From: Chloroflexota bacterium
Lineage (GTDB): Bacteria > Chloroflexota > Dormibacteria > Dormibacterales > Dormibacteraceae
Reading direction: 5' to 3'
DNA: 64,000 nucleotides
Assembly (NCBI GenBank): GCA_005880795.1
Contig: VBGP01000016.1
Location: forward strand, 1 to 64,000
This document shows, in pieces, positions 1 through 64,000 of this stretch (within the stretch, counting starts at the first letter, position 1; each line of letters opens with the position of its first letter). The position numbers and the translations under genes were made by a program. The notes beneath the pieces are model-generated. The model was not told where the DNA came from and searched no databases. It saw nothing but the letters and a program-made list of their open reading frames with translations.

Positions 1-4
1 GTAC

Positions 5-1363
5 GTGTTCTGGTTAATGGGACTTGACAGCGAACTTTTGTTTGGTACAATTACAAGCGTGGATTACGCCGGTGTCAGCCCCGCCAACCAGGCTCGCGCA
101 AGGGAGCTCGAGGATCGCCTCGGACAGCTCTCCGCCCAGGCCCACGCTTCGATGGCGGGCGTGGCAATCGCCGGTGCCGAGTTCGACGAGCTCGGCGGCT
201 GGTACGACGGCGGTATCCGCTCGTTCCCGCACTGGCTGGCGATCAACATGGGCTTTGATCCCCACACTGGAAAGGAGCTCCTTCGGGTCGGACAGGCTCT
301 GAAGAGCCTGCCTCTGATCGCGGCGGCATTCGCATCCGGTCAGCTCTCCTTCGACAAGGTGCGCCAGATCACCTCAGTGGCCACGGCGGATACCGACGGG
401 CTGATGCTTGAAATCGGACGCGGCGCGTCGGGCTCTCAGCTTGAGCGAATCTGCCGCTCGCTGCGCCGGATCAAAGAGCTCGAATCCCCGGGCCACGACC
501 AAAAGGAGCTCGCCAAGCGAGGCCTGTGGACCCACCTGGACGATGACGGCATGATTCGTCTGGTGGCCAAGCTGCCGGCCGAGGATGCCGCCGTCGTGGT
601 CGCCGCTCTCGAGTCCATCACCGGCTCACGACCGGTGCCCGATTCGTCAGGCGACGAAGTTCCGGACCCGGCTGAAGACCGTTGGGCGGCGCGCCGCGCT
701 GACGCGTTGGTGGCGATGTCCGAGCACGTGATCTGCGGCGCGGCCGGCGGTCTGGTCGTGGCCGGCGAGGCGCACCAGGTTGTAGTTCACGTCGATGTCG
801 GCGTGCTCACCGGTGAGGCACGCGATGGTCTGTGCCAGCTCGAAAACGGAGCGCCACTCTCGGCAGCCGCGGCACGCCGGATCGGTTGCGACGCGGAGAT
901 CATCCCCGTCCTTGAGCGGGACGGCCTGCCGATCGACGTCGGCCGCAAGCACCGCAGCGCCCCCCAGCGTCTGCGCCGCGCGCTCGAGATCCGCGACAGG
1001 TTCTGCCAGTTCCCCGGGTGCGGCGTGCCTGCCCGGCAGACCCACGCGCATCACCTCGATCACTGGGCGGCCGGCGGCGCCACGACGCTCGACAACATGA
1101 TTCTCCTGTGCGGCTTTCATCACCGCGGCTACCACGACGGCGGCTATCGGATCACAAGGATGGCCGGCTGCGTGACCTTCGAGACTGACGACGGACACGT
1201 GATCGGTCAACGGTTGCTCGCGCCGGTCGAACAGCAAATGACATTCCCTCCCGGTACCGCGCGAGCGGAATGGGGCGGCGGGCGCATCGACCACGATCAC
1301 CTGATGTTTGGCCTGACCCAGTACCTCCCGACGCCGGAGGCCAGGGCGGGTCCGCCGAACTAA
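5..1363 (+). CDS. DUF222/HNH endonuclease (13E12-like)
   Basis: The N-terminal two thirds is an alpha-helical DUF222 region, as in the 13E12/REP proteins of high-GC bacteria. The C terminus (about residues 334-385) is an HNH nuclease module: a CxxxxC pair, then HHLDHW, a GGxTxLDN stretch and LCxFHHR. These are the metal- and zinc-binding positions of HNH nucleases. The family is often multicopy and may be mobile or involved in DNA processing, but its biological role is not established. The reading frame is open to the window edge. The GTG at 5 and an ATG at 17 are both possible starts and the true start could lie upstream. It ends 32 bp before the convergent coxG gene. Confident in the family, not in a specific function. 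Confidence 0.88.
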   Translation: MFWLMGLDSELLFGTITSVDYAGVSPANQARARELEDRLGQLSAQAHASMAGVAIAGAEFDELGGWYDGGIRSFPHWLAINMGFDPHTGKELLRVGQALKSLPLIAAAFASGQLSFDKVRQITSVATADTDGLMLEIGRGASGSQLERICRSLRRIKELESPGHDQKELAKRGLWTHLDDDGMIRLVAKLPAEDAAVVVAALESITGSRPVPDSSGDEVPDPAEDRWAARRADALVAMSEHVICGAAGGLVVAGEAHQVVVHVDVGVLTGEARDGLCQLENGAPLSAAAARRIGCDAEIIPVLERDGLPIDVGRKHRSAPQRLRRALEIRDRFCQFPGCGVPARQTHAHHLDHWAAGGATTLDNMILLCGFHHRGYHDGGYRITRMAGCVTFETDDGHVIGQRLLAPVEQQMTFPPGTARAEWGGGRIDHDHLMFGLTQYLPTPEARAGPPN

Positions 1364-1395
1364 AGACCGAACCGCCCTCTGTCGCTTACCCCTCG

Positions 1396-2001
1396 TCAGC
1401 CGCGCGAATCGCTACCGCGCCGGCCGAACAGGCGCTGCAGCCGGAGCGAGATGAGGTGCAGAAACATCCCGAAGGCGTTGATCGGCTGCGCAGCCGCCGG
1501 GGGCGGCTCGGGCTGGCTGTTGGCGGCGGCCCCGACGGATGGATTCGGCGGCGGCGCGGCCTCCAGGTTGGCCTTGATGCAGGCAGCCATGTCCTTGACG
1601 ATCCGCTTCGACACATCCTCCATCACGCCGCGCCCGAACGAAGCGACACGACCGGCGACGTGGTAGTCGGTCACGATCCGGACCGTCGATCCGGCGCCCG
1701 CAGCCTCGACCGTCATGAGGGCGGTCGCCTTGGCCGTCCCCTGGCCGGTGGTCTCCCTGCCTTCGGCGATCAGCGTGGCCGTGCGGTCCGAATCGCTGCG
1801 TTCTGAGATCCGGGCCGTGCCGTTGTACGCGACCGAGATCGGCCCGACCTTCACCTTGACCTTGCCCTTGAACGTGCTCGCGTCGACGACCTCGGTGAGC
1901 TCCGCGCCGGGCACGCAGCCCACGACCTTGTTGACGTCGAGGAGGTAATCGAAGACCCGGTCCGGTGGGGCGCCCACCTGAAACGAATTCTCCAGTTGCA
2001 T
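1396..2001 (-). CDS. coxG: CoxG-type SRPBCC protein, CO dehydrogenase subunit G
   Basis: This 201-residue protein has a START/SRPBCC fold of the CoxG family over about residues 1-148. Typical features are the [18 protein letters not shown] opening, a CVPGAEL turn and the [13 protein letters not shown] helix. CoxG is needed for maturation or membrane recruitment of CO dehydrogenase in characterised systems. After a Pro/Ala-rich linker (about 150-170) the tail ends in a short hydrophobic/basic helix ([19 protein letters not shown]), which fits peripheral membrane attachment. It is transcribed divergently from coxS across a 96-bp gap that must hold both promoters. Its position beside coxSLM supports the assignment. 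Confidence 0.88.
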
Positions 2002-2097
2002 TTCCGGCCTAAAAGTAGCGCAATAGAGGGGTTCATCTGCGATGAGTTGATCGGTGCCGCCCGCGCACCGCCTTTTGGTGGGGTTTTAGGAGGACTG
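2002..2097. promoter_or_regulatory. coxG/coxS divergent intergenic region
   Basis: This 96-bp gap separates the divergent coxG and coxS starts, so it should contain the promoters of both. A strong Shine-Dalgarno sequence (AGGAGG) lies at about 2089-2094, just before the ATG at 2098, and decides the coxS start over an upstream in-frame ATG at 1996. I see no convincing -35/-10 pair or operator. Confidence 0.5.
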
Positions 2098-2607
2098 ATG
2101 AAGCACAAGGTCGCGACAACCGTCAACGGCCGCCAGCACGAGCATGAGGTAGAGCCACGCCTGCTGCTCGTGCACTATCTCCGAGACAACCTGGGGCTCA
2201 CCGGCACGCACATCGGCTGCGATACGAGCCAGTGCGGCGCGTGCACCATCCTGGTCGACGGCAAGGCCGTCAAGAGCTGCACGATGTTCGCCGTCCAGGC
2301 CGAAGGGCGGAGCCTGGTGACCATCGAGGGCATGGCGAAGGGCGGGGAGCTGCACCCGATCCAGCAGGCCTTCTGGGACGAGCACGGTCTGCAGTGCGGC
2401 TACTGCACGCCCGGCTTCATCATGGCCGCCGCCTACCTGCTCGAGCAAAATCCGAACCCGACCGAAGACGAGATCCGCAAGGGCCTCGAAGGCAACCTCT
2501 GCCGGTGTACCGGCTACGTCAACATCGTCAAGGCCGTCCAGAGCGCAGCCAAGACGATGAGCGCCACTCCGGCCAAGAAGGCAACGGTCACAGCGGGAGG
2601 CAACTGA
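2098..2607 (+). CDS. coxS: CoxS, [2Fe-2S] small subunit of a CO-dehydrogenase-type enzyme
   Basis: At 169 residues this is the usual length for the iron-sulfur subunit of xanthine-oxidase-family enzymes. The plant-type N-terminal [2Fe-2S] cysteines are C41, C46, C49 and C61 (CDTSQCGAC and KSC). The C-terminal cluster motif has C100/C103 (CGYC) and C135/C137 (CRC). It passes electrons from the molybdenum site in CoxL to the FAD in CoxM. The ATG at 2098 was chosen because AGGAGG precedes it; the longer frame from 1996 would overlap the coxG start. The stop is one base before the coxL ATG, so coxS and coxL are co-transcribed and likely coupled. Note the order S-L-M rather than the M-S-L of classical form I operons. 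Confidence 0.95.
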
Positions 2608-2608
2608 C

Positions 2609-4963
2609 ATGGCGGTCACCCAGCTGGTCGGTGCCAAGATCCACCGCCGCGAAGACCCTCGCTTGATCACCGGTCATGGCCACTACGTCGATGACCTCAC
2701 GCGGCAGGGCACCGCGTACGCCCATTTCGTGCGCAGCCCACTCGCGCACGCACGCATCAAGAGCATCGATATCACCGACGCAAGCAAGTCTCCCGGCGTG
2801 GTCGGCGTCTATACGGCGCGCGACTTCAAGGGCTTGCTCGCCGGCACGCATCCGGCCGCGCCGGCCTTTGTCGCCGAGAAAAAATTTGTGCCCGAGCGCT
2901 TTCCGATCGCCGAGAAAGAGGTCACCTACCAGGGAGAGATCGTCGCCGCGGTGCTCGCCGAGACCAAGAGCCAGGCGGCCGACGCGGCCAACCTGATCCA
3001 GGTCGAGTACCAGGACCTGCCCGCGGTGATGGACCTCGAGAAGGCTCTCCAGAAGGGCAGCCCGAAGTCGCACGTGGACGGGCCGGACAACGTCTGCTGG
3101 GATTTCACATACACGGGGCCCGAGATCACGGAGGCGGCGTTCAAAGAGGCGGACGTCGTGGTGAAGGAGCGAATTCTCCAGAACCGGCTGGCGCCCGTGC
3201 CGATGGAGCCGCGTGGCGTGAGCGCCGATTACGAAGGCTTTGACAAGAAGCTCACGATCTGGATGTCGAGCCAGAACCCGCATTTCATCCGCCTGTTCGT
3301 CTCCGGCGCGATGGGGCTCAAGGAGAGCCAGGTGCGGGTCGTCTCGCCCGACGTGGGCGGTGGGTTCGGCAGCAAGATCAGTCCGTATCCAGAGGACTAC
3401 CTGGTGCCGACGCTCTCGCGCATCGCCGAGCGACCGGTGAAGTGGACCGAGACCCGCACCGAATCGATCCAGAACGCCACGCACGGCCGCGGCCAGTTCT
3501 ATGACTGCGAGGTGGCGGCGAAGAAGGACGGGACGCTGCTCGGCATGCGTGTGGTCCAGTACGTCGACGTCGGCGCCTACCACGGCACGTTCGGCGCGTT
3601 CCAGCCCGTAGCCTGCCTGATGGCCGGCGGCGCATATAAGTGGAAGGGAATCTCCGCGCGAACGGTCGGGGTGTTGACCAACCGGGTGCCGACGGACCCG
3701 TATCGAGGAGCGGGCAGGCCCGAGGCGACGCACCTCGTCGAGAGGATGGTCGACCTCGTCGCCCTCGAGCTGAAGATGGACCCGGTCGCAATCCGGCGCA
3801 AGAACTTCATCCAGCCCGAGGACTTTCCGTTCACGCAGAACTTTGGGCTCGTGGTCGACTCAGGCGATTACGACAAGGCGCTGGACAAGGCGCTGCAGCT
3901 CATCGGTTACGACGAGCTGCGCAAGAAGCAGGCCGAGCTGCGCAAGCAGGGCCGGTACATGGGCATCGGATTCTCCACCTGGATCGAGCTCTGTGGTTTC
4001 GGTCCCAGCGCGGCGACGGCGCCGGCCACGGGCGGAATCGCGCTCGTCGAATCGGCGCAGGTACGCGTGACCCCGACCGGCTCGGTGATCGTCTACACCG
4101 GCACACACTCCCACGGCCAGGGACACGAGACGACATTTCCTCAGATCGTGGCCGACCAGCTGGGCGTGCCGTACGAAAGCGTCGAGCTGAGGCACGGCGA
4201 TACGGCTGAAGGCACGGCGTTCGGTTATGGCACGTATGGCAGCCGCAGCCTTGCCGTCGGCGGAGTGGCGATAAGCAAGGCCGCGGGCAAGGTCATCGAC
4301 AAAGGCAAGAAGCTGGCCGCGCACATGCTGGAGGCGGCGGAAGAGGACGTCGTCTTCGAGCACGGGAGCTTCCATGTCAAGGGTTCGCCGGACAAATCAA
4401 AGGCGTTCGGCGAGGTCGCCTTTGCCAGCTACGGGATGAACCTGCCGGAAGGGATGGAGCAGGGACTCGAGGCGGTCGCGTACTTCGACCCGCCAAACCT
4501 CGTGTGGCCGTTCGGCACGCACATAGCGGTGGTCGAGATCGACGCGGAGACGGGTGCACCGCTGCTCACCAAGTACGCCGCCGTGGATGACTGCGGAAAC
4601 ATCATCAACCCGATGATCGTCGACGGCCAGATTCACGGCGGCATCGTGCAGGCCATCGCGCAGGCCCTGTATGAGGAGGTCGTTTACGACGAGGACAGCG
4701 GCCAGCTTAAGACCGGGACTCTGATCGACTACAGCATGCCGACGGCCAATGAGATCCCGACCATCCTTCTCGACAAGACGATCACGCCGAGTCCCACCAA
4801 CGATCTCGGCGTCAAGGGGATCGGCGAAGCCGGGACGATCGCCGCGAGCGCCGCGGTGATCAACGCGATCTGCGACGCACTGAGCCCGCTTGGCATCAAG
4901 CACGTCGACATGCCCGCGAGCCCGGACAAGCTCTGGAAGATGATGAAGGAGGCACGGAATTGA
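2609..4963 (+). CDS. coxL: CoxL-like molybdenum hydroxylase large subunit (form II type)
   Basis: This 784-residue catalytic subunit belongs to the xanthine oxidase/CO dehydrogenase family. The molybdopterin-binding GGGFGSK motif follows VSPDV at about residue 250. The active-site loop reads PYRGAGR at residues 364-370. The invariant active-site glutamate is E740 in GVKGIGEAG. Characterised form I CO dehydrogenases have AYxCSFR at the loop, with the cysteine that carries copper; PYRGAGR is the form II signature and has no such cysteine. The protein is therefore a form II CODH homologue whose substrate may be CO or another small molecule. It lies between coxS and coxM and overlaps coxM by four bases (TTGA). 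Confidence 0.92.
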   Translation: MAVTQLVGAKIHRREDPRLITGHGHYVDDLTRQGTAYAHFVRSPLAHARIKSIDITDASKSPGVVGVYTARDFKGLLAGTHPAAPAFVAEKKFVPERFPIAEKEVTYQGEIVAAVLAETKSQAADAANLIQVEYQDLPAVMDLEKALQKGSPKSHVDGPDNVCWDFTYTGPEITEAAFKEADVVVKERILQNRLAPVPMEPRGVSADYEGFDKKLTIWMSSQNPHFIRLFVSGAMGLKESQVRVVSPDVGGGFGSKISPYPEDYLVPTLSRIAERPVKWTETRTESIQNATHGRGQFYDCEVAAKKDGTLLGMRVVQYVDVGAYHGTFGAFQPVACLMAGGAYKWKGISARTVGVLTNRVPTDPYRGAGRPEATHLVERMVDLVALELKMDPVAIRRKNFIQPEDFPFTQNFGLVVDSGDYDKALDKALQLIGYDELRKKQAELRKQGRYMGIGFSTWIELCGFGPSAATAPATGGIALVESAQVRVTPTGSVIVYTGTHSHGQGHETTFPQIVADQLGVPYESVELRHGDTAEGTAFGYGTYGSRSLAVGGVAISKAAGKVIDKGKKLAAHMLEAAEEDVVFEHGSFHVKGSPDKSKAFGEVAFASYGMNLPEGMEQGLEAVAYFDPPNLVWPFGTHIAVVEIDAETGAPLLTKYAAVDDCGNIINPMIVDGQIHGGIVQAIAQALYEEVVYDEDSGQLKTGTLIDYSMPTANEIPTILLDKTITPSPTNDLGVKGIGEAGTIAASAAVINAICDALSPLGIKHVDMPASPDKLWKMMKEARN

Positions 4964-5775
4964 TTCCCGCCGCATTCGAATACGCTCGCGCCTCCTCCGT
5001 TGAAGAGGCCTCGAAGCTGCTCAAGAAATTCGGCGAGGATGCCAAGGTGCTGGCGGGGGGGCACAGCCTGATCCCCCTCATGCGCCTGCGCCTCGCCCAG
5101 CCGGCCGCCCTGATCGACATCAACGGCATCAAAGAGCTCGACCACATAAAGGAGGACGGACAGAAGCTCCGCGTCGGGGCGCTGACCCGACACGTGACAA
5201 TCCACAACTCGGCGGTCGTGAAAGCGAAGCTGCCTCTGCTCGCCGAGATCGCGAGCGAGGTCGGGGACAACCAGGTTCGCAACATGGGGACCATGGGCGG
5301 GGTGATCGCGCACGCCGATGCGGCCGGTGACTATCCGACCCTGGCGCTGATGCTCGATGCCGACATCGTGACCAACCAGCGGACGATCCCCGCGCGCGAC
5401 TTTTTCAAGGACCTGTTCACCACGGCGCTCGGCCCGGACGAGGTGGTGACCGAAGTCGTGTTCCCGGTGGCGAACGGTCCGCACAAGTACGTGAAGTTCC
5501 GCCGCCGGCTGTTCGACTGGGCGATCGTCGGAGTGGCGGCCCAGAAGATGAATGGCGGTTGGAGGATCGGCCTCACCAACGTCGGTCCGACGCCGGTTCG
5601 GGCGAACGCCGTGGAGGAGGCGCTGCAGAAAGGCGCCAAGGCCGAAGAGGCGGCGCAGCATGCGTCGGACGGTCTCGACCCGGCCGGCGACCTGCGCGCC
5701 AGCCCCGAATACAAGAAGCACCTGGCCCGCGTGCTGACCAAGAGGGCAATCAACCAGGCCGAAGGACACCAGTAA
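4960..5775 (+). CDS. coxM: CoxM, FAD-binding medium subunit
   Basis: This 271-residue protein matches the FAD-binding medium subunit of molybdenum hydroxylases. The two FAD-contact motifs are AGGHSLIP (about residues 31-38) and RNMGTMGGVIAHAD (about 107-120). The second replaces the more usual TIGGN with TMGGV. A C-terminal CO-dehydrogenase flavoprotein domain follows. It receives electrons from the CoxS clusters and passes them on, probably to quinone. The start is a TTG at 4960 that overlaps the coxL stop. A strong hairpin follows the gene and may separate coxSLM from the accessory genes. Confidence 0.92.
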   Translation: MIPAAFEYARASSVEEASKLLKKFGEDAKVLAGGHSLIPLMRLRLAQPAALIDINGIKELDHIKEDGQKLRVGALTRHVTIHNSAVVKAKLPLLAEIASEVGDNQVRNMGTMGGVIAHADAAGDYPTLALMLDADIVTNQRTIPARDFFKDLFTTALGPDEVVTEVVFPVANGPHKYVKFRRRLFDWAIVGVAAQKMNGGWRIGLTNVGPTPVRANAVEEALQKGAKAEEAAQHASDGLDPAGDLRASPEYKKHLARVLTKRAINQAEGHQ

Positions 5776-5783
5776 AGGCTCGG

Positions 5784-5812
5784 GGAGGCGGGACTACATC
5801 AGTCCCGTCTCC
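5784..5812 (+). terminator. Strong stem-loop between coxM and coxD
   Basis: Two 12-base arms (5784-5795 and 5801-5812) pair with a single G-T wobble around a 5-base loop. The stem lies 8 bases after the coxM stop and 17 before the coxD GTG. The following bases are only mildly T-rich, so it is not a textbook intrinsic terminator. It could act as a partial terminator, a processing site, or a stabiliser of the coxSLM mRNA. Confidence 0.5.
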
Positions 5813-5829
5813 TCGTACGCTTTGTCTCC

Positions 5830-6717
5830 GTGAGCGCTCCACTTGCCATCGAGGACATCGAGCGCCGCCTACGCGAACGTCGCTACATCGGCGACCGGGC
5901 GCTTGCCACCTCGATCTTTCTCGCCCTCCAGCTCCAGAAGCCGCTGTTCATCGAGGGCGAGGCGGGTGTGGGCAAGACCGAGGCGGCCAAGGTCATGGCC
6001 GATGTGCTCGGCGCGCGGCTGATCCGGCTCCAGTGCTATGAGGGGATCGACCTCGCGCACGCCGTGTACGAGTGGAACTATCCGCGCCAGCTTCTGCACA
6101 TCCGCCTTATGGGCGAGGGAGAGGACAGAAAGGTCGCGGAGCGCGAGATCTTCAGCTCCGAGTTTCTGCTGCGCCGGCCCCTGCTTGACGCGATCGACAA
6201 TGACGACGCAACGCCGCCGGTCCTGCTCATCGACGAGATCGACCGGTCGGACGAAGAGTTCGAGGCCTTCCTGCTCGAGCTGCTGTCCGACTTCCAGGTC
6301 TCGATTCCAGAGATCGGCACGATCAAGGCACGCCAGGTGCCGTTCGTCGTGATCACGTCCAACCGCACACGCGAGGTTCACGACGCGCTCAAGCGCCGCT
6401 GCCTCTATCACTGGATCGACTATCCGGACCTCGACAAAGAGGTCGAGATCGTGCGTGCTCGGGCCCCTGAGGCGGCGGATGGGCTGGCCCGCGAAGTGGC
6501 GGCGCTCGTGCAGGGACTGCGGGGAATGGACCTGTACAAGGTGCCGGGAGTCGCGGAGACGCTCGACTGGGCGCGTTCCCTGGCCGCACTGGGCGCCACG
6601 CACATCGACTCGAACCTCGTCAACGCGACGATGGGCGCGGCTCTCAAGTACCAGGAAGACCTGGAGCGCGTTCGGGAGCAGGTCCCGGCGCTGGTCGACA
6701 AGGCGCAGCGTGCCTAG
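5830..6717 (+). CDS. coxD: CoxD, MoxR-family AAA+ ATPase
   Basis: This 295-residue MoxR-type AAA+ ATPase has Walker A GEAGVGKTE (about residues 43-51) and Walker B LLIDEIDR (about 135-142), with a sensor-like ITSNRTREV later. In Oligotropha-type systems CoxD is needed with CoxE to build the mature CO dehydrogenase active site in an ATP-dependent step. The start is a GTG at 5830. The 3' end overlaps the start of the VWA gene, the conserved MoxR-VWA pairing. Form II clusters also carry these genes, so their presence does not prove the copper-containing form I centre. Confidence 0.9.
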   Translation: MSAPLAIEDIERRLRERRYIGDRALATSIFLALQLQKPLFIEGEAGVGKTEAAKVMADVLGARLIRLQCYEGIDLAHAVYEWNYPRQLLHIRLMGEGEDRKVAEREIFSSEFLLRRPLLDAIDNDDATPPVLLIDEIDRSDEEFEAFLLELLSDFQVSIPEIGTIKARQVPFVVITSNRTREVHDALKRRCLYHWIDYPDLDKEVEIVRARAPEAADGLAREVAALVQGLRGMDLYKVPGVAETLDWARSLAALGATHIDSNLVNATMGAALKYQEDLERVREQVPALVDKAQRA

Positions 6718-7960
6718 CGAATCGGTCGACCTGCTTCCGCGCCTCGGCGCGTTCGCGCGCCTCTTGCACGATGCAGGACTCGAGGCGGGGCCGCGCCGGC
6801 TGACCGACGCCACGCGCGCGCTCGGCGTCATCGACCTGAAGCAGCAGGGCGATTTTCGCAATGCGCTGCGGTCTGTGTTCGTGAGTCGCAAGGAAGACCT
6901 ACCGACATTCGAAGCCGCCTTCGACATCTTCTGGGCGCCGCCCGACCCTCGCGCTTCGGCAGGTGTCATCCCCGGGCGCAGCCGCGCCCTGCCTCTCTCG
7001 CCCGAACGCGCGAAGGCGTGGGCCAACGCCCTCGGGCTCAACGCGTCGCAGATGAACCGCGAGCAGAACCCGACCGAGTTTCCCGCCCGCTCGAGCGGGT
7101 ACAGCGCGGAAGAGCTGCTCCGCCACAAGGACTTCGAAGAGATGACGTGGGCCGAGACGGAGCAGGTCCGCCGCCTCCTCGAGCAGGCGCCCTGGCGCGT
7201 GGGCGAACGGCGCACCCGCCGGCTGCGCGCAGCGCGGTCGGGCCGCATCGACCTGCGGCGCTCGGCCCGCCATGCCATCCGTTCCAGCGGCGAGCTCATG
7301 GCTCTGTTCCACCGCAAGCCTCGTGTGCGCCGGCGCCCGCTCGTGCTCATCTGCGATGTCAGCGGGTCGATGGAGCGGTATTCGCGACTCCTCATGATCT
7401 TCGCCCACGCCATCGCGCGCCGAGAGGACCTCGAGGCCTTCGTGTTCTCCACGCGGCTCACGCGCATCACGCGCCTGCTGCGTCAGCGCGACCTCGACCG
7501 CGCTCTCGATTCCGTGAGCAAGGGCGTGCGTGACTTCAGCGGCGGGACACGGATCGGTGACGCAATCGGCGACTTCAATCGACACTGGGCGCGCCGCGTG
7601 CTCGGGCACGGCGCTGTCGTGATCATCATCAGCGATGGATGGGACCGCGGCGACCCCGCTCAGCTGAGCGCCGAGCTCATCCACCTGCGACGGTCCGCGC
7701 ACAGGCTGATCTGGCTCAATCCACTGCTCGGTTCCGAGGGCTACGAGCCGCTGACGCGAGGGATGGCGGCGGCGCTTCCGTATTGCGACGACTTCCTGGC
7801 GGCGCACAACGTCGAAGCGCTCGACGACCTCGGGAGGCTATTGGCTTCCCTTCCCCCCTCGCGGGGGCGATCAAGAGGCGCGTCTCGCGCGTCCTTAACG
7901 GGCTTGTCCCGCAAGGTGGCCCCCCGCGAAGCGGCGGGCCGGATGGGGACGGACGGCTGA
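6710..7960 (+). CDS. coxE: CoxE, VWA-domain maturation protein
   Basis: This protein of about 416 residues has a C-terminal von Willebrand A domain. The metal-ion-dependent adhesion site is visible as DVSGS (D216), the later GGT within FSGGTRIGD, and IIISDGWDRGD. It partners the MoxR ATPase in maturation of the hydroxylase. The GTG at 6710 was chosen because it overlaps the coxD stop; the open frame extends further upstream but only inside coxD. The last 40 or so residues (from about 376, ASLPPSRGRSRG onward) are low complexity and are encoded by a repeat shared with 53.7 kb. The natural C terminus has therefore probably been replaced or extended by repeat sequence. Confidence 0.88.
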   Translation: MPSESVDLLPRLGAFARLLHDAGLEAGPRRLTDATRALGVIDLKQQGDFRNALRSVFVSRKEDLPTFEAAFDIFWAPPDPRASAGVIPGRSRALPLSPERAKAWANALGLNASQMNREQNPTEFPARSSGYSAEELLRHKDFEEMTWAETEQVRRLLEQAPWRVGERRTRRLRAARSGRIDLRRSARHAIRSSGELMALFHRKPRVRRRPLVLICDVSGSMERYSRLLMIFAHAIARREDLEAFVFSTRLTRITRLLRQRDLDRALDSVSKGVRDFSGGTRIGDAIGDFNRHWARRVLGHGAVVIIISDGWDRGDPAQLSAELIHLRRSAHRLIWLNPLLGSEGYEPLTRGMAAALPYCDDFLAAHNVEALDDLGRLLASLPPSRGRSRGASRASLTGLSRKVAPREAAGRMGTDG

Positions 7961-7962
7961 CG
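7848..7962 (+). repeat. Hairpin-rich dispersed repeat, copy A
   Basis: GC-rich sequence at the 3' end of coxE. It holds a C-run/G-run hairpin (about 7853-7867) and a small CGGG/CCCG hairpin. Its core, from AAGGTGGCCCC to GGGCCGGATGGGGACGG (about 7911-7953), matches the reverse complement of 53721-53758. The copy is read in frame as the CoxE tail and ends just before the xdhC start. Confidence 0.7.
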
Positions 7963-7968
7963 TTTGCG

Positions 7969-8928
7969 ATGAGAGAGGTTCTGAACGAGCTCAATCAATG
8001 GACGCGCGAGGGCGAAGAGATCGCCGTCGCCACGGTCATCGAAACGTGGGGCTCGAGCCCGCGCCCGCTCGGCTCCAAGATGCTGGTCACGCGTTCGGGC
8101 AAGATGGCCGGCTCGGTCTCCAACGGATGCATCGAGGGCGCCGTGTTCGAGGAGGCGCAGAAGGTGCTCAAATCGGGCGCGCCGAAGATCGCCGCGTTCG
8201 GCGTCGCCGACGACGTGGCTTTTGAGGTGGGGCTCGCATGCGGCGGCCACATCGAGGTCTTCATCCAGCCGCTCGGACCTGTGCACCGGCAGCTTGTCGG
8301 GATGCTGGATCGCAACGAGCCGGCGACGCTGCGCACCAACCTCGCCAGTGGACAGGCGGAGCTCATCAAAGGCACACCGCAGGGTTCAGAGCTTGCGAGG
8401 CGCGACGGCGACCTGTTCGTCGAGCCCTTCCGCCGGCCGGCGCACCTGGTGATCGTCGGGGCGATCCACATCGCGATTCCGCTGCACCGCCTCGCAAAGC
8501 TGATGGGCTACCACGTGACCGTGATCGACGCGCGCGCGAAGTTCGCGACCAAGGAGAGATTCCCCGAGGCGGACGAGCTGATCGTCGCTTGGCCGGACGA
8601 GGCCATGTCAAAGCTGGACATCGACAGCTCGGTCTACGTCGTCATCCTCACCCACGATCCGAAGTTCGATCTGCCGGCACTGCGTTCCGTCCTGGCGCGA
8701 GAGCCTGGGTACATCGGCGCCATCGGCAGCCGCAAGACCAACCAGAACCGATTCGACGCGCTCCGCCGCGAAGGCTTCACCGAGGAGCAGCTGTCGCGCG
8801 TGCACGGTCCCATCGGACTGGACCTGGGGGGCAGGGGGGCGGAGGAGACGGCGCTCGGCATCCTGGCCGAGGTCACCGCGGTGCGCTTCGGCGGCTCGGG
8901 CGTTTCGATGCGCGCCGCCCGCGCATGA
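7969..8928 (+). CDS. XdhC/CoxI-family molybdenum-hydroxylase maturation factor
   Basis: This 319-residue protein has an N-terminal XdhC_CoxI domain (about residues 10-75, with SNGCIEGAVFEEA) and a C-terminal Rossmann-like XdhC domain (about 160-300). XdhC proteins bind molybdenum cofactor and help insert or sulfurate it in xanthine-oxidase-family enzymes. The signature CGGHIEVFIQPL and the late GAIGSRKTNQNR are present. One oddity: the glycine-rich loop, usually VGAGHIA, reads VGAIHIA (about residues 163-169). The ATG at 7969 lies 8 bases after the coxE stop. The 3' end overlaps the next gene by four bases. Confidence 0.88.
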   Translation: MREVLNELNQWTREGEEIAVATVIETWGSSPRPLGSKMLVTRSGKMAGSVSNGCIEGAVFEEAQKVLKSGAPKIAAFGVADDVAFEVGLACGGHIEVFIQPLGPVHRQLVGMLDRNEPATLRTNLASGQAELIKGTPQGSELARRDGDLFVEPFRRPAHLVIVGAIHIAIPLHRLAKLMGYHVTVIDARAKFATKERFPEADELIVAWPDEAMSKLDIDSSVYVVILTHDPKFDLPALRSVLAREPGYIGAIGSRKTNQNRFDALRREGFTEEQLSRVHGPIGLDLGGRGAEETALGILAEVTAVRFGGSGVSMRAARA

Positions 8929-9374
8929 GCGAAACATTCGTTGGCGGCTTCATGAGCGGCTTTCTTTCGCGAGGCTTCCTCGGTGCCCGCGTCGGCTACG
9001 GGCTGTACTTCACGACCGTGCGCCTGTTCGGCGTCGATCCAGGCGCGCATGGCGGATCGGAGCTAACCGGCGCCATGGCCGGCTACATCGATGGCCAGTT
9101 GATGCCAACCCTGACTGAGGACGAGAACGCGAGACTGATCGCGGAGCTGGAACGCGTGAAAGACTTCGACCTGGCCAAAGACCAGATCAAGCAGATAGTG
9201 ATCAAGAGGCCGGGGTGGTACGGAATAGGATTTGGTCGAATCAAGATCGTTCCGCTGACTGGTGAGTCAAGAAGCATCCAGCTGCGGCACCCCATCGCCT
9301 ACGACCGGTTGATTCAGCTGACGCAGGTGTTCAGTCCTGAGTTGGTGAGGACGCAGCCTTTTCTCGCTTTCTGA
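8925..9374 (+). CDS. Conserved-looking hypothetical protein at end of cox operon
   Basis: This 149-residue protein was not recognised. It starts with an ATG that overlaps the xdhC stop (ATGA), so it is the last gene of the cox operon. The N terminus is Gly/Phe-rich without a clear signal peptide or long membrane segment (GGFMSGFLSRGFLGARVGYG). The middle is charged and helical (LTEDENARLIAELERVKDFDLAKDQIKQI). It ends in a beta-rich tail with WYGIGFGRIKIVPL. Its 3' end overlaps the convergent CGNR gene by 44 bp. A role linked to the hydroxylase is suggested only by position. Confidence 0.7.
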   Translation: MSETFVGGFMSGFLSRGFLGARVGYGLYFTTVRLFGVDPGAHGGSELTGAMAGYIDGQLMPTLTEDENARLIAELERVKDFDLAKDQIKQIVIKRPGWYGIGFGRIKIVPLTGESRSIQLRHPIAYDRLIQLTQVFSPELVRTQPFLAF

Positions 9375-9900
9375 AACGGCGCGCCTTCTCCCGGTTGCCG
9401 CAGGAAGCCATCGTGCACCAACGGCTCGAGTGGTTCTTGGAGCGGTCGTAGAACGCCCAGCGGCACTCGCCAGAGCCGCACAGCTTGAGCCGCTCCCAGT
9501 TTCGGTCCTGCATCGCGGAGTAGAAGCTCGCGACCAGGCGGCCGATCGCCCCGACGGCGCCTGACGCCTCGGGCTCGAGGCGCGCCTTGCCGTCCGGCGC
9601 GAAGCGCATCCGGAGCCGGCTCGCGCTGGCCGCCTCGTTCAGGGTCGCCAGGTCCACCGGATAGATCCGCGAGCCCGAATTCCCGCCGATCACCGCGCGC
9701 ATCGCTTCGCGTACGGCTTGGGCGTGCTTGAGGTCCCCCTCCTCAACCACCTGCGAGCCCTCCATCAGCTCCCTTGCAACCAGCCATGCCTTGAGCGTGT
9801 TTGGGTCCTTGAGCTCCTCGTTCCTGGGCACCATGTCGAGGGTGTTGACGAACGCCTGGACCAGGCCGAGCTCGCCGGTTGCCGTCTCCCGTTCAGACAT
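9331..9900 (-). CDS. CGNR zinc-finger/ABATE-domain protein
   Basis: This 189-residue protein has an N-terminal ABATE (DUF1470-type) domain and a C-terminal CGNR zinc finger. The finger has cysteines in LCGSGECRWAFYD and in SSRWCTMASCGNREKARR, which includes the diagnostic CGNR. Members are predicted transcriptional regulators with treble-clef DNA binding; ligands are mostly unknown. It is divergent from a small gene, and the gap contains a perfect 7-bp inverted repeat that could be its own operator. Family assignment is confident and the target is unknown. Confidence 0.85.
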   Translation of the reverse strand: MSERETATGELGLVQAFVNTLDMVPRNEELKDPNTLKAWLVARELMEGSQVVEEGDLKHAQAVREAMRAVIGGNSGSRIYPVDLATLNEAASASRLRMRFAPDGKARLEPEASGAVGAIGRLVASFYSAMQDRNWERLKLCGSGECRWAFYDRSKNHSSRWCTMASCGNREKARRFRKREKAASSPTQD

Positions 9901-9917
9901 CGAAATTCAGTCTACCC

Positions 9918-9946
9918 ATAACCACAAAAGGCGCAACATTGGTTAT
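9918..9946. promoter_or_regulatory. Inverted repeat (candidate operator) in CGNR/small-gene divergent region
   Basis: ATAACCA (9918-9924) and TGGTTAT (9940-9946) form a perfect inverted repeat with a 15-base spacer. A TATAAT hexamer at 9944-9949 overlaps the right arm and would be a -10 box for the rightward small gene, although no good -35 is seen. The position is right for an autoregulatory site of the divergently transcribed CGNR protein; that link is inference. Confidence 0.45.
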
Positions 9947-9986
9947 AATAACTGTCGTACACCATTAGACGGTTAGGAGGTCGAGA

Positions 9987-10220
9987 ATGAACCCGTACAT
10001 GAACGAGGACGTGATGTGGCAGCGGCTGAAGGACATCCAGCTGGAGGCCGAGAACAGGCGGCTTTACGGCGACACCACCCTGAGGAGCCTGGTCGCTCTG
10101 CTTCGCATGTTCGGCCAGCGTGCATGGTGGATCGCCGGCCTCGCCATGCGGCGGGCGCCGCGACGCCGGCCCCTCCGCGTCGTGAACGAAGACCGCGACA
10201 CCGCTTCCCACGCGGCGTAA
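9987..10220 (+). CDS. Small basic hypothetical protein
   Basis: This 77-residue protein is not recognised. It starts at an ATG preceded by AGGAGG at 9976-9981, a strong ribosome-binding site, which supports expression. The first half is helical and charged (NEDVMWQRLKDIQLEAENRRLYGD). The second half carries a short hydrophobic stretch around RAWWIAGLAMRR followed by arginine-rich sequence. It could be a membrane-peripheral or nucleic-acid-binding small protein. It is divergent from the CGNR regulator and convergent with the endonuclease IV gene 4 bp later. Confidence 0.62.
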   Translation: MNPYMNEDVMWQRLKDIQLEAENRRLYGDTTLRSLVALLRMFGQRAWWIAGLAMRRAPRRRPLRVVNEDRDTASHAA

Positions 10221-10224
10221 GCGG

Positions 10225-11070
10225 TCAGCCGGCCAGCCGGCGTAATACCGCGACCTGCTCGGCGTCGGGTCCGCCGCCCGCGCCCGGTACCTCGAGGATG
10301 AAGGGCAGCTTCGCGAGCCGCGGCTCGTGGAGCAGGGCCCGGAAGCCTTCCTCCCCGATCTGACCCGTCCCGATGTTCGCGTGCCGGTCGCGGTTCGAGC
10401 CCAAGCCGGTCACCGAGTCATTGCAGTGGATGACCTCGACGCGCTTCAGCCCGACCACGCGGTCCAGCTGGTCGATCGTCTTCTTCACCTCGGCCGCGGT
10501 GCGCTCGTCATAGCCCGAAGCAAACGCGTGACACGTGTCGAAGCAGACCGAGACACGTGGATCGCCGTCCAGCGCGCTCAGCATCTCGGCGATCTCTTCG
10601 AACTTCGCGCCCACGCAGCCACCGAGGCCGGCGTTGTTCTCGATCAGCAGGCGGGCGGACTTGGGGCTGGCCCTCTCCAGGACGTGCTTCAGGTGCTCGG
10701 TGATCGACGGCAGCCGCGCCTCGAAGCCCGCGCCTTTGTGCGAGCCGGTGTGGAAGATCACGCCGTCGACCCCCAGCTCGTCCGCGGCTTTCAGGTAACC
10801 CGCGAGCGTGCTCTCCGAGCGCTGGCGCAGGGTCGGGTCGTCGCCCGCCAGGTTGATCAGGTAGACGGCGTGGAAGTAGAACGGCGGGCGGCCGTGCTGC
10901 GCGGCCGCTTCCTTGAACGTCGCGATTCGGTTCTCGTCGAGCTTCGGCGATCCCCAAAAGCCAGGGGGAGTAGGGTGGACTTGTATGGCCTCCGCCCCCA
11001 TCGCCTTCGCGCGCTCAAAGGCCAGATGGAGTCCACCGGACGAGTCGACATGAGCCCCAAGAATGGCCAT
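10225..11070 (-). CDS. nfo: Deoxyribonuclease IV (endonuclease IV, AP endonuclease)
   Basis: This 281-residue AP endonuclease 2 family protein has an (alpha/beta)8 barrel with three zinc ions. It cleaves at abasic sites in base-excision repair. Metal ligands expected for Nfo are visible: FHAVYL, FHTGSHKG, LIENNAG, CFDTCHAFASGYD, VIHCNDS, DRHANIGTG and the final ILEVPG glutamate. Length is typical (about 280). The start is the ATG at 11070, 60 bp from the divergent cytidylyltransferase gene. Confidence 0.95.
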   Translation of the reverse strand: MAILGAHVDSSGGLHLAFERAKAMGAEAIQVHPTPPGFWGSPKLDENRIATFKEAAAQHGRPPFYFHAVYLINLAGDDPTLRQRSESTLAGYLKAADELGVDGVIFHTGSHKGAGFEARLPSITEHLKHVLERASPKSARLLIENNAGLGGCVGAKFEEIAEMLSALDGDPRVSVCFDTCHAFASGYDERTAAEVKKTIDQLDRVVGLKRVEVIHCNDSVTGLGSNRDRHANIGTGQIGEEGFRALLHEPRLAKLPFILEVPGAGGGPDAEQVAVLRRLAG

Positions 11071-11130
11071 TCAAGAGAGAGTAATTCGGGTCCCATCTGG
11101 CATGCTGACCGGGCTTTGTCTGTGTTCGTC

Positions 11131-12057
11131 ATGGGCGACCTCGACCTCGCGATTCGAGGCCGCACCTATCGCGAGCCAGAAGGCCCGCATTCGATGGTCG
11201 TGCGGGGCAAGGACCTCGATGCCGGGCTGCAGCACATCGCGGCGCGAAGCGACTGCAGGTCCGTCGCGGTCGTCGGCCTGCCCGAGCAGGTGCCCGACCT
11301 GTCGGCCCTGGTCGGACGCCGACTGCTGCTCGTCGACGGGGACAGCGGACGCCTGCGCAACTTTGCGGAAGTCGCGATCCGAGCAGGCATCGAGGTGGAG
11401 TGGATTCGTGCGGCCCGACCGCCGTTCGAGCGGCTTGCCGCCGCGCTTCTGCCCGTGGGCGGCATCGTCCTCGCCGCCGGGCGCAGCTCGCGGATGCCTG
11501 GATCGCAAAAGCTTCTCCTGGACATCGACGGGGTGCCGATGGTCCGCCATGTTCTCGAGGCCGCGTCTGAAGGCGGCTGCCATCAGACGGTCGTCGTCTA
11601 CGCCGAGGAGGACGTCCGGCGGGCCATCGACGGCAGGGCGGAGCTGATCTTCAACGCCAAGGCCGGCAGCGGAATGGCCTCGTCACTGCAGGTCGGGCTG
11701 CGCGCGCTGCGGCCCGAGATCGAAGGCGCGATGGTGCTCCTGGGCGACCAGCCGCTCGTCGGGTCGCGCACGGTGGCCACCTTGTTGAGGGCATGGCGGC
11801 GCGAAGGATCGCGTCCCGCGGTCGCGGTTTCGAGCGGCGAAGATGGTTGGGCCCCGCCCGTGATCATCTCCCGAGAGCTCTGGGACGAGCTGTTTGCCCT
11901 CAAGGGCGATGCCGGCGCGAGGCAGGTCCTGCACGGCCGGCCGGAGCTGCTCGACGTGGTGCCCGCGCCGGGCCGGCCGGACGACATCGACACGCCGGAC
12001 GACTACGCGAAGATCGTCCGTCTATTCCCGCGGAAGAGGCCTCGCCAGCGCGCGTAG
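11131..12057 (+). CDS. mocA: MocA-like molybdenum cofactor cytidylyltransferase with N-terminal extension
   Basis: The C-terminal two thirds (about residues 108-300) is a MobA/MocA NTP-transferase domain. It has the nucleotide-binding LAAGRSSRMPGSQKLLLDIDG, the LLGDQPLV metal loop and a late DDIDTPDDY. MocA makes molybdopterin cytosine dinucleotide, the cofactor form used by CO-dehydrogenase-type enzymes, which fits the cox cluster 2 kb away. The first 105 or so residues form an alpha/beta module with two GLPEQVPDL / VDGDSGRLR segments. They resemble the N-terminal region found on some XdhC-associated proteins, but I cannot name the domain. The ATG at 11131 is preferred; a GTG at 11122 is also possible. 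Confidence 0.8.
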   Translation: MGDLDLAIRGRTYREPEGPHSMVVRGKDLDAGLQHIAARSDCRSVAVVGLPEQVPDLSALVGRRLLLVDGDSGRLRNFAEVAIRAGIEVEWIRAARPPFERLAAALLPVGGIVLAAGRSSRMPGSQKLLLDIDGVPMVRHVLEAASEGGCHQTVVVYAEEDVRRAIDGRAELIFNAKAGSGMASSLQVGLRALRPEIEGAMVLLGDQPLVGSRTVATLLRAWRREGSRPAVAVSSGEDGWAPPVIISRELWDELFALKGDAGARQVLHGRPELLDVVPAPGRPDDIDTPDDYAKIVRLFPRKRPRQRA

Positions 12058-12071
12058 CAGCTCGCACGGCG

Positions 12072-12091
12072 TAGCATCATTGATGGTGCTA
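12072..12091. promoter_or_regulatory. 20-bp near-palindrome upstream of menB
   Basis: The sequence from TAGCA to TGCTA pairs with itself over nine of ten positions, with one T-G mismatch. It ends 23 bases before the menB TTG and 11 bases before the AGGAG ribosome-binding site (12103-12107). It could be an operator or a 5'-leader hairpin of menBA. No repressor is identified. Confidence 0.4.
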
Positions 12092-12114
12092 GTGATCGCT
12101 CTAGGAGTGATGAC

Positions 12115-12957
12115 TTGAAAGATCACGCCAACGATCGAGTCAAGGACGGTTGGGTCGGCTCTGGCGAGTACGAGGACATCCTCTACGACACCTGGGACGG
12201 CGTGGCCAAGATCACGATCAACCGCCCCGACGTCCGCAACGCCTTTCGCCCGACGACCGTCTCCGAGATGGCGAAAGCGTTCGAGGTCGCCCGCGACGAC
12301 CCGACCATCGGTGTGGTCATCCTCACCGGCGCCGGCACCGAGGCGTTTTGCTCAGGCGGCGACCAGCGCATCCGGGGCGACGACGGCTACGTCGATCCGG
12401 CGGGCACGGGACGGCTCAACGTGCTCGACCTCCAGGTCCAGATCCGGCGCCTCCCCAAGCCGGTGATCGCGATGGTCGCGGGCTACGCGATCGGCGGCGG
12501 TCATGTCCTGCATGTCGTGTGCGACCTGACCATCGCCGCAGACAACGCGCGCTTCGGCCAGACCGGGCCTCGAGTCGGCAGCTTCGACGGTGGATATGGA
12601 GCGGGGCTCCTCGCACGGATCGTCGGGCAGAAGAAAGCGCGTGAGATCTGGTTCCTTTGTGAGCAGTACGACGCGCAGCAGGCGCTCGACATGGGACTGG
12701 TCAACAAGGTCGTGCCGTTGGCGGACCTGGAGCAGGAGACCCTGGCTTGGTGCCGCCGCATGCTCGAGCTCAGCCCGCTTGCGCTCCGCATGCTCAAGGC
12801 CGGACTCAATGCGGCCGACGACGGGCTGGCCGGGATCCAGCAGCTGGCGGGCGACGCAACGCTCCTCTATTACATGAGCGAAGAGGCGCAGGAAGGCCGG
12901 GACGCTTACGTACAGAAACGTAAGCCGAACTTCACGAAGTTTCCGAAGCGGCCGTAG
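12115..12957 (+). CDS. menB: 1,4-dihydroxy-2-naphthoyl-CoA synthase
   Basis: This 280-residue crotonase-family enzyme of menaquinone biosynthesis closes the ring of o-succinylbenzoyl-CoA. MenB-type sequence is clear: [23 protein letters not shown] near the N terminus, the oxyanion-hole [31 protein letters not shown], the [12 protein letters not shown] loop, and the typical [14 protein letters not shown] terminus. The start is a TTG at 12115, chosen because AGGAG lies 7 bases upstream; no ATG or GTG fits better. The stop overlaps the menA GTG by one base, so menB and menA form an operon. Confidence 0.95.
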
Positions 12958-13859
12958 TGGCCACGGTCGCGCCGGCAATCAGGCCAAGCGCCATGCAGGT
13001 GTGGTGGTCGGCCGTCCGGCCGGCGACGCTCAATGCGTCGATCGCTCCGGTGCTCGCCGGCACAGCGATCGCCGTGCACGATGGCGGCGCGCGCTGGGCC
13101 GCCGGAATCGGCGCCCTGGTGGTCGCAGTGGGAATCCAGCTGGGGGTGAACTTCGCCAATGACTACTCGGATTTCGTTCGCGGCGCCGATGCAAATCGAG
13201 TTGGTCCGGTGCGCGCGGCGTCGTCTGGAGTAGTCGACCCTGGGCAGGTGCGCTGGGCGGCGATCGCCGCTTTTGGTGTCGCGGGGGTGGCGGGCCTGGC
13301 GCTCAGCCTGGCCGTCGACGTGCGGCTGCTCGTGGTGGGAGCGGCGTGTCTGCTCGCGGGTTGGCTCTACACGGGCGGACCGCGTCCCTACGGCTATCTG
13401 GGGCTGGGCGAGGTTTTCGTCTTCGTCTTCTTCGGCCTTGTCGCGACGGTCGGGACCGTGTACGTCGAAACCGGACGAGTCACGACGCTCAGTGTCTTGA
13501 TGGGATGCGCGATGGGTTTCCTTGCGACGGCCATCCTTGTGCTCAACAACCTGCGCGATCTCGACAGCGACGCGGCTGTGGGGAAGAGGACGCTCGCCAC
13601 GCGCATCAGCCGAGGTCCAACTCGCATCCTCCTCCTGCTGTTGGTTGGCGCCGCCTTCGCTGTGCCCGTCGTCCTCGCGATCGCGCATCTCGCTTCCGCA
13701 AGCGTCCTCCTGGTTGAGCTGGGTATTCCGGTCGCTGTTGGGGCCCTGCGCACGGCGTTCGTCACCGCCCAGCCCGCGCCCCTTGTGGGGGCGCTGAAAC
13801 GGATGGCCACGGCGCAGGCGGTGTATGCGGTGCTCTTCGCGATGGCATTCGTCTTGTGA
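12957..13859 (+). CDS. menA: 1,4-dihydroxy-2-naphthoate polyprenyltransferase
   Basis: This 300-residue UbiA-superfamily integral membrane enzyme attaches the polyprenyl tail to DHNA to give demethylmenaquinone. The first aspartate-rich motif NFANDYSDFVRGAD (about residues 65-78) and the second, NNLRDLDSDAAVGKRT (about 197-212), are both present, with about eight hydrophobic helices between and around them. The GTG start overlaps the menB stop. The stop overlaps the GTG of the next small ORF. Confidence 0.93.
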   Translation: MATVAPAIRPSAMQVWWSAVRPATLNASIAPVLAGTAIAVHDGGARWAAGIGALVVAVGIQLGVNFANDYSDFVRGADANRVGPVRAASSGVVDPGQVRWAAIAAFGVAGVAGLALSLAVDVRLLVVGAACLLAGWLYTGGPRPYGYLGLGEVFVFVFFGLVATVGTVYVETGRVTTLSVLMGCAMGFLATAILVLNNLRDLDSDAAVGKRTLATRISRGPTRILLLLLVGAAFAVPVVLAIAHLASASVLLVELGIPVAVGALRTAFVTAQPAPLVGALKRMATAQAVYAVLFAMAFVL

Positions 13860-14071
13860 GGGAAGCCGTGATCACCGCGAAGCGGCCGGACGCTGTCGCC
13901 CGCGAGGTCGAGCGACTGGCACGCAAGGGCCAGACACGCTTCACCATCAGCGCCATCGATCACGGCGGAATGCTCGACCAGGAGCGGCTCGGTGCCGCGC
14001 GTTACGCGGCCGGCCTTCAGTCGACGGTCGAGCTGGAGGCGCTCACCGCGGCGGCCGCGGCCGCGAGGTGA
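13856..14071 (+). CDS. Small hypothetical protein following menA
   Basis: This 71-residue ORF starts with a GTG that overlaps the menA stop (GTGA), a coupling seen throughout this region. The product is mixed alpha/beta (VITAKRPDAVAREVERLARKG, then GQTRFTISAIDHGG) and ends in an alanine-rich helix. No family is recognised. Its last 55 bases overlap the 3' end of the convergent menH gene, which weakens the case. It could be a real small member of the menBA operon or a chance open frame. Confidence 0.42.
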   Translation: MREAVITAKRPDAVAREVERLARKGQTRFTISAIDHGGMLDQERLGAARYAAGLQSTVELEALTAAAAAAR

Positions 14072-14856
14072 TTCGCGAGGACGCGCGCGAACGCATCGGG
14101 TCGCTCCTGGTGGACCGCGTGTCCGGCCCTGAGCACCAGCTCGGCCCGCCCGTTTCGCACCGTCACGGCGAGCCTGCGCGCAGAAGCGACGTAGCCGTGG
14201 TCCAGCTGACCCGCAACAAACGTGCACGGAAACGTCACGAGAGAGAGCTCGTCCCACACCGGCTCCATCACCCCTGCGCCCATGCCGCGCAGCGAACACG
14301 CAAGACCTGTCGCGTGGTTCTGCAGCCGGTCGGCGCGAACCTCGGCCAGATACGCGGGACCTCGGCGCTGCAGTCCGGCGAAAAGCGGAAGCGAGCTCCA
14401 GTAGTCGACGAAGGACTCCACGCCGTCCCTCTCGATCCGCTCCGCGAGCGCCTCGTCTCCCTGGCGCCGTCCCGCGCGCGCGTCCTCATCAAGCCCGGCG
14501 TGGGCGCCGATGGTGAGGAGGGAGAGGATGCGTTCCGGCTGTCGCGCGGCGACGTGCAGCGCGAGCCGCCCGCCCATCGAGTAGCCGGCCAGGTGCGTCC
14601 GCTCAACCCCCAGCTCGTCCCAGAGCATCTCGAGGTCGGCGGCGCACGCCTCCATCGAGCAGGGCGCCTCGCGACGGGTCTGCGTCTCGCCGTGGCCGCG
14701 CAGGTCGGGCACGATCCACTTCCACCCCTCGGGCATCCTGGAAATGAGCTCGCGCCAGCTCCGTCCGCTCTGGGTGAAGCCGTGCAGAAGCGTTACCGGC
14801 GGCCCGTCGCCGGTCACAAAGTAGCTCAGCCTGACGTCCCCACGCTCCAGAATCAC
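14017..14856 (-). CDS. menH: MenH-like alpha/beta hydrolase (SHCHC synthase)
   Basis: This 279-residue alpha/beta hydrolase matches MenH, which eliminates pyruvate from SEPHCHC to form SHCHC in menaquinone synthesis. The opening LLHGFTQSGRSW, the PDLRGHGETQTRR segment and the nucleophile elbow GYSMGG (about residues 95-100) are typical. AGQLDHGYV probably holds the acid and AGHAVHQERP the histidine. It is head-to-head with menD, with only 11 bp between start codons, which supports the pathway assignment over a generic hydrolase. The start is GTG at 14856. The alanine/serine-rich C-terminal tail overlaps the convergent small ORF. Confidence 0.85.
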   Translation of the reverse strand: MILERGDVRLSYFVTGDGPPVTLLHGFTQSGRSWRELISRMPEGWKWIVPDLRGHGETQTRREAPCSMEACAADLEMLWDELGVERTHLAGYSMGGRLALHVAARQPERILSLLTIGAHAGLDEDARAGRRQGDEALAERIERDGVESFVDYWSSLPLFAGLQRRGPAYLAEVRADRLQNHATGLACSLRGMGAGVMEPVWDELSLVTFPCTFVAGQLDHGYVASARRLAVTVRNGRAELVLRAGHAVHQERPDAFARVLANHLAAAAAAVSASSSTVD

Positions 14857-14867
14857 GACTCGATCCT

Positions 14868-16547
14868 ATGACTGACGTGACTCAATCCTTCGCCGCCACG
14901 TTCGTGGACGAGCTGGCGGCGCAGGGCGTCGAGTTCGCCTGCGTCTCGCCTGGCTCGCGCTCGGCTCCTATCGCCATGGCGCTGCAGCGGCATCCGCGAA
15001 TCAAGGTCCTCGTCCAGATCGACGAGCGATGCGGCTCTTTCTTTGCCCTCGGCCTGGGCAAGGCGTCGGGCAAGCCGGCCGTCGTGCTTTCCACCTCGGG
15101 CACCGCCGCGGCTGAGTTTCATCCCGCGGTGGTGGAGGCGTCGTACTCGCATACCCCGCTCATCGTCCTCACCGCCGACCGGCCGCCGGAGCTGCAGGGA
15201 GTGGGGGCCAACCAGGCGATCGACCAACAGCATCTGTATGGAAGCGCGGCGCGGTGGTTCTTCGATCCGGGTCCGCCCGTCGAGATGCCCAACGCGGCCC
15301 GCGTTTGGCGGCGGCTGGCCGCGAGGGCGGTTGCGGAAGCCGCCGGTGGACCGGTGCACCTGAACCTTCCATTTCGCGAGCCGCTGGTGCCGCAACCCGG
15401 CCATATCCCGGTCGCGGAAGGAGCGCCCGCGCAATCGGTGACCGCCGGCCGGCTGCTGCCGAGCCAGGCGCAGGTCGCCTCGCTCGCCTCCGCGCTGCAG
15501 CGCGCGCAGCGCCCGCTCATCGTCGCGGGCGCGATGCGGGACGGCGATCGTCTGGCCGCAGCCCTGCACCGGCTGGGGATGCCGCTGTTCGCGGAGCCCA
15601 CCTCCCAGCTGCGGCGGGCCGAAGCGGGCGCGGTGGTCGAGTCTTACGAGGCTCTGCTGCGGGCGGGATGGTCGCTGCAGCACGGCCCCGACCTGGTTAT
15701 CCGCATCGGCGCGATGCCCACGTCTCGGGTCTTGAACCGGTGGCTGGCCGCGGCCGCGGCGCCCACGTTCCTTCTCGATCCAGACCGCGCCTGGCGCGAC
15801 GAGGACCACGTCGCCACCAACGTGATGGCTTGCGACCCGCAGCCCCTGCTCGAGGCGCTGCCGCCGGTCGATCGGTCGGCGTGGCGCGAGCTGTGGCTCA
15901 GCGCGGGGAAGCGCGCCACCGCCGCGATCGCCGCGACCATGGTCTCGACGCCGCTTCATGAGGGCCACGTCGCGCGGGCGCTGAGCTCGCGCTTGCCGGA
16001 TCCGGGCAACTTGTTCATCGGATCGAGCATGCCGATCCGCGCGGCCGACAGCTTCTGGCCCCTGGCCAGGCCCAAGCAGCGCTTCTTCGCCAACCGGGGC
16101 GCCAGCGGTATCGATGGCTTGGTGTCCAGCGGCCTTGGCGTGGCCACGGGTCGCGATCCGGCGCCGACGGTGCTGATGCTCGGCGACCTATCGCTCTATC
16201 ACGACATGAACGGGCTTTGGGCGCTGCAGCGGCACGGCATCAGGGCGACGCTGGTCATCTGCGACAACAACGGTGGCGGGGTCTTCAACTTCCTGCCCCA
16301 GGCGGAGCACCAGGACGTTTTCGAAGAGATCTTCGCCACCCCGCTTGGGCTGGACCTCTCGCAGGTGGCGCGGCTCTACGGCCTCGTCTACAGCCCGGTG
16401 ACCGACCGGTCGGGCCTCGAGCCTGCGATCGCGGACGCAATCGCCGCCCCCACGCCGACCATGGTGGTCGTTCGATTCAAGCGAGAGGACAGCGTGAGCG
16501 GCCACCGCCTGTGCTGGGAAGCGGCAGCGTCGGCGCTCAGGAGCTAG
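14868..16547 (+). CDS. menD: 2-succinyl-5-enolpyruvyl-6-hydroxy-3-cyclohexene-1-carboxylate synthase
   Basis: This 559-residue thiamine-diphosphate enzyme joins isochorismate and 2-oxoglutarate, the first committed step of menaquinone synthesis. Diagnostic features are the VSPGSRSAPIA motif, the IDERCGSFFALGLGKASG segment with the cofactor-activating glutamate, TADRPPELQGVGANQAIDQ, and the ThDP/metal motif GDLSLYHDMNGL with the following CDNNGGGVFNFLPQ. Length and ATG start are normal. It is followed by a palindrome-rich convergent gap. Confidence 0.95.
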   Translation: MTDVTQSFAATFVDELAAQGVEFACVSPGSRSAPIAMALQRHPRIKVLVQIDERCGSFFALGLGKASGKPAVVLSTSGTAAAEFHPAVVEASYSHTPLIVLTADRPPELQGVGANQAIDQQHLYGSAARWFFDPGPPVEMPNAARVWRRLAARAVAEAAGGPVHLNLPFREPLVPQPGHIPVAEGAPAQSVTAGRLLPSQAQVASLASALQRAQRPLIVAGAMRDGDRLAAALHRLGMPLFAEPTSQLRRAEAGAVVESYEALLRAGWSLQHGPDLVIRIGAMPTSRVLNRWLAAAAAPTFLLDPDRAWRDEDHVATNVMACDPQPLLEALPPVDRSAWRELWLSAGKRATAAIAATMVSTPLHEGHVARALSSRLPDPGNLFIGSSMPIRAADSFWPLARPKQRFFANRGASGIDGLVSSGLGVATGRDPAPTVLMLGDLSLYHDMNGLWALQRHGIRATLVICDNNGGGVFNFLPQAEHQDVFEEIFATPLGLDLSQVARLYGLVYSPVTDRSGLEPAIADAIAAPTPTMVVVRFKREDSVSGHRLCWEAAASALRS

Positions 16548-16555
16548 CTCGATTC

Positions 16556-16621
16556 GGTGCGTCTTGCGCAAAACGCACCGTCGAAAGTTCAGGAAAGGTC
16601 CTTTCTGCGCAAACCGCACGG
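16556..16621. repeat. Paired repeat in menD/hydrolase convergent gap
   Basis: This 76-bp gap between two 3' ends holds a nested palindrome at about 16556-16579 (GGTGCGT and ACGCACC around TTGCGCAA). A related motif, TGCGCAAACCGCACGG, occurs at 16606-16621, 41 bp after the first TGCGCAAAACGCACCG (16565-16580). A compact GAAAGG-T-CCTTTC palindrome lies between them (about 16592-16604). No T-run is present. It may serve as a bidirectional terminator, a protein-binding pair, or an intergenic repeat. Confidence 0.5.
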
Positions 16622-16623
16622 AA

Positions 16624-17415
16624 TTACTCTTCGAGCAGAAACTCCAGCACGACTCGGTTGAACTCGTGGGGGTGTTCAAGGTTCGGAAGATGCGCCGCGT
16701 CGTGGATGATCGCTTTGCGCGCGTTTGGCACCTTCTCCATCAACAAGCCGACTGCGTCCAGGACCGGAGGCGCGTCTTCATCGCCAACCACAACCAGCGT
16801 TGGAGCGGTTATCTCATGGAGCCTCTCGACGGCCGGGGGATCGAGGTCGTCGGTGGGCGCACTCTCCCAGTCGGCGTTGACGTTGCCACCGTTCATGTCG
16901 AGAAACAATCGACGCAGCGGCTCTTTCACGTATCCGCGAGGCCGTCGCGGCCCATCGAGCCAGAGGTGCATCTCGGCATGGTTCACAGCGTCCATGTCAT
17001 GGGCTTCGTCCGCCGCGCTCACCTCGGCAAAGAGGTCGGGATATTTCTTGCCGAAGTTCGCCCCGCCGATACCGGGCCCGACGAGAACCAGCTTCGAGAT
17101 GCGCTCGCTGTGCTGCAACGCAAAGTCGATCGCCATGCCCGCGCCGATGGAACAGCCCACCAGGTGAACGGGCTTCAACTCGAGCTGGTCGATCAGCGCG
17201 AGCAGGTCAGCCACCGGCGACCAACGTATCGGCGGCAGCTCTGACTGGCCGAAGCCCCGCGTTTCAGGGCGGATCACGTCGAAGTGCTTGGCGAAGGCTG
17301 CGACCTGCGGCCCCCACATGCGTGAGTCGGCGACGCCCGCGTGAAGAAAAATGACGGGCAGGCCCGAGCCCTCGCGTTCGTAGTGGATACGTGCCCCGTT
17401 GATGGTCGCCTGCAT
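16624..17415 (-). CDS. Alpha/beta hydrolase
   Basis: This protein of about 263 residues is an alpha/beta-hydrolase of the esterase/lactonase type: INGARIHYEREGSGLPVIFLHAGVADSRMW, oxyanion region, nucleophile elbow GCSIGAG (about residues 90-96), acid in VVVGDEDAP and histidine in DAAHLPNLEHP. The substrate is unknown. The ATG at 17415 was chosen because it overlaps the menF stop (ATGA); the longer frame upstream lies inside menF. Coupling to menF hints at a link to isochorismate or menaquinone metabolism, but a separate MenH-like gene lies nearby, so this is not the obvious MenH. Confidence 0.85.
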   Translation of the reverse strand: MQATINGARIHYEREGSGLPVIFLHAGVADSRMWGPQVAAFAKHFDVIRPETRGFGQSELPPIRWSPVADLLALIDQLELKPVHLVGCSIGAGMAIDFALQHSERISKLVLVGPGIGGANFGKKYPDLFAEVSAADEAHDMDAVNHAEMHLWLDGPRRPRGYVKEPLRRLFLDMNGGNVNADWESAPTDDLDPPAVERLHEITAPTLVVVGDEDAPPVLDAVGLLMEKVPNARKAIIHDAAHLPNLEHPHEFNRVVLEFLLEE

Positions 17416-18722
17416 CAGATGAGCGCGGTCAGAAGCGCTTTGAACTTGAGCTCCGTCTCCTCCAGCTCTCGCGCGGGGTCTGAGTCGGGCATCACGCCGA
17501 CACCAGCGTAGAGCCGCGCGCCGTCTTCCCACAGGAGGCCGCAGCGCAGCGCGACGGCGAGCTCGCCGTCACCGCTGCCGTCGATCCATCCCACCGCGCC
17601 CGCATACCAACCGCGTTCCATACCTTCCAGCTCGTCGATCATCGCGTCGGCGGCCTCTCGGGGCCAGCCACCCACGGCAGGTGTTGGATGCATCGCAGCC
17701 GCCAGCGTCAGGACGTCAGCGGCTGGTCCTTTCAACTCTGCATCGACGCTCGTCGCCAGGTGCTGGATGTTGGTGAACCTGGCAACTTCCGGACCTCGCG
17801 CGCTGACCGCTGACGAAAACGGTCGCAGCGCATGGACGACGAATTTCGAAACGAGGCGGTGCTCGTCGGCGTCCTTGTCGCTAGCGGTGAGCACGCGCGC
17901 GAGGCGTTCGTCCTCTGCGTCGTTCGCGCCGCGCGCGACCGAGCCGGCCATGGGTTGCGCGAATGCGTGCGAACCTGAGCGCTGGATCAGCAGCTCGGGC
18001 GAGGCGCCCGCGAAAGCCGTTCCGTCAGCTCCGCCGATCAGGTACGTGAAGCAGGAGGGATACGCCGCGCGCAACGCTCGGATCACCATCCCCGCCGACA
18101 CGACGCCATCCCCGCGCGCGAGTACCTCGCGCGCCAGCACCACCTTCTGAGCCTCGCCGCCGCGCAGCCGCGCCGCGGCCGTCTCGACCGCGGCCGTCCA
18201 CGCCATCGGGTTGCGAACCGGTGTGATGTCAAGGTGGCGCGCCGCCGGCGCTCGGACGCTAGCGACGTTCAGTTCGAGCAGCTCTTCGGCATCCGCGGTC
18301 GCGGTCGAGATGAATGTGCGTCCCCGACTCCGCTTGATCGCAAGTGCGGGGACGCGAAACAGCAGCGCGGGAAAGCCTGCCCACGCTCCACCGGGATCGC
18401 GGTCGACGCGATACGCGAAGCCTCCGACGGCGACAGCGTCGACAGAAAGCCCGAGACGCTTCCACAGGCGCGACGCGGCGAGGATTCTGTTGTCCCCGGC
18501 CTCGAAGTCGACCGCTTTGCCCTCGGCGTCCTCCAGTGCGACGCCGCCCTTGGCCGCCACGATGTCGAGGGCCCGTCCGATCGCGGCCACGCTGACCGCG
18601 TCGGGCATCGGCCGCTCGATGAGCATCACCTCGTGCCCGGCGTCCCGCGCGGCGCCCACGACGTCGGCCAGGTCAGGCGTGCGGTCGAGCTCACGGGTCT
18701 GGATCGTTGTCTGCGTGATCAC
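17415..18722 (-). CDS. menF: Isochorismate synthase
   Basis: This 435-residue chorismate-utilising enzyme is of the MenF/EntC type. The C-terminal chorismate-binding domain (about residues 165-430) has KVVLAREV, GASPELLIQR, QPMAGSVARG, DEHRLVSKFV, ATSVDAELKG and MHPTPAVGGWPREAA, plus GWIDGSGDGELAVALRCG. It isomerises chorismate to isochorismate for the menaquinone pathway. The N-terminal 150 residues are more diverged, as usual. The GTG start overlaps the MerR stop by four bases and the stop overlaps the downstream hydrolase start, so the three genes form one unit. Confidence 0.92.
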   Translation of the reverse strand: MITQTTIQTRELDRTPDLADVVGAARDAGHEVMLIERPMPDAVSVAAIGRALDIVAAKGGVALEDAEGKAVDFEAGDNRILAASRLWKRLGLSVDAVAVGGFAYRVDRDPGGAWAGFPALLFRVPALAIKRSRGRTFISTATADAEELLELNVASVRAPAARHLDITPVRNPMAWTAAVETAAARLRGGEAQKVVLAREVLARGDGVVSAGMVIRALRAAYPSCFTYLIGGADGTAFAGASPELLIQRSGSHAFAQPMAGSVARGANDAEDERLARVLTASDKDADEHRLVSKFVVHALRPFSSAVSARGPEVARFTNIQHLATSVDAELKGPAADVLTLAAAMHPTPAVGGWPREAADAMIDELEGMERGWYAGAVGWIDGSGDGELAVALRCGLLWEDGARLYAGVGVMPDSDPARELEETELKFKALLTALI

Positions 18723-19414
18723 TCGCGCTTTTCTATGTGCTCGCGCGCTGCGCGCAGAAGGGTGCGCTGGAAGTGATGGCGGACCAGCGTTCCGCTTGCC
18801 TCGAGGAGGTCGTTGAAGGTTTGAAGCAGCCGGCGCTCCGCGGCCTCGGTTGCCCCGCCTTCGGCCTGGATGCGCTCGCGAACGTGGCGGTCGAAGAGGT
18901 CGACGGCCTGCCGCGCCGTGCGGTCGACGCCCGCGGCGTAGTCCTTGCCCAGCTCCATCAAGGCGCCAAGCGGCACCCCGGCGGCGATGAGCTTCATGCC
19001 GGCCGCGATGGCGTCCAGGTCGTCCGCGGGGTAAAGCGGCTCCTCGCCGCCCTCGATCGGGACCAGGAGCCCGGTCTGCTCCAGGCTCCTGAGCAGCGGC
19101 TCGGCGACGCCGCTGCGGTCGGCGAGCTCGCCGAGCGTCAGGGTTTGAGGCGCGGATGGACGGGTGACCGCGGCGACCAGCGCCTCGTCCGAAGGCTCCA
19201 GCTCACCGGCCAGGAAGCGCTGGATCACGGTCAGGGTGAAGCCCTGCTGCTGCAGCTCCTTGATCCGCTTCAGTCGATCGACGTGGGAGTCCCCGTACCA
19301 GGTCACCCTGCCCTCTCGCCTTGGCGAGTCCAGGAGGCCCTTGCCCTGGTAGAAGCGGATCGTGTCCACGGCCACACCGGCGGCCCGGGCCAACTGTTCG
19401 ATCCGATACTCCAT
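18719..19414 (-). CDS. MerR-family regulator with two HTH modules
   Basis: This 231-residue protein begins with a classical MerR DNA-binding domain (about residues 3-70): YRIEQLARAAGVAVDTIRFYQGKGLLDSPRREGR and the YGDSHVDRLKRIKELQQQGFTL wing/helix. A second region (about 92-160) also looks MerR-like: LTLGELADRSGVAEPLLRSLEQTGLLVP, then YPADDLDAIAAGMKLIAAGVPL. The rest is a helical effector or dimer region without an obvious cysteine metal site. It is translationally coupled to menF, so it may control this operon, but its ligand cannot be read from sequence. A GAGTA/TACTC inverted repeat lies directly upstream of its ATG (19415-19426). Confidence 0.88.
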   Translation of the reverse strand: MEYRIEQLARAAGVAVDTIRFYQGKGLLDSPRREGRVTWYGDSHVDRLKRIKELQQQGFTLTVIQRFLAGELEPSDEALVAAVTRPSAPQTLTLGELADRSGVAEPLLRSLEQTGLLVPIEGGEEPLYPADDLDAIAAGMKLIAAGVPLGALMELGKDYAAGVDRTARQAVDLFDRHVRERIQAEGGATEAAERRLLQTFNDLLEASGTLVRHHFQRTLLRAAREHIEKRE

Positions 19415-19426
19415 GAGTACTTACTC
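19415..19426. promoter_or_regulatory. GAGTA-N2-TACTC inverted repeat before the MerR gene
   Basis: A 5-bp inverted repeat with a 2-base centre abuts the ATG of the MerR-type gene. The 28-bp gap to the upstream transglycosylase gene is too short for a full MerR-type promoter, so any operator would extend into that gene. It is a weak candidate for autoregulation. Confidence 0.25.
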
Positions 19427-19442
19427 TAACGATCGATAAGCC

Positions 19443-20282
19443 CTAGCCGAAGGTGTTCCAGTAGTACATCCGGTCCAGCCAGCCAGGGTCAGTCCGGTAG
19501 GCCCGCGCGAACGATTCCACCGAGTCGACGTAGTCAAAGTCATGGTTGTACTGAAAGATCGCGTTGCGCATGTTGTACGGCGCGCCGTTCCGCACCAGGT
19601 AGCGCGCCGCCGCGAGGATCGCGTCGTGGGAATTGTGGATGTCTCCGCCTTGCCCGTATTGCGTCCACGTGCTGGGCAGGAACTGCATCGGCCCTTGCGC
19701 GCCCGCTGACGAGTTGTCTTTGACGCGGCCGAAGTTGCTCTCGATGAAATTGATCGATGCAAGGTAGCTCGGGTCGATCCCGTAGCGCCGGGCGGCCTCG
19801 TTGTAATAAGAGCGCAGGGCGCTGAGGGGTTCCGTGTCGGTGTACACGTGGTTGAAGTGCACGTTGACCAGGTAGTACTGATCGATGCCCGCGAGGATGT
19901 AGAGCGAGTGCAGCGCGGATATCACATCCCCGAGCGGGTGCTGCACGCCTGCAGGCAGCAGCGGCATGACCGCCGACTCGACGCTTGCATATCCGGCGAG
20001 CTCATAGACGCGCAGCTGCTCCTGGCGCGCCCCCTGCCGGAAGTTGTATGCGGCGGTGGCGAGGGCAAGCTCCTGGCGGATGGCGTCAGTCAGGCCGGAC
20101 GCCGGCTGTGCCGCCAGTGTGGCGAGCGCGTTGGACGCTTCCTGCATGGCGAGCTCGGCCGCGATCACGCGAGCGGCCTCGTGGTGCGGATTGGGCCCGC
20201 TGTCCGGGTCCTGGGCGAGGGCGGCGTGCGGAAGCGCAGCCAACACCACCGCGACCAGGAACGAGGCCGGGCCTCTACTCAG
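19443..20282 (-). CDS. Secreted lytic transglycosylase (SLT domain)
   Basis: This protein of about 279 residues has a signal-peptide-like N terminus (SFLVAVVLAALPHAALAQ) and a helical middle. The C-terminal SLT-type lytic transglycosylase domain (about residues 160-275) holds the catalytic glutamate in INFIESNFGRVKDNSSAGAQGPMQFLPSTW and later AARYLVRNGAPYNMRNAIFQYNH. It would cleave peptidoglycan glycan strands outside the membrane. No ATG, GTG or TTG gives a plausible signal peptide. A CTG at 20282 overlaps the stop of the FtsH-like gene and has GGAG eight bases upstream, so it is the best start. A GTG at 20249 would leave only about 13 residues before the putative cleavage site. Confidence 0.85.
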   Translation of the reverse strand: MSRGPASFLVAVVLAALPHAALAQDPDSGPNPHHEAARVIAAELAMQEASNALATLAAQPASGLTDAIRQELALATAAYNFRQGARQEQLRVYELAGYASVESAVMPLLPAGVQHPLGDVISALHSLYILAGIDQYYLVNVHFNHVYTDTEPLSALRSYYNEAARRYGIDPSYLASINFIESNFGRVKDNSSAGAQGPMQFLPSTWTQYGQGGDIHNSHDAILAAARYLVRNGAPYNMRNAIFQYNHDFDYVDSVESFARAYRTDPGWLDRMYYWNTFG

Positions 20283-22411
20283 GCCGTCTGCTCCGAGCCG
20301 GCGACTACGTCGGGACGCATATCGGGAACCATGGGCAGGTCGGGTGGATAAGCGTCCGCCGCCGTCGGCGCGCGCAGTCCAACCGAGTCGATCAATCCAG
20401 TCACCTCGTCTCCCATCAGCTCGCCGCCCTGCGCGATCAGCGCCTCCACCGCCTGGTCGATGGCCTCTTTGTTGACGTTCATCAGGCGCCAGTCGTCGAT
20501 ATAGGCGGAACCGAGAATTTGGGCCACCACGCGCCGGCCGCGGGGATTGTTCAGCACCGCCCCGACCCATGTGCCTTGCTCGTGCATTCCCTCCGAGACC
20601 TGCGCCACAGAGATCAGCTGTTCGCCGATGTTGGTGGCCTTTGTCGACATCTTCGGGTCCAGCTTGTCGGCGCCCATCCCGATCGTTCCCACCATTCGGC
20701 ACGCGATCGCCGTGGCGCTCCGGAGGTCTCCATACACGCCGGTCGAGCCCTCGCCGTAGAAGACGTGCTCGCAAGCGATGGAGCCGAGCGAGTGCCGGAT
20801 GTCGCCTGCCAGCTGAGACCTGAACTCCATCCACTCCTCTTCGTTGGGCAGCGACTTGTGATAACCGCCGATCTCACCGATCGCGGTCGCCCGGCGGCGG
20901 ATGGAAAGGCGGACATGAGCGTGGTCGGTCTTGAAGAAATGCGATGCGACCGCGTGGCCCATCTCATGGCGTGCCACAGCGATCTTGTCCCTCTCGCTGT
21001 ACTCAACGGGAAGGGCAAGGCCGGCCTCGACGTTGCCCATCGCCTCTCGGACGTCCTGCCAGTTCAGGGCGTCGCGTCCGTCTTCGAACGCGTACAGCAA
21101 TGCGAGGGACAGAGCCTGCTCGATATCAGCCGGTGAATAGCCTTCGGTGATTCGCGCGAACTCGTCGCGGCGGCTGGGCGTGTCCAGCGCCGGGTCGTGC
21201 TGCTTGATGGCGAAGTACAGGTTGGCAATGTCCTTGCGTGACTCGCGGTCCGGAAGGCGAAACACGAGCTGGCGCCCGAACCGGCCGGGTCGGGTTACGG
21301 CTTCGTCAAGCACCGACGGCCGGTTGGTCGCGCCGATGAAGAGGATGTTGTAGCTCGGGGCTCTCAGCGCGGGTATGCGCAGCTTCAACTTGGTGCCGTT
21401 GAATCCGATTACACGCGGCAGGAACAGACCGTCGAGGGTGAGGTTCACGAGTCCGCGCAACTGCCGGATGATCAATCCGGGGTTGTCGATGCCGTCCATC
21501 AAGACGAGAAGCATGTTCAAGCCCATCATGCCCCCGCCCATCATCCCCATCATTCCGCCGCCGCCCATCATTCCGCCGCCGGCCATGCCGCTGCGTCGCG
21601 ACGCGAGGGCGTCGATCTCGTCGATGAAGATGATGCAGCCGCCCCAGGTCTTGGCTTTCTTGCGAGCGGCCCGAACCATCAGGTAGACGCTGATCGCGTC
21701 GATACCCATGAAAAGCATTGCGAAGGAGCCGCCATTCGCGATGTAGATCGGGACGTGGAGCGAGGATGCAATCGCCTTGGCCAGCATCGTTTTGCCGGTG
21801 CCGGGAGGGCCGACCATGAGCACGCCCCTCTCGCGCTTCCCGCCGGCCTTCACATAAAGCCGGCCATGCTCGATCAGCTTCAGGATCCTCTTCATCTCGC
21901 TGACAGCCGACTTCTGGCCACGCACGTCCTCGATGTCCACGCCGAAACGGGCGTCGTCCGGCACGATCATCGTCTTGCCGATCCTGGACAGGATGTAAAA
22001 CGGCCCGAGGATGAGGGCGAAGTTCGCGAACATCAAGAAGACCAGATAGATCATTTGCCCGAAGAAGGCTTGCAAGATCGAAGGCAGCAGGAGCACAGCG
22101 TCGAGCGGTGCCAGACCGAAGATGAAATACATGAGGGCGAAGTACACCGCGGGCAACGCGGTCAGCCAGAGACTTCGTCGCCAGAAGATCGCGCGGTTGG
22201 TCTCGATGGTTCGCTCGAGGACGTCGGGTTCAGCGCTCACATGCTCGCGGACGACAAGCCAGCGCTTGAACAGGCTCAGGATGCCGCGGCAGACCAGCAT
22301 CGCGAAACCCGCGTAGATGATCGACCCGACGATGCCCAGCTGCAGCCCGATGAGCGCGAACGCGAACGCCGATGCACCGACGAAAAACGTGAGGATCCAG
22401 AAGATGATCAC
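20279..22411 (-). CDS. FtsH-like membrane AAA+ metalloprotease with Met/Gly-rich insertion
   Basis: This 710-residue protein has about four hydrophobic segments in residues 1-145. An AAA+ module follows, with Walker A GPPGTGKT (201-208), Walker B IIFIDEID (260-267) and second-region-of-homology TRPGRFGRQ. The M41 protease domain has HEMGH at 482-486, and a later GDLRSAT aspartate is the likely third zinc ligand. It is FtsH-like but diverged. A run of mainly Met and Gly fills residues 275-297, just after Walker B. A further stretch of about 40 residues (309-351) sits before the sensor IGATNRP, where FtsH is normally short. The GTG start is 15 bp after the DUF5317 stop. It overlaps the lytic transglycosylase start. 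Confidence 0.85.
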   Translation of the reverse strand: MIIFWILTFFVGASAFAFALIGLQLGIVGSIIYAGFAMLVCRGILSLFKRWLVVREHVSAEPDVLERTIETNRAIFWRRSLWLTALPAVYFALMYFIFGLAPLDAVLLLPSILQAFFGQMIYLVFLMFANFALILGPFYILSRIGKTMIVPDDARFGVDIEDVRGQKSAVSEMKRILKLIEHGRLYVKAGGKRERGVLMVGPPGTGKTMLAKAIASSLHVPIYIANGGSFAMLFMGIDAISVYLMVRAARKKAKTWGGCIIFIDEIDALASRRSGMAGGGMMGGGGMMGMMGGGMMGLNMLLVLMDGIDNPGLIIRQLRGLVNLTLDGLFLPRVIGFNGTKLKLRIPALRAPSYNILFIGATNRPSVLDEAVTRPGRFGRQLVFRLPDRESRKDIANLYFAIKQHDPALDTPSRRDEFARITEGYSPADIEQALSLALLYAFEDGRDALNWQDVREAMGNVEAGLALPVEYSERDKIAVARHEMGHAVASHFFKTDHAHVRLSIRRRATAIGEIGGYHKSLPNEEEWMEFRSQLAGDIRHSLGSIACEHVFYGEGSTGVYGDLRSATAIACRMVGTIGMGADKLDPKMSTKATNIGEQLISVAQVSEGMHEQGTWVGAVLNNPRGRRVVAQILGSAYIDDWRLMNVNKEAIDQAVEALIAQGGELMGDEVTGLIDSVGLRAPTAADAYPPDLPMVPDMRPDVVAGSEQTA

Positions 22412-22426
22412 GGCGGGGTCAAATCA

Positions 22427-22987
22427 CTATACGTTCTCGGGTTTCTCAGTAACGCCGTCAGATTCGCGTCTCCGGTGCAAGACCACGAGGATCACCAGTG
22501 CGATGCCGATCGCGATCAGCAGGTCGCCCGGACTGTAGGCCTCCGGGAGAGGGCGGAGGGACACCCAATCGCCCAGCCAGTTGAGGTGTGTGTCGGGCCC
22601 CATCAGCGTGTACTGGCCGATGTGGCCGCGCTGGTTGAGCGCGCCGCCCAGCTGCGAGAGGGCGAGGTCGGGCGCCACCGGCATGCGACCGGCATTGGCG
22701 ACCACCACGACCAGGTTCAGCACCCCGCCCGCGGTGACCAGCCACACGCCTGGCAGAAGCTTCAGGTGCCAGATCGTCCACAGGACGATGAGCGCCAGCG
22801 AGACCGAGTACACGTACTGGGCGCCTTCGACCCGGCTGAGCGGGCTGAAGATCACGACGTCGCGGACAACGACGGCCGCGACCAGGAGCCACGGCCATCG
22901 GAACTTGAGCCGCGCGAGGTTGGAGAGGGTGCCGCCGCCTGCGATCCCGAGCAGCAGCCCGAATCCAATCGCAAAAAACCACAACAT
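22427..22987 (-). CDS. DUF5317-type integral membrane protein
   Basis: This 186-residue protein has about five to six hydrophobic helices and looks like a DUF5317 protein. That family of unknown function is found in Chloroflexi-like and Actinobacteria-like genomes and is recognised here by the long WLLVAAVVVRDVVIFSP type helices, the NAGRMPVA loop and the QYTLMGPDTHLNWLGDWV segment. It may be a small membrane scaffold; no catalytic residue is evident. ATG at 22987 is 11 bases after the M20 stop. It lies between the M20 gene and the FtsH-like protease in the same run. Confidence 0.75.
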   Translation of the reverse strand: MLWFFAIGFGLLLGIAGGGTLSNLARLKFRWPWLLVAAVVVRDVVIFSPLSRVEGAQYVYSVSLALIVLWTIWHLKLLPGVWLVTAGGVLNLVVVVANAGRMPVAPDLALSQLGGALNQRGHIGQYTLMGPDTHLNWLGDWVSLRPLPEAYSPGDLLIAIGIALVILVVLHRRRESDGVTEKPENV

Positions 22988-22998
22988 GAGGTCGAGGG

Positions 22999-24183
22999 TT
23001 ACTCGACGGCGAGCCGCGCAGCCGCTCCCGCCAGCACCTTGACGCCGACCGGCAGGGCCGCCTCGTCGATCCGAAATCCCGGCGAGTGATGCGCCGGAGG
23101 CGTGTCGCCATCGGGTCGCGCGCCCAGCATGAAATAGCAGCCAGGAATGCGGGTCAGGAACTCCGCGAAATCGTCGCTCACCGTCAGCGGACGGCCGAGC
23201 AAGCTGGCGTGATCCCCGATAAGCTGCTGCCCGACCTCCATCACCGTGCGCGTCACGTTGGGTTCGTTCATCAGAGGCACCGTCCCGTGCACCAGGTCGA
23301 GAGTTGAGCTGACTTCGAACTCGCTTTGCGTTTCGCGCAGCAGGTCGTGCAGGCGGTCCAGCGCCTGCTCGCGCAGAAGATCGTTGAAGGTACGCAGGCT
23401 GCCCTGGACCAGGACGCCGCGCGGCACAATGTTCCACGCGCCGTCGCTGCTGATGTTGCCGACCGTGGTGTGGCACTGCACCCCGTCGTGCTCGAGTCCT
23501 TCGACCACCGTGTGCAAGCGCTCGACAAAAAAGGCTTGCGCGGCGAGCACGTTGCCGCGCCTTCCCATCATTCCGCCGTGGCCTCCCGGGCCCGCGAACT
23601 TGATGTCGAAAGCATCTGAGCCGGCCCACAGCAGGCCGGGCCGCGAGACGACAGTTCCGGACTCCAGGAAGCTGGCGATGTGCAGGCCGATCACAGCGTC
23701 GGGACGATGGTCGTCGAGCAGCCCGCGCGCGATCATCGCTTTCGCGCCTTCGACGATCTCCTCCGCCGGCTGGAAGACAAATAGGTACTTGCCGCTGACG
23801 TCCCCGATCCGGTCGATCAGCGTCCGCGCGACGCCGATCATGATCGCCATGTGCGCATCGTGGCCGCACGCGTGCATTCGGCCATCGATGCGGGAGTGGA
23901 AGTCGACTCCGGATTCTTCGTGAATCGGCAGCGCGTCGATGTCGGCGCGCAGCATCACCGTCTTGCCCGGCCTGCCTGTGTCGAGCAGCGCCACGGCGCC
24001 GGTTTCGGTCGGGCATGTTTCCAGGTCGAGTCCCAGCTCACGCAGCCTTTCCTTGAGGTAGCGCGTGGTCTCGTGCTCGTTGAAGCTGACCTCGGGATGC
24101 TTGTGGAAGTAACGGCGCAGGTCGACCACGTCGTCGAGCACCGATTTGCTGGGCAGCGGCGTGGTCGCGTTCTCGTCACTCAT
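22999..24183 (-). CDS. M20-family amidohydrolase/peptidase
   Basis: This protein of about 394 residues is of the M20D amidohydrolase type (hippurate hydrolase/IAA-amino-acid hydrolase family). Metal-binding positions are visible in ACGHDAHMA, in FVFQPAEEIVEGA with its double glutamate, and in the late AHHSPGFRIDE. The lid/dimerisation domain includes AGPGGHGGMMGRRGN. It would hydrolyse an N-acyl or N-aroyl amino acid; the substrate is unknown. The ATG at 24183 overlaps the upstream response-regulator stop by eight bases and was chosen over a start 12 codons further upstream. Confidence 0.88.
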   Translation of the reverse strand: MSDENATTPLPSKSVLDDVVDLRRYFHKHPEVSFNEHETTRYLKERLRELGLDLETCPTETGAVALLDTGRPGKTVMLRADIDALPIHEESGVDFHSRIDGRMHACGHDAHMAIMIGVARTLIDRIGDVSGKYLFVFQPAEEIVEGAKAMIARGLLDDHRPDAVIGLHIASFLESGTVVSRPGLLWAGSDAFDIKFAGPGGHGGMMGRRGNVLAAQAFFVERLHTVVEGLEHDGVQCHTTVGNISSDGAWNIVPRGVLVQGSLRTFNDLLREQALDRLHDLLRETQSEFEVSSTLDLVHGTVPLMNEPNVTRTVMEVGQQLIGDHASLLGRPLTVSDDFAEFLTRIPGCYFMLGARPDGDTPPAHHSPGFRIDEAALPVGVKVLAGAAARLAVE

Positions 24184-24985
24184 GAATCGACACCAGGCTG
24201 TATCCGCGCGCGGACGCATGCACGAACGTCGGGCCCAACCCAGGCTCGAGCTCGTCGAGCCGGCGGCGAAGGGTGAGCAGTGCGGAGTGCACCGTGGAAT
24301 GAGCGGCGTTATTCCGGAACAGTCCCGCCTGGATCAGCTCGCGCGCCGTGGCCGGCTTGGAACCCTGCGCGAGAAACAACACCAGCGCCGCCTGCTGCTG
24401 CGTCAACCTCACGTCGCGCTCGCCCATCCGCACGGTGCGTCGGGTCGGGTCGAACTCGAGGCGTCCGAAGCGATACGTACCCGGGCGGCCAGTCCCGCGC
24501 TCTACCAGCCGCGCCGCAAGGTCGGAGTAGATGTGAGCCATCGGGACGTTGCCCTTCACGAAATAAGAGCTCGCGCCCAGCTCGTAGGCGCGCCGGATCG
24601 AGGCGGAGTTGACCTGCGCCGCGGAGAGCACGATGACCGGGAGCCCGGGATGGTGCTGGCGGATCCACGTCAGCAGCTCGAAGCCGGAGTCCTCATGCTC
24701 GTCGAGGACCAGGTCCAGCAGCACCGCGGCGACGCGCTCGTGCTCGAGCAGGTCGCGCGCTTCGGGAGCCGAGGCGGCAACCGATGGTCGGTAACCGAGG
24801 TCATGCAGGTCGATGCGAAGCTGCTGCAGCATCGCGGCTTCGTCCTCTACCACCAGGACGGAGGAGCCGAGGACGTCGGCCGGACGGTAGACCTCGAGGC
24901 CGGGCGGGAGTGGGGGCAGGCGGACCTCGCGCTTGGGCAAATTGCCATTTCTGCCCTGTCCCCTTCGAATGGTTGGATTTTCCAA
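24176..24985 (-). CDS. Response regulator, receiver plus winged-helix output
   Basis: This 269-residue two-domain regulator has an N-terminal extension of about 40 residues. The receiver (about 42-160) has the acidic pair in LVVEDEAA, the phospho-acceptor in LLDLVLDE, a Ser in VLSAAQV and the conserved Lys in YFVKGN. An OmpR-type winged helix follows (about 168-265; RFGRLEFDPTRRTVRMGERDVRLTQQQAALVLFL). The start is a TTG at 24985 with only a weak AGGG upstream; downstream starts are possible. It heads the long minus-strand run and sits next to a lone receiver and a large histidine kinase, its likely partner. Confidence 0.88.
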   Translation of the reverse strand: MENPTIRRGQGRNGNLPKREVRLPPLPPGLEVYRPADVLGSSVLVVEDEAAMLQQLRIDLHDLGYRPSVAASAPEARDLLEHERVAAVLLDLVLDEHEDSGFELLTWIRQHHPGLPVIVLSAAQVNSASIRRAYELGASSYFVKGNVPMAHIYSDLAARLVERGTGRPGTYRFGRLEFDPTRRTVRMGERDVRLTQQQAALVLFLAQGSKPATARELIQAGLFRNNAAHSTVHSALLTLRRRLDELEPGLGPTFVHASARGYSLVSIHE

Positions 24986-25107
24986 GACCCTGCCTACTTT
25001 ATTTTTTACTAAAGTTGATTAGAGTAAAATGCTCGAATACGACCGGGTTCCCGCATACTATCGGCCGGACCTGGCACGGATTCGAAAAACAAAGGGGTAA
25101 TTTGGGG
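24986..25107. promoter_or_regulatory. AT-rich divergent control region at the signalling island
   Basis: This 122-bp gap between the response-regulator start and the small membrane peptide is the most AT-rich stretch of the window (TTTATTTTTTACTAAAG near 24998-25015). A TAAAAT hexamer at 25025-25030 could be a rightward -10 box, without a good -35. It should hold promoters for both directions. No clear operator was found beyond a small CGGG-TT-CCCG palindrome at about 25043-25052. Confidence 0.45.
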
Positions 25108-25224
25108 ATGACTTGGCGACTCAAGGTCCAGGGTGTGATCATCGCATTGCTCGTGCTGGGCGCCCTCGCAATGGCAGCCGGCGCGCAGTGGACGGACGAC
25201 AGCTTCTTCTCGTTCGGCTGGTAA
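25108..25224 (+). CDS. 38-residue single-span membrane peptide
   Basis: A short ORF with ATG at 25108 and a G-rich run just upstream. The product starts MTWRLKVQ, with positive charges, continues as a hydrophobic helix (GVIIALLVLGALAMAAGA) and ends in an acidic, aromatic tail (QWTDDSFFSFGW). The layout fits a small inner-membrane peptide with its C terminus outside, or a secreted peptide cleaved after AGA. It lies between two response-regulator genes with its own AT-rich upstream region. Its stop is 4 bp from the convergent lone receiver. No family is recognised. Confidence 0.58.
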   Translation: MTWRLKVQGVIIALLVLGALAMAAGAQWTDDSFFSFGW

Positions 25225-25228
25225 TCAC

Positions 25229-25693
25229 CTAGGAATCTGAATTCCGGCGCTCGCGAGCGCGCCGGATCGCGACCGGGAGAAGGGCATAGAGGTCCGCCCG
25301 GTCGACTGCTTTGCTCATGTAGCCGACGACGTCCGGGTCGTCGGTCCCTGAGGGGAACACGGGGTAGGCGGTGTAGAAGATGACAGGCACCTTCTGCCCG
25401 CGTGCCCGCAGCTCGTTGAGCAGGCCCCAGCCGTCCATCGGCTCCGGCAGCATCAGGTCGATGATCGCCACCTCCGGTTTGTCCGCCTGCGCCCGAACCA
25501 GCGCCTGGTCGGCGTCTTCGGCGATCGACACTTTGTAGCCAAGCATCTTCAGGTCGGTTTCGAGGATGACCCTCCACGCCCGTTCATCGTCGACGACCAG
25601 CACAGTTGACCCCTTCAACTCCTCGGGAGTGGGCGCGATTGGCTTGGGCGGGGTGAACGGCACCTGAATTCTGGCGCAGTATATCGGTGGCAA
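25229..25693 (-). CDS. Single-domain response regulator (receiver only)
   Basis: A protein of about 144-154 residues with a lone receiver domain: LVVDDERAW acidic pair, IIDLMLPEPMDGW with the phospho-acceptor Asp, a Thr in FYTAYPV, and a Lys in GYMSKAV. No output domain follows, so it may act by protein contact, as a phosphate sink, or within a phosphorelay. The possible starts are a TTG at 25693, which coincides with the start codon of the divergent kinase gene, and a GTG at 25663, which I favour slightly. It is head-to-head with the GAF histidine kinase, a likely partner. Confidence 0.88.
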   Translation of the reverse strand: MPPIYCARIQVPFTPPKPIAPTPEELKGSTVLVVDDERAWRVILETDLKMLGYKVSIAEDADQALVRAQADKPEVAIIDLMLPEPMDGWGLLNELRARGQKVPVIFYTAYPVFPSGTDDPDVVGYMSKAVDRADLYALLPVAIRRARERRNSDS

Positions 25694-28600
25694 TGGCGAC
25701 TTCCGCGCGTCGCAACACAGGACCGCACCGCTTACCGACCGGGATCAAGCGCTCTCCGGCTCGCCCGACCCCGGTTTCCAGGAAGCGCGTGGGAGGGAGC
25801 GCCGGCCCGTCGGTCAACGCCCTCGTCCATGAGCTGAGCACCTGCGTGACCGAGGCGGACCTCCTCCAGGTCCTCCACCGCGGCCTGCAGGGGAAGTTCG
25901 GCTACGACGCCATCAACCTGCAGATCCTCGAGCGTGAAGGCTGGTACCACTCGCTCGCCATGGACGCCGGCGTGCTCCAGGACGTACGAAGGCGACCGGT
26001 GCGTGAGTCGATGTACGTGCGCCAGTTCGCGAACCCGAAAAGCACCGTGATTCCGATCGAATCGCACGCTCGCCTCGAGATCGGCAAGGGCCCGGGCGTG
26101 CGGGTCCGCAGCAAGATGGCGATCTGGGTGCCGGTGAAGCACCAGGGCGAGCTCATCGGCAGCGTGATCTACCACACCTACCGCAAGCGTCGGGTTCCCA
26201 CCGGCGAGCTGGAGTTCCTGGAAGACGTGCACCGCAGGCTCGGCGTCCTGCTGGCGAACGCCTCTCTCAACGAGCTGACTCGCAACCAGGCTCGCCGCCT
26301 GGAGGCCCTGAACAGCATCGCGCGGGCCATGACCGCAACCCTGGACGAGACCAGCGTGCTCGCCGGGCTCTACGCCACCCTGCGCGAGCTGCTCCCGGTG
26401 GATTCGCTCGAGATGGTCACGTTGCAAGACGGGACCGACCGAGCCCGCTACCTGACCATGGAGGGCGAGGCGGCGCCCAGCGCGCGGTGGCTCGCGCCGC
26501 GTTCGGCCCTGGCGGCACCGGCGCGCAGCGTCGTGGCCGACAACAAGACCGTGCTGATCCACCACCCGCACTCCTCGCTCTGGGTACCCCTCAAAGAGGG
26601 CGGCGTGGCGCGGGGCGCGCTCGGCATCAAGTGCTCGCGCCCCTACGCATACGAAGACTCGACGGCGGCCTTCCTGGAGCTGGTTTCGGACGAGGTCACC
26701 CTCGCCATGCGCAACGCGCGCAGCTATGAGGCGATCGAGGACCAGCGCCGGCGGCTCGAGGTCGTCAACTCGATCGGCCGGCGCCTTGCCTCGAGCCTCG
26801 ACCGCTGGTCGATCATGCGCACCTTGCGCGAGGAGCTGGCGGCATTTCTGAGCTTCGACGGCTTCATCCTCGCGACGATCACGCAAACCGCGGAGGGACC
26901 GGTGGCCGAGGGCTACCAGTACGTGGGCGGCGTCGAGGAGGTCGTCCCCCCGGTTCCGCTCGCCATGACCGGCCCGTCCCGCGAGGCCTACGAGACCGGC
27001 AAGCCGGTCCTGGTCCGCAAGTCGCCGTGGGCCCGCTCGTTCGAAGGCAAGCAGCTCGAGCGCGAGGTCTGGACGATGGGCCAGGGCGCCGCGATCTTCG
27101 TTTCCGGCCCGCCCTCCGACCAGCGCCGGGTTTCCCGCTCCTTTGTCTGGGTCCCGGTCCTGAGCGGCGAGCAGATCACGGCGATGCTTTCGCTGCAGTC
27201 CTATACGGAGAGCGCGTTCGATGACTGGCACGTAAACCTGCTCCACGACGTCGCCGCGCATGTGAGCCTGGCCCTCGCCAACGCCGACCACTTCGCGCAG
27301 GCGCAGACAGAGCGGGCCCGCCTCGAAGCCCTGCACCTCCTCGACCTGGGCGTGGCCAGCGCCTCTGACGAGCGAGAGCTGGCCGAGGCGGTGTTCGCAG
27401 CCGCGTGCGACTACCTCGGCTCGACCCACATGGTGCTTGCCTACGTCGACGTGGGAGGCCTGGTCGCCGGGTTCACCGGGCAGCGAGATGAGCGCGCGGC
27501 GCCGATCGGTCCCATCGCCATCGACAGCGCGCCGTTCTTCCGCCGCATGATCGAAGGCGGCACCGACGTGATCGACGTCTCGGCAGATGACCCAGCCGAC
27601 CTCAGCGGACCTATCGGCAGCTATGTCTTCAGCCACGCGCCGAGTCATGTCGTCTGGGCGCCCATCACGCAAGACGATCGGGTCGTGGCGGGCGTGGTCG
27701 CGATGCGCAACGACGGCGGACGTTTCCAGGCCACCCACCTCAAGCTGCTCGAGACCGCAATGCCGGTGGTCGGTATCGCCCTCCGCACGATGCGGCTGCA
27801 TCACGCCAACGAGCTCGCCCTCGCCCAATCGGTGCGCATCCAGGAGCTCGCCGCGCTGGCCGGCCACGAGCTGATGAGCGTGGTCGCCAACATCGCTGAC
27901 CAGGCCCGGACGATGCTGGAGGCCGGCGGCTCCGTCTGCTGGGCGTTCGACACGGAAGGACGCGTGACGGCGACCCGCGGCAGCGGCGACGCCGCGGCGG
28001 AGGAGGTGCTCGGCTGGGCGAGCCTGAGCTCCGACGACCGCGTCGCGCCCGCCGGCATCGTCAGCGGCAAGGCGCACGACTACGCGTGGAACCTCATCCC
28101 GCTCTGGTACGGGGACCGCCTGGTCGGCGCGATCGGGGCGGTCCACGCGTCGGCGCTCGTCGCCGAGCCGAGCTCGGCCGCGCTGGACTTCGCCCGGCAC
28201 GCCGCAGTCGCGATCGAAAACGCTCGGCTCGTGGCCGAGACGCGAGGCCGAATTCGCACGCTGGAAGCTGTCGCGGCGTTCACCGACCTGACGCCAACCG
28301 AGCCCGATCGAGCCCGGTCCGAGATGGCCCACCTGGTGAGCCGCGCCCTGGCCGGCTCGCAGGGCGAGCTCTGGCTGCTCGAGGACGGTGAGCTCGTGCG
28401 GCGGTCCGACAACGGGGATCCCTCACCGAGGGTCCCGGTCACGGACAGCGCACAGCTGCTGCGCGCTCTGACCTCATCCGCCGGCGCCAGGCGCATGCGC
28501 GCCCTGCTCGACCTGCTGGGTTCGCCTCAGGACGCATTCGCGATTCCCGTCCAGGTCGAGGGTAGGCTTGCCGCGCTGCTTGTCGCGCGAATGACCGCCG

Positions 28601-29712
28601 GCCCCGCTGAGACGCGACGGTTGGCGGGCGTGCTGGCCGGCCAGGCCGCCGTGCTGCTTGGTCAGCTCGAGCTCGTCGATGCCCTGGACCGCGAGCGCCG
28701 GATGATGAACGCGATCCTGCGGCACTCGCCGGTCGGCGTGATGCTCGAGGATGCCGGCGGCCGGATCGTGTACGCCAACCCGGAGATCGAGGCCATCTAC
28801 AGCCTCCAGGCGTCCGAGATGCCGGGGCGCAAGCCCGACGAGGTCTTCGCCGCGGCTGGAGCAACGCCGGCCGACGAGGCAGATGCCGAAGGCACGATGG
28901 AGCTGCGCATGAAGGATCCCGACCGCACGGTCCATGTCCGCCGAGTCGTGATCCCAGGTCTCGAAGGGGAGCCTGCCGGCGTGCTGACGCTGCACGAGGA
29001 CGTGACCGCGCAGCGGCAGGCTCTCGAGGCCAAAGACCTGATGCTGCGTGCCATCGGACATGAGGTGAGAAGTCCCGCCGCGGCGATGAAGAACACGCTG
29101 GCCGGGATCATGCAGTGGGAGGACAGCATCGATGCCGACGGCCGTCGCTCGCTGCTCCAGGAAGCGTACGAATCCTCCGACCGCCTGCTCAGCCTGGTCG
29201 AGAGCCAGCTGATCATCGCCAAGCTGGAGACCAAACACTTCGAGCCGACTCCCGAGCCCGTAGACCTCACTTCGGCTCTCGCGGGCGTAGTCGCAGTGCT
29301 GACCCACCGCTACGCGGAACGGACATTGGCCGTGGAGGTCAACCTCCCCGAAGGGCTGCCCCAGGCCTTCTGCGAGCCCGCCCACCTCGGCCAGGTCCTG
29401 ACGAACCTGATCGGCAACGCGCTCGAGTACACGAGCGGGCCGGTGCAGGTCGAGGCGCGCCAGGTCCAGCGCGGCTGGCTCGAGATCACGGTCGCGGACA
29501 ACGGCCAGGGCCTGCCGGCAGGAACCCTCGACACGGTCTTCGAGAAGACAGGTCCGGCCGGCCGCAGCCGATCCCAGGGCGGGCTGGGGCTCGGCCTCTA
29601 TCTGTGCCGGCTCGTGGTGGAGCGCTCGTTCGGCGGCCGGATCTGGGTCGCCGCGAGCGACAAGCGCGGCACGACCTTCAGATTCACCGTTCCGGCCCGG
29701 ATTCGCACGTAG
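25693..29712 (+). CDS. Large soluble multi-GAF/PAS histidine kinase
   Basis: A kinase of about 1339 residues with no membrane segments. From the N terminus there are about six tandem GAF-like modules (roughly residues 28-200, 205-345, 355-540, 550-700, 715-855 and 860-1000). A PAS domain (about 1005-1110) and a kinase core follow. The H-box is IGHEVRSP (His near 1121), the N-box is LIGNALEYT (about 1240), then VADNGQGLP and GGLGLGLYLCRLVVE. The modules begin with repeated helices such as RLEALNSIARAMTATLD and RLEVVNSIGRRLASSLD, a linker pattern that passes signals along a stacked rod. Six sensors on one cytosolic kinase suggest integration of several small-molecule or redox cues. The ATG at 25693 or GTG at 25687 is the start. 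The flanking response regulators are likely targets. Confidence 0.9.
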   Translation: MATSARRNTGPHRLPTGIKRSPARPTPVSRKRVGGSAGPSVNALVHELSTCVTEADLLQVLHRGLQGKFGYDAINLQILEREGWYHSLAMDAGVLQDVRRRPVRESMYVRQFANPKSTVIPIESHARLEIGKGPGVRVRSKMAIWVPVKHQGELIGSVIYHTYRKRRVPTGELEFLEDVHRRLGVLLANASLNELTRNQARRLEALNSIARAMTATLDETSVLAGLYATLRELLPVDSLEMVTLQDGTDRARYLTMEGEAAPSARWLAPRSALAAPARSVVADNKTVLIHHPHSSLWVPLKEGGVARGALGIKCSRPYAYEDSTAAFLELVSDEVTLAMRNARSYEAIEDQRRRLEVVNSIGRRLASSLDRWSIMRTLREELAAFLSFDGFILATITQTAEGPVAEGYQYVGGVEEVVPPVPLAMTGPSREAYETGKPVLVRKSPWARSFEGKQLEREVWTMGQGAAIFVSGPPSDQRRVSRSFVWVPVLSGEQITAMLSLQSYTESAFDDWHVNLLHDVAAHVSLALANADHFAQAQTERARLEALHLLDLGVASASDERELAEAVFAAACDYLGSTHMVLAYVDVGGLVAGFTGQRDERAAPIGPIAIDSAPFFRRMIEGGTDVIDVSADDPADLSGPIGSYVFSHAPSHVVWAPITQDDRVVAGVVAMRNDGGRFQATHLKLLETAMPVVGIALRTMRLHHANELALAQSVRIQELAALAGHELMSVVANIADQARTMLEAGGSVCWAFDTEGRVTATRGSGDAAAEEVLGWASLSSDDRVAPAGIVSGKAHDYAWNLIPLWYGDRLVGAIGAVHASALVAEPSSAALDFARHAAVAIENARLVAETRGRIRTLEAVAAFTDLTPTEPDRARSEMAHLVSRALAGSQGELWLLEDGELVRRSDNGDPSPRVPVTDSAQLLRALTSSAGARRMRALLDLLGSPQDAFAIPVQVEGRLAALLVARMTAGPAETRRLAGVLAGQAAVLLGQLELVDALDRERRMMNAILRHSPVGVMLEDAGGRIVYANPEIEAIYSLQASEMPGRKPDEVFAAAGATPADEADAEGTMELRMKDPDRTVHVRRVVIPGLEGEPAGVLTLHEDVTAQRQALEAKDLMLRAIGHEVRSPAAAMKNTLAGIMQWEDSIDADGRRSLLQEAYESSDRLLSLVESQLIIAKLETKHFEPTPEPVDLTSALAGVVAVLTHRYAERTLAVEVNLPEGLPQAFCEPAHLGQVLTNLIGNALEYTSGPVQVEARQVQRGWLEITVADNGQGLPAGTLDTVFEKTGPAGRSRSQGGLGLGLYLCRLVVERSFGGRIWVAASDKRGTTFRFTVPARIRT

Positions 29713-29738
29713 ACCTCTCGATCTCCGTTACACAGGCC

Positions 29739-30482
29739 ATGGATGCCGAGCCAGTCTGGGTTCGGGTGGGCGGAGGCATGGAGTCCGTCCCCGGTCACCA
29801 GCGCCATGGGCCCGCCGATGTCGACTTCCCGCCGCCCGGCGGCCCGTGGGAGCCACTCGTCCTCAACGGCAAGCTCGTCGGCTGGGCAGCCCAGAGCGGG
29901 CTGCGGATGGCGCGAAAGTCGGCCGAGATGGGGCAGCGTCTGATCGACGAGCAGCGCGACCACCTATTGGGCCGCCTCGGCCACAAGCTGCGCTCCTCGG
30001 TGCTGGCGCTCCAGGAGTCTGCGCGCCAGGCAGCCTTCGGCCGGCCCGAGCTGCTCGAGGCTGTTTTCGAGCAGGCCCAGGAGGTCGGCCGGCGGGCCGC
30101 CGGACTCGAAGCGGCCGCGATCGATCCGAAGGACAGCGCGCGGGGTGTCGTCCTTGGAGCGGTGCTGAACCTCGCCGTCCCTTCAGCCGCGCACAACGTG
30201 CCACCCGCCGCGGCGGTCATTGGATCGGAGCCGGCATTGGTCGAGGCGCTCACCCGCATCAAGGAGTGGCTGGTCGCAGACTCCCTGACCGTGTCCGCCG
30301 AACCGTTCGGCTCCTGGTGGAAGGTCCGCATCTCCGTCAGCGGAGAGCGCCGGCAGCCCGCGGTCCCAGAGCTTGGTGAGCCCCTCGTGCGCCTGATCGT
30401 CGACACCCACCTCGACGGTTGGCTCGACGTCAGCCCGCCGGACGGAGTCGACATCTACCTGCCCGCCTATCACCCTCGTTGA
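29739..30482 (+). CDS. Degenerate histidine-kinase-like protein
   Basis: A 247-residue protein 26 bp downstream of the GAF kinase. A stretch near residues 75-110 (RDHLLGRLGHKLRSSVLALQESAR) resembles the H-box helix of a histidine kinase, with a histidine in GHKLRSS. A long alanine/glutamate helix follows, like a DHp hairpin. The rest contains fragments that recall a kinase ATPase domain (SEPALVEALTRIKEWL, GSWWKVRISVSGE, PLVRLIVDTHLDGWLDVSPPDGVDIYLP). The N-box asparagine and the DxGxG and GxGLG ATP-lid motifs are absent. It is probably a pseudo-kinase or phosphotransfer partner of the preceding kinase; this is inference. Confidence 0.68.
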   Translation: MDAEPVWVRVGGGMESVPGHQRHGPADVDFPPPGGPWEPLVLNGKLVGWAAQSGLRMARKSAEMGQRLIDEQRDHLLGRLGHKLRSSVLALQESARQAAFGRPELLEAVFEQAQEVGRRAAGLEAAAIDPKDSARGVVLGAVLNLAVPSAAHNVPPAAAVIGSEPALVEALTRIKEWLVADSLTVSAEPFGSWWKVRISVSGERRQPAVPELGEPLVRLIVDTHLDGWLDVSPPDGVDIYLPAYHPR

Positions 30483-30657
30483 CGATCGAGCCCCGGTCAG
30501 GGATCCTCGCCGGATCTTCGGCGCCCATGCAGCCCATCTGCGTTGTTGCGACCTGCGCTTCTCGCTCACGCATCAACGGATGCGCTCGCTGCGATGCTCG
30601 GCCGCGCCTAGCATCTGGGCCGCCTGGTCACCGAATCTCTCGGCGAGGCCCCTGACC
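30483..30657. other. Gap without recognised gene
   Basis: A 175-bp stretch between the kinase-like gene and the MBL hydrolase. A frame open from 30580 joins the hydrolase, but the encoded sequence is arginine/serine-rich and unlike the family. I see no RNA gene, terminator with a T-run or clear promoter here, though a promoter for the hydrolase-rlmN pair is expected. Confidence 0.4.
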
Positions 30658-31425
30658 GTGGCTCGGGTTACACGCGTAATCGCCCCGAACCCGGGCCCTT
30701 ACACCGGGCCGGGGACGAACACCTGGATCGTCGACGCGGGACCGGTCGTCGCGGTGGTCGATCCCGGCCCGGATGACGACCGGCATCTCGACGCCCTCAA
30801 CCGGCGACTGGCGGGGCGGACGGTCGGAGTGGTCCTGGTCTCGCACTCACATCCGGACCACCTGCCTCTCGCCGAGCGATTTGCCGCGCCTCACCGCGCA
30901 TCGGTACGCCGATATCCCGAGCTTGGCGACGGCGACATCGTGCGAGTGGGCAACACGAACATCACCGCCGTCTATACACCGGGTCACAGCAATGACCACC
31001 TGAGCTTCCACATCGCGGATGCCCGGATGCTCTTCACCGGCGACCTGATCCTCGGCCAGGGCAGCTCGATGGTGACCTACCCCGAGGGCGACGTCGCGGC
31101 GTACCTGCGCTCGCTCGATCGCGTCGCAGACCTCAAGCCCCTGATCCTGTTCCCGGGCCACTGGGATCCAGTCAAGGACGCGATGGAAAAGATCGACGAG
31201 TACCGCCGCCACCGCCTCGAACGCGAGGCGCAGATCCTGGCGGAGGTCCGTCGCGGTGGTGGCACCGCGGACGGGCTGACGCGTCGCGTCTATGGCGTGC
31301 TCGATGAAAAGCTGATGGTCGCGGCCGAGATGACGCTGCGGGCACACCTCCGCAAGCTGGTCGATGATGGCTCAGTGCACGAGGAGGATGAGGTCTACAC
31401 AGCCGTCGGTACAGTAGGCCGGTGA
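30658..31425 (+). CDS. MBL-fold metallohydrolase (LACTB2-like)
   Basis: A 255-residue metallo-beta-lactamase-fold hydrolase with the metal motif HSHPDH (about residues 62-67), TPGHSNDHLSFHI with the next histidine, FTGDLILG with the bridging aspartate, and FPGHWDPV. The C-terminal winged-helix-like region (about 190-250) matches the LACTB2/hydroxyacylglutathione-hydrolase-like group; LACTB2 is a single-strand endoribonuclease. The GTG at 30658 is chosen because family similarity (VARVTRVIAPNPGPYTGPGTNTW) begins there. The stop overlaps the rlmN GTG by four bases. Confidence 0.85.
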   Translation: MARVTRVIAPNPGPYTGPGTNTWIVDAGPVVAVVDPGPDDDRHLDALNRRLAGRTVGVVLVSHSHPDHLPLAERFAAPHRASVRRYPELGDGDIVRVGNTNITAVYTPGHSNDHLSFHIADARMLFTGDLILGQGSSMVTYPEGDVAAYLRSLDRVADLKPLILFPGHWDPVKDAMEKIDEYRRHRLEREAQILAEVRRGGGTADGLTRRVYGVLDEKLMVAAEMTLRAHLRKLVDDGSVHEEDEVYTAVGTVGR

Positions 31426-32486
31426 CCGACCTCCGCCCGCCGATCCTGTCGCTGTCCGCTGCCGAGCTCGAGACCTGGCTCGCCGAGCACGATGCACCGG
31501 CGTACCGACGCAAGCAGGTGTGGACGTGGCTGGCCCGAGGGGCCACCACCTTCGACGCCATGCGCGATGTGCCCAGGTCGCTGCGCGAGGCGATGGAGCG
31601 AGAGTTTCGGGCGACGTCTCTGCGACCCGTCGCGGTCTCCGAGGCAGACAGCGGCCTGACCACCAAGACCCTGTTCGAGCTCGACGGAGGCCACTCGGTG
31701 GAGGCCGTCGTGATGCGATACACGGAGCGCTCGACGCTGTGCATCTCATCCCAGGCAGGTTGCCCGATCGGCTGCCCGTTCTGCGCGACGGGAAAGTTCC
31801 CCTTCGGGCGCAACCTGAAGGCGCACGAGATCGTCGAGCAGGCGGTCGACGCGGCGCGAGTCCTGGCGGCCGAGGGCCGGCGGCTGTCGCACGTCGTCTT
31901 CATGGGCATGGGCGAACCGATGGCCAACTACGACTCCGTGGTCGACTCGGTGCGCCGCCTTGCCGACCCCGAGCTGCTTGGCATCAGCCCGCGCCGCATC
32001 GTGGTCTCGACAAGCGGGCTCATCCCACGCATCACGCAGCTGAGCGAGGAGAACATCCCGGTGACACTTGCGATCTCATTGCACGCGGCGCGCGATGAGC
32101 TGCGTGACGTGCTGGTCCCGATCAACCGGAAATACCCGGTGCGCGACCTCGTCGACACAGCGCAGGCCTACGCGGGCAAGACGGGACGGCGAGTGAGCTA
32201 CGAGTGGGTGATGCTCGCCGGCGTCAATGACACCGAGCGCGATGCCAGAGAGCTCGGGCTGCTGTTGAAGGGCAAGCATGCCCACGTCAACCTCATCCCT
32301 TTCAACCCCGTGGATGACACGCCCTATCGCGCGCCCGAACGCGCAGCGATCCGCGCGTTCCGAACCCTGATCGATGCGCAGGGGTTGAACGTGACGGTGC
32401 GCGACACGCGGGGCCGCGAGGCGGACGCGGCCTGCGGACAGCTGCACGAGCGGGTGATGCGGAACGATCAAGCCGCGGTCTCATAA
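31422..32486 (+). CDS. rlmN: 23S rRNA (adenine-2503-C2)-methyltransferase
   Basis: A 354-residue radical-SAM methyltransferase. The cluster motif is CPIGCPFC (three cysteines) within CISSQAGCPIGCPFCATGKF. The FMGMGEPMANY and VSTSGLIPRI segments and the C-terminal cysteine in AACGQLHERV complete the RlmN pattern. It methylates A2503 of 23S rRNA, and in many bacteria certain tRNAs too, affecting translation accuracy. The N-terminal accessory domain (about residues 1-95) has the expected PAYRRKQVWTWLARG. GTG start overlaps the upstream stop. Confidence 0.95.
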   Translation: MTDLRPPILSLSAAELETWLAEHDAPAYRRKQVWTWLARGATTFDAMRDVPRSLREAMEREFRATSLRPVAVSEADSGLTTKTLFELDGGHSVEAVVMRYTERSTLCISSQAGCPIGCPFCATGKFPFGRNLKAHEIVEQAVDAARVLAAEGRRLSHVVFMGMGEPMANYDSVVDSVRRLADPELLGISPRRIVVSTSGLIPRITQLSEENIPVTLAISLHAARDELRDVLVPINRKYPVRDLVDTAQAYAGKTGRRVSYEWVMLAGVNDTERDARELGLLLKGKHAHVNLIPFNPVDDTPYRAPERAAIRAFRTLIDAQGLNVTVRDTRGREADAACGQLHERVMRNDQAAVS

Positions 32487-32491
32487 CGTCG

Positions 32492-33196
32492 ATGCTCTTC
32501 GCCGGGACGTCCGGCTTCAGCTACGCAGGCTGGAAAGGCAAGTTCTATCCGAAGCAGCTCGCCGGCTCGAAGATGCTCGGCTACTACGCCGAGCGGCTCA
32601 ACGGAGTCGAGCTCAACGGCAGCTTCTACCGCACACCGCCTGAGACGACCCTTGCGAAATGGGCGGCGGAGACTCCGCCCGGCTTTCGCTTCTGCATGAA
32701 GGCAAATCGCGGACTCACCTATTCGGCCGAGGGTTTCGACCGGGTCGGCCTGGCCAGGATCTTCAGCGGGCGAATCGCTTTCCTGGGCGAGCGGCTGGGT
32801 CCGGTGCTGCTGCAGTTCCCGCCAACCCGTCAGAAGAACGTCGCCCTGCTCGACTCGTTGCTCGGCGCGCTCGCCCGACCGGCGGCCGTGGAGTTCCGCC
32901 ACGCATCGTGGTTCGACGAGGACGCGTACGAGGTGATTCGCGAGCATGGGGGAGCGCTCGTGGTCACCGACGAGGAGAAGTGGCCTCGCGCGCCACTGGT
33001 CGAGCTCAGCTCGATTGCCTTCTTCCGGCTACGACGCGGATACACCACCACGTCGCTGACGCCGTGGATCGATGAGGTGAAATCCGCGGTGGCCGCGCAC
33101 GAGGAGGTCCATGTCTATTTCAAACATGACTCGGGGTCGCCGGCGCTGGCTCGGCGGCTGCTCCGCCTCGCCGGAAAAGAATCGGTACGAAGATGA
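32492..33196 (+). CDS. DUF72 family protein
   Basis: A 234-residue TIM-barrel-like DUF72 protein with the typical opening FAGTSGFSYAGWKGKFYP, a YAERLNGVELNGSFYRTP segment, GPVLLQFPP and AVEFRHASWFDEDAY. The biochemical role of DUF72 proteins is not settled; some have nuclease-like proposals. The ATG lies 5 bp after the rlmN stop. Its last 77 bases overlap the 3' end of the convergent lgt gene, so the C terminus (residues about 209-234) is constrained by two coding frames. Confidence 0.87.
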   Translation: MLFAGTSGFSYAGWKGKFYPKQLAGSKMLGYYAERLNGVELNGSFYRTPPETTLAKWAAETPPGFRFCMKANRGLTYSAEGFDRVGLARIFSGRIAFLGERLGPVLLQFPPTRQKNVALLDSLLGALARPAAVEFRHASWFDEDAYEVIREHGGALVVTDEEKWPRAPLVELSSIAFFRLRRGYTTTSLTPWIDEVKSAVAAHEEVHVYFKHDSGSPALARRLLRLAGKESVRR

Positions 33197-33947
33197 CCGC
33201 GGCCAGGACCATCAAAGCCGACGCGAGCTGCGCCTGGCGAAGTCCGGCAAAAACGCTGGGGTCGGTACGCAGGAAGCTCAGGAAGAAGCGGCCCGCGGCG
33301 TAGAGCGCGAAGTAAATCAGGCCGAGCACCCCGTCGGGCAGGCGCTTCTTGAGTCGCTGGTGAACGGGAAGCAGCAGGCCCAGGATCGCCAGGCCCAGGA
33401 CCATCTCGTAGGCGACCTCCGGGTGGACGACCTTACCCGGCTCGCCCAGCGTCGCGGGGTTGACGTACTCGACGCCCCAGGGGAGGGTGGTCGGAGTGCC
33501 GTGATGCTCACCGTTGATGACGTCGCCGATACGGCCGACGGCCAGTCCGAGCATGGCCGCGGGTCCGCCCGCATCCAGGATCTTCCAGAACGAATACTTC
33601 GCCCGGCGCGACCAGATGACGACTCCTACCATGGCTCCGAAAAGGCCGCCCCACTGGCTGATGCCACCCTCGGTCAGGGCGAATATCCGCAGCAGCTGTC
33701 CGTTGCCGAAGAGGCGGAAGTTCTCCCACACATAAAGAAGACGCGCGCCGATCAGGCCCAGGGCCACCATCCAGGCGAGGCCGTCGCCCGTGTTGGCGAG
33801 GTCGGGGATGTCTTTCTTGAGCAGCCAGAAGCCGATGCGCGCGGCGGCGATGATGCCGAGCACCGCGAACACTCCATGCCAGGTGAGGAGGACTGGCCCG
33901 ATGCGCAGGATGTTCGGGTCGAGGTCGATGACGATCGTCAGTGGCAT
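33120..33947 (-). CDS. lgt: Prolipoprotein diacylglyceryl transferase
   Basis: A 275-residue integral membrane enzyme with about seven hydrophobic helices. It transfers diacylglyceryl from phosphatidylglycerol to the lipobox cysteine of prolipoproteins. The Lgt signature appears as GRIGDVINGEHHG (about residues 139-151; usual form GRxGNFxNxE), preceded by GGLFGAMVG and followed by HPEVAYEM and GRFFLSFLRTDP near the end. The C-terminal tail after residue 255 is Ala/Pro-rich. The start overlaps the gltX stop (ATGA). Confidence 0.93.
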   Translation of the reverse strand: MPLTIVIDLDPNILRIGPVLLTWHGVFAVLGIIAAARIGFWLLKKDIPDLANTGDGLAWMVALGLIGARLLYVWENFRLFGNGQLLRIFALTEGGISQWGGLFGAMVGVVIWSRRAKYSFWKILDAGGPAAMLGLAVGRIGDVINGEHHGTPTTLPWGVEYVNPATLGEPGKVVHPEVAYEMVLGLAILGLLLPVHQRLKKRLPDGVLGLIYFALYAAGRFFLSFLRTDPSVFAGLRQAQLASALMVLAAVIFVPILFRRGGAAAEPAPATPSHV

Positions 33948-35335
33948 CAGTCGGGGATGTTGGTGGCTCGATGCAGCCGAAACATCGCGACGTCTTTCGG
34001 CAGCAGATAGAAGCCGTAGTGGATGGGCAGCGCGACCTTCTTGCCCGTGAGCACGTCGCGCAGCGGCGTGTAGAACTTGCCTTTGCTCACGCCTGATTCC
34101 TCAACCGCTTTCTCGAGCGCCGCCTCGATGCGGTCAGGTTCCCAGGGCACATCCTTGAGGGCGTCGATCGCGCTGCGCAGCCGCAGCGTGGTCTCGGTCT
34201 CGAGAGCCGGCGGCTGCGGATCCGTCCACAGGTAGTCGAGATAGTCGACCGCTTGCGCGAGCTTGTGCATGCGCGTGCGAAGGGGCGGCACGGCCTTCTT
34301 GATCGTCTCTTCGTCAAGCTGCGGAAGAAAAGGGCGCAGACGCGCGGCGAGCTCGTCGTCGCTGAGCTTGCGGATGTACTCGCCATTGAGCCAGTTGAGC
34401 TTCTCCCAGTCAAAGCGGGCACCGGCGTGCTGCACGCGGTCGAACGAGAAAGCGTGGACGAGCTCGTCGAACGTGAAGATCTCCTGCTCCGTGCCTGGGT
34501 TCCAACCGAGCAGCGCGAGATAGTTGAGGAGCGCCTCGGGTAGGTAACCCTGCTCTCGATAGAGGGCAAGGTTCATCTCCGGATGCTTGCGTTTCGACAT
34601 CTTCGTGCCGTCTGGGGCGAGGATCAGGGGCATGTGGGCGTAGGCATGCGGACGCTCATACCCAAGCGCGTCGATCAGCATCAGCTGGTAAGGCGTGTTG
34701 GAAAGGTGCTCCTCGCCGCGGATGACGTGCGTGATCTTCATCACCGCGTCGTCCACCGGGCTGGCGAACTGGTAGACGGGATAACCGTCCGATTTCATGA
34801 TGATGAAGTCGCCGATCAGGTCGGTGTCGAACTTCATCTCGCCACGGATCATGTCCGTGAAGCGGACCTCTCCACCGGGCACCTGGAATCGCACGGCGAA
34901 AACGCTCCGGCCTTCGGGCGAATTCTTCAAGCAGCGGCGTGAGTATCTGTACGGCCGCTTCTCCAGCTGCGCCTGCTTGCGCTCGGCCTCCAGCTCCTCT
35001 GGCGTGCAGTAGCACCGGTAAGCCTTGCCGTCTTTGATCAGGCGCGCGGCCTCCTGCCTGTACACGTCGACCCGCTCCGACTGCCGGTACGGCTCGTACG
35101 GGCCGCCCTTGTCTGGACCTTCGTCCCAGTCGAGGCCGAGCCAGCGAAGGCTCTCGTAGATCAGCTGCTCGTATTCGGGCCGGTTGCGCTCCACGTCGGT
35201 GTCGTCTACGCGGAGCACGAACGTGCCGCTTTCCTTGCGCGCGAAGAGCACGTTGTAGAGCGCGGTGCTGGCGGTTCCGAGGTGGGCGAAGCCCGTCGGG
35301 CTCGGCGCGATCCTTACTCGAACAGACACCGCCAT
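33947..35335 (-). CDS. gltX: Glutamyl-tRNA synthetase
   Basis: A 462-residue class I aminoacyl-tRNA synthetase. The HIGH-like motif is APSPTGFAHLGTAS (about residues 9-22), the KMSKRKHP motif is near residue 245, and CRCYCTPEEL-type sequence (here YRCYCTPEELEAE) lies near 110. Length and order match bacterial GltX. The C-terminal helical anticodon-binding region is complete. It starts 11 bp from the divergent S51 peptidase gene and is coupled to lgt. Confidence 0.95.
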   Translation of the reverse strand: MAVSVRVRIAPSPTGFAHLGTASTALYNVLFARKESGTFVLRVDDTDVERNRPEYEQLIYESLRWLGLDWDEGPDKGGPYEPYRQSERVDVYRQEAARLIKDGKAYRCYCTPEELEAERKQAQLEKRPYRYSRRCLKNSPEGRSVFAVRFQVPGGEVRFTDMIRGEMKFDTDLIGDFIIMKSDGYPVYQFASPVDDAVMKITHVIRGEEHLSNTPYQLMLIDALGYERPHAYAHMPLILAPDGTKMSKRKHPEMNLALYREQGYLPEALLNYLALLGWNPGTEQEIFTFDELVHAFSFDRVQHAGARFDWEKLNWLNGEYIRKLSDDELAARLRPFLPQLDEETIKKAVPPLRTRMHKLAQAVDYLDYLWTDPQPPALETETTLRLRSAIDALKDVPWEPDRIEAALEKAVEESGVSKGKFYTPLRDVLTGKKVALPIHYGFYLLPKDVAMFRLHRATNIPD

Positions 35336-35346
35336 ATCCTACGGAC

Positions 35347-36078
35347 GTGCCTGACAAGGCCGGGATGCTCGCATTGGTCGGGGGTGACGAGTTCAACCCG
35401 GGCAACGAGGAGCAGGACAAGCTGCTGGCGAGCGCTGCGAAAGCCGGGCCCGCGTTCGTGGTCCCCACCGCGGCGGCCAGGCAGGGCCCCGAGCAGGCAG
35501 TCGCTCACGCGACATCGTGGTTCGAGCAGTTCGGCCTTTCGCTGGAGGAGCTGCCGGTCCTCAAGCGCGCCGATGCCAACTCCAAAGACATGGCTGAAAG
35601 GGCGCGCTCGGGAGGCTTCTTCTACCTCGTCGGTGGTGACCCGGGCCTGGTGGCCCAGGTCCTGGTGGGCTCGCGCGTCTGGGCCGCGATCCTCGAGGCC
35701 TGGCGCGACGGGGCGGCGCTGGCCGGCTCGTCGGCCGGCGCCATGGCGCTGTGCGGCCACACGCTGATCCGAGCCAGCTGGCCCAATCGCTTCAACCGCC
35801 GGCCGACCGCGGCGCTTGGCCTCATACCGGACACGGCGGTCCTTCCTCACTACGAAACGTTTGGCCACCGCTGGGTCGAGTCTGCCCGGCGCGAGCTGCC
35901 CGACGTGACCCTCCTGGGCATCGACGAGCGCACCGCCGCCGTCTGGTCGCGCGACGCCTGGAGCGCCGCCGGCCCAGGCGTCGTGACGGTGATCAACGGA
36001 TCGAACACGGCCACATTCACCACCGGGTCGACGATTGCCGGGCTCCCGAGCCCGACCCGTATGCTTCCGAACCAGTGA
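35347..36078 (+). CDS. Peptidase S51/cyanophycinase-like protein
   Basis: A 243-residue S51-family protein with a class-I-glutaminase-like fold. The nucleophile elbow is AGSSAGAMAL (about residues 126-135). VGGDEFNPGNEEQD opens the protein, GGFFYLVGGDPGLVAQ precedes the nucleophile and LGIDERTAAVW follows. Relatives cleave N-terminal aspartyl peptides (PepE) or cyanophycin; the substrate cannot be set from sequence. The start is GTG at 35347. Its stop overlaps the next gene's GTG. Confidence 0.85.
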   Translation: MPDKAGMLALVGGDEFNPGNEEQDKLLASAAKAGPAFVVPTAAARQGPEQAVAHATSWFEQFGLSLEELPVLKRADANSKDMAERARSGGFFYLVGGDPGLVAQVLVGSRVWAAILEAWRDGAALAGSSAGAMALCGHTLIRASWPNRFNRRPTAALGLIPDTAVLPHYETFGHRWVESARRELPDVTLLGIDERTAAVWSRDAWSAAGPGVVTVINGSNTATFTTGSTIAGLPSPTRMLPNQ

Positions 36079-36980
36079 TCCGAACCGCGCAGCGCGCCTC
36101 GAAAACGCTGCATTCGGAGTTCCTCGACATCGGCCGGCTGCGGGTTCATCACACCCATGGCGGCCGCGGCTCGCCGGTCGTGTTCATCCACGGGCTCGGG
36201 TCGTCCGGCTACATGGAGTGGCGGAAGAACCTCGATGTCGCGGCGTCGCGACACCGCGTGTTCGCGCCGGACCTCCCCGGCTACGGACGCACCGACAAGC
36301 CCCGCGCGAGATACACGATCCCCTACTTCGCGCGCTTCATCGAGCGCTACATGGACGACCGGCGCCTGCGCTCCGCCGTCGTGGTGGGTACTTCGCTTGG
36401 CGGCCGTGTCGCACTCGAGGTCGCGCTTGAGCAGCCGAGGCTCGTGCGCAAGCTGGTGCTGGTGAACACTCTTGGATTGGGAAGGCCAAAGGTTCGGATG
36501 GCGCAGGTGGCCTACGGACTGGTCTCCTTGCCCCGCGTCGGTGAGGCTGTGATGGGTTTCACGCGCGACGCGCTGCGGTGGGCGTCGCCGACCATGATTC
36601 GCCGCGTTGCGGGGCGGTATGCGGGTGTCAGCACCGACCTCGAGCTGACGATGGACGACACCTACCTGGACGACCTGCGCGAGATGTACGCGGCCGATGG
36701 GTTTCACAGCGCCTACCTCTCCACGGTTAGGGCGCTGATCAACCCTCGCGCCCTGTTCGGCGGACAGCACGACGTGACGCGCCGGCTGAACGAGCTCAAG
36801 ATCCCGGTGCAGCTGATCTGGGGCGCGGACGATCCGCTGTTCCCCGTCGCGCAAGCCGAGCGCGCGCACTCCCTGATCGAGCGCTCGAAGCTCGCCGTCA
36901 TCACAGGCGCCGGCCACACCCCGCAGGCGGAACGGCCAGAGGAGTTCAACCGCGTCCTCCAACAATTCCTCGACCGCTAG
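36075..36980 (+). CDS. Alpha/beta hydrolase
   Basis: A 301-residue hydrolase: oxyanion motif VFIHGLGSSGYMEW, PDLPGYGRTDKP, nucleophile elbow GTSLGGR (about residues 104-110), acid in IWGADDPLFPV and histidine in GAGHTPQAERPEEF. A lid of about 80 residues lies between the nucleophile and the acid. It belongs to the broad epoxide hydrolase/meta-cleavage hydrolase group; no specific substrate. GTG start overlaps the S51 stop. It ends at TAG 36978-36980, directly before the plsC coding region, whose frame is open across this stop. Confidence 0.85.
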   Translation: MIRTAQRASKTLHSEFLDIGRLRVHHTHGGRGSPVVFIHGLGSSGYMEWRKNLDVAASRHRVFAPDLPGYGRTDKPRARYTIPYFARFIERYMDDRRLRSAVVVGTSLGGRVALEVALEQPRLVRKLVLVNTLGLGRPKVRMAQVAYGLVSLPRVGEAVMGFTRDALRWASPTMIRRVAGRYAGVSTDLELTMDDTYLDDLREMYAADGFHSAYLSTVRALINPRALFGGQHDVTRRLNELKIPVQLIWGADDPLFPVAQAERAHSLIERSKLAVITGAGHTPQAERPEEFNRVLQQFLDR

Positions 36981-37113
36981 CCCGGACGACGCGAACCGCT
37001 ATCGGAGTCCCGAATACCGGGCGCTCGTCGCTGCTCCGCTCGACCCGCTCGTCCACCCCGACCCGCTCGAGCCACCGCGCCTCTATCGGTTCATCCGCGG
37101 GCTGGCCCGGTGG

Positions 37114-37683
37114 GTGGTCACGCACCTGTTTCGGGTCACGGTCACCGGCCTGGAGAACATCCCGAAGCCGCCCTTCATCATCGCGGCCAACCACCAGGCC
37201 TGGTTTGACCCGGCGTTCATCATCCCGTTCTTTCCGCAGCGGCCTCTCATCTACACGATGGCGAAACGAGAGACGGTCTTCAACCGCGCATGGAAGCGCC
37301 GCCTTCTGCCGCTGGTCGGAGTGTTCCCTATCTCGCCCAACAAAGGCGAGCTCGACGAACAGGGATTGCGCACCGTCTACCAGATCCTGGAGCGCGGGGG
37401 AGTGCTGCTGATCTTTCCGGAAGGTCGGTACTCGCGCGGCCGCGCGCTCCGGCCGCTGAAAAACGGCGTCGGGTATTTCGCGCTGCACGCCGGCGTCCCG
37501 ATCTGCCCGGTCGCCGTGACGGGCACCGACACCCTCCGTCCGTTCAGCCGCGTGGAAGTCTCGATCGGCCCCCCGGTGATGCCCGACCTGCCGGCCTGGT
37601 GGGCGCTGAGCCGGCGGGTGACCGGTGTGGTCGACAGGGTTCGAACGGCCCTCACGACGGCCCTATCCCGCCGCCGCGAATAG
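37114..37683 (+). CDS. plsC: 1-acyl-sn-glycerol-3-phosphate acyltransferase family protein
   Basis: A PlsC-type acyltransferase of about 189 residues. The catalytic motif is NHQAWFD (about residues 26-32), with FPEGRYSRG (about 101-109) as the glycerol-phosphate-binding motif and VPICPVAVTGTD further on. It would acylate lysophosphatidic acid or a related acceptor. The only canonical start is the GTG at 37114. The frame is open and protein-like for another 45 or so codons upstream, to the preceding gene's stop (SPDDANRYRSPEYRALV near 36979). The real start may therefore be non-canonical and further upstream, or a frameshift may join it to the hydrolase. Confidence 0.85.
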   Translation: MVTHLFRVTVTGLENIPKPPFIIAANHQAWFDPAFIIPFFPQRPLIYTMAKRETVFNRAWKRRLLPLVGVFPISPNKGELDEQGLRTVYQILERGGVLLIFPEGRYSRGRALRPLKNGVGYFALHAGVPICPVAVTGTDTLRPFSRVEVSIGPPVMPDLPAWWALSRRVTGVVDRVRTALTTALSRRRE

Positions 37684-37695
37684 AATTCGAAAGTT

Positions 37696-38652
37696 TTGCA
37701 CCTGGTCATCGGCGCCGGCGAATTTCTCGGGCGCCACGTTTCCCGCGCGCTGGCCGCGGACGTGCCGGTCATCGAGCTCAACGCAGACGCCGACGACGAG
37801 ACCCTTGGCGACGCCATCGCCGGTGTGGAGGTGGTCGTCTTCTGTGCCCAGACCGTCTCCGGAGTGCGCCGCCTGCGCTATCGCAAGGCTGCACCACACC
37901 TGCTCCAGCGCGTCCTCGGGGCCGCGAGCGCGGCCAGGGTGCGCCGCCTGGTCCATGTGTCGACCGCCGACGTTTTCGGCCCCGACCATTTCACCCGGGT
38001 GACGGAAAAGTCGCCACTCAAGCCGGTCCACGCGTACGAGCGGATCAAGCTGTTCGAAGAGGAGTGGCTGCTCGAGGCGGCCGGTGACGTCGAGGTCGTC
38101 ATCGTGCGGCCGGCCAGGGTCTTCGGCGCAGGCGAAGACTGGATACTCCCGCGACTGATGGCTGCCATGGTGCGGGGCAGGGTCTGGCTGCCGGGCGGCG
38201 GGCGTGCGAAGCAGACGTTCGTCTCGGCGGAAGACGTCGGGCGCGCCTGTCTCGCGGCTTCGGACCGCGGCCGGCCGGGGCGGCGCTACCTGGTCGGCGG
38301 GTTCGACTCGACATGGCGAGACGTGCTCATCTCAGCAGCCCGCGCCGTGGGATTCGCGGCGGAGGTGGCCTCCGTTCCCTATGACCTCGCCTACGTCCGC
38401 GCCTTGGGAGCAGAAACGCTGACCCCCCAGGGAGCCGCGGTCTGGCCGGGGATCTACGCGGTCGATGTGATCGGCAAGCCGCACTACTACGACGATTCGT
38501 ATTCGCGACGCGAGCTGACCTGGTCGCCGTCGGTGGGAAGCATCGAGCAGGAAATGCCCTCCATGACGCCGTGGCTGGCAAAGCTTCCGGAAGTCTCGGC
38601 GGCGATGGCGGTGCCGGTTGGTGGGGAGGCTACTTCACCGCCAGGCAGGTGA
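37696..38652 (+). CDS. NAD(P)-dependent epimerase/dehydratase (extended SDR)
   Basis: A 318-residue extended short-chain dehydrogenase. The nucleotide-binding loop is GAGEFLG (about residues 6-12), HVSTADVFGP holds the Ser/Thr, and YERIK (about 114-118) is the YxxxK catalytic pair. VRPARVFGAGEDWILPRL and the later TFVSAEDVGRACL match sugar-nucleotide epimerases and sterol-dehydrogenase-like proteins. The start is TTG at 37696; the match begins immediately at MHLVIGAGEFLG. Its last 23 bases overlap the convergent RAM-domain gene. Substrate unknown. Confidence 0.85.
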   Translation: MHLVIGAGEFLGRHVSRALAADVPVIELNADADDETLGDAIAGVEVVVFCAQTVSGVRRLRYRKAAPHLLQRVLGAASAARVRRLVHVSTADVFGPDHFTRVTEKSPLKPVHAYERIKLFEEEWLLEAAGDVEVVIVRPARVFGAGEDWILPRLMAAMVRGRVWLPGGGRAKQTFVSAEDVGRACLAASDRGRPGRRYLVGGFDSTWRDVLISAARAVGFAAEVASVPYDLAYVRALGAETLTPQGAAVWPGIYAVDVIGKPHYYDDSYSRRELTWSPSVGSIEQEMPSMTPWLAKLPEVSAAMAVPVGGEATSPPGR

Positions 38653-38857
38653 TCGTCTTGAAGACGCCGTCGATCTTCTGGATCTTGTCGACGATCAAAG
38701 AGCCAATCGAGTTGACGTCAGGCGCCTCGCACACCGCGATGACGTCGTATTCACCCGTGATGGCGTCGGCCGCGGAGATCCCCTGCACCCCTTCCATCTT
38801 CTTGGCCACCTCCAGTGCACGCCCGGGCGACGCGTTGATGAGGACGTACGCCTTCAT
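38630..38857 (-). CDS. Lrp/AsnC ligand-binding (RAM) domain protein
   Basis: A 75-residue stand-alone RAM domain: MKAYVLINASPGRALEVAKKM, ITGEYDVIAVCEAPDVNSIGSLI, and the terminal GVFKTITCLAVK. It lacks the helix-turn-helix of full Lrp/AsnC regulators, so it probably binds an amino acid or similar ligand and may modulate another protein. ATG at 38857 has GGGGG a few bases upstream. Single-domain RAM proteins are common in Chloroflexi-like and Actinobacteria-like genomes. Confidence 0.88.
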   Translation of the reverse strand: MKAYVLINASPGRALEVAKKMEGVQGISAADAITGEYDVIAVCEAPDVNSIGSLIVDKIQKIDGVFKTITCLAVK

Positions 38858-38901
38858 CGTCTAACCCCCTGCTTAAAGGTGGACGGAATCGCCTAAAGGT
38901 A

Positions 38902-39072
38902 CTACCCCTTCTTGCGGCTGGTCGCTTTCTTCTTTCGCTTTTCGGCCAGGTGCTGCGCGAGCTTCCTGAGCCCGGGATTCACCGAGACCACCTTCGGCCC
39001 GCGGACCTTCTTGTCTCGCGACCTGACCCGCGCATTTTCGCGCGGCGCGACCCGGTCCAGCTCGTCGCTCAC
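38902..39072 (-). CDS. Small lysine/arginine-rich protein
   Basis: A 56-residue, strongly basic protein: VSDELDRVAPRENARVRSRDKK, a VVSVNPGLRKLAQHLAEKRKKK segment and an Arg/Lys tail. The GTG start overlaps the stop of the upstream membrane-protein gene (GTGA), supporting co-translation. It is not recognised. The charge suggests nucleic-acid or ribosome binding. No zinc motif or membrane helix is visible. Confidence 0.55.
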   Translation of the reverse strand: MSDELDRVAPRENARVRSRDKKVRGPKVVSVNPGLRKLAQHLAEKRKKKATSRKKG

Positions 39073-40034
39073 GGTTGAGGGGCGGGCGGTGCAGGCGAGG
39101 CGGGCGGGTAAGGCGCGGTGGGATAGGCGTATGCAGGCGCGTGGTCGAAGTCGAGGCGCCTGAACGCGAGCGTCCAGTAGGTGGAGCCCTGCGCCGCCAG
39201 GAAACCCGCGACGACCAGGTAGACAGGCAGCAGGATGAGGACGCCGATCACCAGCACGACCACCGCCGCACCCGAATTGCTGCCGGCCGCAAAGGCCCCT
39301 GCCACAAATGGAACGACGACGATGAGCGACACGCATGCCAGCGCGATGCCGAGCACGATCGCGACGCCTATGGCCAGGAGCAGCACCAAGAGCGAGCGGC
39401 CGAAGCGCTTCAACAGCAAGCGGTGCGCCCGCGCGATCGACGCCCTCGCCATCAGCTGCTCGAGGACCAGCGCGCGGGAGCCGAAGCGATCGAGGAAGAA
39501 CAGATAGATCGCGTAGACGAACCACACCACCAGGAGGAGAAGACCCGCGAGGACCAACACCGGTGTCGCGCCGCGATTCTCATTCGCGATCGCCGAGACC
39601 AGCCCGACGAGCCATATGACGAAGAGGATGAGCAGAGGCAGATATAGGGCCAGCAGGAGCAGCCTGAATCGGACGATGACCCACATCGTATGGAGGCCTG
39701 CTCGCCAGGCCATACCCAATCCAAACGGCCGCTCGGCGTCGTGCTCGGCGGAGGCGCGCACCGTCGCACCTTCACAGATCGCCGCAAGGATGAAGAAGGC
39801 GACGATGAGCACAAGCCAAACGACGGCGAGAAAGATGATCAGTCCAAGGTGGTCTGAGAGCCAGGTCGAGACCTGCTGCTGAAACTGCGCTGGGGTCTGA
39901 GTCGTGCCGGTGCTGCGCTGGCTGTAGTTGAAGCTCGAGCCGCCCGCCTCGCCCGAGAACAGCCCGATCAGCCATAGGTATTTGTGATCCCAAGCGATTC
40001 GGAACGAGCGCGTGACCAGCTCCCAGTAGTGCAT
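39069..40034 (-). CDS. Multi-pass membrane protein of unknown function
   Basis: A 321-residue protein with about six hydrophobic helices (roughly residues 60-85, 112-140, 150-175, 208-235, 240-265 and 265-290). The N-terminal WELVTRSFRIAWDHKYLWLIGLFSG is typical of a group of uncharacterised membrane proteins sometimes likened to the glycerophosphodiesterase membrane domain. The tail is Pro/Ala/Tyr-rich (YPTAPYPPASPAPPAPQP). It is coupled to the small basic protein downstream. No function is assigned. Confidence 0.72.
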   Translation of the reverse strand: MHYWELVTRSFRIAWDHKYLWLIGLFSGEAGGSSFNYSQRSTGTTQTPAQFQQQVSTWLSDHLGLIIFLAVVWLVLIVAFFILAAICEGATVRASAEHDAERPFGLGMAWRAGLHTMWVIVRFRLLLLALYLPLLILFVIWLVGLVSAIANENRGATPVLVLAGLLLLVVWFVYAIYLFFLDRFGSRALVLEQLMARASIARAHRLLLKRFGRSLLVLLLAIGVAIVLGIALACVSLIVVVPFVAGAFAAGSNSGAAVVVLVIGVLILLPVYLVVAGFLAAQGSTYWTLAFRRLDFDHAPAYAYPTAPYPPASPAPPAPQP

Positions 40035-40036
40035 GG

Positions 40037-40426
40037 CTAAAACCGGGCCGGGACTATGGCGCGCTTGTGGATGCCCGAGCCGAGGAGCTTGTCCCCTTCA
40101 CGACATTCGACGTCGAAGTAGAGCTTGTTGCCCTTGACCTCGGTCAGCCGGGTCGTCACCTCGATGGTGGCGCCCGGCGCGGTCGGAGCCAGGTGCCTGA
40201 CATGAACTTCGTAGCCGACTGTCGTGTGACCTTCCGGCAGAAGGCGTTCTATCGAGCGATGGCTCGTGATTTCCATCAGGCCGATCATCGCGGGCGTCGA
40301 GAACGTGCCCTGGCCACCAACATGGTGCGTCAAGAGGTCGCCGTCGACGATGCGCTCGAGGTGACCCGCCAGCCCCGGCCGGATCCCTTCGATCGTGTCC
40401 ACGAGATAGATTGTCGTCAATGACAC
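40037..40426 (-). CDS. Hotdog-fold thioesterase (FlK-like)
   Basis: A 129-residue hotdog protein similar to fluoroacetyl-CoA thioesterase-like proteins: VGGQGTFSTPAMIGLMEITSHRSIERLLPEGHTTVGYEVHVRHLAPT holds the catalytic helix with Thr/Glu/His candidates. It is probably a general acyl-CoA thioesterase. The GTG at 40426 or TTG at 40420 would be the start. Either way its start codon overlaps the galU start on the other strand. Two bases separate it from the downstream membrane-protein gene. Confidence 0.82.
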   Translation of the reverse strand: MSLTTIYLVDTIEGIRPGLAGHLERIVDGDLLTHHVGGQGTFSTPAMIGLMEITSHRSIERLLPEGHTTVGYEVHVRHLAPTAPGATIEVTTRLTEVKGNKLYFDVECREGDKLLGSGIHKRAIVPARF

Positions 40427-41334
40427 GGCCTGTTGTACGCAAGGCGATCTTCCCGGCTGCCGGTCTCGGCACGCGGTTCCTGCCGGCGACCAAGGCGCAG
40501 CCGAAAGAGATGCTTCCGCTCGTCGACAAGCCGACCATCCAGTACGGCGTGGAGGAGGCGATCGCGAGCGGCATCGAGCAGGTGATCATGGTCACCGGCG
40601 GCGGTAAGCGGGCCATCGTCGACCACTTCGACCGCTCGCTGGAGCTCGAGCACTACCTGGAGCAGCGAGGCAAGAGCGACATGCTGCACATCCTGGCCGA
40701 GGTCGACGAGCTGAGCAACCAGCTCGTCATCACCTACGTCCAGCAGAAAGAGCCGCTGGGTCTTGGGCACGCGGTCTGGACCGCGCGGCTCCTCGTCGAG
40801 GGCGAGGCATGCGCCGTGCTGCTGGCCGACGACGTGATCTTGGGCGCGGAGCCCTGCCTGAAGCAGTTATGCGAGGTCCACAGCAAGACCGGAGCCACCG
40901 TGATCGCGGTGCGCCGCTTCCCTCGGAGCGAGGTCGGCCGCTACGGAGTGGTCGTCACCAACGGGAGCAAAGGGCGGATCCACGAGGTCATCGACATGGT
41001 GGAGAAGCCCGAACCCGGGACGGAGCCCTCGGACCTGGCGATTCTCGGCCGCTACATCCTTACCCCCGAGGTCTTCGCCCAGCTTGACCGGGCGGAGCCG
41101 GGCACCGGGAAGGAGATCCAGCTCACCGACGCCATCAAGCGGACCGTTGGGACCTCGCCCGTGGTGGCTTACGAGTTCGAGGGCGACTACTTCGACACCG
41201 GCACCGTGCCGGGTTACCTGCGGGCCAACCTGATGCTGGCCATGAGGCGGGAGGGGCTGCGCGAGCAGCTCGCCCCGCTGCTGCGGGAGCTGCTCGAAAC
41301 ACCCCCCGAGGGGCCCCCTCACCGACCCCTATAA
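40420..41334 (+). CDS. galU: UTP--glucose-1-phosphate uridylyltransferase
   Basis: A 304-residue nucleotidyltransferase making UDP-glucose for envelope polysaccharides. GalU motifs: IFPAAGLGTRFLPATKAQPKEMLP (nucleotide binding), VDKPTIQYGVEEA, GLGHAVWTAR, AVLLADDV (metal), DMVEKPEPG, GRYILTPEVF and FEGDYFDTGTVPGYLRAN. The ATG at 40420 is the natural start. The final residues (LETPPEGPPHRPL) are encoded by GC-rich, partly palindromic sequence. Confidence 0.95.
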   Translation: MTRPVVRKAIFPAAGLGTRFLPATKAQPKEMLPLVDKPTIQYGVEEAIASGIEQVIMVTGGGKRAIVDHFDRSLELEHYLEQRGKSDMLHILAEVDELSNQLVITYVQQKEPLGLGHAVWTARLLVEGEACAVLLADDVILGAEPCLKQLCEVHSKTGATVIAVRRFPRSEVGRYGVVVTNGSKGRIHEVIDMVEKPEPGTEPSDLAILGRYILTPEVFAQLDRAEPGTGKEIQLTDAIKRTVGTSPVVAYEFEGDYFDTGTVPGYLRANLMLAMRREGLREQLAPLLRELLETPPEGPPHRPL

Positions 41335-41335
41335 T
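41330..41335 (+). promoter_or_regulatory. Candidate -10 box for the small downstream gene
   Basis: A perfect TATAAT, overlapping the end of galU and its stop codon, sits 45 bases before the ATG at 41381. No recognisable -35 hexamer lies 16-18 bases upstream, where a GAGGGGCCCCCTC near-palindrome occurs instead. Confidence 0.35.
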
Positions 41336-41380
41336 CTGAATACGCTCTATGAGCCGATCCCCCGCACGAGTGAATTACCT

Positions 41381-41644
41381 ATGGCTGTTTCAGGACGAAG
41401 AAGGTTCGACGACGACAAAGTTGTTCGGTATGAGACCGCGGAGAAAGACTTCGAGGTCGAAGTCTCGCGCACCCTCAACAAATGGTGCGTCACCGTCTAC
41501 CAGCAGCCGGACCGCCAGATCCTGGTTCAAGACTTCTTCCCGGAACGTTGGAAAGCGCTCGCGCGGGCGCAAGACTTCATCCGACTCCTGAACCAGCGCA
41601 AGAAGAAGGAAGAGGAAGGCGCCGCACCCGACGACGACTTTTAG
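41381..41644 (+). CDS. Small charged hypothetical protein
   Basis: An 87-residue protein: basic/acidic N terminus (GRRRFDDDKVVRYETAEKDFEVEVSR), a beta-rich centre (KWCVTVYQQPDRQILVQDFFPERW), and a highly charged C terminus (NQRKKKEEEGAAPDDDF). It is not recognised but reads as a compact soluble protein. ATG at 41381 gives a sensible protein; an overlapping frame from 41349 gives only low-complexity sequence. A TATAAT box upstream supports independent expression. Confidence 0.6.
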   Translation: MAVSGRRRFDDDKVVRYETAEKDFEVEVSRTLNKWCVTVYQQPDRQILVQDFFPERWKALARAQDFIRLLNQRKKKEEEGAAPDDDF

Positions 41645-41666
41645 TCGTCGTTAGAATCGACGATTC

Positions 41667-41891
41667 GTGAACTGGGGTGTTCTGCGCGGAGAGTGGGGGG
41701 CGGTCACGTTCGTCCTGACCGTCGTCGCGGGCATGATCGTGGTCCCGCTCGCGCTCTACTTCGCCAACGTCACGCCCGGTGCCGTGACGACGCCGACCAT
41801 CAGCACTACGAGCAGCGCGCGGGCCAGCGGCGTGCAGACGGCAAGCCCGGCGCGGACGTCGCCTTCGCCCAGCCCCTCACCGTCGCATTAG
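41667..41891 (+). CDS. Small single-span membrane protein with Ser/Thr/Pro tail
   Basis: A 74-residue protein: short N terminus (NWGVLRGEWG), a hydrophobic helix (AVTFVLTVVAGMIVVPLALYFA) and a Ser/Thr/Ala/Pro-rich C-terminal half ending SPSPSPSPSH. The topology suggests an anchored extracytoplasmic stalk. GTG start at 41667, after a small TCGTCG/CGACGA hairpin (41645-41663). It is 3 bp from the convergent gene. No family is recognised. Confidence 0.55.
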   Translation: MNWGVLRGEWGAVTFVLTVVAGMIVVPLALYFANVTPGAVTTPTISTTSSARASGVQTASPARTSPSPSPSPSH

Positions 41892-41894
41892 GTC

Positions 41895-42428
41895 CTAGGC
41901 GGAGGGACCCCACAGAAGTCGTTCACCGTTCGGCTGGACGATCTTCTGCAGCGGCAGCGCGAATTCGGCGATCGGCCTATGGTCGGCGCTGACTCGCATC
42001 TCGATCACGTCCGAGAGCCTCAGGTGGGCGACCACCGCGCAGTCGCGCAGGAATGTGAACACGACGGGACGCACGAGGTTCATCACGTAGTCGGCGATCC
42101 GCGCCCCGTCTGACAACGTGTCGCCCGCGACGCTGCGGTCGCGGAACGCGAGGATGACGACGTCATCACTGAGCATCACGGGATCGGTCCACGCGTATGT
42201 CGATGACTGCGTGCCACTGAGGAGCTGGAGCATCTCGGCCAGGCGTCGCATCGGCGGCTGAGGGCCCTCGAAGAGGAGCGGCACGTCGCGCTGCGGTTCG
42301 TTGAACTCCTGGGCGCGGTACTGCGCAGTGAAGCCGAGGTCCGACAGGCCCGCAAACGGCGCGGGGACCTTGATCGTCATCTCGCCGAGACGTGGAGTGG
42401 GACGCATGTTGGAACCCGTCTCTTTCAT
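41895..42428 (-). CDS. Hypothetical protein
   Basis: A 177-residue soluble protein of unknown function. It reads as mixed alpha/beta, with a Pro-rich start (MRPTPRLGEMTIKVPAPFAGLSDLG), a helical middle (RRLAEMLQLLSGTQSSTYAWTD), a hydrophobic stretch around ADYVMNLVRPVVFTFLRD, and a basic end. No cysteines suited to metal binding, no Walker motif and no signal peptide are visible. An internal ATG eight codons in is an alternative start. It is divergent from the CoA-transferase gene across 71 bp. Confidence 0.65.
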   Translation of the reverse strand: MKETGSNMRPTPRLGEMTIKVPAPFAGLSDLGFTAQYRAQEFNEPQRDVPLLFEGPQPPMRRLAEMLQLLSGTQSSTYAWTDPVMLSDDVVILAFRDRSVAGDTLSDGARIADYVMNLVRPVVFTFLRDCAVVAHLRLSDVIEMRVSADHRPIAEFALPLQKIVQPNGERLLWGPSA

Positions 42429-42499
42429 GCCGTATTAACGCACGGGAGGCCGCCGAAAGTCTCCTACCAACGTACGACGGAAGCACAATTGAACTCGCC

Positions 42500-43591
42500 A
42501 TGGACCTGACGGGGATCCGCGTGCTCGACCTGACCAGGCTCCTGCCCGGCGCCTACTGCACGATGCTGCTGGCCGGCATGGGCGCCGACGTGGTCAAGGT
42601 CGAGGAGCCCGGCACCGGGGATTACATGCGCTGGACGCCGCCGCTGGTCGACGGGCAGAGCGCTCTTTTCAACGCCATCAACCGCAACAAACGCAGCGTC
42701 ACCATCAACCTCAAGGCCGCGCCTGGCCGTGACGTGCTGTTGAGCCTTGTGGACACCGCCGACGTGCTCGTCGAGGGCAACCGGCCCGGGGTGATGGATC
42801 GCTTGCTGCTCGGCTGGGATGTCCTCCACGCGCGGAATCCGCGCCTTGTCATGTGCTCGATCACGGGCTACGGGCAGGACGGTCCGTACGCCGGGCGCGC
42901 CGGCCACGACCTCAACTACATGGCAATCGCCGGTGGGCTCGGCCTCAACGGGGAGCGGGACGGACCGCCGGTTCCGCTGTCTGTGCAGGTTGCGGACATT
43001 GGAGGCGGCGGGCTGCAGCCGGCGGTGGCGATCCTTGGCGCCCTGGTCGGCGTGCAGCGCGGCGGCCAGGGTCGATGGATCGACGCGTCGATGACCGATG
43101 GGGCGGTCAGCTGGCTGAAGCTCGCTTTCGCGGCGCATCGCGCGGGCGAGCGGGTGGCGCGAGGCGATCAGCGACTCTCGGGTCGCTACCCGTGCTATCG
43201 CGTGTATGCCTGCAAGGGAGGTGGGTTCTACAGCGTCGCCGCGCTGGAGCCGAAATTCTGGAACGCGCTGTGCCAGGCGCTGGAAATGCCCGACCTGATC
43301 GAGAGGCAGTACTCAGAGGACGTGGACGCCCAGGCCACGTTGGAGGAGATCTTCGCGACCAGGACGCGCGATCAGTGGCAGCAAAAGCTCTCAGCTCTGG
43401 ATGCGTGCTGCGAGCCCGTGCTGGCCATGGACGAGGTGGCATCGCATCCGCAGATCGCCGCCCGCCAGGTCCTCGAACAGGGCGAGGTGGGCCACGCCCC
43501 GCATCTCGGCGAGCACACCGAAGAGGTGCTGAGAGAGATTGGCTTCGATCAGGAACGCATCGAAGTCCTGAGGAGTCAAAGCTTCATCTAG
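42500..43591 (+). CDS. Family III CoA-transferase (CaiB/BaiF type)
   Basis: A 363-residue family III CoA-transferase: MDLTGIRVLDLTRLLPGAYCTMLLAGMGADVVKVEEPGTGD opening, NRNKRSVTINLK, and the catalytic aspartate in GHDLNYMAIAGGLG (about residues 135-150). It would move CoA between carboxylic acids, for example in bile-acid, carnitine or alpha-methylacyl-CoA type metabolism. The ATG at 42500 matches the family N terminus. It overlaps the convergent coaE gene by eight bases. Confidence 0.9.
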   Translation: MDLTGIRVLDLTRLLPGAYCTMLLAGMGADVVKVEEPGTGDYMRWTPPLVDGQSALFNAINRNKRSVTINLKAAPGRDVLLSLVDTADVLVEGNRPGVMDRLLLGWDVLHARNPRLVMCSITGYGQDGPYAGRAGHDLNYMAIAGGLGLNGERDGPPVPLSVQVADIGGGGLQPAVAILGALVGVQRGGQGRWIDASMTDGAVSWLKLAFAAHRAGERVARGDQRLSGRYPCYRVYACKGGGFYSVAALEPKFWNALCQALEMPDLIERQYSEDVDAQATLEEIFATRTRDQWQQKLSALDACCEPVLAMDEVASHPQIAARQVLEQGEVGHAPHLGEHTEEVLREIGFDQERIEVLRSQSFI

Positions 43592-44174
43592 CGATCTCGG
43601 GCCAGAGCTTTTGCACCTGCTCCCGGGTCTCGTCACGACTGCCGCTGTTGTCGATCACGTGCTGGGCACGCTGACGTTTCTGGTCGATCGGCATCTGAGC
43701 GGCGATCATCCCGCGCGCGCGTTCCTCGGTCAGGCCCCGTCCTTCGACCAACCGCTGCACCTGCACCGGCTCCGGCACGTAAACCAGGACGACCGCAGAG
43801 TAAAGATGCTCGAGCCCGTTTTCGAACAGCAGGGGCACGTCCTGCACGACGATCGTGGCGCCGTGTATCAGTGCCTCGGCGGTGCGTTGGGCCATCCACT
43901 CGCGCACCAGCGGATGCACGATCGCGTTGAGGCGCTGCCGAGCGCCCGCGTCGTTGAAGACGAGCTCGCCCAACCGGGCGCGGTCCACGCGGCCGTCACG
44001 CACGTACTCCGGGCCGAACTCGCCCTCGATCAGGTCGAACCCCAGGCTCCCCGGCTCGTAGAGGGCGTGAGTCGCCGCGTCGGCGTCGACTATCGCGGCG
44101 CCGAGCTCGCGAAACATCTCGGCGACCGTCGACTTCCCCGACCCCGCGCCGCCTGTCAGCCCAATGAGCTTCAA
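43584..44174 (-). CDS. coaE: Dephospho-CoA kinase
   Basis: A 196-residue kinase catalysing the last step of CoA synthesis. The P-loop is GLTGGAGSGKST (about residues 5-16), followed by IVDADAATHALYEPG, the HPLVREWM segment and VQDVPLLFENGL. Length and order are typical. The start is the TTG at 44174; nothing better lies nearby. It is 9 bp from the divergent FixC-like gene. Confidence 0.94.
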   Translation of the reverse strand: MKLIGLTGGAGSGKSTVAEMFRELGAAIVDADAATHALYEPGSLGFDLIEGEFGPEYVRDGRVDRARLGELVFNDAGARQRLNAIVHPLVREWMAQRTAEALIHGATIVVQDVPLLFENGLEHLYSAVVLVYVPEPVQVQRLVEGRGLTEERARGMIAAQMPIDQKRQRAQHVIDNSGSRDETREQVQKLWPEIAR

Positions 44175-44183
44175 TTTGCGTAA

Positions 44184-45497
44184 GTGGCTGACGAGGAGAA
44201 ATTCGACGCGGTGGTCGTCGGCGCCGGGCCGGCCGGCACCGCAGCCGCCATCACCATGGCGAAGGCGGGGCTACAGGTTGCTCTGCTCGAGCGCGGCGCC
44301 AAGCCCGGCGCGAAGAACGTCATGGGGGGCATCCTCTACAACCACTACCTCGAAGAGATCGTAGGCGACGACTGGAAACAGGCCCCGCTGGAGCGCCCGA
44401 TCATCGAGGAGAGGCGATGGATGATGACCCCCTCGGCCGCGATCGGGCTCGACTACAAGAACCTGCGCAATCGCGACCACCCGCATTCCTATTCAGTCCT
44501 GCGCGCCCGTTTTGACGCATGGTTCGCCGAGCAGGCCGAGAAGGCCGGAGCGATGGTCGTGCCGGAGACGGTGGTCGAGCGCCTGATCGTCAAGAACGGG
44601 CGCGTGGTCGGTGTCGGCACCGGCCGCGGTGACGACCTCTACGCCGAGGTCACGATCGTGTGCGAGGGCATCGGCCTCGGCACCGGACTGCTGGAAAACA
44701 CCGTCATCAACGGCAAGCCGCTGCGCCGCAAGCTGCGTCCCAACGAGGTTGCGCTGGCCTTCAAGGAGATCATGGATTTGGATCCGGGCCTGATCGAGGA
44801 GAGGTTCAACTGCGAGTCGGGCGAGGGCTGCACCGTCGAGTGCTTCGGCGATTCGACGATGGGGATGTCGGGTTTCATGTTCATCTACACCAACCACGAC
44901 ACGCTGTCGGTCGGCGGCGGAGCGCTGCTCAGCGAGTTCAACCAGACGCTGCGCACGCCGAACGACGTGATGGAGCACTTCAAGAAGCACCCGGCGATCA
45001 AACCGTTGCTGCGCGGGGCTGAAACGGTCGAGTTCCTGGCGCACCTCATCCCGGAGGGCGGCTATCGCGGCATCCCGAAGGTCTACGGCCCGGGTTACCT
45101 GGTCTGCGGCGACGCCGCGATGCTCTCCAACCCGGTCCACCGCGAAGGCTCGAACCTGGCGATGGAATCGGGACGGTTCGCCGGCGAGACGGTCATCCAC
45201 GCCAAGGAGACGGGCGATTTCTCGGAGCGCAGGCTGGCCGAGTATCGGGGCAAGCTCGACCACTCGTGGGTGATGGCGGACATGAAGAAGTACGACAAGG
45301 CGGTGCCCCTTCTCGAGCACAACCCCCAGATGCTCACGAAGTATCCGGTGGTCCTCGATCGCGCCCTGGACGAGTTCTTCCGCGTCGACGGGGCGTCCAA
45401 GTGGGACAAGCAGAAGACGATTCTCAAGATGGTCCGCAAGGAGGGCATGTTCAGGATGGGCTGGGATACGGTCAAAGCTTTGTGGGCGATGAAATGA
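44184..45497 (+). CDS. fixC: FixC-like electron-transfer flavoprotein:quinone oxidoreductase
   Basis: A 437-residue FAD-dependent oxidoreductase of the FixC/ETF-QO group. The dinucleotide fold is VVVGAGPAGTAAAITMAKAGLQVALLERG (GxGxxG with the distal Glu), the PGAKNVMGGILYNHYLEEIV loop is FixC-specific, and CGDAAMLSNPVHREGSNLAMESG is the second FAD motif. It would pass electrons from an electron-transfer flavoprotein to quinone. No FixX ferredoxin or FixAB/ETF genes adjoin, unlike fixABCX operons. GTG start; the stop overlaps the next gene's ATG. Confidence 0.88.
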   Translation: MADEEKFDAVVVGAGPAGTAAAITMAKAGLQVALLERGAKPGAKNVMGGILYNHYLEEIVGDDWKQAPLERPIIEERRWMMTPSAAIGLDYKNLRNRDHPHSYSVLRARFDAWFAEQAEKAGAMVVPETVVERLIVKNGRVVGVGTGRGDDLYAEVTIVCEGIGLGTGLLENTVINGKPLRRKLRPNEVALAFKEIMDLDPGLIEERFNCESGEGCTVECFGDSTMGMSGFMFIYTNHDTLSVGGGALLSEFNQTLRTPNDVMEHFKKHPAIKPLLRGAETVEFLAHLIPEGGYRGIPKVYGPGYLVCGDAAMLSNPVHREGSNLAMESGRFAGETVIHAKETGDFSERRLAEYRGKLDHSWVMADMKKYDKAVPLLEHNPQMLTKYPVVLDRALDEFFRVDGASKWDKQKTILKMVRKEGMFRMGWDTVKALWAMK

Positions 45498-46390
45498 AGG
45501 AGCTGCAGAAGACCGCTGACGGACGCACTTTCGAAGACGGCGTGCTCACGCTGCGAGACGGCCGCCTGCTTGCGTGGCGTTGGTGGGGTGAACAGGGTGG
45601 TACGCCGTTGCTGCGAATCCAGGGCACCCCCAGCTCCCGGATGCAGTACAACCCGGACGCGAACGTGCAGCGCGAGGTCGGCGCCCGATACCTCATGGCT
45701 GACCGCCCCGGCTACGGCGGCTCGACTCGCAAGCCGGGCCGCGCCATTGCGGACATCGCCGACGACTACATCGAGCTGCTCGACGCGCACGGCCTCGAGC
45801 GGGTGCCCGCGATGGGCACCAGCGGCGGCGGGCCGCACGTGCTGGCGCTCGCGGCTCGGTATCCCGAGCGCATCTCCGCGGCGACTGTCGTCGTGGGAGG
45901 GACGCCGCTCGTCCCCGAAGAGGTCGCGCAGCTGGTCGGCGTCAACGCACGCGGCTACGCGCTGGCGGAGCAGGGCTGGGACCCGCTGCATGAGTTCCTG
46001 GTCGAGGTGCGCAAGCGGCTGCTGAGCGACGAGGGCATGCAGGGGGTGCTCAGCGATGCGCCCCCAAGCGACCGGGCGCTCATGTCGGATCCAGCCTGGC
46101 AGCGGATGTCGCGGGAAAACATCGCCGAGACCCTGCGCCAGGGCGCGGAAGGCTGGACCGACGAATCCCTGGCGATGCACGGGGAGTGGGACTTCGACCC
46201 GAGCGAGGTCCAGACGCCCGTCACCTGGTGGCACGGGGACGACGACAAGAACGCGCCGCTGTCGGCCGCTCGCCGAGTCGTGGCAAAGCTTCGGAAAGTC
46301 GACCTCCGGACGTGGCACAACGAAGGGCACTTCGTGTCGTTGACGCACGACAAGGAGATCGTGCAGGAGCTTCTCTCACGGTCTGAATAA
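45494..46390 (+). CDS. Alpha/beta hydrolase
   Basis: A 298-residue hydrolase with RIQGTPSSRMQ as the oxyanion region, ADRPGYGGSTRKPGR, nucleophile elbow GTSGGGP (about residues 107-113), acid in WWHGDDDKNAP, and histidine in WHNEGHFVSL. The elbow sequence G-T-S-G-G-G is typical of a group of haloalkane-dehalogenase/prolyl-aminopeptidase-like hydrolases. Substrate unknown. It is coupled to the FixC-like gene (ATGA). Confidence 0.84.
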   Translation: MKELQKTADGRTFEDGVLTLRDGRLLAWRWWGEQGGTPLLRIQGTPSSRMQYNPDANVQREVGARYLMADRPGYGGSTRKPGRAIADIADDYIELLDAHGLERVPAMGTSGGGPHVLALAARYPERISAATVVVGGTPLVPEEVAQLVGVNARGYALAEQGWDPLHEFLVEVRKRLLSDEGMQGVLSDAPPSDRALMSDPAWQRMSRENIAETLRQGAEGWTDESLAMHGEWDFDPSEVQTPVTWWHGDDDKNAPLSAARRVVAKLRKVDLRTWHNEGHFVSLTHDKEIVQELLSRSE

Positions 46391-46435
46391 GGATGGACCA
46401 GCCACTCGGGCTGCAGCTGACGAGCTGCTATCACG

Positions 46436-46494
46436 GATAGTCCGGACTATCTGAGAATTCGAGGGAGCGAGATCCCGGTTAGTCCGGACTATCC
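46436..46494. repeat. Paired TAGTCCGGACTA palindromes in a convergent gap
   Basis: The 158-bp gap between two gene ends contains a perfect 16-bp palindrome GATAGTCCGGACTATC (46436-46451). A second near-perfect copy is centred 42 bp downstream (TAGTCCGGACTA at 46480-46491, extending to 18 bp with one mismatch). A separate CCCCAT/ATGGGG palindrome follows at about 46521-46534. No T-run is present. Confidence 0.65.
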
Positions 46495-46548
46495 GGCCCC
46501 TCCGTGCCCGCGGGGTGCGGCCCCATGAATGGGGAGGAGCCTTATGAA

Positions 46549-48054
46549 TTACTTGGAGACGCTTACCTGGATCGTGTGGTACCCGCTCGCGCCGCTGGGG
46601 TAGCTCGCCGATCCGTGCCCGTCCTGCAGCTTGCCGGCGCCGTCGGTGGCGCGGACCCGCAGCCGGTACGCGCCCTCTGAGGTAGGTGTCCAGGTCGCCC
46701 GCCAGAGGACCCACGTCAGCTTCGAGAGCGGTTGCTCGAAAGGCGCTTCGTTCCAGCTCGTGTCGTTGACCGCGTACTCGACCTTGCTGATTCCCCGCGT
46801 CCCGGCGAACGCGACGCCGCCGAGCTCGATCGAGCCCAGCTTGAGGATGTCGCCGTCATGCGGCACGTCGAATCGTGCTGTCGTTTTGACCACCGGGTTG
46901 TGGTCCCAGCCCTGCTGCTCCCAATAGCCGCCGGTCTCGTGGTTCACCAGCTGGATGCTGTCGAGCCATTTGGGTCCCTTCATGCCGTAGAGGCCCGGGA
47001 TCAAGACGCGAGCCGGGTAGCCGTGCTGCATGGGAAGTGCGCTGCCGTCGAGGTAATACGCGACCAGAATCTCGCCGGAGTCCTGGATCATTTTCAGAGG
47101 CAGGCTCTCGGCATAGCCGTCGCGCGCTTTGAACGCGACCCAGCTCGCCTGCGCTTGCGGAGAGGCCATCGCGATCAGGTCCCGGAGAGCGACGCCCGTG
47201 AAGGCCCCGGTGCTCATCAAGTTTCCGCCGACGTCATTGCTGACGCACTCCAGGGTGACGTACTCGCTGGTTGCCGGCAAAGCGCGAAGCTCGTTGAGCG
47301 AAAGGCTGAGCGTTCGATCCACCATGCCGCTGACGCTGAGCCTCCAGCTCTGGCCGTCAACGGAAGGGTCGGCGAAGTTCTTGGAAACGACGTAGAAGTT
47401 CTGCACGGGTGTGAGGGCAGGCGAGATGCCTCTGAGGCTGGACTCCGGGGCGTTGAAGACAGCCTGATACCAGTCCGGTCCCAGGCGGTAGGCAAGGGCC
47501 AGCACGCTGAAACCGGCGATGCCGAGCGGCACGGCGCTAAGCACCCGCCGCCGGCCGGGATCCAGGCCCGGTGATTCCTGGGCACCGAACTGCAGCATCA
47601 CGGCGTAGATGGCGAAGAGCGCCGCCCACTCCAGCGGTGTGGCCGGGCCGTCGTTGAGGCCGAGAAGCCCGGCGCCAGCGGCGGGAAGCAGGAGTCCCGC
47701 GACCACCAGCCAGCCCAGGCCGGCGAAGGCGAACGGAAGGTACTGAGATGTCCAGCGAAGACCCGCCACCGACGCGGCGGCGCCGAGCACTCCGAGGGCG
47801 ACCACCATCGCGACGATCAGCCCGAACTCTTCGACGACCTTCCCGGCGTGCTGCAGCTTGTCGATCAAAAAGCCGAACACGAAGCCAGGCATCAGCGAGA
47901 GCAGGGGTTCGTTGAGGAGCTGCGGAAGAGGGCGCAGCCCGAGGACCAGGCCGGCCAGGTACATGAGCGCCACGAGGGCCAATCCGCCGATGCATCCCCA
48001 GCCAAACCCGTGTAGAGCCGCCTGCTTGCGTGTCACTCCGTCAGGTTGTAACAC
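46549..48054 (-). CDS. Membrane-anchored sulfite-oxidase-family molybdoenzyme
   Basis: A 501-residue protein. Residues 1-190 hold about five hydrophobic helices. The rest is an extracytoplasmic sulfite-oxidase-type domain: TLECVSNDVGG has the molybdenum-ligating cysteine C270, and MQHGYPARVLIPGLYGMKGPKWLDSIQLV is typical of the YedY/SuoX fold. A C-terminal Mo-co dimerisation-like beta domain begins about 385. It probably oxidises or reduces an S- or N-oxide or a related small molecule at the cell surface; the electron partner is not present nearby. GTG start at 48054. An N-terminal membrane domain fused to this fold is less usual than a twin-arginine signal. Confidence 0.87.
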   Translation of the reverse strand: MLQPDGVTRKQAALHGFGWGCIGGLALVALMYLAGLVLGLRPLPQLLNEPLLSLMPGFVFGFLIDKLQHAGKVVEEFGLIVAMVVALGVLGAAASVAGLRWTSQYLPFAFAGLGWLVVAGLLLPAAGAGLLGLNDGPATPLEWAALFAIYAVMLQFGAQESPGLDPGRRRVLSAVPLGIAGFSVLALAYRLGPDWYQAVFNAPESSLRGISPALTPVQNFYVVSKNFADPSVDGQSWRLSVSGMVDRTLSLSLNELRALPATSEYVTLECVSNDVGGNLMSTGAFTGVALRDLIAMASPQAQASWVAFKARDGYAESLPLKMIQDSGEILVAYYLDGSALPMQHGYPARVLIPGLYGMKGPKWLDSIQLVNHETGGYWEQQGWDHNPVVKTTARFDVPHDGDILKLGSIELGGVAFAGTRGISKVEYAVNDTSWNEAPFEQPLSKLTWVLWRATWTPTSEGAYRLRVRATDGAGKLQDGHGSASYPSGASGYHTIQVSVSK

Positions 48055-48138
48055 CTGAACATGTCGATTTCTTTACTCAAGTTGGATACGTACGGGACTG
48101 TAGGGATTCGCGGCGACTGGTAGCATCCTCGGGTCGGA
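48055..48138. promoter_or_regulatory. Divergent gap between molybdoenzyme and S9-FHA genes
   Basis: 84 bp between two divergent starts. It must carry promoters for both genes. A GATACGTAC palindrome-like stretch (about 48085-48093) is present; no confident -35/-10 pair was found. Confidence 0.35.
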
Positions 48139-51100
48139 ATGGCCGCACCGATAACAGCCGATGACCTCTATCGATTTCGCTGGATCGATCATGTTCGCCT
48201 GAGTTCGGACGGCGAGCGGGTCGCGTATCAGGTCGCGTGGGCCGACTCCAGCTCCAGGCAGAACCGCAGCCGCATAGTCGTGAGGCGCCTGCTCGATCCG
48301 GAACCCATCGAACCGACCGCCGGAGTGTTGCGCGACCACTCCCCGGAGTGGTCACCAGATGGCCGCAAGCTCGCTTTCGTCAGCCGGGTTGGCGCCGCCG
48401 ACCAGCTGTTCGTCGTCGACCTCACCGTGGGAGGTCCCGCTCAACAGCTGACGTCCGTGGCCGAAGGCGTGTCGAGGCCGCAGTGGTCACCCGACGGCGC
48501 GCGCCTCGCATTCGTCGGGGTGGTCGTCTCCGACCCCGACGCCGTGGTCGACGATCCCCGGCCACCCGAAGGTCGTGAGCAGCTCCGCCGGGCGCCGGTC
48601 GCCCGGGTGGTGCGCCGCCTCGATTACAAGCACGACGGTTACGGATACGTGGACGGCCGCTTCCACCACCTGTTCGCGGTGTCCTCGACCGGCGGCGACG
48701 CCAAGCAGCTGACGAACGGGACGTGGGACGTCGCCGACTTCGACTGGGCGCCGGACAGCACCCGGCTGGTCGTCGCCGGCAACGCAGAGCCAGGCGCCGA
48801 CCTGCAGCGTGAGCTGAACCTTTACGTGGTCGACCTCGAGGCGAACCGGGTGCGCCTGGGCGGCGGCTTCTTCCTGGGCTCGCCCATCTGGTCGCCCAAG
48901 GGAGACCAGATCGCTTTCATCGCCCCTAACGGGTTGGACGTCGGCCTGCTGGAGCGCGTTTGGATCGTGTCCCTGTCCGGCGGCGGGCCACGCTGCCTGA
49001 CGGCGAACTTCGACCTGGCCGTGAATGACAGCGTCATCAACGACATGCGGGCCGGGCATGCCACCAGGATCTGCTGGTCGGCGGAAGGCGACCGGATCTA
49101 CTTCGTCGCCAGCGGACCGGGCGTGACCGGGGTCCATTCGGTCGATCTCGAAGGCGACGTCCGCGAAGAGGTGGCCGGCCGCCGACGCATCTACGACTTC
49201 GACCTGGCGAACGGCGTGCTCGCCTTCTGCGCATCGGACACCAGCAACCCCGGCGAGCTGTTCATGCTGACCCACGGGGCCGAGGCGCGGATCACCGACC
49301 TCAACCCCTGGCTGCACGACCGGTACATCGCCGAGCCCGAGCAGCACCACTTCACGGCGCCCGACGGTTGGAAGCTCGAGGGCTGGGTGCTCAAGCCGCC
49401 GGATCACGACCCCAGCCGCCTGTACCCGGCCGTTATGGAGATCCACGGCGGCCCGCATGCCCAGTACGGCTGGACGTTCTTCCACGAGCTTCAGATCCTG
49501 GCCGGCCTGGGCTACGTCGTCTTCTATATGAACCCACGCGGCTCGGACGGCTACGGCGAGCGCTTCCGGCGGGACGTCGTGCGCGATTGGGCGGGCAAGG
49601 ATTACCTCGACCTGATGAGCTCGCTCGATCAGGTGATCGAGCGGACCGGTTACATCGACACCAACCGGCTTGGGGTGGGCGGCGGCTCATACGGCGGGTA
49701 CATGACCAACTGGATCATCGGCCAGACCAACCGCTTCTCTGCTGCGGTCGCCATGCGCTCGATCTCCAACCTGGTCAGCGAGTACTCCCAGCACGACATC
49801 GTGCTCTGGGGCGTGCTTCAGCTCGGCCCACCGCCGTGGCCGGATCTGGACGAGCTCTGGCGCCGATCGCCGATCCGCTACGTGCAGAACATCCGCACCC
49901 CGCTGCTCCTGACCGCCGGGGAGATGGACCTGCGGTGCGCCATGTCCCAGTCGGAGGAGATGTTCGGCGCGATGAGGCTGCTCGGCAAGACGGTCGAGCT
50001 GGTTCGGTTCCCCGAGGAGTCGCATGACCTTTCGCGCAACGGACGGCCCGACCGGCGCGTGGAGCGACTGCGGCGAATCGGCGGTTGGTACGAGCGATTC
50101 CTGGGCACGTCCTCGGTCGACCGGCCGGCGGCGGAGGAGGAAACGCAGGTGCTGCCCATCCCCGCCGAGGCTCCTCGCGAGTGGGCCAAGACGATCGCGA
50201 TCGAAACCCCGCCGCCCGACACCAAGCCGGTCGAGGAGCCGACGGCCCCGGCCGCGATCCTCGTCGAGGAGCCGGAGGTGATTCAGCCCACGGTTTCGGA
50301 GTTCGCAACCGCGGCCGCGCCCATCGTCGAGCCCGAAGCCCTGCCCGACCTGCCCGGGCCCGGCGGAGACGAAGAGCAAGAACCGATGCCTCAGGCCGAT
50401 GCGGAGGCGACGCCGGAGCCAGAGGGTGTGGTCGAGCCTGAGCCAGAGGCTGCGCCCGAACTTGAACCCGAAAACGAACCGGTGATTGCCAAAACCGAGC
50501 CCGCGCTGACCGCCTTCGATGAACCCGCCGACGAACTGGAGCCGACGCCTGAACGGGCGCCCGAAGCGGCGGCGGCCGAGCCGGTGCCCGAAGCCGAATC
50601 GCAGCCCGCCGTGGTGGCATCGGAACCCGAACCCGAACCTGCGCCCCAACCGGTGGTGGCGGAGCCGTCAACGCCCCTTCCGGAGCCAGTGCCCGCTTCA
50701 GAGGTACGCCCTCGCGCCGAGCGCGAGGCCCGGCCCACCCCCGACGTGAGCTCCACCCTCGTCGCCTGGCCCACGAACACCGCACCGGCCCCGCCAGGAA
50801 ATGGCGCCCCGGCCCAGGCCGGTTCGTTCGAGGAAGCCACCTCGGTCATCCCGGTCTGGCAGCAGACCGACCCGAACGCCGACTCGAAAAGGACGGTGTC
50901 GCTGCAGGCGATGCCGCCCGAAGAAGTCGCCTCGGGATCGGGCTTTGCCGCGCTGCTGACCTTCGAGTCAGGTCCGTTCGCCGGCCGCATCGTGGCCCTC
51001 CCAAGCCAGATGGTGAGCATCGGGCGAGCGCCGGACAATGACGTTGTGGTCGGAGATCCGGCCACGTCCGGGCACCACGGCCGCATCGAGGTGCGCACCG

Positions 51101-51237
51101 GCTCCTTCTGGATCAGCGACCTGGGCAGCACCAACGGCACCCTCGTCAACGGTGAGCCGGTGATCGAGAAACAGCTCTCGGACAACGACATGATCGCCAT
51201 CGGGCAGAACACGCTTCGCTTCACGCTCGAGGCTTAG
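48139..51237 (+). CDS. S9 prolyl-oligopeptidase-type peptidase fused to an FHA domain
   Basis: A 1032-residue protein. Residues 1-390 are TolB/WD40-like propeller blades (SPEWSPDGRKLAFVS, PQWSPDGARLAFVG). Residues 400-650 are an S9C-type alpha/beta hydrolase with Ser517 in GGGSYGGYM, Asp597 in GEMDLRCAMSQSE and His629 in EESHDLSRNG. Residues 660-930 are a Glu/Pro/Ala-rich low-complexity linker. The last 90 (about 945-1032) are a forkhead-associated domain with IGRAPDNDVVVGD, SGHHGRI and LGSTNGTLVNG. FHA domains bind phosphothreonine, so this peptidase may be recruited or controlled by a Ser/Thr kinase; none lies in the window. No signal peptide is seen, so it is probably cytosolic. Confidence 0.88.
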   Translation: MAAPITADDLYRFRWIDHVRLSSDGERVAYQVAWADSSSRQNRSRIVVRRLLDPEPIEPTAGVLRDHSPEWSPDGRKLAFVSRVGAADQLFVVDLTVGGPAQQLTSVAEGVSRPQWSPDGARLAFVGVVVSDPDAVVDDPRPPEGREQLRRAPVARVVRRLDYKHDGYGYVDGRFHHLFAVSSTGGDAKQLTNGTWDVADFDWAPDSTRLVVAGNAEPGADLQRELNLYVVDLEANRVRLGGGFFLGSPIWSPKGDQIAFIAPNGLDVGLLERVWIVSLSGGGPRCLTANFDLAVNDSVINDMRAGHATRICWSAEGDRIYFVASGPGVTGVHSVDLEGDVREEVAGRRRIYDFDLANGVLAFCASDTSNPGELFMLTHGAEARITDLNPWLHDRYIAEPEQHHFTAPDGWKLEGWVLKPPDHDPSRLYPAVMEIHGGPHAQYGWTFFHELQILAGLGYVVFYMNPRGSDGYGERFRRDVVRDWAGKDYLDLMSSLDQVIERTGYIDTNRLGVGGGSYGGYMTNWIIGQTNRFSAAVAMRSISNLVSEYSQHDIVLWGVLQLGPPPWPDLDELWRRSPIRYVQNIRTPLLLTAGEMDLRCAMSQSEEMFGAMRLLGKTVELVRFPEESHDLSRNGRPDRRVERLRRIGGWYERFLGTSSVDRPAAEEETQVLPIPAEAPREWAKTIAIETPPPDTKPVEEPTAPAAILVEEPEVIQPTVSEFATAAAPIVEPEALPDLPGPGGDEEQEPMPQADAEATPEPEGVVEPEPEAAPELEPENEPVIAKTEPALTAFDEPADELEPTPERAPEAAAAEPVPEAESQPAVVASEPEPEPAPQPVVAEPSTPLPEPVPASEVRPRAEREARPTPDVSSTLVAWPTNTAPAPPGNGAPAQAGSFEEATSVIPVWQQTDPNADSKRTVSLQAMPPEEVASGSGFAALLTFESGPFAGRIVALPSQMVSIGRAPDNDVVVGDPATSGHHGRIEVRTGSFWISDLGSTNGTLVNGEPVIEKQLSDNDMIAIGQNTLRFTLEA

Positions 51238-51251
51238 ACACGACCCCAGAC

Positions 51252-51920
51252 GTGGCCTCGGTCGTCGAGATCTGGCGATACCCGGTGAAGTCGATGGCCG
51301 GCGAGCGGCTGGACACCTGCATGGTCACCGACGTCGGGTTGGAGGGTGATCGCAAGTGGGCTTTCATCGATCAATCCCCGAACCGCCTCGGCAAGTGGTT
51401 CAACATCAAACAGCATTCGCCGCTCATGACCTACCGCGCCCGGCTGGTCGAAGGCGAGCTGGACCTGATTGCGCCCGATGGGTCGAGCGTCGCGCTCGAC
51501 GGGAACCTTCTGCGCAGGTTCGAGGCCGATTCAGAAAGGCCGCTGCAGCTGCGCGAGCTTCCCGGCGAAAACTTCGACGACTCGCACGTCCTCATCGTGA
51601 ACCTCGCCTCGGTGGCAGCGTTCGAGCTCGAGGTCGGGATCGCGCTCGACCATCGCCGCTTTCGCGCGAACCTCTACGTCGACGGGCTGGAGCCGGAAGC
51701 AGAGCTCGACTGGCTGGGGCGCGTCATCAAGGCCGGTGAAGCCGAGCTCGAGGTGACGAGTCGCTGCGAGCGCTGCAAGGTCATAACGATGGACCCTGAC
51801 ACGACCGAGACGAGCCCCGAGGTCTTGCGCGTGCTGGTCGAGCGGCACGACGAGATGATGGGTGTGTACTGCAGGGTCGTGAAGCCTGGACGGGTCGCCA
51901 TCGGTGATTTCGTCGGGTAG
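51252..51920 (+). CDS. MOSC domain protein (YcbX-like)
   Basis: A 222-residue protein with an N-terminal beta-barrel MOSC_N-like half (VEIWRYPVKSMAGERLD) and a C-terminal MOSC half (about residues 100-220). The conserved cysteine is in TSRCERCKVITMDPDT. MOSC proteins bind molybdenum cofactor or carry sulfur, as in MOCO sulfurase and YcbX-type reductases that reduce N-hydroxylated bases. GTG start, 14 bp after the S9-FHA stop. It adds to the molybdenum-related genes here. Confidence 0.86.
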   Translation: MASVVEIWRYPVKSMAGERLDTCMVTDVGLEGDRKWAFIDQSPNRLGKWFNIKQHSPLMTYRARLVEGELDLIAPDGSSVALDGNLLRRFEADSERPLQLRELPGENFDDSHVLIVNLASVAAFELEVGIALDHRRFRANLYVDGLEPEAELDWLGRVIKAGEAELEVTSRCERCKVITMDPDTTETSPEVLRVLVERHDEMMGVYCRVVKPGRVAIGDFVG

Positions 51921-51965
51921 CTAACCTTCACGACGGAAGGTTTCCGGGTTCAGCAGGAGGTCTAA

Positions 51966-52388
51966 ATGGGGGTCAGCGCTTTCTCCGACGAGTGGGCGAA
52001 GCAGTTCAAGGACGAGGTCAACCGGTCCAGCACCTACCAGTCCGCAGCCAAGGGGTGGAAATGGACGGTCGGGCTCGTCGTCGAGGCGGAGCCGGACAAG
52101 AACTTTCCAGAGTCGAAGGGCGTCGTGATGGACCTGTTCGACGGCTCGGCCCGCGACATCAAAGTGGGCGCCGCCGCGGATGCCCAGAAGTGCGACTTCG
52201 TCATCACGGCGCCCTACACGCGCTGGAAGCAGGTGGCGACCAAGGAGCTCGACGCGACCAAGGGAATCCTGCAGGGCAAGCTGAAGCTGAAGGGGGACCT
52301 GCCGACCATCGTGCGCTACACCAAGGCGTCGCAAGAGATGACGGAGTGCACGACGCGGATCCCGGTTGAATGGCCCGACGAAAAATAG
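51966..52388 (+). CDS. SCP2 sterol-transfer-domain protein
   Basis: A 140-residue protein resembling the SCP2 sterol-binding fold: FSDEWAKQFKDEVNRSSTYQSAAKGW, then a beta-sheet with VVMDLFDGSARDIKVG, DFVITAPYTRWKQVA and the ILQGKLKLKGDLPTIVRYTKASQEM helix. These proteins bind lipids or acyl chains in the cytosol. A strong ribosome-binding site (AGGAGG) precedes ATG 51966. It overlaps the next gene's possible start. Confidence 0.82.
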   Translation: MGVSAFSDEWAKQFKDEVNRSSTYQSAAKGWKWTVGLVVEAEPDKNFPESKGVVMDLFDGSARDIKVGAAADAQKCDFVITAPYTRWKQVATKELDATKGILQGKLKLKGDLPTIVRYTKASQEMTECTTRIPVEWPDEK

Positions 52389-52822
52389 AAACCAAAAGGA
52401 TGTCTAGAGCGGTCGACTACGCTGATCCGGAGCCAAGCGCGTTTGCGTCGATGCTTGGTGGCCTGATCGACGCAAACGTCGAAAACAGTCCCGCGAAGCG
52501 AAAGGACTTCGATGACCTTGCCGCTCGAGTCGGTATCTGGGTCACCGATATCGACGAGGGCGTGACGCTCGAGTTTCAGCGTGGTTCGCTGCTGGTCCAC
52601 AACGGACTGAAGCCGAAGCGTGACATCACCATTCGCGCTGAGGCAGAGACCGTGATGAACCTGAGCAACCTGCGGATCGGCCTGTTCGGCATGCCGGTCT
52701 ATTACGACGAGGTGGGGCGCGGAGTTGCCGCGAAGCTGGTGCAGGGCAAGCTTCGGATCGATGGCATGCTGGGCAACATCGCGACTGTGAACACCGTGAC
52801 GCGAATCTTTTCGGTCAGATGA
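52370..52822 (+). CDS. SCP2-like lipid-binding protein
   Basis: A 140- to 150-residue protein with an SCP2-like layout: LEFQRGSLLVHNGLKPKRDITIRAEAETVMNLSNL, then AKLVQGKLRIDGMLGNIATVNTVTRIF. The pattern of a beta-sheet followed by a GKL-type helix parallels the preceding gene, so the pair may be paralogues. Start ATG 52370 overlaps the previous gene by 19 bp; ATG 52400 is the alternative. The stop overlaps the 3-hydroxyacyl-CoA dehydrogenase start, suggesting a lipid or acyl-CoA role. Confidence 0.72.
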   Translation: MARRKIETKRMSRAVDYADPEPSAFASMLGGLIDANVENSPAKRKDFDDLAARVGIWVTDIDEGVTLEFQRGSLLVHNGLKPKRDITIRAEAETVMNLSNLRIGLFGMPVYYDEVGRGVAAKLVQGKLRIDGMLGNIATVNTVTRIFSVR

Positions 52823-53664
52823 GGCTGACCGTGGTCGGCGCCGGAAGCATGGGCGCCCAGATCGCGCAGCAGGCGGCGCTGCACGGCATCGAGGTGGCGC
52901 TGCATGACCAGGACGAGGGTCAGCTGCAAAGAGCCCGCGAGTCGAACCAGGGTCACCTCGCGCGCCGCGTCGAGAAGGGCAAGCTTTCGAAGGAGGAAGC
53001 GGACGCTGCCGTCAATCGAGTCCAACTCGTCTCCGACATGAGCGAAGCGGCGGATCGGGCCGAGTTCGTCATCGAGGCGGTGTTCGAGGACCTCGAGCTG
53101 AAGCGCTCGATCTTCCGCGAGCTCGATGAGGTCGCGCCAGCCGGCGCCGTGCTGGCGAGCAACTCTTCAACCATGGGCATCAGCAAGATCGCCGACGTCA
53201 CAAGACGGCCGGACCGCTGCCTCAACATGCACTTCTTCTACCCGGTTCTCGTGATGGACCTCGTTGAGATCGTGCGCGGACCGGCGACATCGGACGAAAC
53301 AGTTGAGCGCGCGCGGGACCTCGCCCGCGAGATGGGGCGCACTCCGGTGCTGCTTAACAAGGAGATCGATGGCTTCATCGTCAATCGGATCCTCCACGCC
53401 GCTACGCAGGAGGCCTACCGGCTGCTCGATGCGGGGGTCGCGTCCTTTGAGGACATAGACACGGCGGTCGAGAAGGGCCTGAACTGGCCCATGGGGCCGT
53501 TTCGGCTCGGGGATTTCAGTGGCCTCGACGTCACGTACAACGCCCGCCTGCACATGTATCGGGTCACCGGTGACGAGCGCTACAAGCCGTCGCCGAAGCT
53601 CGAGGCGAAAGTCAAGGCGGGCAAGCTGGGACGGAAGACTGGGGAAGGGTGGTATCGGTATTGA
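52819..53664 (+). CDS. 3-hydroxyacyl-CoA dehydrogenase (3-hydroxybutyryl-CoA type)
   Basis: A 281-residue NAD(P)-dependent dehydrogenase: VVGAGSMGAQIAQQAALHG dinucleotide fold, NSSTMGISKIAD, the catalytic HFFYPVLVMDLVEIVRG histidine region, and GFIVNRILHAATQEAYRLLDAG for the C-terminal helical domain, ending RKTGEGWYRY. It oxidises L-3-hydroxyacyl-CoA in beta-oxidation or butyrate-type metabolism. ATG overlaps the previous stop. A hairpin-rich repeat follows. Confidence 0.92.
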   Translation: MRLTVVGAGSMGAQIAQQAALHGIEVALHDQDEGQLQRARESNQGHLARRVEKGKLSKEEADAAVNRVQLVSDMSEAADRAEFVIEAVFEDLELKRSIFRELDEVAPAGAVLASNSSTMGISKIADVTRRPDRCLNMHFFYPVLVMDLVEIVRGPATSDETVERARDLAREMGRTPVLLNKEIDGFIVNRILHAATQEAYRLLDAGVASFEDIDTAVEKGLNWPMGPFRLGDFSGLDVTYNARLHMYRVTGDERYKPSPKLEAKVKAGKLGRKTGEGWYRY

Positions 53665-53689
53665 TTGGCCATACAAGGATGGATCTCCC

Positions 53690-53790
53690 CACCCGGCGGC
53701 TTTGCCGCCGACCTCCCCGTCCCCATCCGGCCCGGCCGCGGCGCGGCGGGGCCACCTTCCCCAGCAAGTGGGGAAGGGGAGCGGGGAGGT
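53690..53790 (-). repeat. Hairpin-rich dispersed repeat, copy B (inverted relative to copy A)
   Basis: Between the dehydrogenase and the epimerase. It contains CGGCGGC-ttt-GCCGCCG (53694-53710) and an 8-bp stem CCTTCCCC/GGGGAAGG (53755-53762 and 53770-53777). The central block (about 53721-53758) is the reverse complement of the repeat core at 7911-7953. Its right edge supplies the G-rich stretch before the epimerase GTG. Confidence 0.72.
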
Positions 53791-54181
53791 GAGGCTTCAC
53801 CACGTCGGCGTTGCGGTCGCCGACCTCGAGCCCGCGATCAAGCTCTATACGTCGCTTTTTGGGGCCGAGCTCACGCACCGCGCGAGCAATGAGAAGGATG
53901 GGCTGACGGCGGCCTTTCTGCAGGTGGGCGAAGCCGAGATCGAGCTGCTGGCGCCGCTGCGCGACGACTCGACCGTCGGCAAATTTCTCGCCAACCGGGG
54001 TCCGGGGATGCATCACGTCGCCTACGCGGTGAGCGACATCAGAAAGGCGATGTCAGACGCCCGGGCCGCCGGATTGGAGCTCATTGACGCCGAACCGCGT
54101 ATGGGCATGCACGGCACCCTGATCGCCTTCGTTCATCCCAAGAGCGTCGGCGGCGTGCTGACGGAGTTCGTCGAGACATGA
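53789..54181 (+). CDS. mce: Methylmalonyl-CoA epimerase
   Basis: A 130-residue VOC-fold protein: [25 protein letters not shown], metal histidine in the first module, glutamates in [17 protein letters not shown] with the second metal histidine, and the final [11 protein letters not shown]. It racemises (S)- to (R)-methylmalonyl-CoA. The start is GTG 53789; the upstream ribosome-binding site (GGGGAG/GGGGAG) lies inside repeat copy B. The stop overlaps the mutase ATG, giving epimerase-mutase coupling. Confidence 0.92.
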
Positions 54182-55809
54182 GCGACGTGCAACAGGGGGG
54201 TAGCGATGGACGGGCTTTGCCCGGCCGTCGCGGGAGGGGGGAGTCCCCCCTTAGAAACGACAGCGGCCTCCCGCTGAAGCCGGTCTACTCGGTCGAGGAT
54301 CGAGCCACCGAGGAGCCGCCGCCGGGCACATTTCCGTACACGCGCGGCATCCACAAAGACATGTATCGCGGCCGGTTGTGGACCATGCGCCAGTACGCCG
54401 GCTTCGGCACCGCCGCCGAATCCAACAAGCGCTACCGCTTCCTCCTCGACCAGGGCCAGACCGGGCTCTCAGTCGCGTTCGACCTGCCGACCCAGATCGG
54501 TTACGACTCGGACGACCCGATGGCCAACGGAGAGGTCGGCAAGGTCGGCGTCGCCATCGACTCGCTCGAGGACATGGAGATCCTTCTCAACGGCATACCC
54601 CTGGAGCGGGTCTCGACCTCGATGACGATCAACGCCACCGCGGCGATGCTGCTGCTGCTCTACCAGCTGGTCGCGGAGAAGCAAGGGTGCCCACCCGAGA
54701 AGATCACCGGCACGGTGCAGAACGACATCCTCAAGGAGTACGCCGCCCGCGGCACGTACATCTTTCCCCCCAGGCCCTCGATGCGCCTGATCACCGATCT
54801 GTTCGCCTACTGCGCACAGAACCTGACGAACTGGAACACCATATCGATCTCCGGGTATCACATGCGCGAGGCCGGGTCGACCGCTGCCGAGGAGATCGCG
54901 CTCACGCTCAGCCACGCGATCGCCTACGTCGAAGCGGCGCAGGCGGCAGGACTCGCCGTGGACGATTTCGCGCCGCGCGTGTCCTTCTTCTTCGCGTGCC
55001 ATATGGATTTCTTCGAGGAGGTCGCCAAGTTCCGTGCCGCGCGCCGGATGTGGGCGCGCATCATGCGCGATCGATTTCACGCCAGGGACGAGCGGTCCCA
55101 AGCGCTTCGCTTCCACACCCAGACCGGAGGCGTGACGCTGACCGCGCAGCAACCCCTGAACAACGTCGTGCGCACCACGCTCGAGGCGATGAGCGCCGTT
55201 CTCGGCGGGACGCAGTCGCTGCACACCAACGCCTACGACGAGGCCCTCGGCCTGCCCTCGCAGAGCGCCGCCGAGATCGCCCTGCGCACGCAGCAGGTGA
55301 TCGGCTTCGAATCCGCGGTCCCGTACGTTGCCGACCCTCTCGGGGGTTCGTACTACGTCGAGAACCTGACCGACCGGGTCGAGGAGGAGGCGCACTCGAT
55401 CATGGCTGAGATCGACGAGCTTGGGGGTGCGGTGGCGTGCATCGAGTCGGGCTGGACGCAGCGCCGCATCGCGGACAGCGCCTACCGGCTGCAGCGCCGG
55501 GTCGAGTCTGGCGAGCGGGTCGTGGTGGGCGTCAACCGCTACGCCGAAACCGACGCGCGCCCGATCGACATCATGAAGATCAGCCCGCGCCAGCAGGTGG
55601 CCCAGGCCCGGGCCCTGAAGAAGCTGCGCGCCAGGCGCTCGAAACCGGCCGTCGAGCGCCACCTCGGCGAGATCGAGCGGGTGGCTCGGGGAAGCGACAA
55701 CCTGATGCCGGCCCTGAAGGCGGCGCTGGCCGATTACGTGACGATCGGCGAGTGCTGCACCGTGCTGCGCGGAGTGTTCGGCGAGTATCACCCAGGGGAG
55801 GCGGCATGA
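54178..55809 (+). CDS. Methylmalonyl-CoA mutase, large catalytic subunit
   Basis: A 543-residue catalytic TIM-barrel subunit: [73 protein letters not shown], and [22 protein letters not shown] are typical. It has no C-terminal cobalamin-binding domain (no DxHxxG), so it needs a separate small B12-binding subunit, which is not in the window. It interconverts (R)-methylmalonyl-CoA and succinyl-CoA. Residues about 6-25 ([20 protein letters not shown]) are encoded by a hairpin repeat rather than family sequence. Family similarity resumes at [14 protein letters not shown]. Confidence 0.93.
54195..54252 (+). repeat. Hairpin element read through in mutase N terminus
   Basis: Two stems lie inside the coding region. 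A 13-base stem (54203-54215 with 54219-54231, one mismatch, one wobble, ttt loop) is followed by AGGGGGG-AGT-CCCCCCT (54235-54251). The element keeps the reading frame open and adds about 20 residues of Gly/Arg-rich sequence. It is reminiscent of REP-type extragenic palindromes. Confidence 0.6.
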
Positions 55810-56228
55810 CAAATCCATACCCAGCAGTGATCCCGATGATCGCGTATGAGAACGGTGCTGCCGCGATGGACTGGCTTTCGCGAGCGTTCGGATTTCGCGA
55901 GCGAGCGCGGATGCTGGGCGAGAATGGCCGGCTGAGCCACGGCGAGATGGAAGCCGGCGACGGGATGATCATGCTCGCCACCCCCTCGCCGCACTACCGC
56001 GGGCCGAAGCACCACAGGGAGGAATGCGAGCAGGCCCAGCGCTGGTCAGAGGTCCCGTACATCATCGACGGCGTGCTCGTGTACGTCGACGACGTCGAGA
56101 CCCACTTCCAGCGGGCGAAAGCCGCGGGCGCGACGGTGCTGTCACCGGTCGAGGAGGGCCAGGAGGGCAAGCGCTACCGCGCCGAGGACCTCGAGGGGCA
56201 TCGGTGGATGTTCATGCAAAAGAAGTGA
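55806..56228 (+). CDS. VOC-family protein (glyoxalase/bleomycin-resistance-like)
   Basis: A 140-residue single-subunit VOC protein: [50 protein letters not shown], and the [46 protein letters not shown] repeat half. This is the PhnB-like subgroup. The metal and substrate are unknown. It is coupled both to the mutase (ATGA) and to the carboxyltransferase (GTGA), so it may be an extra epimerase-like or resistance protein in the same operon. Confidence 0.85.
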
Positions 56229-57757
56229 GCACCCCGCCCCGGCATCGCAAGATCGACCCTCTCAACGAGCTCCGGCAGCGGAAATACGAAGCGGGTCACG
56301 GCGACGCGGAGGCTTTCAACCGGCAGCACGCCAAGGGCAAGCTGACCGCCCGCGAACGCATCTCGCGCCTGGCCGACCGCAACTCGTTCGAAGAGATCGA
56401 TCTCTTTGCCAGGCACCAGGACGGCGTGCCCGGCGACGGAGTGGTGACGGGGATGGCCAAGATCGACGGCCGCGACGTGATGCTGTTCAGCCACGACGCG
56501 AGCGTCTTCGGAGGCTCGCTGGGTGAGGTTTTCGCGGAAAAGGTGATCAAGGTCATGGACGTCGCCCTCAACAACCGCATCCCGATCATCGGCATCAACG
56601 ACTCCGGTGGCGCCCGCATCCAGGAAGGCGTCGTATCGCTCGCTGGTTACGCCGAGATCTTCTGGCGCAACGTGGAGGCGAGCGGGCTCATCCCCCAGCT
56701 GAGCCTGATCCTCGGCCCGTGCACCGGCGGCGCCGTCTATTCGCCGGCCATCACCGACTTCACCTTCATGGTCCACGGCGTCGGATACATGTTCATCACC
56801 GGCCCGGAGGTCGTCCGCGTGACAACCGGCGAGGATGTCACTTTCGATTCCCTCGGCGGGGCTGAGGTGCACAACGTCCGCTCGGGCGTCGCTCACTTCC
56901 TCGCGGAGAGTGAGGAGGAGTGTTTCACCCAGGTCCGCAAGCTCTTCAAGTACATCCCGCAGAGCTGCGAGGAGCAGCCACACGTCGTGGATGCGACAGA
57001 CGACGCGGAGCGTGCCGCGCCGGGCCTGGCCACGATCATTCCCGACAACCCGAAGGAGCCGTATGACATCAAGCAAGTCATCAGCATGGTGGTCGACCAC
57101 GGCGAGTTCTTCGAGGTGCAGCCCTTCTTCGCGATGAACCTCGTGGTCGGATTCGCACACCTCGATGGCAAGCCGGTCGGCGTGGTGGCCAACCAGCCCA
57201 AGGTGATGGCGGGGGCGCTGGACATCAACGCCTCCGACAAGGGCGCGCGCTTCGTGCGGTTCTGCGACGCGTTCAACATCCCCCTTGTCACATTCGTCGA
57301 CGTGCCGGGCTTTCTGCCCGGGACGGCGCAAGAGTACGGCGGCATCATCCGCCACGGCGCCAAGCTGCTCTACGCGTTCAGCGAGGCGACGGTGCCGAAG
57401 CTGACGGTGATCACACGCAAGGCCTACGGCGGCGCTTACTGCGTCATGTGCTCGAAGCACATCCGCGCGGACTTCAACGTGGCGTGGCCCACTGCGGAGA
57501 TCGCGGTCATGGGACCCGAGGGCGCGGTGAACATCCTCTTCCGTCGCGAGCTGGCGGCGGGAACGGCGCAGCGGCGTGAGCTGGTCAGCGATTACACGGA
57601 GCGCTTCGCCAACCCGTACATCGCGGCCGAGCGGGGGTATATCGACGATGTGATCGAGCCGGGCCGGACCAGGGCCGAGCTCATCCGCGCGCTGCGCATC
57701 GCAATGCGCAAGGAGCGAAGGCGCAGCCCGCGATGGCACGGCAACATCCCCCTGTGA
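56225..57757 (+). CDS. pccB: Propionyl/acyl-CoA carboxylase beta subunit (carboxyltransferase)
   Basis: A 510-residue carboxyltransferase. The N-terminal half has GDGVVTGMAKIDGRDVMLFSHDASVFGGSLGE and NDSGGARIQEGVVSLAGYAEIF. The C-terminal half has VDVPGFLPGTAQEYGGIIRHGAKLLYA and GGAYCVMCSKHIRADFNVAWPTAEIAVMGPEGAVNI. It transfers CO2 from biotin to propionyl-CoA to make methylmalonyl-CoA, feeding the epimerase and mutase just upstream. The biotin carboxylase/carrier subunit is not in the window. GTG start. Its last codons (RWHGNIPL) lie in a 23-bp sequence repeated at 57882. Confidence 0.92.
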   Translation: MSTPPRHRKIDPLNELRQRKYEAGHGDAEAFNRQHAKGKLTARERISRLADRNSFEEIDLFARHQDGVPGDGVVTGMAKIDGRDVMLFSHDASVFGGSLGEVFAEKVIKVMDVALNNRIPIIGINDSGGARIQEGVVSLAGYAEIFWRNVEASGLIPQLSLILGPCTGGAVYSPAITDFTFMVHGVGYMFITGPEVVRVTTGEDVTFDSLGGAEVHNVRSGVAHFLAESEEECFTQVRKLFKYIPQSCEEQPHVVDATDDAERAAPGLATIIPDNPKEPYDIKQVISMVVDHGEFFEVQPFFAMNLVVGFAHLDGKPVGVVANQPKVMAGALDINASDKGARFVRFCDAFNIPLVTFVDVPGFLPGTAQEYGGIIRHGAKLLYAFSEATVPKLTVITRKAYGGAYCVMCSKHIRADFNVAWPTAEIAVMGPEGAVNILFRRELAAGTAQRRELVSDYTERFANPYIAAERGYIDDVIEPGRTRAELIRALRIAMRKERRRSPRWHGNIPL

Positions 57758-57905
57758 CACTGATCGTGGTGGAGCTGAAGCCCGGATTCATTCCGGGCGT
57801 CCCCCCGCCACGCAGTTTCGACTCCTGGCTAGCTCTATGCCAAAGGGGGGTTCCGCGGGGGGATCCTGATCCCCCCGCGCTATGGCACGGCAACATCCCT
57901 CTGTA
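57733..57905 (+). repeat. Hairpin insert flanked by a 23-bp direct duplication
   Basis: ATGGCACGGCAACATCCC-CTGT occurs at 57733-57755 and again, with one mismatch, at 57882-57904. The first copy encodes the end of pccB and the second is the start of the acetyltransferase. Between them are two hairpins: GCCCGGA/TCCGGGC (57780-57798) and a perfect 11-bp stem GCGGGGGGATC/GATCCCCCCGC (57855-57878). Both copies keep the pccB stop in its frame and the ATG of the downstream gene. Confidence 0.75.
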
Positions 57906-58409
57906 ACGATCCAGCTCGAGCGCTGGACCGACGAGGACATGCCGCTGCTGGTGCGGCTCAACGCGCCGGAGATGACGGAGCACCTGGGCGGCCCCGAGAC
58001 TCCCGAGCAGCTGGAAAAGCGCCACCGTCGCTACGTGGCCGCCGTCGATTCCGACGCGGCACACATCTTCAAAGTCGTTCTGCTTCCGGAGGGTGTTCCG
58101 GTTGGCGGGGTGAACTTCTGGGAGCGGGACTGGGAAGGCGAGCCCGTGCTCGAGATGGGATGGGGAATCCTGCCCGAATATCAGGGCCGCGGCATCGCGT
58201 CGGCGGCTGTTGCGCAAGCCATCGAGCAGGCTCGAGCCACCTCCAGGCGCGCCGCCATCCATGCGTTCCCGTCGGTCGACAACGCGCCCTCGAACGCCGT
58301 CTGCCGGAAGTTGGGCTTCGAGCTGCTGGGTGCGGTGGAATTCGAGTATCCGAAAGGCAACTGGATGCCGAGCAACGACTGGCGCTTCATGCTGCGCCAA
58401 TACACTTAG
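57882..58409 (+). CDS. GNAT N-acetyltransferase
   Basis: A 175-residue RimJ/RimL-like GNAT: TDEDMPLLVRLNAPEMTEHLGGPE, the acetyl-CoA-binding region EMGWGILPEYQGRGIASAAVAQAIEQA (G-x-G-x-A loop), and FPSVDNAPSNAVCRKLGFELLG. The substrate amine is unknown. The ATG at 57882 is the second copy of a duplicated segment; an earlier arrangement probably had this start overlapping the pccB stop. Confidence 0.85.
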   Translation: MARQHPSVTIQLERWTDEDMPLLVRLNAPEMTEHLGGPETPEQLEKRHRRYVAAVDSDAAHIFKVVLLPEGVPVGGVNFWERDWEGEPVLEMGWGILPEYQGRGIASAAVAQAIEQARATSRRAAIHAFPSVDNAPSNAVCRKLGFELLGAVEFEYPKGNWMPSNDWRFMLRQYT

Positions 58410-58412
58410 CCG

Positions 58413-58700
58413 ATGCCCAACCAGGACGCCCAGGGCCGCTGGATCAGCGACGACGGCCTTCAGTACTGGGACGGCGCCGCATGGCGCCCGATCGGCACGC
58501 AGGCAGCTGCCCGCAAAGGCATCTCGGCGCTTCCGGCGGTCCTGATCGGCTGCGGATTTGCCCTCGTGATCGTCCTCGTCATCGGCATCGGCTTGACCGT
58601 GTTTGCGCTGAACAGCCCTGACTTCCAGCACACCTTCTGCAACGGCTGGAACAGCGACAACAGCGCGAACCTCGATTGCCCATTCCACCCTTCACCCTGA
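58413..58700 (+). CDS. DUF2510-like small membrane protein
   Basis: A 95-residue protein: N-terminal WISDDGLQYWDGAAWRP, the DUF2510-type Trp/Asp motif, then a hydrophobic helix (LPAVLIGCGFALVIVLVIGIGLTVFAL) and a short extracytoplasmic tail with two cysteines (TFCNGWNSDNSANLDCPFHPSP) that could form a disulfide. Function unknown. It ends one base before the sucC TTG. Confidence 0.78.
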   Translation: MPNQDAQGRWISDDGLQYWDGAAWRPIGTQAAARKGISALPAVLIGCGFALVIVLVIGIGLTVFALNSPDFQHTFCNGWNSDNSANLDCPFHPSP

Positions 58701-58701
58701 C

Positions 58702-59841
58702 TTGAAGCTCCTCGAGTACCAGGCCAAAGAGGTCCTCGCGTCGCTTGGCATCGCCATCCCCCCCGGTGAGGTCGCCCGCAACGCGGACGAGGCCGCCGCC
58801 GCGTGCGCCAGGCTCGGCCCTGTCGCGGTCAAGGCCCAGGTGCCGGTCGGGGGCCGCGGCAAGGCGGGAGGGATCAAGCTGGCCCGGACTCCGGACGAGG
58901 CTAGAAAGGCCGCTGAGCAGATCATCGGCATGGACATCAAGGGCTTGAGAGTCCCGCTGGTCTACTGCGAGGCGGCGCTCGAGATCGAGCGCGAGATCTA
59001 CCTCGGTTTTACGGTCGACCGCGACGCGCGCGCCAACATCCTGATGCTCTCCGCCAGGGGAGGCATGGACATCGAACAGGTGGCCGAAGAGTCGCCCGGT
59101 TCCATCGCGCGGCTGTACCCGAACCCCTGGCGGGGACCGCTCGACTTCGAGTTGACCCAGCTGGTTTTCGACGCGGGGCTGGGCGATCTTGCGCGTCCGC
59201 TGGCCGCGCTGATCAAAAAGCTCTATCGCGCCATCCCCGACTACGACGCCCTGACCGCCGAGATCAACCCGCTCGTCGTCACCAAGACCGGTGACGTGAT
59301 CGCCGGCGACGCCAAGCTCGAGAGCGACGACAACGCCGCATGGCGCCACAAGGACCTCGAGCAGAAATACGGGGCCTTCATCGAGGGCGACCCGTATGAG
59401 ATCGAAGCCAAGAAGCGTGGCCTCACCTACGTTTCGCTCGACGGCGACATCGGGATCATCGGCAACGGCGCCGGATTGTGCATGGGCACGCTCGACCTCG
59501 TGCAGCGCGCGGGCGGCCGGCCGGCCAACTTCTGTGACATCGGCGGTGGGGCGAAGGCCGAGGTGGTCGAGAACGCGCTGGCGGTGATCCTCATGAACCC
59601 GAAGGTCAAGGGCGTGGTCATCAACGTGTTTGGCGGGATCACGCGCGGCGACGAGGTTGCGAGGGGCATCATCACGGCACGCGACAACCTGAAGATGAAG
59701 CTGCCGCTGGTCGTGCGCCTCAGCGGAACCAACGAGGAGGAGGGGCGCGACATCCTGAAGCGAAACGGCATCGAGCCCGGGGTCAATGCGTGGGCGGCCG
59801 CACAGAAGATCGTCGAATTGAGTCGGGTTGGGATCAGATGA
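58702..59841 (+). CDS. sucC: Succinyl-CoA ligase beta subunit
   Basis: A 379-residue ATP-grasp subunit: [92 protein letters not shown] and the C-terminal [15 protein letters not shown]. With SucD it converts succinyl-CoA to succinate with ATP/GTP formation. It lies downstream of the mutase that makes succinyl-CoA. TTG start at 58702. The stop overlaps sucD. Confidence 0.94.
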
Positions 59842-60698
59842 GCATCCTGATCGACTCGTCTACGAGGGTCATCGTCCAGGGGATCACCGGCCGCGAAGGC
59901 TCGTTTCATACCGAGCAGATGAAGTCCCTGGGCACGAAGGTCGTCGGCGGCGTCAGCCCGGGCAAGGGAGGGACGACCCATCTCGGCGTCCCGGTGTTCA
60001 ACACGGTGGCGGACGCGGTCAAGGCGACAGGCGCCAACGCTTCGGGCATCTTCGTCCCGGCGCCGTTCGCGGCCGACGCGATCATGGAGGCCGCCGCGGC
60101 AGGCATCACCCTCATCGTCTGCATCACGGAAGGCATCCCGATCCAGGAGATGATCCGGGTCAAAGATTTTCTCCGCGGTTATCCGCAGGCGCGCCTGCTC
60201 GGCGCCAACTGCCCCGGCCTCATCACGCCCGGCGAGGCGAAGATCGGGATCATCCCCCAGCGCATCACCAAGCCGGGGTCGATCGGCCTGGTTTCGCGCA
60301 GCGGCACCCTCACGTATGAGGTCGCATCGGCGCTCTCCGCCGCCGGGATGGGCCAGTCGACGATCGTCGGGATCGGCGGCGACCCGGTGTTGGGCCTGAC
60401 GTTCCGCGACGTGATCGAGATGTTCGAAAAGGATCCAGCGACCACGCAGGTGGTGCTCATCGGCGAGATCGGCGGCAGCGACGAAGAGCGTGCAGCCGAG
60501 CTCCTGGCCCGCGGCACTCGCCTGAAGGCGGTGGCCTTCATCTCCGGACGCACCGCGCCGGAAGGCAAGCGCATGGGGCACGCCGGCGCCATCATCTCAG
60601 GCAACCGGGGCACCGCCAAGAGCAAAGAGGAGGCGTTTCGCAAAGCCGGCGTCACGGTGGCGGAAACTACGGATGACATAGTGGGGCTGCTTAGATGA
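59838..60698 (+). CDS. sucD: Succinyl-CoA ligase alpha subunit
   Basis: A 286-residue alpha subunit: [27 protein letters not shown] CoA-binding fold, [39 protein letters not shown] and the phosphohistidine in [12 protein letters not shown]. The ATG at 59838 is the canonical N terminus; an upstream frame extends into sucC. The stop overlaps the DUF2752 start. Confidence 0.95.
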
Positions 60699-61126
60699 GC
60701 GCGTTGCCATTGGCCGTGACGAGGGCGCTGCCCGCGGAACGGGCGCGCGACCTCGCGATCGCGGGTGCGCTTGTGCTGTGGCTTGTCTACACGCGCATCT
60801 ACTGGGTGCTGCAGGCGGCTCATCTCGGCGGCCCGCTTTGCCCGTTTTACTACGTGACCGGCCACCCGTGCCCGTTTTGCGGGGGGACACGGTCATTTGC
60901 CTACATGTGGCGGGGCGACCTGTCGGACGCGGTCCGGATGTATCCGCTGGGGCCGGCCCTGTTCGCCGGGACGATCGCGGGGGTTGGTGGCCTTGTGTCG
61001 GGCGCGATCACCGGGCGAACCTGGACGCCACGCCTGACGCCTGTGCAGTGGCGGGGAATCGGAGCGGGCGCTGCAGTGGTCCTGGCGATCAGCTGGGCGC
61101 TCAAGTGGTTCGTCTTCGGAAACTAA
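60695..61126 (+). CDS. DUF2752 membrane protein
   Basis: A 143-residue protein with three to four hydrophobic helices and the DUF2752 signature [27 protein letters not shown] (about residues 49-75). The two Cys pairs lie near the membrane and could bind metal or form disulfides. Function unknown. It is coupled to sucD by ATGA. Followed 10 bp later by a CTG-start acetyltransferase. Confidence 0.87.
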
Positions 61127-61136
61127 GGTTCGGCGG

Positions 61137-61589
61137 CTGAGTCCCGAGGATTGGCGGCTGTACCGCCGCGTTCGTCTAGCCGCGCTGAAGGAAGCGCCTT
61201 ATGCGTTCGGCTCCAGCTACGAGCGCGAGGTCCAGGTGCCGGAGGGCCGCTGGAGGCAGACGCTCGTCGATCGCGTGCGCTTCGTGGCGGAGGTGGACGG
61301 CGTGGTCGCCGGAACTGTGAGCGGGGGCGACGCTGACACGACGGCCGCGGCCGCGATGACGGGGATGTGGGTCGATCCGCGTTTTCGCCGCCAGGGCATC
61401 GGTGAGATTCTCGTGATTCACGTGATCAGCTGGGCCAGGGCTGCCAGCTATGACGAGATGTTTCTGTGGGTGACCGACGTCAACGCGGACGCCGAGCGTC
61501 TTTATCGACGCAACGGGTTTGTCAGCACGGGAGCGGTCCAGGAGATTCGCCCGGGAGAGCTCGAGCACGAGATGTCGCTCAAGCTTTAG
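61137..61589 (+). CDS. GNAT N-acetyltransferase (probable CTG start)
   Basis: A GNAT of about 150 residues: LSPEDWRLYRRVRLAALKEAPYAFGSSYERE N terminus, TGMWVDPRFRRQGIGEILVIHVISWA (RxxGxG/A loop) and VNADAERLYRRNGFVSTG. The first canonical start, GTG 61236, would remove beta-1 and helix 1, which are clearly coded upstream. CTG 61137 begins the conserved region and has AAGG eight bases upstream. Substrate unknown. It overlaps the convergent hydrolase by 11 bp. Confidence 0.82.
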   Translation: MSPEDWRLYRRVRLAALKEAPYAFGSSYEREVQVPEGRWRQTLVDRVRFVAEVDGVVAGTVSGGDADTTAAAAMTGMWVDPRFRRQGIGEILVIHVISWARAASYDEMFLWVTDVNADAERLYRRNGFVSTGAVQEIRPGELEHEMSLKL

Positions 61590-62472
61590 TTCCATCGATC
61601 AAACGCGTGACGACCGGGTACACCAGCGCGTTGTTCTGCGCTGCGCCGCCGGGGTCGATCAGGTCGTGTGGCAGGCGATCTCCCAGCGGAAACTCATGCG
61701 TTTCGACATTGGCGCCGTGCGCGCGCCACGAATCGATGAGCCGGTAGGTGAACCTGTTGTCGAGCCGTGGCTCCGCGGCGTTCGTGATGACGACGATGGA
61801 TCGGGCCTTCGGCCCGCCGGCTCGTGCGGCCTTGACCAATTGCCGCCCGGCCTGGAAGAGAGCGGCGTAGGCATGCGTCGAGAACCTTGGATATCCGTAC
61901 GGTGGACCGATCCGGTCCCGCAGCTTGCTGTTCCACCACAGATAGAAGTTCGGAATCCGAATCGCCAGGTTGCTGAGCGCGGTGAGGGCCGGGCCCGGTA
62001 TGGGCCTGAGTCCGAGCATCGGTGCGATCAGCACGGCGCGCTCGATGTCGTCACGCGTCTGGGCCAGCAGGCCCGCGAGGATCGCGCCGAGCGACAGCCC
62101 CGCCACGGTGAACCGCTCACCCAGGGCCGCGCCAACCTCCGCCGACCGATTGGCCAGCGCGATGAGATGTTCAACGCGCAGCTCCGCGATCGAGGTGTTG
62201 AGGCGGTCGGAGTAGCCATGGCGTGGATAGCGGGGGATGAAGACGTTCCAACCTCGCTCGAAGAACTGGCGGCCGAGGGCGTCCATCTGCTGCGGGCAGT
62301 TCGTGAATCCGTGCATCAGGACCAGCGCGCGCTCCACCCGGCGTCCGTGCGTGTAGAGGCGCGTATGGCAGAGCGGGTTGACGTTCGGTCCGTCGAGATC
62401 CTTGATCGTCGTCGCGACGCGGATCCCCTCTGAGTAGTGGTCTTCGGCCTTCACGTGCAAGGATTGGTGCAA
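61579..62472 (-). CDS. Alpha/beta hydrolase (carboxylesterase-like)
   Basis: A protein of about 291-297 residues: VERALVLMHGFTNCPQQMDALG oxyanion loop, PRYPRHGYSDRLN, nucleophile elbow AGLSLGA (about residues 123-129), acid in ITNAAEPRLDN region and histidine in LPHDLIDPG. It resembles carboxylesterase/monoacylglycerol lipase-type enzymes. TTG 62472 coincides with the divergent acyl-CoA dehydrogenase start. A GTG at 62454 is an alternative. Confidence 0.82.
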   Translation of the reverse strand: MHQSLHVKAEDHYSEGIRVATTIKDLDGPNVNPLCHTRLYTHGRRVERALVLMHGFTNCPQQMDALGRQFFERGWNVFIPRYPRHGYSDRLNTSIAELRVEHLIALANRSAEVGAALGERFTVAGLSLGAILAGLLAQTRDDIERAVLIAPMLGLRPIPGPALTALSNLAIRIPNFYLWWNSKLRDRIGPPYGYPRFSTHAYAALFQAGRQLVKAARAGGPKARSIVVITNAAEPRLDNRFTYRLIDSWRAHGANVETHEFPLGDRLPHDLIDPGGAAQNNALVYPVVTRLIDGTKA

Positions 62473-63632
62473 TGGATTTTGAACTGACTCAGGAGCAGCA
62501 GGCGATTCGCGACACCTGTCGCGACTTCGCTCGAGAGGTTGTCGCGCCCGCGGCGGAAGAGCTCGACCGGCATCACAAATTCGGTTACGACGTCGTCCGG
62601 CAGATGGGCGAGCTGGGTCTTTTCGGGCTGCCGTTTTCTGAGGAGGTCGGTGGGGCGGGCGGCGATTTCCTCTCCCTGTGCATAGCCATCGAGGAGATCT
62701 CGCGCGCGGACGCGGGCGTGGGTATCACGCTCGAGGCTGCGGTGTGTCTCGGCTCATCGCCGATCTATGAGTTCGGGAGCAAGGAGCAGAAAGGGCGGTG
62801 GCTGCCGGACCTGGTCGCGGGGCGCAAGCTGTGGGCGTTTGGGCTGACCGAGCCTGAGGCCGGCTCGGATGCGGGCGCGACAAAGACGCGCGCGGAGGCT
62901 CGGGACGGAAAGTGGGTCATCAACGGCGCAAAGCAGTTCATCACCAACTGCGGCACCGACATCTCCGCCGGGGTGACGATCACCGCTGTGACCGGGAGGT
63001 CCAATGGTGAATCTGAGATCAGCGCGATCATGGTTCCGACGGGCGCGCCCGGGTACCACGTTTTGGAGGGGTATCGGAAGCTTGGGTGGCATTCGTCTGA
63101 CACGCATCCTTTGAGCTTTGAGGATTGCGAGGTGCCGGCCGAGAACTTGTTGGGGACTCGGGGTGGGGGGTACCGGCAGTTCCTGCGCACGCTGACGGGG
63201 GGGCGAATCGCCATCGCGGCGCTGTCGGTGGGGGTGGCGCAGGCGTGCCTGGATGCGGCGCTCGCTTATGCGAAAGAGCGGCGGACTTTTGGCTCTCCCA
63301 TCTCGAGGCATCAGGCGATCCAGTTCAAGCTCGCGGACATGGCGATGGAGGCGGAGGTGGCTCGGACGATTGTTTATCGGGCCGCGGCGGCTTATGGGCG
63401 GGAGGGGGCGGAGACGAGCGATGAGGTGAGGATGCTCGCCGCGATGTCGAAGCTTTATGCGTCGGAGGCTTCGACGCGTGCGGCGGACAACGCGGTGCAG
63501 ATCCACGGGGGGTATGGGTTCATGGAGGACTATCCCGTCGCCAGGTACTGGCGGGATGTGAAGGTGAACGAGATCGGGGAGGGGACTTCCGAGGTGCAGC
63601 GGATGCTCATCGCGAGGTTGCTGGGCACCTGA
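62472..63632 (+). CDS. Acyl-CoA dehydrogenase
   Basis: A 386-residue FAD-dependent acyl-CoA dehydrogenase: MDFELTQEQQAIRDTCRDFAREVVAPAAEELDR, AFGLTEPEAGSDAGATKTRAE, SDTHPLSFEDCEVPAENLLG, RRTFGSPISRHQAIQFKLADMAMEAE, and QIHGGYGFMEDYPVARYWRDVKVNEIGEGTSEVQR with the catalytic Glu in the GGYGFMEDYP segment (short-chain/butyryl type). It starts fatty or branched acyl-CoA beta-oxidation. ETF genes are not in the window, but a FixC-like quinone oxidoreductase is. ATG at 62472. Confidence 0.94.
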   Translation: MDFELTQEQQAIRDTCRDFAREVVAPAAEELDRHHKFGYDVVRQMGELGLFGLPFSEEVGGAGGDFLSLCIAIEEISRADAGVGITLEAAVCLGSSPIYEFGSKEQKGRWLPDLVAGRKLWAFGLTEPEAGSDAGATKTRAEARDGKWVINGAKQFITNCGTDISAGVTITAVTGRSNGESEISAIMVPTGAPGYHVLEGYRKLGWHSSDTHPLSFEDCEVPAENLLGTRGGGYRQFLRTLTGGRIAIAALSVGVAQACLDAALAYAKERRTFGSPISRHQAIQFKLADMAMEAEVARTIVYRAAAAYGREGAETSDEVRMLAAMSKLYASEASTRAADNAVQIHGGYGFMEDYPVARYWRDVKVNEIGEGTSEVQRMLIARLLGT

Positions 63633-63641
63633 GGGATTGGA

Positions 63642-64000
63642 CTAGCGATAGACCCCGTTGTGGCCCAGGCTGTGCTGCCCGACGTTTGGAAAATATGTCA
63701 GCCCGTGGTCCTCGGAACCGACCGGGATCCTGGCCAGCACGTTTCCGGTGGCCGTGTCGAACACGTACACCGTCGCGTGGTAGCGGCCGGAGGCCCACAG
63801 CTGTTTTCCGTCGGGGCTGAGTTGCAGCATGTCCGGACTTCCGCCACCTGGAATCTGCCACTTCGCGACTACGGTGCGGGTGGCGAAATCGATCACCGAG
63901 ACCGAAGCCTCGAGGCGGTTTGACACGTAGAGCGATTTCGTGTCGCGCGAGACCTGCAAGCCGTGCGCCCCGCGGCCGGTGGGGATGAACTGGATCTCCT
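63642..64000 (-). CDS. YVTN-type beta-propeller protein (5' truncated)
   Basis: The C-terminal 119 or so residues of a beta-propeller protein that continues past the right window edge. YVTN/lactonase-like repeats are visible: HGLQVSRDTKSLYVSNRLEASVSVIDFATRTVVAKW and LQLSPDGKQLWASGRYHATVYVFDTATGNVLARIPVG. No start is inside the window; the frame is open to base 64000. It probably forms a surface or periplasmic propeller. Exact role unknown. Confidence 0.85.
   Translation of the reverse strand, partial: EIQFIPTGRGAHGLQVSRDTKSLYVSNRLEASVSVIDFATRTVVAKWQIPGGGSPDMLQLSPDGKQLWASGRYHATVYVFDTATGNVLARIPVGSEDHGLTYFPNVGQHSLGHNGVYR

Follow-up and report, generated by a model that had tools for sequence, protein, structure and literature searches.

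Bacterial FHA switches are known from metabolism, secretion, cell-wall assembly and second-messenger control. GarA and OdhI, the actinobacterial regulators of 2-oxoglutarate dehydrogenase, are small stand-alone proteins with no joined enzyme, in which the FHA domain is preceded, at a distance of a few tens of residues, by a threonine motif; in both, as in Bdellovibrio DgcB, the threonine of a flexible tail is bound by the FHA domain as its own ligand (PMC6733907). The self-ligands of OdhI, GarA and DgcB carry a Glu at position -2, a Ser at +1 and hydrophobic residues at -3, +2 and +3. DgcB holds its enzyme and its FHA domain in one chain (FHA-GGDEF), and the FHA domain binds an EKTSIV tail (PMC6733907). 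An FHA-joined serine protease, the FHA-FHA-trypsin protein NP_811686.1 of Bacteroides thetaiotaomicron, appears as a single record in a survey (PMC2605481). S9 carboxypeptidases and acyl-peptide hydrolases (8wt1 from Geobacillus, 5yzm from Deinococcus and 7ep9 from Fusobacterium) for their part consist of a propeller and an alpha/beta-hydrolase domain with a catalytic triad, and stop at the end of the catalytic domain.

The protein analyzed here has the same propeller, hydrolase domain and triad as these enzymes (TM-score about 0.9 by target length) but, unlike them, continues into a linker and an FHA domain. It resembles GarA and OdhI in the position of a threonine motif and differs from them in being joined to an enzyme. 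With DgcB it has in common an enzyme and an FHA domain in one chain, although the enzyme and the domain order are different and the linker of DgcB is short, whereas NP_811686.1 belongs to the unrelated protease family S1 and has its FHA domains at the N-terminus. Neither S9 peptidases nor FHA switches are new in themselves; we found no description of an S9-FHA protein in the open-access literature searched, and the main text of a survey of prokaryotic POP architectures makes no mention of FHA. The original prediction, made from the DNA letters alone, had called the peptidase-FHA pairing unfamiliar, and among the genomes examined it occurs in a single bacterial family only. Neither the literature searched nor NCBIfam, of which no equivalog passed its own cut-off, offered a named or common family to which the fusion could belong.

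Architecture of the peptidase-FHA protein

The gene lies in a stretch of 64,000 nucleotides of contig VBGP01000016.1 (the window) and is one open reading frame from ATG to stop with no internal stop codon (Table 1). A TolB-like propeller, a complete S9 triad, a linker and an FHA domain had been predicted in this single frame, and Pfam, alignment and structure modelling together bear them out. In a domain search of residues 1-1032, PD40 (best repeat at residues 65-92), Peptidase_S9 and FHA all scored far above the Pfam cut-offs. The full-length model is ordered at residues 1-665 and about 925-1032, and the stretch in between (667-923) has a pLDDT below 50. A disordered stretch is therefore present where a linker of about 270 residues had been proposed, but residues 870-936 form a conserved module with the FHA domain and are not mere linker. 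Neither a promoter nor a terminator consensus was conspicuous, and PADLOC returned no match to an anti-phage system. The fusion is probably cytoplasmic, because no N-terminal signal peptide is evident by eye and because of its FHA/kinase context.

Table 1. Positions in the window of the fusion gene, its domains, catalytic codons and threonine motifs.
Feature	Positions	Strand	Basis or remark
S9 peptidase-linker-Thr motifs-FHA fusion	48139..51237	+	1032 aa; same fusion in 23 genomes
N-terminal beta-propeller (PD40/TolB-like), residues ~1-395	48139..49323	+	Pfam PD40 and DPPIV_N; modelled strands; 8wt1 match over 8-655
Peptidase_S9 catalytic domain, residues 445-656	49471..50106	+	Pfam 1e-48; Foldseek 8wt1
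Catalytic Ser517 codon (GGSYGG)	49687..49689	+	aligned with mutated Ser of 5yzo; 100% conserved
Catalytic Asp597 codon	49927..49929	+	alignment to solved S9 enzymes; 100% conserved
Catalytic His629 codon	50023..50025	+	alignment to solved S9 enzymes; 100% conserved
Glu/Pro/Ala-rich linker, residues 658-866	50110..50736	+	length and sequence variable; disordered in model
EETQVLPIP motif (T669), linker start	50134..50160	+	in most, not all, fusion proteins; T669 in 86% of 21
Thr motif 1, SSTLVAWP (T873)	50749..50772	+	T873 invariant; FhaB-like counterpart AATMVAPPP
Thr motif 2, FEEATSVIPVW (T901)	50827..50859	+	T901 invariant; candidate FHA self-ligand; OdhI/GarA/DgcB tail pattern (PMC6733907)
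Thr motif 3, KRTVSLQAMPP (T919)	50887..50919	+	T919 invariant; alignment, conservation
FHA domain, residues 937-1032 (Pfam core 959-1022)	50947..51234	+	Pfam; Foldseek; dN/dS

Residues 8-655 match the Geobacillus S9 carboxypeptidase 8wt1 with an E-value of 9e-126, and also Deinococcus 5yzm; superposition of the modelled peptidase on 8wt1 gave a TM-score of 0.91 by target length (Foldseek). The predicted triad of S517, D597 and H629 aligns with the triads of 8wt1 and 5yzm, and each residue is conserved in all 21 fusion proteins compared. In 5yzo, an S514A mutant chain of the Deinococcus enzyme, the Ala sits at the position of S517. The Ser-Asp-His order and the alpha/beta-hydrolase domain following a beta-propeller are those of peptidase family S9, and the enzyme is best explained, by its likeness in fold and sequence to 8wt1, 5yzm and 7ep9, as one of the S9 carboxypeptidase/acyl-peptide hydrolase type, with an active site that is intact by sequence. 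Two more specific assignments were rejected, NCBIfam Dpp5 (NF053518; 245 bits against a curated cut-off of 900) and the Atxe2 lasso peptide isopeptidase (NF033523; 130.9 bits against 400).

At the C-terminus, the FHA match over residues 959-1022 has an E-value of 2.7e-18 and a score of 66.6 bits against a cut-off of 20.7. The predicted GR, SGHH and STNG elements are there: G962-R963, S977..H980 and S997-T998-N999-G1000, the phosphothreonine signature (GR, SxxH, NG) of the FHA beta-sandwich, are 100% conserved in the 21 fusion proteins, and by sequence the pocket is intact. The domain, placed at 940-1032 by the original prediction, is complete, but it starts near residue 937. A separate model of residues 860-1032 matches GarA/OdhI with a TM-score of up to 0.94 by target length (Foldseek). 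These are the closest solved FHA domains, and the Foldseek matches include complexes with 2-oxoglutarate dehydrogenase (PDB 6i2q, 8p5r and 8p5x). Membership of the OdhI/GarA family (NF041660) was nevertheless rejected, the score being 59.2 bits against a curated cut-off of 200 and the 1032-aa fusion not being a small stand-alone protein, and so was FhaB/FipA (NF049868; 70.8 bits against 125).

The likeness to GarA and OdhI bears on what the FHA domain binds. The GarA/OdhI FHA domain binds 2-oxoglutarate dehydrogenase in its unphosphorylated form, and such phosphate-free partner binding means that a phospho-ligand is not certain for the fusion. The FHA domain might then be a phospho-independent scaffold holding the peptidase on a fixed partner or metabolic complex, with phosphorylation serving only for release, and the solved complexes of its nearest relatives with 2-oxoglutarate dehydrogenase would suit such a role. 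All residues of the phosphothreonine pocket are however invariant, a degree of conservation not called for in a scaffold that works wholly without phosphate, and we consider this explanation rather doubtful.

Distribution and origin of the fusion

The same fusion, which the original prediction had proposed to look for in related genomes, was found with conserved gene order as a single uninterrupted frame in 23 genomes, all from one family of soil bacteria of the candidate phylum Dormibacterota (genera g1, g2, g3, g4, g7 and g11), a count that includes L006, with a frameshift inside the FHA domain and the same alignment figures as L033, and L025, which is cut by a contig end. Identity of the fusion module between these genomes is 53-90%. 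Several further fusion loci are broken solely by contig ends, and in genus g9 the peptidase piece is found at one contig end and the FHA piece at another. The search covered 110 genomes of the class, NCBI listing one named class in the phylum. Outside the family, an FHA domain in frame with S9 was found in none of 65 S9 relatives among the best 80 genome_contigs loci, which cover one S9 subfamily. Damaged frames were seen at two loci: at L033:4348-8166 the fusion frame exits the FHA domain and continues into the MOSC gene, and at L046:5782-9894 the fusion gene is split over three frames. Each may be an assembly error or a pseudogene.

Sister genera g5, g10, g12, g13 and g14 have the same peptidase gene at the same locus without an FHA domain, the protein ending 13-24 residues past the catalytic domain. 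In g6 and g8, for which the C-terminal part of the gene is available, it ends 27 and 19 residues past that domain. The locus has a molybdopterin oxidoreductase gene upstream of the peptidase gene and, where the contig reaches, SCP2, 3-hydroxyacyl-CoA dehydrogenase-like and methylmalonyl-CoA mutase genes downstream. In the window, two overlapping tandem SCP2-like genes (51966-52822) lie between the MOSC and the hydroxyacyl-CoA dehydrogenase-like genes, an arrangement kept in many relatives. In the tree of the peptidase part the fusion proteins all group together in a single clade (SH-aLRT 98), and one state change is enough. Since there is a single fusion clade and the same locus occurs in sister genera without the FHA domain, the tree and gene order indicate that a peptidase gene passed on by vertical descent acquired the FHA part a single time.

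Selection on the parts of the protein was estimated from pairwise NG86 dN/dS values against 21 relatives. These were 0.02-0.26 and mostly below 0.13 for the FHA domain, 0.03-0.20 for the catalytic domain, 0.07-0.29 for the propeller and 0.15-0.41 for the linker, the FHA values lying mostly below those of the peptidase part. By this measure purifying selection on the FHA domain is strong, and with values this low (0.02-0.26) it is no passenger. A chimeric assembly or a frameshift, by which the original prediction could have failed, was rejected, because both domains are held by one open frame in 23 genomes. The damaged frames at L033 and L046 do illustrate that errors occur in such metagenome assemblies, and neighbouring genes might be joined by chance; but given the identity range, the constant gene order and the purifying selection seen both before and after the junction, the probability of an artefact is practically negligible.

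Threonine motifs and their FhaB-like counterpart

The genome has two FHA domains only, that of the peptidase fusion and that of an FhaB-like protein (P0002, contig C152). The gene of the latter is a 529-codon frame directly upstream of a PP2C gene, a layout which we take to resemble that of actinobacterial FhaB adjoining PstP. Its product carries a hydrophobic segment at the N-terminus and the FHA domain at the C-terminus, with a long linker between them. This FhaB/FipA-like membrane protein has three threonine motifs and the FHA domain in common with the fusion, with 50% identity over 112 residues; the pairs, fusion first, are SSTLVAWP and AATMVAPPP, EEATSVIPVW and EPTTLMPAW, and KRTVSLQAMPP and PDTMAMPTRPP. 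Where the fusion has the peptidase, the FhaB-like protein has its hydrophobic N-terminus and a long Pro/Ala/Trp linker. As compared by alignment, the unit gained by the peptidase is larger than an FHA domain and comprises the three conserved threonine motifs together with it, homologous to the FhaB-like tail. That both elements occur in the two proteins speaks for the fusion tail being a captured copy of the FhaB-like C-terminal module. The FhaB-like protein is older than the fusion, because it occurs also in genera without it. In a short FHA tree, where one fusion (row L121) was entered as FhaB-like, the fused FHA domains did not form one clade, and a single clade was not rejected (AU p = 0.30).

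The presence of the same module in both proteins of a genome with so few FHA domains would also suit a decoy or sink, in which the tail motifs and FHA domain mainly draw kinases away from the FhaB-like protein, the peptidase activity being just carried along. This is very improbable, given that the active site is strictly conserved and that the catalytic part has low dN/dS values.

T873, T901 and T919 are invariant among the 21 fusion proteins compared, and T901 and W907 are invariant across 42 aligned fusion and FhaB-like sequences amid an otherwise variable linker. The sequence F-E-E-A-T901-S-V-I fits the self-ligand pattern at -2, +1, +2 and +3, with a hydrophobic residue at -4 and not at -3. 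GarA and OdhI have two adjacent threonines in the tail, whereas the fusion has one (A900-T901). The NCBIfam OdhI model aligns from residue 901 onward, with a score below the family cut-off, and the tail around T901 is disordered in AlphaFold models, which therefore speak neither for nor against its docking. The fusion has the sequence features of FHA proteins that bind their own phospho-tail, namely EEATSVI, an invariant T901 and an FHA domain starting at about residue 937. The well-conserved positions of the linker show no significant excess of threonine (p = 0.29), so the argument for T901 is one of motif and invariance, not of counts. By analogy with GarA, OdhI and DgcB, T901 may be phosphorylated and serve as self-ligand of the FHA domain.

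Kinases, phosphatase and possible function

Seven Pkinase matches were found in the genome, two of them contig-end fragments; as judged from these and the PP2C gene, it encodes Hanks-type kinases and a PP2C phosphatase. A membrane Ser/Thr kinase (L117:436-2580) has the sequence TMVMAPP between its kinase domain and TM segment, kept in most orthologues in variable surroundings, and the C-terminal sequence of the PP2C (L122:9944-10720, contig C152) is TKTAVLPKLKI, which is kept throughout the genus and also outside it. To the eye, both resemble the threonine motifs that the peptidase shares with the FhaB-like protein, a likeness that we treat as a lead only.

As a whole, we give a probability of about one half to the following explanation. 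A cytoplasmic S9 peptidase would have gained, once in a Dormibacterota family, the FhaB-like C-terminal module on a long disordered tether. The fused FHA domain would bind phosphothreonine and, in its open state, attach the peptidase to a partner that is phosphorylated. The most likely partners are the Hanks-type kinases, the membrane-bound FhaB-like protein and the PP2C, with their similar threonine motifs. Phosphorylation of T901 by a kinase would fold the tail into the FHA groove as in GarA/OdhI and close the dock, so that the place in which the peptidase acts, or the complex that it joins, would depend on the balance of kinase and PP2C.

The original prediction had gone further and suggested phosphothreonine-controlled peptide cleavage. 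Its first half, control through phosphothreonine, is plausible in view of the intact pocket, the GarA/OdhI/DgcB-like motif, the kinases and the PP2C. Control of cleavage itself exceeds the evidence, as the disordered linker makes an effect on docking or location at least as likely. In direct gating, an FHA-bound phosphothreonine (T901 or that of a partner) would alter the propeller/hydrolase opening or the oligomeric state and thereby switch cleavage; the T901 motif with an intact FHA domain would allow this, and in DgcB an FHA/phospho-tail pair does control the covalently joined GGDEF enzyme (PMC6733907). In the fusion, however, the two domains are separated by the disordered stretch, and the sister-genus peptidases from the same gene need no FHA domain. 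We therefore regard direct gating as unlikely; with a tether of about 270 residues, disordered in the model and variable in length between species, control of docking and localization is the more likely of the two. A wider statement, which we put forward tentatively, is that an S9 exopeptidase may be switched between docked and free, or active and inactive, forms by an FHA domain and phospho-tail captured from an FhaB-type protein, and so be wired into Hanks-kinase signalling.

If the docking explanation is true, the stable, single-origin capture of a switch by a cytoplasmic peptidase links Ser/Thr kinase signalling to peptide turnover, and kinase control of cytoplasmic peptide processing would be a form not described so far. 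Because the FHA domains of the fusion and the FhaB-like protein are the only two of the genome, the phospho-signalling network appears small enough to be mapped completely from few proteins.

Three further observations concern signalling genes. The PP2C beside the FhaB-like gene has in most relatives a conserved VTKTAVLPKLKI tail, possibly a phosphorylation or FHA-docking motif. One frame at L116:1360-3309 encodes a kinase of the Hanks type together with a response-regulator receiver and an HD (HD-GYP-like) domain, and thus a Ser/Thr kinase joined to what may be a cyclic-di-GMP hydrolase. Finally, positions 25687-29712 of the window encode a large histidine kinase of 1341 aa with GAF and PAS domains.
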